Source: a virus. From it: DNA of 22,275 nucleotides. The notes beneath the pieces are model-generated. The model saw nothing but the letters and a program-made list of their open reading frames with translations. It did no database searches and was not told the origin of the DNA. The translations under genes were made by a program, and so were the position numbers. Positions 1 through 22,275 of this stretch are shown one piece after another (positions within the stretch are counted from its first letter, which is position 1; the number at the start of each line of letters is the position of its first letter). The DNA lies in the IMG/VR virus record IMGVR_UViG_3300022843_000085, positions 1-22,275 of that record, one strand, 5' to 3'.

Positions 1-306
1 ATCACCAAAAATTAAATCATAATTTTGTATTGCTCCATCAAACGCAAAACCTCTTAAAATGTTTTCTGTTGATGAATCTGTGAATACTCCACTTGCTGAT
101 ATTGACATACTTCTAATTCCACCACCCTCTAATAAATCTCTTGCTTTATCATTTCCACTTGTAACGAATGCGTTTGAATCTTTAGTTGTAACATCAACCA
201 TTTCTCCATTGATACTCATAGATGTACTTCTTAGTCCACCAATTGTAGCTGGAGTTCCTGTGCTGTTGTCTTTTAATAAAAAGCTACTTCCTTTTTGTAC
301 TGCCAT
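1..306 (-). CDS. Major tail protein, TP901-1 family (C-terminal part outside window)
   Basis: This encodes the first 102 residues of a tail-tube subunit and is cut by the left window edge. It starts MAVQKGSSFLLKD and continues with GLRSTSMSINGEMVDVTTKD, a pattern I recognise from TP901-1-type major tail proteins, which polymerise into the tube of long-tailed phages. The ATG at 306 is preceded by AAGGAG about 9 nt upstream. It follows the DUF3168 gene by 26 nt, the standard order in HK97-like siphoviruses and gene transfer agents. The identification rests on N-terminal sequence and synteny; it is the main evidence that the particle has a siphovirus-type tail. Confidence 0.8.
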   Translation of the reverse strand, partial: MAVQKGSSFLLKDNSTGTPATIGGLRSTSMSINGEMVDVTTKDSNAFVTSGNDKARDLLEGGGIRSMSISASGVFTDSSTENILRGFAFDGAIQNYDLIFGD

Positions 307-332
307 TTTATTTTCTCCTTATTTATTTTATT

Positions 333-734
333 TTAATTATCATAAACTATAGCTCTAAATCGTTGTAAACCATGCGATGTCAAGCCATCATTTTCTTTAA
401 TTACATCAGAAAATTCAAATCTTAAATTAACAAGACTTGCTCCTGTAACACTCAAACTACTCTCATGTAACAAAGTATAAATTCTGCTCATAATTTCTTT
501 AACTTCCTTACTTCCTCTATACCTTGAAAAAGTATGAATGACAAGAGTATGTTCATTACCTTGTAGTGTTTTTGTGCCATTATCCAAAGATGTTTCTTCT
601 CCTACCTTTACATAGGGAAAAGCTGTATTTTCAGGAACGAAATCATACACATCTGTAACTAAATTCTGTAGAGTAGAATCACCATCTAAAGCATTAAAAA
701 TTGATTTCTGTAGTTCTAAACTGTGATCACTCAT
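333..734 (-). CDS. Tail completion/terminator-like protein, DUF3168 family
   Basis: The 133-residue protein begins LELQKSIFNAL and contains YDFVPENTAFPYVKVG followed by HTLVIHTFSRYRG, the usual layout of DUF3168 proteins: a short helix, then a strand with FPY and a strand with a conserved aromatic. The family includes gp8 of gene transfer agents and is thought to cap the tail tube at the head-tail joint. Its ATG overlaps the stop of the upstream gp10-like gene as TAATG, implying translational coupling. The position between the gp10-like gene and the major tail gene supports the call. Confidence 0.8.
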   Translation of the reverse strand: MSDHSLELQKSIFNALDGDSTLQNLVTDVYDFVPENTAFPYVKVGEETSLDNGTKTLQGNEHTLVIHTFSRYRGSKEVKEIMSRIYTLLHESSLSVTGASLVNLRFEFSDVIKENDGLTSHGLQRFRAIVYDN

Positions 735-1180
735 TATTTACCAAACTTATCTAAACTTTGTTTAATTTTTTGAAATAATATTTCTGCTATTTTAGGTTTG
801 CTTTTTTCTGAAGCTGGAAACATAAATGGTCTTGCTAACATTTTACTTGTTCCATATTCTAAAAATTTACTGTATGATGCTTCGCTTCTAACCTCTACAA
901 AATCTTTTTGGTCCTTAACTCTTATGTTACTTACTAAAAAACCTGTATCACTTGCTGGTGCTTCTCCAGGTGCTGATGCTTTATGTGTTCTTGTTGGGTT
1001 ATATTTTTTATAAGTTTTTCCTGATTTAGCACCTTGTTGAATACTTCTTATAGCTTCACCTCTAATTAATTGTCCACCACCTAGTAATACTTCTTGCATA
1101 TCCTTCTCTAAATCTTCTTTTACTTTTTCAAGAGCTTCTACTGCTTTTTCTATACCTGTAAATTGAAACTTAATATTCAT
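734..1180 (-). CDS. HK97 gp10-like head-tail joining protein
   Basis: The protein has 148 residues. The N-terminal half is a charged helix (GIEKAVEALEKVKEDLEK). It is followed by KTYKKYNPTRTHKASAPGEAPA, where the S-A-P-G-E-x-P stretch is typical of HK97 gp10-like proteins, then by FLEYGTSKMLARPFMFPA, the second family hallmark (EYGT...RPF). The family acts at the head-tail interface or in tail assembly. It is coupled to both neighbours by TAATG overlaps. Size and order match the HK97 gp10 family well. Confidence 0.85.
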   Translation of the reverse strand: MNIKFQFTGIEKAVEALEKVKEDLEKDMQEVLLGGGQLIRGEAIRSIQQGAKSGKTYKKYNPTRTHKASAPGEAPASDTGFLVSNIRVKDQKDFVEVRSEASYSKFLEYGTSKMLARPFMFPASEKSKPKIAEILFQKIKQSLDKFGK

Positions 1181-1524
1181 TAATTACCTACATTTTCTGT
1201 TGCTACTAATTTGATATATCTATCATACTCATTGTCATTCTCTATACTTTTAATATCAAATGTTCTTGAATCAAATAATATTCTCATAGCTGTTGATATG
1301 TTTGCTCTATATCTAATTGTAAATTCAAAATCTTGTGGATTATTTATCTTTTCACCACCCTGTTCATTAAATACTTGTTTTGCTGATTTAGGTTTAATTT
1401 GTGCAAAAGCTGTAATAAAAGTTGTATTAGCTCTAGTAAATCCACCAAAGTTATCTGCAGACAATACATTGTTTTGGATAGTAATTTTGTTTCTTAATTT
1501 ACCTACAGGCGAAACACCACTCAT
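1180..1524 (-). CDS. Head closure / head-tail adaptor protein (SPP1 gp16-like)
   Basis: The 114-residue protein opens with GKLRNKITIQNN and later has FAQIKPKSAKQVF and an FTIRYRANIS strand, the pattern of the phage head-tail joining (head closure) family of small beta-barrel proteins that seal the connector. The start ATG at 1524 lies one base after the stop of the connector gene, and that gene's final codons supply a GGAGGA ribosome site. Synteny (connector, closure, gp10-like, DUF3168, tail tube) is canonical. Confidence 0.8.
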   Translation of the reverse strand: MSGVSPVGKLRNKITIQNNVLSADNFGGFTRANTTFITAFAQIKPKSAKQVFNEQGGEKINNPQDFEFTIRYRANISTAMRILFDSRTFDIKSIENDNEYDRYIKLVATENVGN

Positions 1525-1525
1525 G

Positions 1526-2182
1526 CTATCCTCCTAATATACTGTTTAATCTTTGTACTTTGTATGGCTGTAATAAGGCACCTATTGTGTAAGGTATTGC
1601 ATTTACAGATAAACTTGTAACAGCTTCTCTGTTTTCATAAAGATGTGTAGTCAATAATTTAATTGCTTGTACTATTGGTTCAGGGACATCACTTGCTCCA
1701 CCATAACCAGTTACATATTTTATTTCATATGCGTTTGCATTTCTTGTTTCTGATACTGTAGGCCAACTAGAACCTGTTTTAAGAACAACTCTAGCTTGAT
1801 CACTAATTGTATCTACATAATAATTAGTTGCGGCAAAGGTTGATGCTGTATTATCATTATCATAATATTTAACATGAGTAACAGAAGTTACTGGAGGTTT
1901 AGGTAATACAATAAAATTAGAATTGTACTCTAAATCAGGAGCTGTAAATATTCCCTCTTGTAATTTAAGATCACTATAGAAAGGTAGTCTATCTAAAAAA
2001 AGACTTAATGTTTGAGTTGTAATAGCTCTATTTATATATGTTTCTATTACATTTTGTGAAGCTTTAATTAGTTCAGCAATTAATGTATCATCATCGCTAA
2101 AATCAACACGCATAAAAGATTTTTGGTCAGAAGTTGCAACTGCTGATGTAGTCCAAGCTGTATCAATTTTAAGTCCTGACAT
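1526..2182 (-). CDS. Head-tail connector (gp6-like adaptor)
   Basis: The 218-residue protein contains DDDTLIAELIKASQNVIETYINR, the first alpha-helical repeat of gp6/gp15-type connectors that dock under the portal, then a beta-rich middle (LPKPPVTSVTHVKYYD) and a C-terminal helix with PEPIVQAIKLLTTHLYENRE. The PP-V-x-S-V motif and the later Y-E-x-R-E helix are common in phiE125 gp8-like connectors. The start has a modest AGAG ribosome site. It lies between the small lysine-rich gene and head closure, as expected. Confidence 0.8.
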   Translation of the reverse strand: MSGLKIDTAWTTSAVATSDQKSFMRVDFSDDDTLIAELIKASQNVIETYINRAITTQTLSLFLDRLPFYSDLKLQEGIFTAPDLEYNSNFIVLPKPPVTSVTHVKYYDNDNTASTFAATNYYVDTISDQARVVLKTGSSWPTVSETRNANAYEIKYVTGYGGASDVPEPIVQAIKLLTTHLYENREAVTSLSVNAIPYTIGALLQPYKVQRLNSILGG

Positions 2183-2197
2183 TTTAATCTCTAATTA

Positions 2198-2440
2198 CTA
2201 TTTCTTCTTGCCCATTACTTTTTTAAGAATTTTTTTAACTTTTGTTTCTTTAGGTTCTACTATCTTTTTTTCTATTTTAGAAACTGCTTTTTCTGCAATT
2301 CCTCTATCAATCCATTTAGTTCCTAATTTCATTTGCCACTCTGTATCAAAAGTATATTCTTGATCTTTCTTATAAACCATAGTTGATCCACCAAGATCGT
2401 CAGCTTTTGCAACATGATCTACTTTCATTTTTATTTTCAT
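2198..2440 (-). CDS. Small lysine-rich protein of the head module
   Basis: This 80-residue protein has no certain family. The first 55 residues look like a small beta domain (KKDQEYTFDTEW...WIDRGIAEKAV), similar in layout to the short proteins often found between capsid and connector genes that end in a RGIAE-type segment. The last 25 residues are almost only K, V, E and I (KKILKKVMGKKK), giving a very basic tail that could contact DNA. AAGGAG precedes the ATG. It is the first gene after the hairpin at 2470-2500, so it should be expressed below the capsid genes. Function unknown. Confidence 0.65.
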   Translation of the reverse strand: MKIKMKVDHVAKADDLGGSTMVYKKDQEYTFDTEWQMKLGTKWIDRGIAEKAVSKIEKKIVEPKETKVKKILKKVMGKKK

Positions 2441-2469
2441 ATGTACTCCTTTTTAAATTTCTATTTTCA

Positions 2470-2500
2470 AGGGGGAAATACCAAAAGGTAAAATCCCCCT
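2470..2500 (-). terminator. Hairpin terminator or attenuator after the capsid genes
   Basis: AGGGGGAAATACC, loop AAAA, then GGTAAAATCCCCCT form a stem with a GC-rich base and a slightly imperfect AT-rich top. It falls in the 73-nt gap between the decoration-like gene and the small lysine-rich gene. Read leftward the stem is not followed by a clear U-run; read rightward it is followed by CAAATTTTATTT. It could therefore be a partial terminator or RNA-processing/stabilising hairpin for the leftward transcript, and a better terminator against antisense transcription. Confidence 0.6.
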
Positions 2501-2513
2501 CAAATTTTATTTA

Positions 2514-2966
2514 TTATTGATTAGCTTGTGATGAAGTAGGACCTGAAAGAGGTCTTCCTTTAACACCAACTACACCAAACACAGTACCAGTTCCATGAGT
2601 ACCACTAAAGTTTAAAACTACTCTAGAGTATCTTTTGCCACCTACATAACCGATTGCGTAAACTGCATTACAGTCGCCATCAGCATCAATAGTTTGCCAT
2701 AGACCATTAGTACCTACAGTTCCACCTACAACATCTGTATTAGATGTTACATCTGTAAAAGATGAGTTGTCATCAGAATGTTCTAATTCAATCTCAACTT
2801 TATCAGTTCCACTAAATGTGATTCCAGGAGCTCCTACATTAACTACATGAGTTACTGCAGAAAAACCATTAGAATCAACACCAGTACAATCTGTGTCTGC
2901 GTCTTTTACGATAGCGTTTAATGATTCATCAATCGCTATCCCACTTTTTCCATCGTATATTGACAT
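2514..2966 (-). CDS. Probable capsid decoration or auxiliary head protein
   Basis: The 150-residue protein lies immediately downstream of the major capsid gene. It is rich in T, S, G, V and D, predicted all-beta (KVEIELEHSDDNSSFTDV; KRYSRVVLNFSGTHGTGTVF), and ends in a flexible GPTSSQANQ tail. Beta-rich proteins encoded right after an HK97-fold capsid gene are often decoration or stabilisation proteins, but no family motif is certain here. AGGAG precedes the ATG. Sharing the transcript segment before the hairpin at 2470-2500 suggests expression at capsid-like levels. Confidence 0.6.
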   Translation of the reverse strand: MSIYDGKSGIAIDESLNAIVKDADTDCTGVDSNGFSAVTHVVNVGAPGITFSGTDKVEIELEHSDDNSSFTDVTSNTDVVGGTVGTNGLWQTIDADGDCNAVYAIGYVGGKRYSRVVLNFSGTHGTGTVFGVVGVKGRPLSGPTSSQANQ

Positions 2967-2990
2967 TTTATATTCTCCTATAAATTATAA

Positions 2991-4202
2991 TTACTGAATA
3001 GTAATTGTTGTTATTGCTTCAGGTAATATAACTTGTCCACCAACACGTCTTCTAGCAATGTATCTTACATTTCCAGCAGATGCTTGTGTGAAAGGATCTC
3101 TCATAATTGATAAAGAAACTCTATCAACAATCATATATCCTCTTCTGTAATCACCAAATAATACTGGAACAGTACCATCAGCAATATCAGCTAAGTCAGA
3201 CGCTTCTACAATTGGATGTCCAAGTAAACTTGAACCTACACCCATTTGGTAAAGACCTGGTTGGAATAAGTATTGGCCACTTGTGTCTTTCAGTTTTCTA
3301 ATTGCTGAAAGTGTTGATCTATTAAACATCCAAGTAGCATTTCTCATGTACTCAGATTTAATATTGTGTGCCGCACCAATTAAGTCATCTGCTGCAAGAG
3401 CATCATTAGCTGCTGTAGTTATATTATTACCTGCATTATTAATTAAACCTTGAGGTTTTCCAACAGAGTTACCTGAAATAAATGCGTTTCCTTCAGCTTT
3501 TGCAAATTGCTCTACAAACTCTGCATTCATTTCTGCTTCTAAATTGAAAACTGAATCTTCAAGTTCTTGTTCAGAAATATCTACTAAAGCATATAACTCG
3601 TGAGCTGGAATTTCTTCCAAACCAACAGCATATCCTGCAGTTTCTGATCTTGTACCTTGTTCAGCTACCCACTCGGCAGAGAATGTACCAGTTCTTTTTG
3701 GAACTTGAATACTTCTTTGTCCAGTTGATCTAACTCTAGCTACTGATCTTACTGGGCTAAATTCAATAATACCTTTGATTATTTCTCTCACATATTCAGG
3801 TGGAGCTAAATAACCAGCAGTGTTATCATTAGACACAGTTAAAACTTTAACTTCATCAGGTGATAAGTTTTCTTTACCTTTTCTCATCCATTTATCAAAT
3901 ACTTGTCTTTGTTTTGATTCAACTGGTGAACCTTTTCCAAAGTCTGGTCTTGATACAATAGTCTCTAATCTTGCCATTGCTTCTTGATTAGCTTTTTGAG
4001 ATTCAGATTGAACTTTCATATTCTTTTCCATATCAGCAACTCTATCTAAATCTTTTTCAATTTTTGATAGTTTGTCTTCTGTGATAGGATCAGAGCTACC
4101 TTTAGCTTCAATCTGTTTTAATCTTTCATCGTTAGTTTCTTTGAAAGACTCAAAAGTTTTACCAAGAGTTTCAACTGCAGATTTTACTTCATTATTATCC
4201 AT
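2991..4202 (-). CDS. Major capsid protein, HK97 fold
   Basis: The 403-residue protein is a classic HK97-type major capsid protein. Residues 1-85 are a charged coiled coil (delta/scaffold domain). A linker at about 85-115 is where the protease would be expected to cut, and the mature fold starts near VLTVSNDNTAGYLAPPEYV (120-138), the usual start of the mature N-arm region. Further hallmarks are RSIQVPKRTGTFSAEWVAEQ (E-loop), FISGNSVGKPQGLIN, and the C-terminal LFGDYRRGYMIVDR. AAAAGGAAA precedes the ATG. The coiled-coil N-terminus and the adjacent protease imply proteolytic maturation; no separate scaffold gene is needed. Confidence 0.95.
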   Translation of the reverse strand: MDNNEVKSAVETLGKTFESFKETNDERLKQIEAKGSSDPITEDKLSKIEKDLDRVADMEKNMKVQSESQKANQEAMARLETIVSRPDFGKGSPVESKQRQVFDKWMRKGKENLSPDEVKVLTVSNDNTAGYLAPPEYVREIIKGIIEFSPVRSVARVRSTGQRSIQVPKRTGTFSAEWVAEQGTRSETAGYAVGLEEIPAHELYALVDISEQELEDSVFNLEAEMNAEFVEQFAKAEGNAFISGNSVGKPQGLINNAGNNITTAANDALAADDLIGAAHNIKSEYMRNATWMFNRSTLSAIRKLKDTSGQYLFQPGLYQMGVGSSLLGHPIVEASDLADIADGTVPVLFGDYRRGYMIVDRVSLSIMRDPFTQASAGNVRYIARRRVGGQVILPEAITTITIQ

Positions 4203-4220
4203 AATTGTTTCCTTTTAGTT

Positions 4221-5372
4221 TTATTGTTTAAGTATGTCAGCTACTTTATTAATTAAAGTTGCTAACTGTTTATTGTCATCACCAGCATCTCGCTGTGATA
4301 AAGATTCAGATAATGCTTTTGCACCAATCTTCGCCTCTGTCCGAGAAAGACTTCCTACCTCTCGTAAGATTTTCTCCCACTCTCGAATACTTTTTTGACT
4401 TGCTTTAACATTCTCAATTAAAGCTCGTTCATTCATTGGAAATGTAACTAAACTTATTTCCATTAGATCAACTTCTTTAAGAGTTCTTGTTCCTCTCTTA
4501 TTTTCGTTGTATCCTTGTTTATCAGGGTCTGCTCTAAATCCTATAGACATTCCATCTAAAGCACCCATCTTTAATAATTCATATGCTTCTCTACCTTTTT
4601 GAGTTCCCATTGCTAATCTACCTTTTACGAATAAACCTTTTTCATCTTCATACATGGTTTCAAATATTCCAATAGGTTCATCTGTTTTATGTTGATATAG
4701 TAGTTTAACTTTTGAAGCTGGTCTTTGTTCTAAAGATTTTGTAAATGCACCTTTCTGCATAATGTCAGAACCTTGATCTTCATTACCAAATATAGAACCA
4801 TAACCTGTAAATGTACCTTTATCATCATTAGCTTTTACTTCTGAATGAAAAGTTAATTTTTTAATTTCTGTATCACATTGACAAATACCATCATCTTGAC
4901 AAACACAAACACTTTTCTTTTTAGGTTTCTTGTGATATTTATCTTCTTCTTCTTCATCACCATATCCTTTACTAATTGCTTCTTCATAAGCATCATGTGT
5001 TTTACATGGCATAAATATTGTTTTTCCATTTTTATCCATAGAGTGTGTACCTACACAACCTATCTCTTTTGCTTTGTCTAAAGCGTCTTCTTCGTTATTA
5101 AACATATCTTCAGCTCTTGCTTCTTTTTCCATTTCATCTTTTGGTTTTTTTTCTTTTGATGAAATAACATCTGTAAGTGTCTTAATAGCATCACCCATTG
5201 TTTTCATATCATCCATTGTATATTTCTCCTTTTTATCATTTTCATATTGTGTGCTACAGACTGCTAATCTTTGAGTAGCTTTTGGATATTCAGAAGTAGT
5301 CTTATCATCTGACATACATCTACTCATAAAATCCTCTCTTGTTTCTTTATCATTCGGTTTTACTAATGGCAT
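4221..5372 (-). CDS. HK97-family prohead protease (peptidase S78) with long N-terminal extension
   Basis: Residues about 172-325 form the S78 protease domain: GTFTGYGSIFGNEDQGSD, catalytic His in LLYQHKTDEPIG (H228), Ser in LDGMSIGF (S276), and an acidic residue in DLMEISLVTFPMNE. It cleaves the capsid delta domain and itself. At 383 residues it is nearly twice the usual 180-220. The first 170 residues hold a short motif MPLVKPNDKETREDFMSRC with a second Cys in RLAVCSTQYE, an acidic/basic region, a 40-residue unit with C106, H110, C123 and H126, and a CVC-x5-CQC cluster (156-166). The ATG overlaps the preceding 44-residue gene as TAATG. Confidence 0.92.
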   Translation of the reverse strand: MPLVKPNDKETREDFMSRCMSDDKTTSEYPKATQRLAVCSTQYENDKKEKYTMDDMKTMGDAIKTLTDVISSKEKKPKDEMEKEARAEDMFNNEEDALDKAKEIGCVGTHSMDKNGKTIFMPCKTHDAYEEAISKGYGDEEEEDKYHKKPKKKSVCVCQDDGICQCDTEIKKLTFHSEVKANDDKGTFTGYGSIFGNEDQGSDIMQKGAFTKSLEQRPASKVKLLYQHKTDEPIGIFETMYEDEKGLFVKGRLAMGTQKGREAYELLKMGALDGMSIGFRADPDKQGYNENKRGTRTLKEVDLMEISLVTFPMNERALIENVKASQKSIREWEKILREVGSLSRTEAKIGAKALSESLSQRDAGDDNKQLATLINKVADILKQ

Positions 5373-5506
5373 TATTTTCTAAACCTACTAATAATATGTT
5401 GATCTATTTTTTGCCGTAATTGGTCTAACAAGTTATTAATTCCGATATACTTTTGAATTGCCATACCTGATGCTAAACCTAATAAAAAAATTATAATTAT
5501 TTCCAT
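5372..5506 (-). CDS. 44-residue single-pass membrane peptide in the head module
   Basis: A short open frame begins MEIIIIFLLGLASGMAIQKY and ends RFRK, with a GAGGTAG ribosome site before the ATG and a stop that overlaps the protease ATG (TAATG). Residues 2-17 are a hydrophobic segment containing a small-residue GLASGMA motif that could support helix packing; the rest is amphipathic (LLDQLRQKIDQHI). The coupling on one side and good ribosome site suggest it is real. A role in lysis, membrane-associated assembly or protease control would be guesswork. Confidence 0.65.
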   Translation of the reverse strand: MEIIIIFLLGLASGMAIQKYIGINNLLDQLRQKIDQHIISRFRK

Positions 5507-5516
5507 AATACTACCT

Positions 5517-6290
5517 CTACAAGAAATCTGGCGTTGTGTAAATAGATACGCAACGACAATTTATTGTTTCTCCTGGAGAACCTGCTGGATCACCTGGATA
5601 TTTTAATCTATCACCACCTACAATAAAAGGTTCTTCTAAACCTACTTGTTGCCCTGTTGCCGCTATATGAGTAGCTCTTGTTCTACCATCAGCTACTGCA
5701 ACCCATTCTTTTTTAGTACCAGCTATACCCATGTTTTCAGCGACCATTTCATTGGCAAAACTAGCAGTTCTATGTACTTCTGTTCTAGCAATTAAATTAG
5801 CACGAAGTATACCCATTCCTACTATAGCATTTCTTAACTCATTACCAGTAGAATTTATACCCTCACCATTACCTAGACTATTGTTAATAACATTCTGTAT
5901 TTTTAATTTTGTACTATCATTTATACCTACAACTAAAGTTGCAACATTGTCATTGATATATCTTTCTAATTCTAATTCAAAATCACTATCAAAGTCTTTA
6001 ACATTTTGTTCCCTGTTTAACATGTTATTTTTAAAAGCATTTGCAACAACTCTGTATTGTATTTTAAATATATTTACTAACTCATTAAACGAATTGTTTT
6101 GTCTTATTTCTAACATAATTGTAGAACCGAAGCTAAAATCTTCAGCTAATCCATTACCTAATTTATTAAAGTAATTTTTTAATCTACCTGTAAACTGTTT
6201 GATATAGGGTTCTCTTAATCTATTTTGTCTGACCCACTCTCTTCTTTTTACATTCTTAAATATTTTAAGTTGTCTTTCGTTATAAATCAT
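5517..6290 (-). CDS. Minor head / head morphogenesis protein (Mu F, SPP1 gp7 family)
   Basis: The 257-residue protein has a helical N-terminal half and the C-terminal Mu F-like domain: LIARTEVHRTASFANE (about 166-181), WVAVADGRTRATHIAA (196-211), and PGETINCRCVSIY (239-251). The ARTE, DGRTR-x2-H and NCRC motifs define the family of minor head proteins that enter the capsid or aid assembly. It follows the portal and a small gene, the normal position. The start overlaps the upstream stop as TAATG. Length is at the short end for the family, with no toxin domain fused at the C-terminus. Confidence 0.9.
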   Translation of the reverse strand: MIYNERQLKIFKNVKRREWVRQNRLREPYIKQFTGRLKNYFNKLGNGLAEDFSFGSTIMLEIRQNNSFNELVNIFKIQYRVVANAFKNNMLNREQNVKDFDSDFELELERYINDNVATLVVGINDSTKLKIQNVINNSLGNGEGINSTGNELRNAIVGMGILRANLIARTEVHRTASFANEMVAENMGIAGTKKEWVAVADGRTRATHIAATGQQVGLEEPFIVGGDRLKYPGDPAGSPGETINCRCVSIYTTPDFL

Positions 6291-6481
6291 TAATGTAAAG
6301 TTGTGTTAATAGGTTTTATAATATCTGTAACATCTAAATTTTGAGTAACATAAATATATGATGCTATATTTACAGCTTCCATTTCATTTATGACTGGACC
6401 AACTCTTATTACTACTTCATGATTATTATCATCATCTTTTTCTATAAAAAGTCTTGATGTTAATTGTTTTAATTTTGACAC
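6290..6481 (-). CDS. Small acidic protein between portal and minor head genes, unknown
   Basis: The 63-residue product (MSKLKQLTSRLFIEKDDDNN...) most likely starts at a GTG at 6481, with AGGAG about 7 nt upstream. Its stop overlaps the next ATG (TAATG). A predicted strand EVVIRVG and the helix EMEAVNIASYIYVTQNL suggest a small alpha/beta fold. I recognise no family. Co-translation with portal and head genes suggests a virion or assembly role. Confidence 0.6.
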   Translation of the reverse strand: MSKLKQLTSRLFIEKDDDNNHEVVIRVGPVINEMEAVNIASYIYVTQNLDVTDIIKPINTTLH

Positions 6482-6490
6482 TTTGCACTC

Positions 6491-8551
6491 CTATGTTGCA
6501 AGTGGATGTCCACTTGGCAGTAAGTCTAAGTCAAATTTACCACCTCTAAATCTACCTGATCTAACAGCATATAAAAAAGCATTTACTCTAGCATATGCCC
6601 ATTGTTCTTCACTTGTTACACTTGGTCTTACACTTCCTGGATTTGTTCTGTAAGCACCTATACCTCTTTTAAATACAGCAGTTAGCATTCTTAAAGTAAC
6701 TCTTTTACCAGCTTTATCTCCATGCTTTTCATTATGCTTATCAACTTTGTTTTGTAATCCTTTTTTAACTGCGGCTGTAACTTGTTTTTCTTCTATAATT
6801 CCTTCTTCTAAAAACTTTCCTCTTTCTCTATCTAGTTGTGCTGATTTTTTCTTTGCCCAACTTTGACCAGCATCACCACCCCATAATGACCATGCTATTC
6901 TACCATTGGATGGATAACCTTTTTCACCAGGTCTAAAACCATCAGCTCTTTTATCTACCTCATGTCTAGCAAAGAAGCTGTTCATTCTTCTAACTGTTCT
7001 TGGTGATAGTTTTTCTTTAGCAACTATTTGACTTGCTCTTGTAGCACCTATTCTTGTACCACCTCTATTAAATTCTTTTCTCCACTCTATACCTCTTTTA
7101 GCTTCTGTAACCATACCATCAGTTGGTACTGTATCAATATCGCTTTCTGCTTTAATGACTTCATCTAATTCTTCATCAGCACTTTGCATATCATTATCTA
7201 ATTGTACTTCTTCTTGTTCTTCTTGTTGTGTTCTTTCTTCTTGTTCTTCTTCTGTCATTGGATCAGTATCAGGTTCATCTTTTGGTTCTTCTTCATCACC
7301 TGCTATGTTTAAAGGCATTAAGTTTGCTGGTACAAGTAAACTATCAGCACCATCTAATGGTTCATAACCCATCTGTTCTCTAGCTTCGTTTCTTGTAAGA
7401 ATACCATTTTGTACTCCTTGTGTAACAGATTCAAATATTCTTTTTCTTTGTTCTGCCATAGCTGGAATAGAATCTATATTATATCTTAATTCTAAATCTT
7501 CACCAAATTGAGGTGATAACCACTCATTTAAATCTGATTGTACTCTATCCAATAAAGGAATAATTGTTTCATTGTATAGTGCAAGTTTAGCTTCTGCAAA
7601 ATTAGAGTAAGTTTGTGAGTCTGGTATTCCAATTATTTGACTTGGTACACCATAAACTAATGCAATGTCTTTTGCTGACATATGTTTTAAACTAGCAAAG
7701 TCCATATCTTTTGGAGATAATCCCATTTCTTTCCAATCAAAATCTCCCTCTAGTAACATTGGTTTCCCTGCATTACCTGTACCTGAAAATCTTTGATTGA
7801 TGTCATTTACTAATTGACTTCTTTGTACATCACTTAATTGCACTTGTGCGCCTGTTTCGTCTTTAGGTTTAAATACAACTGCACCACTTGGTCTTGCACC
7901 ATTTTGTAATAAATTTACATTATGTTTATTTGCAAGGTTATGTTGGTCTATATCAATACTTGCAGTTGAGATTGGTGACATTCCATAGAAATCATCTAAT
8001 GGATTAAATAATTTTATATGTTTAATTTTTGAGTTACCTGTTGATTGATCTACCTCATAACTATTTACAGTTTGACCACCTATAATATAATCATAAGCAG
8101 TAGGCATTGATCTTGAACCTGCTTGTATTCTTATTCTATCTGGTCTTAAATTATATAATTCTGTAGGAGGTGTTCTATCACCACCAACTGAAAGAATATA
8201 ACTATTTCCTGAAATTTGTAAGTAAGCATATAGTGCCTGGAAAAATTCTACACTAGAACACATTGGACTTGGATTATAAAGTAAATCTAATAATGGGTGA
8301 CTATCTAATTCTTGATCACCTCTAAATAAATTTATTTGTACTCTACTTGCACTATTTGCAATTTCATTGATACATCTATATACTATTGCGTTTTGTTGAT
8401 AGCCCTCTTCAGCTAATTGATCGTATCTTGCTTTGTAAGTTACATCTGTTCCTAAACTATTATAATAAACAACAGGAGCTTCTTTTTTTCCTGATTGTTT
8501 TTTATCTGTAGTGTTAAAAATATTTTTTATATTATCTAATATTGTTGCCAT
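6491..8551 (-). CDS. Portal protein, HK97 family, with two extra C-terminal domains
   Basis: Residues about 30-410 are an HK97-type portal: YRCINEIANSASRVQINLF, LLDLLYNPSPMCSSVEFFQ, SGNSYILSVGG, DFYGMSPISTASIDID, DIALVYGVPSQIIGIP, LTRNEAREQMGYEPLDGAD. The dodecameric portal is the channel for DNA packaging and the seat of the connector. An acidic linker (about 418-475, E/D/Q-rich) leads to domain A (480-568; RGIEWRKEFNRGGTRIG, ARHEVDKRADGFRPGEKGYP, IAWSLWGGDAGQSWA) and domain B (590-686; TLRMLTAVFKRGIGAYRTNP, ARVNAFLYAVRSGRFRGGK). Both are basic and I recall similar units in phage structural proteins. At 686 residues it is much longer than the usual 400-500. The start abuts the terminase stop. 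Confidence 0.93.
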   Translation of the reverse strand: MATILDNIKNIFNTTDKKQSGKKEAPVVYYNSLGTDVTYKARYDQLAEEGYQQNAIVYRCINEIANSASRVQINLFRGDQELDSHPLLDLLYNPSPMCSSVEFFQALYAYLQISGNSYILSVGGDRTPPTELYNLRPDRIRIQAGSRSMPTAYDYIIGGQTVNSYEVDQSTGNSKIKHIKLFNPLDDFYGMSPISTASIDIDQHNLANKHNVNLLQNGARPSGAVVFKPKDETGAQVQLSDVQRSQLVNDINQRFSGTGNAGKPMLLEGDFDWKEMGLSPKDMDFASLKHMSAKDIALVYGVPSQIIGIPDSQTYSNFAEAKLALYNETIIPLLDRVQSDLNEWLSPQFGEDLELRYNIDSIPAMAEQRKRIFESVTQGVQNGILTRNEAREQMGYEPLDGADSLLVPANLMPLNIAGDEEEPKDEPDTDPMTEEEQEERTQQEEQEEVQLDNDMQSADEELDEVIKAESDIDTVPTDGMVTEAKRGIEWRKEFNRGGTRIGATRASQIVAKEKLSPRTVRRMNSFFARHEVDKRADGFRPGEKGYPSNGRIAWSLWGGDAGQSWAKKKSAQLDRERGKFLEEGIIEEKQVTAAVKKGLQNKVDKHNEKHGDKAGKRVTLRMLTAVFKRGIGAYRTNPGSVRPSVTSEEQWAYARVNAFLYAVRSGRFRGGKFDLDLLPSGHPLAT

Positions 8552-9847
8552 CTATGATACTCTCCATAATGCTTTTTTTGTTGTTTGCAAGTTATCATAC
8601 AATGTAGATAAAACATCAACTTGGTCATCATGTACATCATTTAATCCTGTAAAACTCATAATCTCCTGTAAGAATGCGTTAGTAAAATTTTTATTCTTTG
8701 GAATTAATACTCTACCATCATTCCAGGCAGATGCAACAGGTTGTGCTCTTACAAACTTATCATTTCTAGCAGGTCGTGAAATAATATTCAAGTTATGTTC
8801 TTTAATCATAAAATCAACAACACCTTTTTCTGTACCTCCAATATAAGCATATATAGGTGATTCATAAGTTTCTTGGTACTGTTTACATATACTAGCAAAG
8901 TGTGTAGCTTCTACCTGTCCTCTCCAAACATCTAATATATAAATTTTACCATCATAATATTTAGCAACACCAGCAACAGAAAAATCTGAATATGTTTTTG
9001 TAGAGTATGCAAAATCAACTGCAATAATTGTTTTACCTCCATCTGGTACTTTTTCATAGAATACTGGGTCTTTGAATACTTTACCCCCTTTAATAAAGGG
9101 TTTTTGCTGATACATAGCTGACCACCAAAATTCACCAACTGCTCTTTTTCTTTCTTCTAATATCTTTTTGGTATACCTGGACTCCCATAATGCTTCACCT
9201 ATTTCTCTACCTAAAGGGTCCTGTGGTTCTGCTATAGCTGGAAGACTTACTACATCCCATTTATCACCATCTAATTCTGCTTGTTTTAATAACCTGCCTG
9301 CTAAATCATCTACATGCCATCTAGTCATAATAATAATAATAGAAGATTCAGGAGCTAATCTAGTAGTTGCAACTGATTGAAACCAATCCAATGTTTTATC
9401 ACGATATACTGTACTCATAGCTTGTTCGTTATTTTTAACAGGGTCATCAATAATAAAAACATTTGCACCTCTACCTGTAATACCACCACCTACACCAACA
9501 CAATACATTCCACCACCCTGTTCTGTTTCCCAGTTACCTTGAACATTTATGTCTTGATTTCTTTTGACCCCATACATTTTAGGCACATATTCATCAAATA
9601 CTTCTTTTGCTTTCCTACCCCATGATGTAGCGAATGATGTTTCGTATGATGCTAATATAAGTTTGTTTCTTGGGTGTGTTGCTAAATACCATGCAGGAAA
9701 ATACTTTGATGTAAATTCTGACTTACCATGTTGAGGTGGCATATTAATTAATAGTCTTTTAATTTTACCACTCGCAACCTGTAACAATTTTGTGTTTAAA
9801 TACTGCAAATGTTTTGGAAACTGCCAAGTAAAATTACTTGTCATCAT
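8552..9847 (-). CDS. terL: Terminase large subunit (TerL)
   Basis: The DNA-packaging motor has an N-terminal ATPase and a C-terminal RNase H-like nuclease. Visible motifs, numbered from this start: Walker A-like MPPQHGKS (36-43), Walker B VFIIDD (130-135), coupling motif MTRWH (174-178), nuclease acidic residue in IIAVDFAYS (D278), and a late acidic cluster HDDQVDVLS. I chose ATG 9847 (431 residues) because GGAGG lies 8 nt before it, 20 nt after the small-subunit stop. An upstream ATG at 9952 would add 35 residues but overlaps the small subunit by 86 nt and has a poor ribosome site. It abuts the portal gene. Confidence 0.93.
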   Translation of the reverse strand: MMTSNFTWQFPKHLQYLNTKLLQVASGKIKRLLINMPPQHGKSEFTSKYFPAWYLATHPRNKLILASYETSFATSWGRKAKEVFDEYVPKMYGVKRNQDINVQGNWETEQGGGMYCVGVGGGITGRGANVFIIDDPVKNNEQAMSTVYRDKTLDWFQSVATTRLAPESSIIIIMTRWHVDDLAGRLLKQAELDGDKWDVVSLPAIAEPQDPLGREIGEALWESRYTKKILEERKRAVGEFWWSAMYQQKPFIKGGKVFKDPVFYEKVPDGGKTIIAVDFAYSTKTYSDFSVAGVAKYYDGKIYILDVWRGQVEATHFASICKQYQETYESPIYAYIGGTEKGVVDFMIKEHNLNIISRPARNDKFVRAQPVASAWNDGRVLIPKNKNFTNAFLQEIMSFTGLNDVHDDQVDVLSTLYDNLQTTKKALWRVS

Positions 9848-9866
9848 AGCAAAACCTCCAGGTTGA

Positions 9867-10421
9867 CTAGTCGCTATCTTTAACTTTTGATAGTAATCTA
9901 GTTGCAAGGTCGGCTGATTCTTGGTCTTGTCCGATTCTTTTAATAAAGTCATCTTCTATATTTATTTGTTGATTTGTGTTGTCCCTTGTTATTCCTCCTT
10001 TAGCAACTCTTTCTACTTCTGTCAGCATTTTAAAAGGATGTGCTATCTTTGAAACTATAGCAACTAACTCTACATCTGATAAGTTTGCAAAATCTAATTC
10101 TTTTTTTTCTTTTAATCTTTTTAATAATTCTTGTGCTGGAGTTATTAGAGAATATGTCATTTGTAAGGCATGGCTTCCCTGTCGTTTACCCATTTCCTCC
10201 ATTTCAGTTTTCATAGAGTTATATCTTATCTGTGCTTGTTGTTGGTCAAACTTGCTAACTCTTGATACCCAACCATATCTTGATGAAATCTTTTCTATTT
10301 CTCTAGTTGTCAATTGGACTTCTTCAGCTACTTTCTTTAATGTTCGTTTATATCCCATGTTTTGATACACGAGATAAAACTCATAGTGTTTATTGGATTC
10401 TTCTGTTTCTTTTTCTATCAT
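9867..10421 (-). CDS. terS: Terminase small subunit-like DNA-binding protein
   Basis: The 184-residue protein precedes TerL. Residues about 25-60 form a helix-turn-helix (TLKKVAEEVQLTTREIEKIS then RYGWVSRVSKFD), a layout shared with many small terminase subunits (HTH followed by a GW-x-x-R segment). A long helical middle could form the ring. The C-terminus is acidic and ends KVKDSD. Small subunits recognise the packaging site and load the motor. No clear ribosome site is seen before the ATG. Two tandem GTTCGGT repeats lie just upstream at 10443-10464 and may be related to DNA recognition. Confidence 0.75.
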   Translation of the reverse strand: MIEKETEESNKHYEFYLVYQNMGYKRTLKKVAEEVQLTTREIEKISSRYGWVSRVSKFDQQQAQIRYNSMKTEMEEMGKRQGSHALQMTYSLITPAQELLKRLKEKKELDFANLSDVELVAIVSKIAHPFKMLTEVERVAKGGITRDNTNQQINIEDDFIKRIGQDQESADLATRLLSKVKDSD

Positions 10422-10442
10422 AGAAATTATTAAAAGCTATTA

Positions 10443-10464
10443 ACCGAACTCTTACCGAACTTCT
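10443..10464. repeat. Tandem 11-bp imperfect repeat upstream of terS
   Basis: ACCGAACTCTT is followed directly by ACCGAACTTCT (two copies, last four positions varied). On the coding strand each half reads as a GTTCGGT core, spaced 11 bp (one helical turn) apart. It is the only C/G-containing patch in an 80-bp AT-rich gap before the terminase small subunit, where packaging (cos or pac) or operator sites often lie. Confidence 0.45.
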
Positions 10465-10503
10465 ACATTATGATATTAAATAAATCAAATAATATCTAGG
10501 CAA

Positions 10504-10719
10504 TCAATAGTTGTGTTGTTCAAATGTTTTATCTTCAGCTCTACTATGATCATCATCTTTCATACATTGGTAGTGTGCATAAACATGAGTGATAGGTTCT
10601 AATGTTTTTACCAGCGCAACAAATGAATGATCTGAATAAATTTCTTTTTTGCAATATATGCACTTGGAAATATATCTGCTTAAATCTTCTAATTTTGTTT
10701 TTTTTGCTCTATTTCTCAT
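10504..10719 (-). CDS. Small putative zinc-binding protein
   Basis: The 71-residue protein carries CIYCKKEIYSDHSFV and then HVYAHYQC, giving C-x2-C ... H-x2-C, a plausible zinc site, with an overall basic N-terminus (MRNRAKKTKLEDL) and acidic C-terminus. It is the first gene of the leftward packaging cluster, separated from terS by 82 nt. HNH-type nucleases often sit next to terminases, but the catalytic His-Asn-His set is not evident here, so I call it only a small zinc-ribbon-like protein. The ATG has TAAGG about 7 nt upstream. Confidence 0.6.
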   Translation of the reverse strand: MRNRAKKTKLEDLSRYISKCIYCKKEIYSDHSFVALVKTLEPITHVYAHYQCMKDDDHSRAEDKTFEQHNY

Positions 10720-10730
10720 GTTTACCTTAT

Positions 10731-10744
10731 GTTCCTCCTGGAAC
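10731..10744 (-). other. Short hairpin over an AGGAGG sequence
   Basis: GTTCC, loop AGGA (minus strand), GGAAC forms a 5-bp perfect stem 11 nt before the ATG of the zinc-protein gene. It would occlude an AGGAGG, although the closer TAAGG is the better ribosome site. It is possibly regulatory, but may be chance. Confidence 0.25.
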
Positions 10745-10791
10745 TCCCGTCTTTCCTATCTTATTTATCTAATAATAATTAATAGAAACTA

Positions 10792-10820
10792 TTGACAATT
10801 ATTACCAATAATGATAAGAT
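10792..10820 (+). promoter_or_regulatory. Sigma-70-like promoter for the SprT/SET operon
   Basis: Perfect -35 TTGACA (10792-10797), 17-bp spacer, -10 TAAGAT (10815-10820) preceded by TGA as in an extended -10. Predicted transcripts start near AATAACAAAAAGG, 18-20 nt before the ATG at 10845. It shares this architecture with three other promoters in the window (see findings). Confidence 0.75.
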
Positions 10821-10844
10821 TAAGAATAACAAAAAGGAGATTAA

Positions 10845-11006
10845 ATGACAATAATTATTTTACTAGCTTTAGCATTACCGACTTGGTTTATCATGTTGGG
10901 TCTAGCAGAGTGTGATGTTTTAAGAAAAGGTAAACTGACTAAATATACTGGAATTAATTTAATGAGAGGCGTTGAGGAGTACAGAGTGGAGGACTACTAT
11001 GGGTAA
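10845..11006 (+). CDS. 53-residue single-pass membrane protein
   Basis: ATG at 10845 follows AGGAG by 5 nt and is the first gene after the promoter. The product begins MTIIILLALALPTWFIMLGL, one hydrophobic helix, followed by a polar tail CDVLRKGKLTKYTG...YRVEDYYG. The stop overlaps the start of the SprT-like gene by 8 nt (ATGGGTAA), so the two are translationally coupled. No family recognised. A small membrane peptide at the head of an operon could act on the host envelope, but this is only inference. Confidence 0.65.
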   Translation: MTIIILLALALPTWFIMLGLAECDVLRKGKLTKYTGINLMRGVEEYRVEDYYG

Positions 11007-11505
11007 ATTTAAAGTTAGAGTTTCTCTACCTAGAGGCGAATTTAATCAAGATAAGTGCAGTATCTTATTACATGCTACTCAATTTTATGCAAAAAAGATA
11101 TTGGGTACTAGATTAGCAAATCTTATCAATGTGAAAATTGATGTTAGAAAAACTATTTTAGATAATAATACTCTTGGAGTTTGTCAAATGAAAGTTACAG
11201 GTTCTAAAAGACAAAGACAATTTAAGATTGTATTGAATGCAAAAGGAGATTTACATTCGCAACTGCAAACTTTAGCACATGAAATGGTTCATGTAAGACA
11301 AAAAGCAAAAAACCAATTGCAATACAGATGGAACAAAAGTGATTCAAGCATCAAAGTAAGATGGATGGATAATGCTCCAGTAAGACCAGAGGATATTCCA
11401 TACAACCAAAGGCCTTGGGAAATTGAGGCAAGAAGTTTAGAAAGAGGATTTTACAAGGATTATCTGAACTTTGTTTATAAAATTAAAAAGAAAGGAGATG
11501 AGTAA
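10999..11505 (+). CDS. SprT-like zinc metalloprotease domain protein
   Basis: The 168-residue protein carries LAHEMVHVRQ (HExxH at 94-98), the zincin active site with two His ligands and catalytic Glu, and downstream PWEIEARSLERG, where a Glu around 141-143 is the likely third ligand. The region before the motif (VKIDVRKTI, FKIVLNA, then the HExxH helix) fits the SprT-like minimal fold found in phages. I chose ATG 10999 because GGAGG lies 6 nt upstream; an earlier frame-start at 10972 lacks this. It ends in a TAATG overlap with a small basic gene. Its substrate is unknown; the SprT/Spartan family cleaves DNA-bound or host proteins. Confidence 0.8.
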   Translation: MGKFKVRVSLPRGEFNQDKCSILLHATQFYAKKILGTRLANLINVKIDVRKTILDNNTLGVCQMKVTGSKRQRQFKIVLNAKGDLHSQLQTLAHEMVHVRQKAKNQLQYRWNKSDSSIKVRWMDNAPVRPEDIPYNQRPWEIEARSLERGFYKDYLNFVYKIKKKGDE

Positions 11506-11666
11506 TGCAAAAAACAAGAAAGTCAAAAAATAAAAAGTCATCAGATATTAAAAGTGATTTCAATAAGAATTTATCAAAAAAATTAAAACAACGATTTTCT
11601 AATATCAAAACCAAAGACAGAGGTGATGGTATAATGGAAATCTCATTTAAAAAAGGAGGAAAATAA
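11505..11666 (+). CDS. 53-residue very basic protein
   Basis: MQKTRKSKNKKSSDIKSDF... ending SFKKGGK, with Lys/Arg making up about a third of residues and no hydrophobic core. It overlaps both neighbours as TAATG, has GGAG upstream, and its own 3' end supplies GGAGGA for the next gene. Likely unstructured and nucleic-acid binding if expressed. No family recognised. Confidence 0.6.
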   Translation: MQKTRKSKNKKSSDIKSDFNKNLSKKLKQRFSNIKTKDRGDGIMEISFKKGGK

Positions 11667-11896
11667 TGGCTACTGTAACTGGTATAAGAAAAGGATTGTC
11701 TGTTTACTATGTTGAACATAATGAACTTCAATGGAAAATAGCTGAATTAGAAAATGGTGCATATGAAGTTTTTTTATATGTTGATGGTGATAAGGATTTT
11801 CTTGGAAGAAGTACATTTGGTCAATACAAATCTTATAAAATATCTGAAAGTATTGGCAAAGGTATTGAGTATATTGAAGATCAAGACTTAAAATAG
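11666..11896 (+). CDS. 76-residue hypothetical protein
   Basis: MATVTGIRKGLSVYYVEHNE... is a predicted beta-rich small protein: LQWKIAELENGAYEVFLYVDG followed by GQYKSYKISESIGKGIEYI. Start is coupled to the previous stop (TAATG) with GGAGGA upstream. No family recognised. It lies between the basic peptide and the SET gene in the same short operon. Confidence 0.65.
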   Translation: MATVTGIRKGLSVYYVEHNELQWKIAELENGAYEVFLYVDGDKDFLGRSTFGQYKSYKISESIGKGIEYIEDQDLK

Positions 11897-11931
11897 GTTT
11901 TAATCTCCCTAAAGAAATGGTAGAGGTCTAT

Positions 11932-12231
11932 ATGGAAAATTATAGACCTTTGCCTGATTGTTTGACAATTAAATCTTCTAATATTGAGGGTTTAGGATTG
12001 TTTGCAACTGTTGATATTGAAATGAATACTGTCTTTGGTGTATCGCATATCTTATATCAAGATAAACCTGTAAGAACACCATTGGGAGGATTTATCAATC
12101 ATTCTGAAGATTCTAACTGCAAAAAACAATTAATCGGTAATAAATATTATCTATTGAGTAAAAACTCTATAAAAGCTGGTGATGAATTGACTTTGACCTA
12201 CACACTTTACAATGTTACTTCTTGTCTGTAG
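11932..12231 (+). CDS. SET-domain protein (putative protein-lysine methyltransferase)
   Basis: The 99-residue protein contains the two halves of a SET domain: an N-terminal SNIEGLGLFATVDIEMNTVF (S-x-I-x-G-x-GLFA, the SAM-binding GxG equivalent) and a C-terminal FINHSEDSNC (56-58 NHS) followed by SIKAGDELTLTY with the catalytic Tyr. This is the pseudoknot region that binds S-adenosylmethionine and lysine. It is shorter than cellular SET proteins because the insert between the halves is minimal, as in other single-domain microbial ones. ATG 11932 is preferred over 11917, since AGAGG lies 5 nt before it. It is the last gene of its operon and overlaps the convergent IbrB-like gene by 17 nt. Confidence 0.82.
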   Translation: MENYRPLPDCLTIKSSNIEGLGLFATVDIEMNTVFGVSHILYQDKPVRTPLGGFINHSEDSNCKKQLIGNKYYLLSKNSIKAGDELTLTYTLYNVTSCL

Positions 12232-12733
12232 GCACCCATGATTTTCCAAAACCATCTACTTGTTTTGTACCCCTGATAGTCATTCCTGAATTATCTAGCA
12301 ATCTTTCCAATTCTTCTTCTTCCATAGATAGTCTTTCCATAATTTCTTTATCAGGAAGATTATCTTCTTTCATTTTTCTAACTATCTCTGACATTTTAAG
12401 AACAGCATGAGTACCTCTAGCTCTATTGTGTCTTATTGTGGACATCATTCGGTGGTCCTTATCAAAATCAACTATTACAACAGGGACTTTTCCATCTGTC
12501 ATTTGTGATACTTCAGGGTCTTTAGATAGTGTCCATCTATGGAATCCATCTACAATTGTATTGTCTGATAGTATTACTATTGGTTGAGTCCATCCATCCT
12601 CTATAATAGAAGTTTTAAGCAACTGCAATTCAGGTGGTGCTACAAAATTTGGATTATAATCGTTTGCATTTAGAGTGTTTCTATCAACCCATTGGACTTT
12701 TCCTACTGGTTGATTATCAATACCTTGTTTCAT
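12215..12733 (-). CDS. ibrB-like: IbrB-like ParB/sulfiredoxin-fold protein
   Basis: The 172-residue protein has a ParB N-terminal-type domain: LNANDYNPNFVAPPELQLL, EDGWTQPIVIL, and NTIVDGFHRWTLS (the GHRR-type motif as GFHRW, 63-67), then IRHNRARGTH (100-109), comparable to the second ParB nucleotide-binding motif, and a helical C-terminus with a possible HTH (PDKEIMERLSMEEEELERLL). In Escherichia coli an IbrA/IbrB pair (PAPS-reductase-like plus ParB-like) lies on a genetic island and activates prophage eib genes. Here the same order occurs: the start overlaps the IbrA-like gene by 17 nt with GAGG upstream. Biochemical role unknown. Confidence 0.8.
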   Translation of the reverse strand: MKQGIDNQPVGKVQWVDRNTLNANDYNPNFVAPPELQLLKTSIIEDGWTQPIVILSDNTIVDGFHRWTLSKDPEVSQMTDGKVPVVIVDFDKDHRMMSTIRHNRARGTHAVLKMSEIVRKMKEDNLPDKEIMERLSMEEEELERLLDNSGMTIRGTKQVDGFGKSWVPTDKK

Positions 12734-13880
12734 CTTTTAACCTCATTTGATCTATTAGTTTTTTCTTTTCAGGGTCAGCATGACTAGACATGGTTCTTAA
12801 TCTTCTGCCTTTCATATCACCTCTTAAAGCTATCATACAAAGACCTTTCCAGGATAATCCTGTAATATCATCAGGAGTTGTATCAGGCACTGGTCTTCTT
12901 GCAAGATTTATATGATTTCCAACTGCTGATCTAACATTGGAAAGAATAAATTTTTGTTGTTCAATATCGTATAAAGCGACATTATCATAGAACCAATCTT
13001 TCCATGTTTTATCTTTTGGAAGTTTTATTCCACCAAATCCATACAATTGTGTTCTTGAATATTTTTCTGATGTTGATGCACCAGAAACTCTACCTGTCAT
13101 TTTTGCCCAAAGTTCTGGCCAACCGACTTTATACTGCCAAAGTCCTCTCATTGGTTCTTCCCCAAAAGGAACACAGACTCTTTGTTCATTCTTACCTACA
13201 CCCATTTTATCAAGAACATCATAAACTCTATTATAATCCCAATTATAAATTTTTGGTGCTAACCAAACATCTGAAGAAGTCCAATCATATATTGGTGATA
13301 CTCCATATGAATATCCACTTCGTGCTCCTGTTATCCAGTTATCTTTTACCCGATGTGATACTGCTCTAAACCTAGTTAAACTTTCTTGTGCTCTTAAACC
13401 TCTAACATCAGCTATTCTTCCATGAGTATGATCATAAACTAAATGTGATACTTCAGGAATTGTATGTCCAGGTTTAAAACCTTTTATGTCAGTAATTGCA
13501 AAATCAGGAATATCTCTTACCCACTTGTCTTTACATTTAGGGTCAAAAGGATACCAAAATGGATCTCTACGACTTCCTCCATTTCTATGTTTAACTGGAA
13601 TACATAACCATTTTAATCTTATGTCAGGGTCGTTTTTAACCCTCATCATATACTCTACAGTTTCAGGCATTATAACTTCCTCATCCCAGAAATAAACATC
13701 TAAAGGAAGTTTGTTTTTTTCTCTAGCAATCTTTAATGCTAAATTTAAACAGACTGTGGAGTCTTTGCCTCCTGAAAAAGATACAACTACTTTATCAAAG
13801 CTATCAAATAAATATCTAAATCTATCTAAAGCTGATTGATAAACATTAGTTTCAATTTCTCTTTTTTTTAATACTACCAT
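12717..13880 (-). CDS. ibrA-like: IbrA-like PP-loop ATPase (PAPS reductase superfamily, DUF3440 type)
   Basis: The 387-residue protein starts MVVLKKREIETNVYQSALDR and has the PP-loop VVVSFSGGKDSTVCLN (SGGKDS at 36-41), which binds and activates ATP. Other segments: LDVYFWDEEVIMPETVEYM, GLRAQESLTRF, PIYDWTSSDVW (as in PAPS reductases), then a long C-terminal region with RVCVPFGEEPMRGLWQYK and PELWAKMTGRVSGA, which I associate with DUF3440/IbrA. I see no ECGxH catalytic cysteine, so it is probably not a PAPS reductase but an adenylating or ATP-pyrophosphatase enzyme. ATG 13880 is chosen; a TTG at 13901 is possible. It overlaps the symporter by 29 nt and the ParB-like gene by 17 nt. Confidence 0.85.
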   Translation of the reverse strand: MVVLKKREIETNVYQSALDRFRYLFDSFDKVVVSFSGGKDSTVCLNLALKIAREKNKLPLDVYFWDEEVIMPETVEYMMRVKNDPDIRLKWLCIPVKHRNGGSRRDPFWYPFDPKCKDKWVRDIPDFAITDIKGFKPGHTIPEVSHLVYDHTHGRIADVRGLRAQESLTRFRAVSHRVKDNWITGARSGYSYGVSPIYDWTSSDVWLAPKIYNWDYNRVYDVLDKMGVGKNEQRVCVPFGEEPMRGLWQYKVGWPELWAKMTGRVSGASTSEKYSRTQLYGFGGIKLPKDKTWKDWFYDNVALYDIEQQKFILSNVRSAVGNHINLARRPVPDTTPDDITGLSWKGLCMIALRGDMKGRRLRTMSSHADPEKKKLIDQMRLKDETRY

Positions 13881-15261
13881 AATTTGTAAAGTAATAGACA
13901 ATTATTCCACTTGCTGACACAGTAAATATAGATGACCAAACTGCTAAATCAGTAAGACCATTAAATTTTGCATAAGCAAACATTGGAACACCAATAACTA
14001 AAGATGTCGTAATACCATAGAACATTCCTGGTTCTGATACTTTTTTATTAATTATTGTATAAATTGTCGGTATTAATGTTGATGCTCTTAATGTTCCATA
14101 GAAAATAAATAAATATAATATTTTCATATCAGGAATATTAGCAAGAGCAATTCCACCTATTGAAAGTAGAACCATTCCAGTTCTTGCATTAGTTAGTTTA
14201 TTTTTTGAATTAGGAATAATATCTGTACTTGCAATTGAAGATATAGAACACAATCCTGAATCTAATGTAGACACAAGACCAGATAATAACATCCAAACAA
14301 AAGGTATTAGAATAAATGTCGGCAATAATTCACTAACAGTTATTACATTGATTAGTTGTGCATTACCTCCTGCATCTATACCTAGACCGGCACCCATAAA
14401 TCCTATTACTGATGTAAATATTGGAACAACACCAAAGACTAATGCTGAAAGTAAAAATGATTTCTTGACTTCGTTTTGTTTTGTTGTAAATGCTCTTTGC
14501 CAAAAGGATTGATCACCAAATGGTCCTGCAAGTAATCCAATTGATACTACAATACCAAATGACCATGCAACTGATGAATCAAAGACATTAGAATACTCTC
14601 CAGAGATACCACCAATGCCTTTGACCATTACATCATAACCACCTCCTTGAATATAAACTAGAGGTACTACTACTAACACCACTATAAGTATTATTATCAT
14701 CTGCCAAACATCTGTCATAATTGAAGCCCTTATCCCTGATACAAATGAATAAGATAAAGCTATTGCTGTAAGTATAACTGTTACGACTGTATAATCTATT
14801 CCTGTTAAGTAAGTAACGACTGCACCACCAGCAAGTAGCTGAACAGCAAACTGACAAATAGAAAGAGCAGATAGACTAATGATATATAAAATCTGCACTC
14901 GTCTTGAATATCTAACATTCATATATTGAGCAAGTGTAAATCCATTTTTAAATTTGTTTCTTAAATATTGTGCAAAGTATGCAAAGATACAAAGACATAT
15001 TATGTTTGGTACTGTAAACCAAAAGACACCAGGCAATCCCTGTTGATATGCTTTTTGTGATGCTATGAATAGAGCTGGAGCCCATATCCAAGTAGCGGCA
15101 GTTGAAAATCCTGATTTCATAAAACCAACTTTTCTATCTGATACTAAAAAATTTGTATTTGTTTTAGATTCTTTTAAGTAGAAGTAAGATATTCCGAACA
15201 TGAATAATCCATAACTAATTAAAAGAATATAACCTGTTGAGGTACTTAATAGTGTTTCCAT
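13852..15261 (-). CDS. Sodium:solute symporter, SSS family
   Basis: The 469-residue integral membrane protein has about 12-13 hydrophobic segments from TSTGYILLISYGLFMFG to GIIVYYFTN. SSS hallmarks include STAATWIWAPALFIASQ (TM1-2, 53-69), SGIRASIMTDVWQ (175-187), GPFGDQSFWQRAFTTK (246-261) and SGLVSTLDSGLCSISS followed by ASTDI (327-348). S331-T332 align with the Ser-Thr of the Na2 sodium site known in PutP. GDQ-x-WQRA resembles urea/proton (DUR3) and related permeases, but the substrate cannot be read. Length is normal and the frame intact. It sits 4 nt after a ParB-like gene, with AAGGA upstream, and overlaps the IbrA-like gene, so it is in the phage operon. Confidence 0.9.
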   Translation of the reverse strand: METLLSTSTGYILLISYGLFMFGISYFYLKESKTNTNFLVSDRKVGFMKSGFSTAATWIWAPALFIASQKAYQQGLPGVFWFTVPNIICLCIFAYFAQYLRNKFKNGFTLAQYMNVRYSRRVQILYIISLSALSICQFAVQLLAGGAVVTYLTGIDYTVVTVILTAIALSYSFVSGIRASIMTDVWQMIIILIVVLVVVPLVYIQGGGYDVMVKGIGGISGEYSNVFDSSVAWSFGIVVSIGLLAGPFGDQSFWQRAFTTKQNEVKKSFLLSALVFGVVPIFTSVIGFMGAGLGIDAGGNAQLINVITVSELLPTFILIPFVWMLLSGLVSTLDSGLCSISSIASTDIIPNSKNKLTNARTGMVLLSIGGIALANIPDMKILYLFIFYGTLRASTLIPTIYTIINKKVSEPGMFYGITTSLVIGVPMFAYAKFNGLTDLAVWSSIFTVSASGIIVYYFTNYGSIKKKRN

Positions 15262-15265
15262 TTTT

Positions 15266-15904
15266 TTATTTCCTTACCAAAAACATCACAGACTCTGCAA
15301 ATGTTTTTAAATTGTTTGTTTCTTTTATGTTATTTAATACTTTGTATAATTCTTTCCTGTCTTCTTCTGTAAGTAGGATAGAAAATTCTACAAATCTTTG
15401 GTTCTCATCTGATGGATTAGAAAATGTGTTTGAAGTTCTAACAGTTTCATCACCACCTTCTTCTTGATTATTTTTTATATTTCTATCGGTTTCCATTTCT
15501 TGAAATCTTAATTTAATATAATCAAATTCACCCTCATCAAATCCAAGCAGTTGTTCGTCTATTTGATTTTTATCTATTAATTCTGAAATTTCTTTAACAG
15601 CTAAATCCCAATCCCAAGCAGTTTCTTCATGACTTCTGTTATCCATGAATCTATATGCTTTTACCTTTTCTTCAGAAAGTCCAACTGCTTTAAAAACTGG
15701 TACTTCTCTAAATCCAAGTTTTTCAGCCGCCTTATGTCTTGTGTGTCCAGCAATTATAATATTATTTTCATCAACTACGATTGGTTGTTGCCACCCAAAT
15801 TCTTTTAGACTTAAAGCAACTTTATCAACTGCTTTATCTGAAATTTTTCGTGGATTATTTTCGTATGGTTTTATTTCTGTTATACTTATTGTTTCAATAT
15901 TCAT
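15266..15904 (-). CDS. ParB-like nuclease-domain protein
   Basis: The 212-residue protein has a phage-type ParB N-terminal domain: ITEIKPYENNPRKISDKAVD, EFGWQQPIVVDENNIIIAGH and TRHKAAEKLGFREVPVF (AGHTRHKAA, 52-60), then YRFMDNRSHEETAWDWD. These domains bind CTP or nucleic acids, and are often fused to DNA methylases in phages; no methylase is fused here. The C-terminal half is an acidic linker plus FVEFSILLTEEDRKELYKVL. ATG 15904 is chosen over a TTG at 15916. It is followed after 4 nt by the symporter. A different ParB type from the IbrB-like protein; role unknown, possibly DNA modification, partition or regulation. Confidence 0.82.
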   Translation of the reverse strand: MNIETISITEIKPYENNPRKISDKAVDKVALSLKEFGWQQPIVVDENNIIIAGHTRHKAAEKLGFREVPVFKAVGLSEEKVKAYRFMDNRSHEETAWDWDLAVKEISELIDKNQIDEQLLGFDEGEFDYIKLRFQEMETDRNIKNNQEEGGDETVRTSNTFSNPSDENQRFVEFSILLTEEDRKELYKVLNNIKETNNLKTFAESVMFLVRK

Positions 15905-15948
15905 AAATAGGGACAATTTCCACTCTCGCTTTATTGCCCCAAACCTTT

Positions 15949-16602
15949 CTATCTGTTTTTGTATGGCTTGTAAAATACAAAGTTGTTATCTTTAATTGTT
16001 TTTAAAAAATTTTCCCATTTATCTTTATCTTTATCAAATCCATTTATTAAAAGTTCTCGGTCATATTTATCCATATTACCAATCATTTCCCATGCTCGTT
16101 TTTCCAACATAGCTCTTGGATTTAATTTTTTATTTTGATCTACTTTAGTCTTATAAAATATATTAGTCCTTTTTGTAATTTTATTCAATGTATTTTGTAT
16201 GATATTTATATTAACATAGTTCTTACCCTCCTCTTTCTTACCCTCCTCTTTTTCCTTATTGTATTTATTATATGTATTTATTAGTGAGTAATTTTTGCTC
16301 GGTGTTTGACCCTCCTTTTTCCATTTCTGTGGTTTCTGTATATGTACTGTGTACAAGTTGGAGTTGTGCGTTCTCTTAACCCAAGAAATAAACTTCCATT
16401 TCTTGAATTTCTGTAAAATTTTGGATATAGTTCTGGAAGAAAGGTCTAGGTGTTTAGATATGTAATCAACAGAAAAAAATAATTCTTTATACATTTGGTT
16501 GTATTTTATAAAAAAACATAGAACCTTAATTTGATTACCAGTTAATTTGTAATCAAAAATATATTTTTCAGGTAATACTATAAATTTTTCCTGTTCCACC
16601 AT
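15949..16602 (-). CDS. Winged-helix DNA-binding protein, probable replication initiator
   Basis: The 217-residue protein has an N-terminal winged helix (about 18-88): LTGNQIKVLCFFIKYNQ, SVDYISKHLDLSSRTISKIL (recognition helix), KFISWVKRTHNSNLYTV (wing). This is the layout of phage and plasmid replication proteins of the O or RepA-N type. A lysine-rich linker (YNKEKEEGKKEEGK) separates it from a basic C-terminal region. Position next to VRR-NUC and HNH genes in the early operon fits a replication role, but a transcriptional function cannot be excluded. The ATG has a weak ribosome site and lies 23 nt after the VRR-NUC stop. Confidence 0.65.
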   Translation of the reverse strand: MVEQEKFIVLPEKYIFDYKLTGNQIKVLCFFIKYNQMYKELFFSVDYISKHLDLSSRTISKILQKFKKWKFISWVKRTHNSNLYTVHIQKPQKWKKEGQTPSKNYSLINTYNKYNKEKEEGKKEEGKNYVNINIIQNTLNKITKRTNIFYKTKVDQNKKLNPRAMLEKRAWEMIGNMDKYDRELLINGFDKDKDKWENFLKTIKDNNFVFYKPYKNR

Positions 16603-16625
16603 TTACATTCTTATAATAGTTTTTA

Positions 16626-17012
16626 TCATTTTACAACTTCGCTTTTTGGTTGTGTTTCAATAAACTTACCATGTTTTCTTACAATGGAATATATATCATC
16701 TTTAATATCTCCAAAGTCGCCTTTCAATATGTAGTGTGGTGTTCTTAACTTGACACTATTCTCATACCAAATTTTTTGAGTATCTGCTAATCTGCCTATT
16801 TTTGATTTTAATTCTATGTAGACTATTCTACCTGCTGGAAATTCTAATATTAAATCTGGACATCCAGGTTTCAATCCCATTTTAATTAATAACATTTTAT
16901 TTTGTAACGATCTTTTGCCACCATTTGCTATATGAAAATATCTAAATTGATATTTATCCTGGAGGTAATATAAAAATTTACATACTTCAATTTGTGTCTT
17001 GTATTCTTTCAT
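16626..17012 (-). CDS. VRR-NUC domain nuclease
   Basis: The 128-residue protein is a stand-alone VRR-NUC: FRYFHIANGGKRS, MGLKPGCPDLIL (PD at 52-53), IVYIELKSKIGRLADTQKIW (E67, K69, Q79). This is the PD-(D/E)xK-type nuclease core typical of phages. The family includes structure-specific nucleases that act at branched DNA. ATG 17012 overlaps the previous stop as TAATG. Likely involved in phage DNA processing or recombination. The motif set is complete and the length is normal. Confidence 0.9.
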   Translation of the reverse strand: MKEYKTQIEVCKFLYYLQDKYQFRYFHIANGGKRSLQNKMLLIKMGLKPGCPDLILEFPAGRIVYIELKSKIGRLADTQKIWYENSVKLRTPHYILKGDFGDIKDDIYSIVRKHGKFIETQPKSEVVK

Positions 17013-17251
17013 TAACAAATACTTCCAACTAACATTCCTGTATCATCTTTTAGATACCAACCCTGACTCATGGGTCCTTTGTTTTTATAATTCCAAGTAT
17101 GATATGATATTTGTTCTCTTATTTCATCAGCTTTATCTGAACATTCTAAAACTAATTCTTCATTTGTTTTGCTATTATTTATAAATTCATATTTTCTATA
17201 TTCTATTTCACCTGAAAAATTCAGGATAATAATAATAACTACATACTTCAT
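17012..17251 (-). CDS. 79-residue hypothetical protein with hydrophobic N-terminus
   Basis: It begins MKYVVIIIILNFSGEIEYRK, a short hydrophobic stretch too brief for a secure signal peptide, then a soluble region with LECSDKADEIREQ and PMSQGWYLKDD. No family recognised. The start overlaps the HNH stop (ATGA) and the stop overlaps the VRR-NUC start (TAATG), so it is certainly in the operon. Confidence 0.65.
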   Translation of the reverse strand: MKYVVIIIILNFSGEIEYRKYEFINNSKTNEELVLECSDKADEIREQISYHTWNYKNKGPMSQGWYLKDDTGMLVGSIC

Positions 17252-17574
17252 GACCAGTCAAAATGACTTTTAAATTTATCAAATAAACCTTTTCTTATTT
17301 TTTTATCAGGACTTTCAGCACAAAGTGCTAATGCTTTTGCTACTGGATTTATTTTATATAAATGCCAAAACATTCTTTCATTCATTGAATGCTGTTCTTG
17401 ATGATGTTCTATACAAAGGGGTACTACAAAACTATCACAGGGTTTCATTCCCATTCCAGCACCAGTATATCTTATATGTGCTGATTGAACATCAGTTCTG
17501 CCACAAATTGTGCAACCATGTTGTGAAACAAATTGTAGATGTGTTCTACTTCTTATCTTGTTTTTTAATGCCAT
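17248..17574 (-). CDS. HNH-like zinc-binding endonuclease (DUF968-like)
   Basis: The 108-residue protein has C21-x2-C24 (GCTICGRTDVQ), H33 in SAHIR, GMGMKPCDSFVVPLC (C54) and IEHHQEQH, then NERMFWHLYKI. This order (CxxC, HxR, G-x-KP-D-x-x-x-PLC-x-x-HH-x-x-x-H) is that of small HNH proteins in phage recombination modules, which cut branched or single-strand-containing DNA. It overlaps the wHTH gene by 29 nt and the next gene by 4 nt. Placed between DNA-binding and VRR-NUC genes, it probably acts in phage replication or recombination. Confidence 0.85.
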   Translation of the reverse strand: MALKNKIRSRTHLQFVSQHGCTICGRTDVQSAHIRYTGAGMGMKPCDSFVVPLCIEHHQEQHSMNERMFWHLYKINPVAKALALCAESPDKKIRKGLFDKFKSHFDWS

Positions 17575-17902
17575 AATAATCCATAACCTCTAAAGCTCTT
17601 AACTTATAAATTATTTCTGACTTTCCAGCATCATTTTTTTTTGTTTTTTCTGTATCCATAATAATGCCTAATAGCTTCATTTCTGTAGTTCTCGGTCTAA
17701 TTGTAAGTATATTTTTTTTTAATCTTAATGCTAGTTCTGTACCTGTAAGTCCATCAGGGAATACTGACTCTAACTCTATAGCAATCATTTTTTTAATTCT
17801 GCTTATATATGGATTAATTTCTTCTGCTGATTGAATACTGGTTCTTACACCTCTGTGTCCAGCTACATTTGGATATTTATCAAAATCAAATTCATCTTGC
17901 AT
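17546..17902 (-). CDS. Winged-helix-like phage protein
   Basis: The 118-residue protein has LTGTELALRLKKNILTIRPRTTEMKLLG followed by GIIMDTEKTKKNDAGKSEIIYKLRA. Helix, recognition-like helix with RPR-x-TE, and a wing with a K-x-x-x-x-G-K-S-E-I-x-Y-x-L strand pair match small phage winged-helix proteins of unknown function. The first 40 residues are polar (DEFDFDKYPNVAGHRG). TAATG overlap with the upstream gene. It may regulate the operon or aid replication. Confidence 0.65.
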   Translation of the reverse strand: MQDEFDFDKYPNVAGHRGVRTSIQSAEEINPYISRIKKMIAIELESVFPDGLTGTELALRLKKNILTIRPRTTEMKLLGIIMDTEKTKKNDAGKSEIIYKLRALEVMDYYGIKKQDKK

Positions 17903-18093
17903 TATAATCTTTCTAATGTTTTTATTATTTCTTTTTTTATATAAGGTATTCTTTCATCTTTATTTTCAGGTAACATTATAAATATATCTCTTTCTGCTAA
18001 TTTACATAAATCATCTAACACTCTTTCTAATATCATTTGTTTAAATTCTTCGCTTTGTGTTGGGTCTTTCATAATAGGTTTATCTTCAAGCAT
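17902..18093 (-). CDS. 63-residue helical hypothetical protein
   Basis: MLEDKPIMKDPTQSEEFKQM... is highly charged and predicted helical (ILERVLDDLCKLAERDIFIML ... YIKKEIIKTLERL). No recognised family. It overlaps the preceding gene by 8 nt and the next as TAATG. No further role can be read. Confidence 0.6.
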   Translation of the reverse strand: MLEDKPIMKDPTQSEEFKQMILERVLDDLCKLAERDIFIMLPENKDERIPYIKKEIIKTLERL

Positions 18094-18319
18094 TGTTTCT
18101 CATTTCATTAAAGCTGGGACTCTTGCCTCTGCAAGAAATTGTATATCCCTTTAAAATAACTGATTGACCAACTAACAAATTGTTTACCTTACGAAATTGC
18201 ATAGTTGAAATATTTCCAATTATACTCATCAAACCTAATCTACCAGCATTAAAATCTGAACTGATAGTTAGGTTCTGAACATTTCCATTTTTGAGTATAT
18301 TGTATTTAGCGAAACTCAC
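18086..18319 (-). CDS. 77-residue hypothetical protein, GTG start
   Basis: I place the start at GTG 18319, which overlaps the upstream TAG (TAGTG) and has GGAGG 7 nt before it. An ATG at 18355 would overlap the upstream gene by 37 nt without a better ribosome site. The product (MSFAKYNILKNGNVQNLTIS ... GKSPSFNEMRNNA) looks beta-rich, with no recognised domain. It is the second gene of the leftward early operon. Confidence 0.6.
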   Translation of the reverse strand: MSFAKYNILKNGNVQNLTISSDFNAGRLGLMSIIGNISTMQFRKVNNLLVGQSVILKGYTISCRGKSPSFNEMRNNA

Positions 18320-18579
18320 TAAACTGCCTCCATCATTCCAAATGGTACTCTCCATTTTTGACCATCAACATTTACAACAGCTTTAGTTATATTTAGTTTT
18401 TCAACTGTTCCAGTTCTCTTTCTACCATTCGGTCTTCCAAACTGAACAGCTAATCCAACTTTAAATTGAGAACCAGCTTCACCATGTAATTGTTTTCTTC
18501 TCATATTAATTGTTGCTACAATAGATGATATTTCATCTTTGTTCATTTTTAGTATTTCATTGTGTATTTCTATTTTCAT
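18319..18579 (-). CDS. KOW/tudor-like small phage protein
   Basis: The 86-residue product starts at ATG 18579, with AAGGAG 7 nt upstream. An N-terminal helix (EILKMNKDEISSIVATINMRRKQL) is followed by a small beta domain: KVGLAVQFGRPNGRKRTGTV, EKLNITKAVVNVDGQKWRVP. The FGRPNG-x-K-x-x-GTV-x-K-x-N turn-strand pattern is common in small phage proteins resembling KOW or SH3-like folds, often nucleic-acid or polymerase associated. It is the first gene after promoter 18607-18636. An upstream in-frame extension to 18636 would cover the promoter and is rejected. Confidence 0.7.
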   Translation of the reverse strand: MKIEIHNEILKMNKDEISSIVATINMRRKQLHGEAGSQFKVGLAVQFGRPNGRKRTGTVEKLNITKAVVNVDGQKWRVPFGMMEAV

Positions 18580-18606
18580 TGTTTTCTCCTTTTTAGTTAT
18601 TCTGAT

Positions 18607-18636
18607 ACTGTACTCTATCGCACCAATACCTGTCAA
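18607..18636 (-). promoter_or_regulatory. Sigma-70-like promoter for the leftward early operon
   Basis: On the minus strand, TTGACA (18636-18631), 18-bp spacer, TACAGT (18612-18607). A transcript starting about 7 nt later begins near AATAACTAAAAAGGAG and reaches the ATG at 18579. Shares the leader module with promoters at 10792, 18732 and 20617. Confidence 0.7.
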
Positions 18637-18679
18637 TAGTTATTATTATTTTATATTAAAGGGTATATAGAGGAACAAA

Positions 18680-18724
18680 ACCAGTACAACCTGAGCTGGT
18701 AATAAATAATATTAATTATTAATA
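18680..18724. promoter_or_regulatory. Divergent control region with two inverted repeats
   Basis: The 208-nt gap between divergent operons (18580-18787) contains ACCAG-(11 nt)-CTGGT at 18680-18700 and TATTAAT-T-ATTAATA at 18710-18724. Both lie between the two facing-away promoters, suitable for an operator that controls both operons or for an AT-rich origin. The rest of the gap holds only the promoters and ribosome sites. Confidence 0.4.
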
Positions 18725-18731
18725 ATATGTA

Positions 18732-18759
18732 TTGACTTAACTATCCGATTTGGTATCGT
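18732..18759 (+). promoter_or_regulatory. Sigma-70-like promoter for the rightward small-gene operon
   Basis: TTGACT (18732-18737), 16-bp spacer, TATCGT (18754-18759). Predicted start near ATAACAAAAACAGGAG, about 20 nt before the ATG at 18788. A TATAAC at 18765 has no matching -35. It is a weaker match to consensus than the other copies. Confidence 0.6.
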
Positions 18760-18787
18760 CTTCGTATAACAAAAACAGGAGAAAAAA

Positions 18788-19084
18788 ATGACACAAACAA
18801 ATGAAATAACAAACTTGGAAATGGAAAACATGGACAAGAAAAGAGAGTTAATTAAAAGTATGGTTCAAGTTGCAATTAAAATGCAAAAAGAATTATCTTT
18901 TACTAATCCAAATACAGCGACTGATGAAGATGCTTTCGCTTTAATGCTTACTAACTATTTCGGTCATGATGGAAAATCTATCAAAGAAATAACTTGTAGT
19001 GCATTAGAAGATTCTAACTTTCATTCTTTTAATGATAAGTTTGAAAAACTTTGGAATAAAGAAATGGAGGATAATAATGAGTAG
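18788..19084 (+). CDS. 98-residue acidic hypothetical protein
   Basis: First gene of the rightward small-gene operon, with CAGGAG 7 nt before the ATG. Predicted helical and acidic: KKRELIKSMVQVAIKMQKEL, then EDAFALMLTNYFGHDGKSIKEI and a C-terminal FEKLWNKEMEDNNE. No recognised family. The stop overlaps the next start by 8 nt. Early position and lack of homology are typical of phage host-takeover genes, but that is inference only. Confidence 0.7.
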   Translation: MTQTNEITNLEMENMDKKRELIKSMVQVAIKMQKELSFTNPNTATDEDAFALMLTNYFGHDGKSIKEITCSALEDSNFHSFNDKFEKLWNKEMEDNNE

Positions 19085-19421
19085 ACATAATTCTCATAAA
19101 AAAATTATTTCTTCTAAACAAAAAGAAGAAGTATATCTAGAGTTGCATTATAAGTATCCAACTAAATATGGATTCTTTATTTGTTATCTTAATTATGGTG
19201 GTTCTAATTTAGATCATAAGCTGGCAAGCTATGATGATACTTATGGTCCATTTGGTACTCTTGCAACTGCACAAAAACATTTTAAAAAATATATTACCAA
19301 TAGAAGTGTTGATGAAAAACATCTTTATTCAATAAGAGGTACTGAATATAAAACAGATCGTGGTTTCAATACAATTTGGTATGCAACAGGTGAGGAGGTT
19401 AGTTATGAAACTATTAACTAA
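19077..19421 (+). CDS. 114-residue hypothetical protein
   Basis: ATG 19077 has GGAGG 6 nt upstream; a frame-start at 19032 inside the previous gene lacks one. Basic N-terminus (MSRHNSHKKIISSKQKEE), then an aromatic-rich alpha/beta region (YKYPTKYGFFICYLNYGG; GTLATAQKHFKKYI; SIRGTEYKTDRGFNTIWYA). No recognised family. Overlaps the next gene by 17 nt. Confidence 0.65.
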   Translation: MSRHNSHKKIISSKQKEEVYLELHYKYPTKYGFFICYLNYGGSNLDHKLASYDDTYGPFGTLATAQKHFKKYITNRSVDEKHLYSIRGTEYKTDRGFNTIWYATGEEVSYETIN

Positions 19422-19719
19422 AGAAATAGAAAAAAGACTTATCAAAAACTATGAGGTAAATAAAGATAAGGCAGAAACTGTTAATCATAAAGTTGTCTTA
19501 AAACTTTTTAATCCAACAGGAATTGGCACTTGGTATTTAACTGAATACAATCCTGAAACTAAAATAGCTTTTGGATTATCTTGTTTGCAAGATAAAGAAC
19601 TTGGATATGTTAGTCTTGATGAAATACAGGATTTCAAAGGTAGATTTGGATTAGGTATTGAAAGAGATATAATGTTTGAATCAAATAAATTAACATTAGA
19701 GGAGTGCAGAAACTTATGA
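19405..19719 (+). CDS. DUF2958 family protein
   Basis: The 104-residue product opens MKLLTKEIEKRLIKNYEVNK and contains VVLKLFNPTGIGTWYLTEY, ELGYVSLDEIQDFKGRFGLG and IERDIMFESNKLTLEE. The KLLT, F-x-P-x-G-x-x-TWY-x-TE, G-Y-x-SL-x-E and G-L-x-IERD segments match DUF2958, a small family found on plasmids, conjugative elements and phages, of unknown function. ATG 19405 is preceded by GGAGG 6 nt upstream. It ends in an ATGA overlap. Family recognition is good; no biochemical role can be given. Confidence 0.82.
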   Translation: MKLLTKEIEKRLIKNYEVNKDKAETVNHKVVLKLFNPTGIGTWYLTEYNPETKIAFGLSCLQDKELGYVSLDEIQDFKGRFGLGIERDIMFESNKLTLEECRNL

Positions 19720-19904
19720 GTACAGATATGACACCATTATTATTTGATGGTTGGAAAATAGAAATAAAAATGACTGATGGTAATAAATTGAATCTTTACA
19801 AAGAACATTTGCCTGATGATTTATCCAGGAAAATAGAAAATGTATGCAGAGATCACTTTGATACACATTATGATGAAATGATAACTAAACATAGAGGAGG
19901 ATAA
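19716..19904 (+). CDS. 62-residue hypothetical protein
   Basis: MSTDMTPLLFDGWKIEIKMT... with a helical C-terminal half (DDLSRKIENVCRDHFDTHY) and end KHRGG. ATG 19716 overlaps the DUF2958 stop (ATGA), with GAGGAG 11 nt upstream; a GTG at 19704 is less likely. The final codons carry GAGGAGG, the ribosome site of the next gene. No recognised family. Confidence 0.6.
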   Translation: MSTDMTPLLFDGWKIEIKMTDGNKLNLYKEHLPDDLSRKIENVCRDHFDTHYDEMITKHRGG

Positions 19905-20060
19905 ATGACAATAAAAATTAATTTAAAAGATGCAGATATTAAAGAATTATATTGTTATGAGATTGCTTTAATGAATACAGTTGTTAATCTTCAAAATGAA
20001 ATAACTGATATTAGAGAAAGAAGAAAACAATTAGAAAATAAACAAAAAAAGGAAAACTAA
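19905..20060 (+). CDS. 51-residue coiled-coil peptide
   Basis: MTIKINLKDADIKELYCYEI... then VNLQNEITDIRERRKQLENK. ATG 19905 directly follows the previous stop and has GGAGG 5 nt upstream, a strong initiation signal. The C-terminal half is a charged coiled coil. No family recognised. Confidence 0.6.
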   Translation: MTIKINLKDADIKELYCYEIALMNTVVNLQNEITDIRERRKQLENKQKKEN

Positions 20061-20061
20061 A

Positions 20062-20430
20062 ATGGGATGGGATAATTATACTCAACACGAAAAATCATCT
20101 TCAGATACACCAACCTCTTGCACAAAAGAACAGGTTGGAATGAAAGAGTATGAGGTTGAAGTAGATGTTGTATTTACAGTTAAGTACAAGGTTCTAGCAA
20201 AAGATAAGTCAGATTTGATAGATAAGAAAATGTATTTAGCTGGTTGCGAGTTAGAAATAGAAAAAGATGATCAATACTCTGATTGTTATGACATAAGATG
20301 TAAAAATTGGGGTACTGAAAAAGAGAAAGAATCTGAAACTGGAAGAGAGGTTGTAGCAAATATTATAGAACCTGAAGAACCTAAAGCAGATGATAATTAT
20401 GATTATGAATTAGAACACAAAACTTTTTAA
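20062..20430 (+). CDS. 122-residue acidic hypothetical protein
   Basis: Low-complexity polar N-terminus (MGWDNYTQHEKSSSDTPTS), then a small alpha/beta segment EVEVDVVFTVKYKVLAKDKS, and a strongly acidic C-terminus (NIIEPEEPKADDNYDYELE). A second ATG at residue 27, preceded by AGGTTGGA, could start a shorter product. Acidic, early-expressed phage proteins sometimes mimic DNA, but there is no specific evidence here. It is the last gene before the RNA region. Confidence 0.6.
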   Translation: MGWDNYTQHEKSSSDTPTSCTKEQVGMKEYEVEVDVVFTVKYKVLAKDKSDLIDKKMYLAGCELEIEKDDQYSDCYDIRCKNWGTEKEKESETGREVVANIIEPEEPKADDNYDYELEHKTF

Positions 20431-20431
20431 C

Positions 20432-20461
20432 TTGACAAAAGATACATTATGGAATTATACA
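20432..20461 (+). promoter_or_regulatory. Promoter for the structured RNA at 20468-20591
   Basis: TTGACA (20432-20437), 18-bp spacer, TATACA (20456-20461), placed immediately after the stop of the acidic gene. It lacks the ATAACAAAAA leader of the other promoters and has no good ribosome site behind it, which suits a noncoding transcript. Confidence 0.65.
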
Positions 20462-20467
20462 GTTTAT

Positions 20468-20591
20468 TGAGAGAGTCAAATTCCTCTCACTTATTTAAGG
20501 GTGGGAGTTGGGTATCAGTAATGACCCAGAAGTCTATAGATACAAAGCACAATCGTGCCTGTCTCCATACTTTGTTAGCTCCTATCCTTTT
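20468..20591 (+). ncRNA. Putative structured noncoding RNA of about 125 nt
   Basis: A first hairpin TGAGAG/CTCTCA (20468-20473 with 20484-20489) is followed by a closed domain: GGGTGGGAGTT (20499-20509) pairs over all 11 positions with AGCTCCTATCC (20577-20587), including three G-U pairs, so it folds only as plus-strand RNA. Inside are TGGGT/ACCCA (20509-20528; T20509/A20528 competes with the closing pair) and ACAAAG/CTTTGT (20542-20575) enclosing GCAC/GTGC. The 3' arm is followed by TTTT, as in a terminator. The patch is distinctly more GC-rich than its surroundings. It matches no RNA class I can name; no T-loop is present, so it is not a tRNA. Confidence 0.6.
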
Positions 20592-20616
20592 AATAAATAA
20601 AAATTATTATTTTATA

Positions 20617-20645
20617 TTGACAATTATTAATATATTGAGTAACTT
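20617..20645 (+). promoter_or_regulatory. Promoter for genes from 20670
   Basis: TTGACA (20617-20622), 17-bp spacer, TAACTT (20640-20645, weak -10). Fourteen bases, ATTGACAATTATTA, are identical with the promoter at 10791-10804. The leader GAAACAAAAATGGAG leads to ATG 20670. Confidence 0.6.
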
Positions 20646-20669
20646 AACAGAAACAAAAATGGAGAGAAT

Positions 20670-20852
20670 ATGATTACAATGCGTATAAATGGAAAGTTAG
20701 TAAAAGCAAATAGTGTTTATCACTGCTTTGTAAAAGCTAAAGGTAGTTTTTTTCATACAGATAAAACTACAACTATAAATCAAATAGAAAATCAAATGAA
20801 AGGAAATGACAATGTCAAAACCATACAAGATGTTACAGATACCTGTAACTAA
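20670..20852 (+). CDS. 60-residue hypothetical protein
   Basis: MITMRINGKLVKANSVYHCF... with a short strand pair (MRINGKLVKAN; HCFVKAKGSFFHTD) and a polar tail. ATG 20670 has GGAGAG upstream and is the first gene after promoter 20617-20645. No recognised family. Its last 41 nt overlap the ribbon-helix-helix gene, so the tail sequence may be constrained by the other frame. Confidence 0.6.
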   Translation: MITMRINGKLVKANSVYHCFVKAKGSFFHTDKTTTINQIENQMKGNDNVKTIQDVTDTCN

Positions 20853-20949
20853 AGATGAGTACGATAGAATAATGGAACTTGCTAGTAAGGAAAGTAGAAG
20901 TATTCCAGCACAAATAAAAATGATGTTAAAGAATTTATTTAAAAAATGA
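20812..20949 (+). CDS. 45-residue ribbon-helix-helix-type protein
   Basis: A short frame reads MSKPYKMLQIPVTKDEYDRI then MELASKESRSIPAQIKMMLK and NLFKK. One strand (KMLQIPVT), a helix (KDEYDRIMELASKES) and a second helix beginning at the conserved SIPAQI turn match the Arc/MetJ/CopG ribbon-helix-helix fold, which binds DNA as a dimer through the strand. AAAGGAAA precedes the ATG by about 5 nt, and the stop overlaps the next ATG (ATGA). A small repressor of nearby promoters is the likely role. Confidence 0.65.
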   Translation: MSKPYKMLQIPVTKDEYDRIMELASKESRSIPAQIKMMLKNLFKK

Positions 20950-21209
20950 TTGAATCATTATTAATAATTATTATTGGATTTAGTTTGTTGTTCTACTTTA
21001 TTGAGAAAGCAAATAGAAAACTTGATTTTGTAAATGAATATCAGTTAAATTTATTTAAAAAAGAATATCAGGGATTACTTCGTAATAGTAGAGATTATAA
21101 TGGTCAATTAAAAGAAATGAATGTTCGTTTAGATGACATGGAAAACAAAATAACATTATTAACAAAACAAAAAGAAGATAAAAAAAATATATTTTCTTTT
21201 AAAAAGTAA
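20946..21209 (+). CDS. Membrane-anchored coiled-coil protein (87 residues)
   Basis: An N-terminal hydrophobic helix (SLLIIIIGFSLLFYFIE) is followed by a long coiled coil (LDFVNEYQLNLFKKEYQG ... MNVRLDDMENKITLLTKQKE) and a basic tail KKNIFSFKK. This architecture is shared by inner-membrane spanins and by small divisome-like proteins; without a holin or endolysin nearby it cannot be assigned. ATGA overlap with the previous gene; the next gene starts 16 nt later. Confidence 0.65.
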   Translation: MIESLLIIIIGFSLLFYFIEKANRKLDFVNEYQLNLFKKEYQGLLRNSRDYNGQLKEMNVRLDDMENKITLLTKQKEDKKNIFSFKK

Positions 21210-21225
21210 AATAGAAAGGGTGGTT

Positions 21226-21654
21226 ATGGGTAAAAGAGCAAATAGTAATGCAGAAAGAATGTTTATGAAAAACATTGGTGCATTTGTAAAAGAAAAAAGA
21301 CTAGTGATAAAAAAAACACAATCATTTGTAGCTGATTGGTTAAATGTAACATTTCAACAAATACAGAAATATGAGAAAAATTCTAACGATTTAGGATTAT
21401 GGAACTTTGTTGTTTACTGTAAAAAATTTGATGTTGATCCTGGAATGGTTATTTCACAAGCATTAGATAATATGTATTTACCTGAACAATTAATAGAAGA
21501 GGGTAAGATACAGGTTACTACTGTAACATCGCAAGAAATAGCAAATGATCCTACGCATAGATTAGATGCTAAATATTGGATTGATAAAAAATCTGATATT
21601 ACAAAAAGTAAACCAGTTAATATTTTTGAAATAGATAAAAATGAGAACGATTAA
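21226..21654 (+). CDS. XRE-family helix-turn-helix regulator
   Basis: The 142-residue protein has an HTH_3 domain at about 17-72: IGAFVKEKRLVIKKTQSFVA, DWLNVTFQQIQKYEKNSNDL (recognition helix) and LWNFVVYCKKFDVDPGMVIS. The FQQIQKYE segment is typical of alphaproteobacterial XRE regulators. ATG 21226 has AAAGGG 5 nt upstream; a GTG at 21220 is less likely. The C-terminal 60 residues are unlike known regulators and may bind a partner. It probably sets phage gene expression (repressor or activator of early promoters). Overlaps the next frame by 14 nt. Confidence 0.85.
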   Translation: MGKRANSNAERMFMKNIGAFVKEKRLVIKKTQSFVADWLNVTFQQIQKYEKNSNDLGLWNFVVYCKKFDVDPGMVISQALDNMYLPEQLIEEGKIQVTTVTSQEIANDPTHRLDAKYWIDKKSDITKSKPVNIFEIDKNEND

Positions 21655-21847
21655 ACTTATAGAAAAAATAGAGTGGTTAATTAAAGAAAATAGAAAAGCA
21701 GAACAAAATTCTATACCGAGTGGTAAGGTAGAAGAATATATCCAGGAATATAAAACAGAGTTTCCTGGAATTTATAACAAAAACAAAAATGGAGAACAAC
21801 ATGACAAAAAAAATAATATCGTTGATTTTATTCTTGATATTGACTAA
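21641..21847 (+). CDS. 68-residue hypothetical protein, doubtful
   Basis: MRTIKLIEKIEWLIKENRKA... is a charged helical product (VEEYIQEYKTEFPGIYNK). It has only a weak ribosome site (AGATAAAAATG) and overlaps the XRE gene by 14 nt and the lipoprotein gene by 47 nt. Placement in a tight same-strand series favours a real gene, but the long overlap at its end weakens this. Confidence 0.4.
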   Translation: MRTIKLIEKIEWLIKENRKAEQNSIPSGKVEEYIQEYKTEFPGIYNKNKNGEQHDKKNNIVDFILDID

Positions 21848-22055
21848 TTGCGCATACAAGCCAAAAATTAATCCTGAAGCAAGTAGAGATCCTTATACAG
21901 GTAAAAATATAGCTGGTAAATATTACTATCATCTAGCAACTTGTGAGGATATGTGGGAAAAAAATGCACCTTTTTCTTTAATAAAAAGACAGGGTTCTTT
22001 TACTAGAAAATGTATGCAAGATTTTGGATATAAACTTTTACATTATAAGGGATAA
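21801..22055 (+). CDS. Small lipoprotein
   Basis: The 84-residue product begins MTKKIISLILFLILTNC, a signal peptide with a basic start, hydrophobic core and a lipobox-like LTNC (Asn at -1 is unusual). The remaining 67 residues are polar, with CAYKPKINPEASRDP, LATCEDMWEKNAPF and TRKCMQDFGYK; the two extra cysteines may form a disulfide in the periplasm. ATG 21801 has GGAG 8 nt upstream. It could be an outer-membrane spanin or a superinfection-exclusion lipoprotein; neither is proven. Confidence 0.65.
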   Translation: MTKKIISLILFLILTNCAYKPKINPEASRDPYTGKNIAGKYYYHLATCEDMWEKNAPFSLIKRQGSFTRKCMQDFGYKLLHYKG

Positions 22056-22057
22056 TT

Positions 22058-22275
22058 ATGAAACTTCGTTCAACTATGCAAGATGTAAGAAAAACATTTG
22101 AAGATCAAACAAAATACTTTTCTACAGATGAGGTTGCTAAATATCATAAAATGAGCATTAAGGTCCTTAAATTAATGAAAGAGTTAGAAAAAACTCAACC
22201 TGAATTAATTAAAGAACATAATGAGGTATTACAAGTATTGCTTAATAATTATGATCAGCAAATAGAAAATATAAA
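22058..22275 (+). CDS. Hypothetical helical protein, cut by the window end
   Basis: ATG 22058 follows AAGGG and opens MKLRSTMQDVRKTFEDQTKY... continuing for 72 codons to the window edge without a stop. It is charged and helical, with STDEVAKYHKMSIKVLKLMK (HTH-like spacing, uncertain) and a coiled-coil-like remainder. Function unknown. Confidence 0.6.
   Translation, partial: MKLRSTMQDVRKTFEDQTKYFSTDEVAKYHKMSIKVLKLMKELEKTQPELIKEHNEVLQVLLNNYDQQIENI

Follow-up and report, generated by a model that had tools for sequence, protein, structure and literature searches.

The position of the symporter gene in the phage cassette described here is an interchangeable slot, X, in a recurring arrangement ParB2-X-IbrA-IbrB, often accompanied by a second PP-loop gene. 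Symporters of the SSS family and cupins both occupy this slot, and they are mutually exclusive in cassettes. By homology, the cassette of the window is an extended IbrA/IbrB locus. Our results suggest that it encodes a phage pathway, not described so far, that imports or makes a small molecule, activates it and probably attaches it to nucleic acid.

Genes of the cassette

The window, the whole stretch of DNA that was analysed, is a 22,275-base viral record from IMG/VR in which terminase and portal genes are present. The cassette comprises four genes:

15266..15904, minus strand: ParB2, a ParB/Srx-fold protein and the first gene of the cassette (ParB_N, phrog_620)
13852..15261, minus strand: SSS-family solute:cation symporter, the occupant of slot X (SSF, phrog_20720)
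12717..13880, minus strand: IbrA-like PP-loop ATP pyrophosphatase with an SGGKDS motif (PAPS_reduct and DUF3440, phrog_2302)
12215..12733, minus strand: IbrB-like ParB/Srx-fold protein with a DGFHRW motif (phrog_2159)

The preliminary description had presented these as a series of four tightly packed genes, and in this it was exact. All are on the minus strand and follow one another head to tail; a gap of 4 nt separates ParB2 from SSS, and there are overlaps of 29 nt between SSS and IbrA and 17 nt between IbrA and IbrB. The start codon of IbrA is the ATG at 13880 and that of ParB2 the ATG at 15904, a longer version of the latter from the ORF finder beginning at a TTG at 15916.

In Pfam, matches above the cut-off were obtained for ParB2 (ParB_N, 38.6 bits), SSS (PF00474, 76.9 bits) and IbrA (PF01507, 53.8 bits, and PF11922, 52.3 bits). 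The ParB_N match of IbrB is below the cut-off at 22.2 bits, and its kinship rests on phrog_2159 (E value 3e-63); the corresponding PHROG E values are 3e-112 for SSS and 2e-83 for IbrA. All four genes are under purifying selection: measured against four relatives, dN/dS is 0.09-0.16 for ParB2, SSS and IbrA and 0.03-0.13 for IbrB, values that resemble those of terminase and portal against the same four.

Conservation and spread

A scan of viral contigs seeded with the SSS protein recovered 57 other loci at 39-100% identity, and a scan of bacterial genomes with the same seed gave 65 loci, 51 with IbrA beside the SSS gene and 14 with bare SSS genes; the relatives reach down to around 39% identity. 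Where at least 4.5 kb of downstream sequence was available, IbrA and IbrB were both present in 42 of 44 viral loci, the two exceptions being a contig edge (L048) and a short SSS frame (L054). By tblastn and gene clustering, ParB, IbrA and IbrB adjoin SSS in nearly all viral SSS loci, the ParB neighbour being a ParB2 homologue. Among these loci the SSS cluster is represented in 58, ParB in 53 and IbrA in 50, and the next family in 14. The linkage of the four genes is thus not chance. Conserved co-occurrence had been put forward as the test of the cassette, to be refuted by the genes being unlinked in all relatives; it holds.

In every one of the 101 loci with both SSS and IbrA all cassette genes are on a single strand, and the median junctions between them are mostly overlaps. 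The most frequent gene order is SSS-PPL2-ParB2-IbrA-IbrB (52 loci), followed by SSS-ParB2-IbrA-IbrB (20) and the order of the window, ParB2-SSS-IbrA-IbrB (14), with a few others. The other PP-loop protein that is frequent in the cassette, PPL2, has about 260 aa and belongs to phrog_424, a family that also includes NinC of lambda.

The cassette would seem to travel as a unit, since the phages that bear it use at least three classes of terminase (phrog_15, phrog_2 and phrog_38). In several of these phages it sits immediately upstream of the terminase genes, and many of the loci are prophages. Among isolate phages similar DNA was limited to short matches. In the phage collection the SSS protein was found in one record, itself a scaffold from a faecal virome, and the cupin was absent.

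Gene clustering of the SSS viral loci found no marker gene of DNA modification as a constant companion, an observation that counts against a reading in terms of nucleic-acid modification, and a crude search for methyltransferase motifs near cassettes gave no constant partner.

The interchangeable slot

Seeding the viral scan with IbrA gave a wider picture. Among the best 80 matches, which were the ones kept, the majority of loci are without SSS and the gap between ParB2 and IbrA often holds another gene. This is a cupin of about 230-270 aa or, rarely, a TctC periplasmic binding protein (L125, L126 and L129) or an aldehyde dehydrogenase (L163); in two loci (L150 and L153) an SDR-type gene occurs in addition to the cupin. 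Candidates for the slot gave matches to cupins and to AraC-type ligand-binding domains, and the cupin profile compared with the PDB matched weakly to general cupins only. A fusion of cupin and IbrA, suspected in L142, turned out to be two overlapping frames. The TctC protein comes without its membrane partners, which suggests that ligand capture is a better fit for it than transport and that capture can fill the slot too.

The mutual exclusion of SSS and cupin was seen from both sides. An independent scan, seeded with nothing but the cupin, found 354 relatives, of which the best 80 were kept; 46 newly fetched loci among these had adequate flanks, and all 46 contained ParB2, IbrA and IbrB while none contained SSS. 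Conversely, no cupin-family ORF was found in any of 127 SSS loci. Exchange of the occupant has been repeated. On a tree of IbrA with 126 rows (our trees were built quickly, with SH-aLRT as the sole measure of support) the five states of X require 12 changes; for SSS and for cupin, the well-supported branches make a minimum of five each unavoidable. Close relatives can differ in this position: L156, with a cupin, and L011, with SSS, share 78% identity in IbrA and 68% in IbrB, and L127, with a cupin, and L125, with TctC, share 79% and 83%, respectively.

No X was present in 31 of the best 80 IbrA-seeded viral loci. Pairs of IbrA and IbrB without X or ParB2 are common, including in isolate phages, so X must be dispensable for some functions of the pair.

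Relatives of the symporter in cells

The preliminary description linked a transporter with a PP-loop enzyme in a phage, and the same association recurs in cells. A PP-loop gene was found within about 3 kb in nine of the 13 bare cellular SSS loci that were inspected, all of them close relatives of the phage proteins. For L060 and L062 it encodes an Asn-synthase-like protein (E about 1e-70), with homologues in L061 and L114; for L063, L064 and L069 a protein of 362-366 aa with an SGGIDS motif is nearby, and PP-loop motifs were seen near L065 and L070. These nine and all of the phage SSS proteins form one supported clade (SH-aLRT 99). SSS proteins outside it (two closer outliers and six distant cellular ones) had no PP-loop neighbour.

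The families concerned are rare. In phylum samples, 1 of 297 and 6 of 286 genomes had the SSS subfamily, 0 of 395 and 1 of 288 had the cupin, and 1 of 297 and 1 of 288 had a Zn-ribbon protein. In its two samples the Zn-ribbon protein was confined to the genome that carries SSS and the one that carries the cupin. Downstream of the single cellular cupin that was found, in G906, come a Zn-ribbon protein of 330 aa, a 161-aa protein and an Asn-synthase-like protein of 586 aa. The Zn-ribbon and Asn-synthase-like proteins are, respectively, 31% and 46% identical to those of the SSS locus L060. As the cellular cupin shares these partners with cellular SSS, the two stand in for each other in two distinct PP-loop contexts, with nine SSS loci and a single cupin locus as the basis of the cellular arm. 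These bacterial loci resemble the cassette in having SSS or cupin as a neighbour. They differ from it in their class of PP-loop protein and in containing neither ParB nor IbrA. A second copy of the Zn-ribbon and Asn-synthase-like genes in the Electrothrix genome has no adjacent X.

Asn synthase requires the Cys at residue 2, in the N-terminal glutaminase domain, for hydrolysis of glutamine. This residue is missing in all five of the Asn-synthase-like rows, and the nucleophile must therefore come from elsewhere.

Fold and predicted pocket of the symporter

The AF2 model of the symporter from the window (pLDDT 92.9) has a complete SSS fold. Its nearest structures are CHT1 (Z 46.5 over 450 residues) and DUR3 (Z 39.3), with SiaT also among them, and the full-length fold is shared with DUR3 and CHT1; by sequence profile DUR3 is the nearest (E 4.5e-34). 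The residues of the UreA pocket have been mapped by mutation (PMC9783183). In the sequence alignment the pair of tryptophans and the aspartate of this pocket, Trp82, Trp84 and Asp286, are retained as Trp58, Trp60 and Asp250. The urea pocket is not retained in full, however, with Tyr106, Ala110, Asn279, Thr282 and Tyr289 replaced by Phe82, Asn86, Leu243, Gly246 and Phe253. Because these five positions differ, urea is a doubtful substrate, and it would seem likely from the alignment that the protein carries some other small polar solute.

IbrA and IbrB

The IbrA and IbrB proteins are, as had been proposed, homologues of the pair known from an E. coli phage, with identities to the proteins of phage PhiR5_2 of 29% for IbrA and 40% over 169 aa for IbrB. 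The homology to IbrA/IbrB of E. coli ECOR-9 and the coliphage extends over nearly the whole protein, and there too the genes are adjacent and overlap. Unlike the cassette, the PhiR5_2 pair has no ParB2, X or second PP-loop gene beside it.

The N-terminal 250 or so residues of IbrA resemble PAPS/APS reductases, CysD and the PAPS domain of FAD synthase. Residues 5-249 of the model aligned with FAD synthase (8ron, Z 15.6), APS reductase (7lhs, Z 14.6) and CysD (1zun, Z 14.5), while for the C-terminal 130 or so residues few PDB rows aligned. The PP-loop and a G-x-R-x2-E-S-x2-R motif are conserved. In 21 IbrA rows no column holds an invariant or nearly invariant Cys, and the ECGLH motif is absent. 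Thus, although the type of PP-loop fold is common to IbrA and PAPS/APS reductase (CysH), the C-terminal catalytic Cys of the latter is missing. PAPS reduction is disfavoured by the lack of this conserved Cys and of the CysH-type ECGLH, and thiolation of the Dnd type by the lack of the Cys. The absence of a conserved Cys argues for activation without a thiol relay.

Comparison with known systems

Systems directed at nucleotides and DNA are known to use the ParB/Srx fold (PMC10853773, PMC12839542). Dnd combines a PP-loop enzyme, DndC, with a ParB-superfamily partner, DndB, much as the cassette does, and in the Dpd 7-deazaguanine system the partner is a ParB-like ATPase (PMC10853773, PMC12839542). 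The Fe-S and transfer cysteines of Dnd, however, are not conserved in IbrA, which scored 21.3 bits against the DndC model TIGR03183 (cut-off 290.4), and the slot for a transporter or cupin belongs to the cassette and sets it apart from both Dnd and Dpd. PADLOC returned no specific match for the cassette proteins, none at all for SSS, and no nuclease effector; the best match of IbrA was a weak one to BrxP (E 3e-7, 27 bits), and ParB2 matched an MTase_II model in its N-terminal part only.

A description of the cassette was not found in the full-text literature searched, a scope outside which subscription papers and preprints fall; there its proteins figure only singly, as 'PAPS reductase' metabolic genes. 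In prophage LM41phi14 of C. clostridioforme, phrog_424 is found at orf40 and phrog_2302 at orf42 (PMC11318856). These 'PAPS reductase' genes belong to the same families as those of the cassette, and the part of that report which deals with them files them under host metabolism with no mention of a cassette.

Proposed function and alternatives

The linkage of a transporter or cupin to a PP-loop enzyme, in phage and in cellular contexts, leads us to infer that X provides a small molecule for activation by the PP-loop enzyme. In the proposed mechanism X would supply or capture this molecule for that enzyme. The preliminary description had suggested a pathway of import and adenylation; the interchangeable nature of the symporter position and the frequent second PP-loop gene go beyond it. 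The X of the window is predicted to be a cation-coupled importer of a small polar solute, DUR3/UreA-like but with an altered pocket. IbrA would spend ATP, release PPi and activate the solute or its acceptor with no thiol relay, and IbrB and ParB2 would bind nucleotide or DNA and direct the reaction. The end target would most likely be nucleic acid, such as phage DNA that has yet to be packaged. Transport, substrate, activation, the roles of the ParB proteins and the end target are all steps that we infer, and the end target is the weakest. The link between supply and activation is better supported, while a nucleic-acid target is plausible. As a whole, a mobile ParB2-X-IbrA-IbrB cassette in which X feeds a small molecule to the PP-loop enzyme, with nucleic acid as the most likely target, is a reading that we hold tentatively, at a little below an even chance. 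A broader version, in which SSS, cupin and, rarely, TctC or aldehyde dehydrogenase are interchangeable precursor-supply parts of a new class of PP-loop modification, spread over phages (with IbrA and ParB proteins) and a few bacteria (with an Asn-synthase-like enzyme), that would activate a small molecule, imported or made locally, and attach it to nucleic acid, is possible but somewhat unlikely. Two points from lambda count against the mechanism. To our knowledge, lambda DNA carries no hypermodification, and lambda NinC, which shares its PHROG with PPL2, is listed as non-essential (PMC10695390).

Control of gene expression is an alternative suggested by the homology itself. IbrA/IbrB are reported as transcriptional co-activators of the eib genes of E. 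coli (as cited in PMC10434257), and X could then import or sense a nutrient that sets their activity, a role that would suit the cupin and AraC-type ligand-binding matches and the TctC binding protein in the slot. A pure regulator, however, would have no need of the intact PP-loop and G-x-R-x2-E-S-x2-R motif of IbrA, and in Pfam the cassette proteins have no DNA-binding domain beyond ParB_N; we regard this as unlikely. It is likewise improbable that the cassette serves in defence or counter-defence, marking or damaging DNA or nucleotides in order to exclude other phages or to escape restriction by the host. PP-loop enzymes do occur with ParB-superfamily partners in Dnd, Dpd and BREX (PMC10853773, PMC12839542), and the many prophages among the loci would be in keeping with such a role, but PADLOC gave weak matches for IbrA and no nuclease effector for the cassette, and no constant nuclease accompanies it where it recurs.

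That the genes are metabolic helpers, a PAPS reductase for sulfur assimilation together with a nutrient transporter, is the usual annotation as auxiliary metabolic genes, and the PAPS reductase label is found in PHROG and in the passages of the literature that concern these genes (PMC10434257, PMC11318856). The cysteine and ECGLH evidence given above speaks against it, as do the near-constant presence of two ParB-fold partners and the failure of any other sulfur gene to recur, and it seems very improbable. That the symporter is a passenger, unrelated to an adjoining normal IbrAB locus, draws on the occurrence of IbrAB pairs without SSS and is strongly disfavoured, to the point of having hardly any probability left, by the 42/44 linkage, the same-strand overlaps, the purifying selection, the exclusion between SSS and cupin and the repeated association.

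Returning to the supply of a small molecule to IbrA, the exchange of transporter and cupin in two PP-loop contexts should mean that the compounds they deliver are identical or equivalent, and the swappable slot makes the function of IbrA/IbrB testable. IbrA/IbrB and phage 'PAPS reductases' occur in hundreds of phages and, in the portions of the literature that treat them, have been assigned to sulfur or host metabolism; biochemistry of either was not found in the literature searched. If both the supply model and the nucleic-acid target are true, the cassette would represent a new class of system, and we know of no precedent for a modification pathway in phages that has a solute transporter of its own to feed it. 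Cassettes in which all five genes are open are present in prophages of gut bacteria that have been cultured, among them Blautia sp. An249, Flavonifractor sp. An100 and Acetatifactor muris DSM 23669, so that mass spectrometry could be used to look for the product directly.

Genes flanking the cassette and second PP-loop genes

Two genes in the window lie near the cassette:

10972-11505, + strand, metallopeptidase-like protein, a weak assignment (DUF6782 below the cut-off; phrog_10499)
11917-12231, + strand, SET-domain protein of 104 aa (PF00856, E 1.4e-8; phrog_28741)

The SET-domain gene is convergent with the cassette and overlaps the end of IbrB by 17 nt. By gene clustering across the loci, its homologues (cluster c21) adjoin the cassette in close relatives only. 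The metallopeptidase-like gene is found between the terminase genes and the cassette, on the strand opposite to the latter. Immediately past IbrB two close relatives, L006 (6837-7535) and L007 (10600-11298), have an extra PP-loop protein of 232 aa, matching PAPS_reduct with an E of 7.6e-13, which is absent from the window. The family phrog_424 is common to lambda NinC (L235 1582-2454) and the cassette's second PP-loop protein.

Possibly disrupted cassettes

In the Eubacterium plexicaudatum ASF492 prophage (L087 11307-15664) the match to the second PP-loop gene is split in two, around 3.3 kb apart, as if an insertion had interrupted the gene. The SSS gene of the Parablautia sp. Marseille-Q6255 prophage (L120 9995-11384) shows up as two adjacent frames and may thus be broken. 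At L054 (9941-11011) the SSS gene is shortened with neither IbrA nor IbrB close by, and this is possibly a cassette in decay.

Partners of the cellular system

The Zn-ribbon partner in the cellular system (L060 1665-2657) and its relatives at L061, L062, L114 and L311 give a weak match to Toprim, below the cut-off (E 1e-4 to 8e-4), from which a link to nucleic acid is possible. The Electrothrix genome has a second copy of the Zn-ribbon/Asn-synthase-like pair (L318 7029-9756), with no adjoining SSS or cupin gene.

Follow-up and report, generated by a model that had tools for sequence, protein, structure and literature searches.

The finding of a complete gene for a sodium/solute symporter (SSS) among the genes of a bacteriophage raises two questions: whether the gene belongs to the virus at all and, if so, what a phage would do with a membrane transporter. 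We have addressed them in a stretch of 22,275 nucleotides from a virus record (IMG/VR IMGVR_UViG_3300022843_000085, positions 1 to 22,275), hereafter the window, for which a search of the phage collection gave no close DNA match. Profile searches identify in it phage genes for the large terminase subunit (TerL), an HK97-type portal, a MuF-type head protein, a prohead protease, the capsid and a head-tail connector. The transporter gene lies in a minus-strand operon with the order ParB1-SSS-IbrA-IbrB, and the features relevant here are the following:

8552-9952, minus strand: terminase large subunit, TerL (phrog_38, E 2.9e-97)
12215-12733, minus strand: IbrB, a second ParB/Srx-like protein (phrog_2159, E 2.9e-63)
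12717-13880, minus strand: IbrA, a PP-loop protein annotated as PAPS-reductase-like, with an SGGKDS motif (PF01507, E 3.1e-14; DUF3440, E 7.6e-14; phrog_2302, E 2e-83)
13852-15261, minus strand: SSS-family (LeuT-fold) transporter, 469 residues, intact (SSF profile, model fold, phrog_20720)
15266-15916, minus strand: ParB1, ParB/Srx-like (PF02195 ParB_N, E 1.1e-9; phrog_620, E 4.3e-47)
15949-16602, minus strand: HTH_36/DnaD-like protein, upstream of the cassette (PF13730, E 2.4e-6)

The stop codon of ParB1 ends at 15266, leaving a gap of 4 nt to the ATG of the transporter gene, and the end of the latter is overlapped by IbrA by 29 nt from its ATG at 13880, or by 50 nt if the longest IbrA reading frame, beginning at a TTG at 13901, is considered. 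IbrB and IbrA overlap by 17 nt, being adjacent and overlapping genes here as in many annotated phages. The sequence-only reading, which placed the transporter between two ParB/IbrA-type genes, gave this spacing correctly; the neighbors can now be told apart, the upstream one being of ParB type and the downstream one IbrA, with the ParB-type IbrB beyond (its ParB_N match, E 1.5e-4, is under the Pfam cut-off). The HTH_36/DnaD-like gene keeps its position in near relatives of the window phage and not, by synteny, across the wider SSS family.

The transporter gene begins with an ATG and runs through 469 codons with no internal stop. Its product matches the Pfam SSF profile (PF00474) over residues 38-417 with E 1.8e-21 and 76.9 bits, against a gathering cut-off of 22.8, and scores 119.5 bits (E 1.8e-34) on TIGR00813, the sss superfamily model, under the curated cut-off of 184, which indicates that it has diverged from the sequences on which that model was built. 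The NCBIfam equivalog models for PutP and PanF give 49.4 and 57.4 bits, where 515.5 and 328 are needed. In the AlphaFold model (pLDDT 92.7), the fold is closest among solved structures to CHT1 (Z 46.6, rmsd 2.6 over 453 residues), DUR3 (Z 39.1) and SiaT (Z 38.5). The earlier description of a full-length, intact SSS protein is thus borne out by the reading frame, the profile and the fold alike. The two segments that had been singled out, WQRA and STLDSG, correspond to W254-Q255-R256-A257 and S331-G336. In a 40-sequence family alignment, S331, T332, D334 and S335 each reach at least 90% conservation, the S331/T332 pair is found in 93% of 140 sequences, and no less than 90% of the family retains a D-Q-x-x-x-Q-R segment. 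The alignment agrees with the proposal that S331 and T332 would form the hydroxyl pair at the Na2 position of TM8, and fold and Na2 residues together point to a putative Na+-coupled importer.

The same protein matches, over residues 11-459, a PHROG of unknown function (phrog_20720, E 2.9e-112), and it is almost certain that this phrog_20720 member is a transporter; to a group hitherto without assigned function, the present analysis adds the SSS annotation and the operon context. With the SSS/SLC5 proteins (TC 2.A.21: CHT1, SiaT, DUR3, vSGLT) the phage protein shares the full-length fold, the SSF profile and the Na2 hydroxyl pair, whereas it differs from the solved structures in its identity of only about 18-21%, in forming a subfamily of its own, marked by the motifs W-I-W-A-P (TM1) and G-P-F-G-D-Q-x-F-W-Q-R (TM6), and in lying in a phage operon. 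A PADLOC search of the SSS protein against known defence systems gave no match.

Transporters are unusual in phages, which speaks for host DNA or an assembly chimera as the origin of the gene. However, a contig from a second metagenome is 99.8% identical to the window across 9,886 nt, further contigs carry the same gene order at 80-91% DNA identity, and relatives of phrog_20720 are found in at least 186 viral contigs and at least 158 genome contigs; these totals, from collection scans seeded with conserved peptides, are lower bounds whose proportions are not population frequencies, and the same prophage may be counted in both sets. The dN/dS ratios against relatives are 0.12-0.15 for the transporter and 0.09-0.16 for its neighbors, showing that the gene is under purifying selection and is selectively maintained in the phage. 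The probability that the gene is host DNA or a chimera is therefore negligible, the earlier statement that this is not a host flank holds, and a one-off acquisition is ruled out by the number of relatives. The remark that transporters are rare in phages may still be true in general, but the gene at hand is a member of a large phage and prophage family. A close SSS turned up just once in the 50,697 deposited phage records, in an uncultured faecal clone (a second clone matches at E 1e-5), so that the cultured phages have concealed the family. In the open-access literature, we found no relevant paper on phage SSS genes or on SSS with IbrA/ParB, and none that describes the whole module.

The constancy of the gene's surroundings bears on its function. 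For the cassette counts, all reading frames were searched with profiles (gene calls outside annotated records being longest-ORF or six-frame calls made in the analysis) around 155 distinct SSS loci among the matches listed, near-identical SSS copies having been removed and related ones kept. IbrA lies within 5 kb of SSS in 121 of these 155 loci; the nearby cassette genes are co-directional with SSS in all 121, and in 111 of them a cassette gene lies no more than 60 nt away. Of the viral loci, 45 extend for 2.5 kb or more to each side of SSS, and every one of these has a cassette gene. IbrB and a ParB-like protein usually accompany the IbrA-linked transporter, often together with a second PP-loop protein, PPL2 (the full set including PPL2 occurs in 70 loci), and terminase commonly follows. 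Relatives of the window phage have the order ParB1-SSS-IbrA-IbrB, Clostridia prophages have SSS-PPL2-ParB1-IbrA-IbrB-TerS-TerL, and a lineage with a Bacteroidales genome among its members has SSS..PPL2-ParB1-IbrB-IbrA. The transporter gene is part of a phage operon that is conserved and commonly situated just ahead of terminase, and the reshuffling of gene order around a constant content argues for a joint function: SSS is very probably a functional partner of the IbrA/IbrB cassette. Prophages of the cultured Anaerotruncus colihominis DSM 17241 and Acetatifactor muris DSM 23669 carry the cassette. Loci L255 and L257:2494-5387 have a tandem SSS pair before ParB1-IbrA-IbrB.

This linkage also weighs against another account of the gene, namely that it is a general nutrient-uptake auxiliary gene (for an amino acid, a choline-like compound or urea) with incidental operon partners. 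The protein is, after all, an SSS transporter, and its profile neighbors DUR3 and CHT are nutrient transporters, but a free-standing uptake gene should show varied contexts, rather than a tight, co-directional association with one set of enzymes that persists in widely differing phages and through changes of gene order. The prediction of altered uptake in infected cells is, in this regard, too general, since the conserved partners place it in a specific operon.

The reciprocal search, from IbrA, gives a similar picture for a limited subset of phages. Among 35 close IbrA loci, a group seeded with Clostridia-type IbrA whose proportions describe that subset and not all phages, 20 have SSS, nine a short SSS-like transporter and six neither, some of these six being short contigs. 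SSS occurs near only one of 45 distant IbrA loci, on a contig already present in the SSS search, and a close SSS in one of the 215 deposited phage records that match IbrA. As 44 of the 45 distant loci are without SSS and nearly all of the 215 records without a close one, IbrA/IbrB function in general does not need the transporter, which is limited to one IbrA subset among the phage IbrA/IbrB pairs. Compared with the usual pair, the window adds the transporter and an extra ParB-like protein, and its relatives also a second PP-loop enzyme. In a hydropathy screen of 80 IbrA loci, no other protein with at least five predicted transmembrane segments was found within 5 kb.

The short transporter is exemplified by gp35 of Faecalibacterium phage FP_Taranis, a 333-residue 'transporter membrane protein' encoded directly before ParB, IbrA, IbrB and then TerS and TerL, that is, in the same cassette slot. 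It is about 130 residues shorter than the window protein. Its family, found in 11 viral contigs, has no Pfam SSF match, and a PDB search with its profile returned nothing significant. Against the SSS profile, however, hhalign gives 94% (E 1.3e-7), and the model (pLDDT 83) has CHT1 as its best structural match (Z 24.1), other LeuT-fold families reaching Z 17-20, so that the fold alone is the weaker evidence. Profile and fold comparison together make the short transporter a remote SSS homologue, ruling out a non-homologous replacement; the membrane protein in the cassette slot, where present, is of SSS type. Both this occupation of the same slot and the lack of any other polytopic protein near IbrA add to the case against nutrient uptake with incidental partners, which we consider unlikely, at perhaps one chance in seven.

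Phage genes annotated as 'PAPS reductase' are commonly presented as part of sulfur metabolism, and IbrA carries such an annotation. On the CysH model (TIGR00434), it scores 16.9 bits, where 165.1 are required. The catalytic cysteine of CysH sits in the C-terminal half; in 109 IbrA sequences, no cysteine column reaches 93% (C97 is present in 90%) and none past residue 156 exceeds 30%, whereas the S-G-G-K-D of the PP-loop is conserved in at least 93%. The low score and the missing C-terminal cysteine make ATP-dependent activation a likelier chemistry for IbrA than sulfate reduction, judging from its sequence, and on these grounds we reject sulfate assimilation through IbrA. IbrA thus lacks the PAPS reductase features tested, and its companions are a putative importer, two ParB-like proteins and, in many loci, another PP-loop enzyme. 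This last one, PPL2, belongs to the PAPS_reduct family (E 4e-13); none was detected in the window by profile search. In two near relatives (L005 and L006, 82% SSS identity), PPL2 is located after IbrB. In Clostridia prophages (L032:10145-10843 and relatives), ParB1 carries a C-x-x-C zinc-ribbon-like tail in 84-91% of the rows, a tail that the window ParB1 does not have. Pseudoalteromonas phage XCL1123 (L213:4980-7241) encodes, between IbrA and IbrB, an ectoine-synthase-type cupin (PF06339, E 1.7e-35), another small-molecule enzyme within an IbrA cassette.

The transporter is found beside other PP-loop enzymes as well. In a second phage group, it adjoins one or two proteins of 365-385 residues with an SGGIDS motif (Asn_synthase-like PP-loop, unrecognised by Pfam), followed by TerL, and relatives of these proteins lie near SSS in Patescibacteria and an alphaproteobacterium. 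Chromosomal SSS genes in Desulfobacterota, Electrothrix and Armatimonadota adjoin genes for a zinc-ribbon-like protein and for proteins in which GATase_7 and Asn_synthase domains are recognised (E about 1e-62 to 1e-73 among those scanned). The predicted N-termini of the neighboring Asn_synthase proteins, MGSLFG, MGAIFG and MGCLFG at the predicted gene starts, are without the catalytic Cys2. At L060:1665-4418, and likewise at L061, L062, L098 and L107, a chromosomal SSS stands with a zinc-ribbon-like protein of about 340 residues and a Cys2-less Asn_synthase, which may represent a cellular gene set so far undescribed. On the SSS tree, the context labels need 15 changes, against 30 when shuffled, and none of 200 shuffles is as low, in a tree whose deep branches are weak and whose root is arbitrary, and with near-copies inflating the label test. 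About a dozen SSS loci, including nine chromosomal ones with ample sequence to either side, have no PP-loop partner nearby, and the chromosomal ones count against the reading favored below. What recurs beside SSS is a PP-loop ATP pyrophosphatase.

The Cys2-less Asn_synthase proteins beside cellular SSS genes resemble non-glutaminase members of their family, and in this they lend some weight to the idea that the cassette modifies a protein or peptide by amide or ligase chemistry (cf. lasso-peptide or lactam synthetases), the transporter moving a precursor or product, possibly outward. This we consider improbable: among the genes recognised near the phage cassettes, none was for a precursor peptide or its maturation, and to our knowledge SSS proteins of known direction are importers.

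A control function is another possibility, in which the SSS protein would be a membrane sensor or anchor governing the ParB and IbrA proteins, for instance as regulators of prophage genes. Some bacteria have sensor kinases with a fused SSS domain, and the existence of the short form may signal a relaxed need for a full transporter. ParB-fold domains, moreover, bind CTP, ATP or GTP and are NTP-binding switches (PMC12704722), and IbrA/IbrB were named for the activation of prophage eib genes, according to the title of Sandt 2002, cited in PMC10434257. Nevertheless, at least 90% of sequences retain the Na2 hydroxyls and the D-Q-x-x-x-Q-R segment, as a working transporter should, and the linkage to several kinds of biosynthetic-type PP-loop enzymes also speaks against a sensor. 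We rate such a role as unlikely, with roughly one chance in six.

With regard to the substrate, urea or related compounds had been suggested from the GDQ-x-WQRA segment. The solved sequence closest to the SSS protein is indeed DUR3 (E 2.7e-32), named a urea-proton symporter, but CHT1 is nearer by fold, DUR3 aligns S-A at the site where the phage family has S-T, and no urea-related genes occur among the context genes of SSS. The suggestion is left unsupported, and we have dropped the motif as a mark of urea specificity, as it is a subfamily feature.

The reading that we favor, with about even chances of being right, is that of a Na+-coupled importer that supplies a PP-loop/ParB pathway of the phage, plausibly one for the hypermodification of DNA or RNA. 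In this model, SSS would import a small molecule during infection or lysogeny (sensing or export being less likely), the PP-loop enzymes would activate it with ATP, releasing PPi, and join it to an acceptor, and the ParB/Srx-fold proteins would act as NTP-dependent partners. Because the transporter is repeatedly linked to three kinds of PP-loop ATP pyrophosphatases, the imported compound may well be the substrate of the cassette's PP-loop enzymes, a step to which we likewise give a one-in-two chance. The likeliest acceptor, at a guess, would be phage DNA or tRNA, with a protective or translation-related hypermodification as the outcome.

The guess of a nucleic-acid acceptor draws on the weak similarity of IbrA to DndC/SspD/BrxP, on the ParB fold and on the position near the packaging genes. 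In the phosphorothioation systems Dnd, Ssp and BrxP, a PP-loop enzyme (DndC, SspD or BrxP) stands beside the ParB-fold DndB, as it does in our cassette, and DpdB and DndB are stated to be ParB-like (PMC12839542). In contrast, the profile similarity of IbrA is weak (E 1e-7 to 1e-4 for the DndC, BrxP and SspD models; E 1e-5 for the PADLOC DndC; 21.3 bits on the DndC model TIGR03183, where 290.4 are needed), and neither DndD/DndE nor a cysteine desulfurase was recognised in the window. A partial precedent is offered by phages that encode homologues of the preQ0 transporter YhhQ, without correlation to phage group (PMC6884629), where uptake of preQ0 for 7-deazaguanine DNA means that a transporter could supply a DNA-modification precursor; the YhhQ family is unrelated to the phage SSS transporter. 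By these analogies, nucleic-acid modification is a tentative candidate for the end product. The complete scheme, a widespread phage system in which a dedicated Na+ symporter would import a precursor for attachment to phage DNA or host tRNA by PP-loop ATPases and ParB-fold NTPases, is rather doubtful, with somewhat over one chance in four.

The occurrence of the same SSS in hundreds of phages and prophages beside the same ATP-using enzymes suggests the import of a building block for phage chemistry, and not a stray host gene. Genes so far labeled as unknown or auxiliary metabolic thereby yield a concrete, testable pathway with a possible entry point for its substrate, and the module can be approached experimentally, as it occurs in prophages of cultured bacteria and, in its short-transporter form, in FP_Taranis.

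Some further genes of the window deserve mention. A SET-domain protein of 104 residues (11917-12231, plus strand; Pfam SET, E 1.4e-8) is convergent to IbrB, and its homologues occupy the same place in related contigs. The portal protein, of 686 residues (6491-8551, minus strand), has a C-terminal extension, and its residues 457-577 match phrog_2859 (E 1.1e-29), a distinct PHROG without assigned function. Finally, a protein with an HEMVH motif, encoded at 10972-11505 on the plus strand, weakly matches the putative metallopeptidase family DUF6782 (E 0.0016).

Follow-up and report, generated by a model that had tools for sequence, protein, structure and literature searches.

An RNA encoded on the + strand of a virus record (IMGVR_UViG_3300022843_000085; the whole stretch of 22,275 bases is called the window here) belongs to a conserved family whose shape is kept by matching mutations while its letters change. 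Fourteen distinct sequences from 19 records of uncultured bacterial viruses, the window included, have one fold in common: a 5′ hairpin, followed by a closed three-way junction that contains a GNRA hairpin, an internal loop with the letters CUCC and a GUUA linker. The consensus comprises 28-29 pairs over about 120 nt. As far as Rfam, named-phage and literature searches reach, the family is new, though its kind, a phage-encoded structured RNA, is already known. It adds a covariation-supported RNA family and a usable covariance model for a phage group that is, as far as we found, otherwise without described RNA genes. The parts of the element and its surroundings in the window are as follows.

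20432-20461, + strand: promoter pR, with the −35 element TTGACA at 20432-20437, a spacer of 18 and the −10-like TATACA at 20456-20461
20467-20591, + strand: structured RNA, predicted transcript with a predicted 5′ end at about 20467-20468 and a putative 3′ end
20468-20489, + strand: 5′ hairpin, UGAGAG (20468-20473) with CUCUCA (20484-20489), which folds in each copy
20499-20587, + strand: closing helix P1, 20499-20509 with 20577-20587, enclosing the three-way junction
20509-20528, + strand: P2, consisting of UGGG, a 2-nt bulge UA, UCA-GUAA-UGA (GNRA tetraloop) and CCCA
within 20529-20573, + strand: P3, GAAGU (20529-20533) with ACUUU (20569-20573)
20538-20542 with 20560-20564, + strand: P4, apical arm
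20547-20550 with 20555-20558, + strand: P5, apical arm
20563-20566, + strand: invariant CUCC at the internal loop
20574-20577, + strand: junction linker GUUA, invariant; A20577 could alternatively belong to P1 as its closing base
20617-20645, + strand: second promoter-like motif pD, TTGACA (20617-20622), 17 nt, TAACTT (20640-20645)
20449-20673, + strand: reading frame through the RNA, with a 4-nt overlap at the next start codon; protein not conserved
20670-20852, + strand: next gene, 60 aa, no family found
20812-20949, + strand: small Arc-like (ribbon-helix-helix) regulator, by a weak match to phrog_3431 (E 0.0031) on 20806-20949

The structured RNA seen in the window is real. The stretch from 20467 to 20595 folds at −37.4 kcal/mol, while shuffles average −26.2 (sd 3.85; z −2.90) and not one of 200 folds as well. 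Most of what an earlier note had read from the letters is found again: by eye, pR with its 18-nt spacer lies directly after the stop at 20430, the 11-bp closing stem has exactly three G-U pairs, and the two internal hairpins and the 5′ hairpin are where they had been placed. The core is GC-rich, as described (0.46 for 20499-20587 versus 0.31 for the window), with only 0.14% of 89-nt windows matching this value. The fold also proved strand-specific, since summed over the family about 48 of 406 alignment cells are G-U on the + strand and would be C-A on the other. A terminal U-run, which the note had included as well, was not borne out: of the 8 nt that follow the stem, with its end as set here, 3 are T (P 0.71 versus the flank).

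The conservation of the fold was evaluated on an alignment (A9) of the 14 distinct sequences that was made with MAFFT from sequence only and was not fitted to the fold. RNAalifold run on A9 recovers the same structure unaided, with 29 pairs, 18 of which show kept double changes. In A9, 94.1% of the 406 cells are paired, and there are 78 double-change cells versus 25.2 (sd 3.6) in shuffles, with a covariation score of 0.619 versus 0.228. When one strand is slid by 1-3 columns, the paired cells amount to 39-49% and the double-change cells to 5-13. The model-fitted alignment A8, which leans towards structure, gives 95.7% paired cells, with double changes in 17 of 28 pairs and 84 cells. The earlier note had proposed a covariation check, and with homologues that covary this strongly, a lack of covariation is ruled out.

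The support extends over the whole element. In the 5′ hairpin, four of six pairs covary (A8), and seven pairs of P1 have changed on both sides while 98.7-99.3% of the cells stay paired. A U-A pair of the P2 stem changes to G-C and A-U, and its tetraloop is GUAA in 13 of the 14 sequences and GCAA in one. The apical arm of P4 and P5 forms in 12/14 when folded alone; in G014 and G016, for which the isolated-arm cut was wrong, it is seen in a longer fold. Misfits are found in the 5′ hairpin of the window group (shifted register, A9), in P3 of G014 and G016 (shifted, A9) and at the outer pair of the 5′ hairpin, which is unpaired in 7/14 on A8. The main unpaired invariants are the frame of the tetraloop, CUCC and GUUA. 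The probability that we are looking at a chance fold or an alignment artefact is negligible, because the fold beats shuffles, the model finds diverged copies, and RNAalifold and the covariation in the unfitted alignment agree.

Copies of the RNA were collected along several routes. One record, IMGVR_UViG_3300023237_000100, is 99.7% identical to the window across its last 5.2 kb. A DNA search of 18 related records (16 related by terminase, 2 by HTH) gave a copy with 77% identity in G011 as well as 14-letter matches in G014 and G016, where the fold is the same but built from other stem letters; altogether, four of the 18 records carry the RNA (G001, G011, G014 and G016). A candidate in G006 turned out to be merely a 19-base chance match. 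Seven of the 14 loci retrieved with the first RNA pattern are real copies. The covariance model R1, built from four close copies, matches eight sequences it had not seen (L242 with 83 bits, L257 with 76, L234 with 75, L232 with 74, L254 with 66, L239 with 65, L238 with 60 and L261 with 59), and it reaches the most remote pair, G014 and G016, with 37.0 and 30.7 bits. The last RNA pattern retrieved 35 loci, 30 of them previously unseen; the RNA is present in 10 of these 30, and three of the ten copies are new sequences (L254, L257 and L261). In a further set of 27 records there are three matches, all of them in records that the RNA pattern itself had retrieved. There is one RNA per record, and most contigs without it are short and may stop before the region.

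A lipoprotein-like protein at 21801-22055 (+ strand; TNCAYKP...NPE.SRD), which has no Pfam family and no relative in named phages, occurs clade-wide and serves as a clade marker. A scan with this conserved lipoprotein yielded 20 loci, and the RNA is present in 14 of them, that is in every locus with at least 41% lipoprotein identity and enough upstream sequence. As for the six loci without it, L229 and L231 end just upstream of the lipoprotein gene, and L243-L246 have a lipoprotein identity of only 26-28%. As all clade members examined that are complete enough have the RNA, and regulator genes lie next to it, a phenotype is plausible.

Outside this clade the searches came back empty. Model R2 found no copy among the 120 genome-contig stretches listed from a pattern scan that gave at least 120, and 42 viral loci with chance pattern matches received no score. 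Against named phages, the window copy as DNA query gave short chance matches only (best E 0.5), the L239 copy gave a single match in a DUF3383 gene (E 0.03), and the L234 and L237 copies gave none. The stretches taken from three pelagiphages that have a related HTH gene are devoid of a copy, as are seven further genomes. None was found in 385 alphaproteobacterial genomes either, a weak result, since the filters were strict and the set included no positive control.

With respect to the promoter, each of the 14 copies has a −35 element of the form TTGNNW (exactly TTGACA in nine) that begins 35-37 nt upstream of the hairpin's first base; for L257 (TTGACT, 36 nt) and L238 (TTGTAA, 37 nt) the distance was taken by eye from the sequence. 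The −10 element of pR matches the consensus at four of six positions in the window and is poor in L232 and L257, and the window's pR is absent from the list of a consensus promoter scan. Sigma-70 scores are 10-11 of 12 in ten copies and 7-8 in L242, L261, L239 and L238, and in L257 and L232 the best site of the scan is a different, more distant TTGACA. The sigma-70 score alone is thus not decisive, and only the fixed distance of the −35 element is convincing. Given this distance, the transcript should begin at the 5′ hairpin. An intrinsic terminator was looked for and is not supported, as the T content after P1 does not exceed that of the shuffled flank at P<0.05 in any of the 14 copies (best P outside the window, 0.08). 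Transcription from pR may therefore continue into the downstream gene, with the RNA possibly serving as its leader.

Every one of the copies is followed by a gene in the same orientation, whose start codon lies 60-86 nt beyond P1 (14/14). In 11 of the 14 copies, 53-59 nt before this ATG, there is a second promoter-like motif, pD (TT[GT]AC[AT]-N17-TANNN[AT]), with shuffled-flank probabilities of 0.003-0.031 each for a motif that was defined after seeing the data; plain promoter scores at pD are mostly unremarkable. The next gene is a 60-aa gene, an Arc-like regulator or a gene beginning MNIFHLD, depending on the copy. The Arc-like regulator follows directly in eight copies (L232, L234, L238, L239, L242, L254, L257 and L261) and after one small gene in four (the window, L236, L230 and L228, the last placed by its near identity to L230), which makes it the first or second gene downstream in 12 copies. 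The next gene of G014 is the unrelated MNIFHLD gene, with the Arc-like gene about 2 kb further on, and G016 has the same MNIFHLD gene. HTH and lipoprotein genes come next.

A reading frame of unusual character runs through the RNA. In 12 of the 14 copies one + frame passes across it without a stop, three of these having been found after the pattern was noticed. Its ATG or GTG lies 17-19 nt ahead of the hairpin in all of the 12 but L242, where the distance is 53 nt; the start codon is thus placed upstream of where the transcript is predicted to begin. At the other end, 11 of the 12 copies show an overlap of 4-20 nt with the beginning of the next gene, while the frame of L254 stops 15 nt short. 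The chance of an open flank is 0.03-0.15 in each of seven copies, which gives a rough joint chance of about 2 in 100,000 if the groups of the window, L242, L234 and L232 are treated as independent. The earlier note had named a frame conserved across 20449-20673 in relatives as an argument against the RNA. The frame is indeed widely open, yet it shows no amino-acid constraint and occurs in two registers, so that the RNA is not refuted. Over 10 pairs, 165 of 201 changed codons are nonsynonymous, and this share of 0.82 is like those of the other two frames (0.80 and 0.82); in the neighbouring regulator gene of L239 and L261, the corresponding counts are 6/16 versus 14/16 and 15/15. Relative to the RNA, nine distinct copies have the frame in register 0 and three in register 2, and G014 and G016 keep the fold without an open frame. 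Openness of the frame seems to be kept, the peptide not.

A small protein gene, to which the RNA fold would be secondary, could draw on the open frame, its in-frame start codon before the hairpin and its overlap with the next start. We nevertheless regard it as very improbable and reject the protein-coding reading, since the substitutions show no purifying selection on amino acids, unlike those of the neighbouring regulator gene, and since the register varies, two copies have the fold without the frame, and 18 pairs covary. Without protein constraint and with a changing register, the encoded peptide is not the product. A rather unlikely alternative would be a phage RNA of a new class in which translation gates expression, with the frame as a device and not a gene for a product. 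Transcripts from upstream would include the start codon, which lies 17-53 nt ahead of the RNA, and ribosomes would translate straight through the RNA, melting the fold and coupling translation to the next gene, whereas transcripts from pR, which would lack this start codon, would give a folded RNA that stays untranslated and acts on some component of host or phage. A frame that is open without protein constraint makes this a testable case of an RNA gene hidden in a translated operon.

As to function, the fold, the family, its occurrence once per record and the layout of the promoters are established. The explanation we favour, tentatively and at slightly less than an even chance, is that the element is an RNA gene of the phage clade that gives rise to a trans-acting folded RNA during infection. 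We infer a discrete transcript, trans action and a protein partner: host sigma-70-type RNA polymerase would start at pR, the transcript would begin at the 5′ hairpin and fold into this hairpin and the compact three-way junction, its main invariant unpaired letters being those of the GNRA tetraloop, of the internal loop with its CC and of the GUUA linker, and the RNA would most likely bind a host or phage protein as a regulator, decoy or scaffold. It is the pD motif, by which the downstream operon would have a promoter of its own, that leads us to treat the RNA as separate. The open frame in 12 of 14 copies is unexplained by a pure RNA gene and counts against this reading.

The RNA might instead be a cis-acting leader of the downstream operon, whose nascent form modifies RNA polymerase or controls read-through or translation. 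This is doubtful, but the missing terminator and the constancy with which regulators lie nearby keep it alive, and it fits with the RNA beginning at the predicted start site and with the uniformly short distance to the next start codon. We favour trans action over it on account of pD, which in most copies intervenes between RNA and gene, of the complete exchange of the downstream genes in G014 and G016, and of the single copy, the window having a long leftward gene block as well. The put RNA of phage HK022, a cis-acting antiterminator, acts on RNA polymerase via the zinc-binding domain of the β′ subunit. It resembles the present RNA in being a structured phage RNA downstream of a promoter, in its case one of early genes; going by the regulators downstream, pR may be early too. 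However, put RNAs are differently built, which again speaks against a leader: as described in PMC9378689, they have about 70 nt, two stem-loops and two copies (putL and putR), as opposed to the 5′ hairpin plus closed three-way junction of about 120 nt, in one copy, that we find here with another promoter-like motif before the gene.

A base-pairing small RNA, whose invariant CUCC would pair with ribosome binding sites of mRNAs, is unlikely in our estimation. CUCC is present in 14/14 and is complementary to the GGAG of phage ribosome binding sites, and pairing with the start of the own next gene is slightly stronger than in permutations (−11.7 versus −10.7 kcal/mol; P 0.007, with relatedness ignored). 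But a specific pairing with this start region was not upheld against other starts, as the next gene is not special among those of the same genome or locus (13 sequences, z −1.59 to +0.86). Moreover, most copies have the CU of CUCC partly engaged in P4 pairing, and no further single-stranded seed is conserved. Nor is an intrinsic terminator with a U tract, as expected at the 3′ end of such an RNA, supported in any of the 14 copies. CUCC may act as an antisense element, and yet the invariant pattern would seem to fit a tertiary fold recognised by another molecule better than an antisense seed. Even less probable is a riboswitch, in which the junction would bind a small molecule and control the next gene. 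The compact junction, invariant loops and position near a start codon speak for it, but a promoter motif follows in 11 of 14 copies, the downstream genes are regulators or unknowns with no recognisable metabolic genes among them, no alternative terminator or anti-SD helix was identified, and no Rfam riboswitch matches at E up to 10.

That the element may be a new phage RNA, as the earlier note had suggested, gains strength from the covariation in homologues, the promoter element at a fixed distance and the lack of an Rfam match. Across the whole window, none of 4227 families of Rfam 15 reaches its gathering cut-off, and relaxing the threshold to E up to 10 yields for 20380-20700 a single match, to a viral pseudoknot on the opposite strand, which is due to chance. 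The RNA copies of L242, L232, L239 and L237 match no family either. A literature search found no description of this RNA. Among known systems, the manA and wcaG motifs (RF01745 and RF01761) are likewise phage-linked structured RNAs found by comparative genomics, in marine metagenomes and cyanophages, with a ligand likewise unproven in the account of PMC2864571, but they are tied to metabolic genes, e.g., exopolysaccharide genes. Neither motif matches the window in the Rfam searches. GOLLD and ROOL are structured bacterial RNAs with links to phages. They differ in being large and oligomeric (PMC12286853), and the RNA here has no Rfam match. The small RNAs of E. coli prophages (Pas and others) are similar as small RNA genes on phage DNA, but are described as base-pairing (PMC13192938), whereas no specific target complementarity was found here.

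The phage genome of the window has some further features. It encodes a sodium:solute symporter at 13852-15261 (− strand; Pfam SSF, E 1.8e-21), of which only one of 50,697 phage records, from a human faecal sample, has a relative (41% identity). A PAPS-reductase/DUF3440 protein is found near two ParB-like proteins (12717-13901, 12215-12733 and 15266-15916, all on the − strand); one of the ParB matches scores below the curated cut-off, and G014 has a similar-looking counterpart to a protein of this group. In L242, a protein that by eye is SET-domain-like (L242:4418-4714) lies just upstream of the RNA, and a protein resembling it is encoded in the window at 11917-12231.
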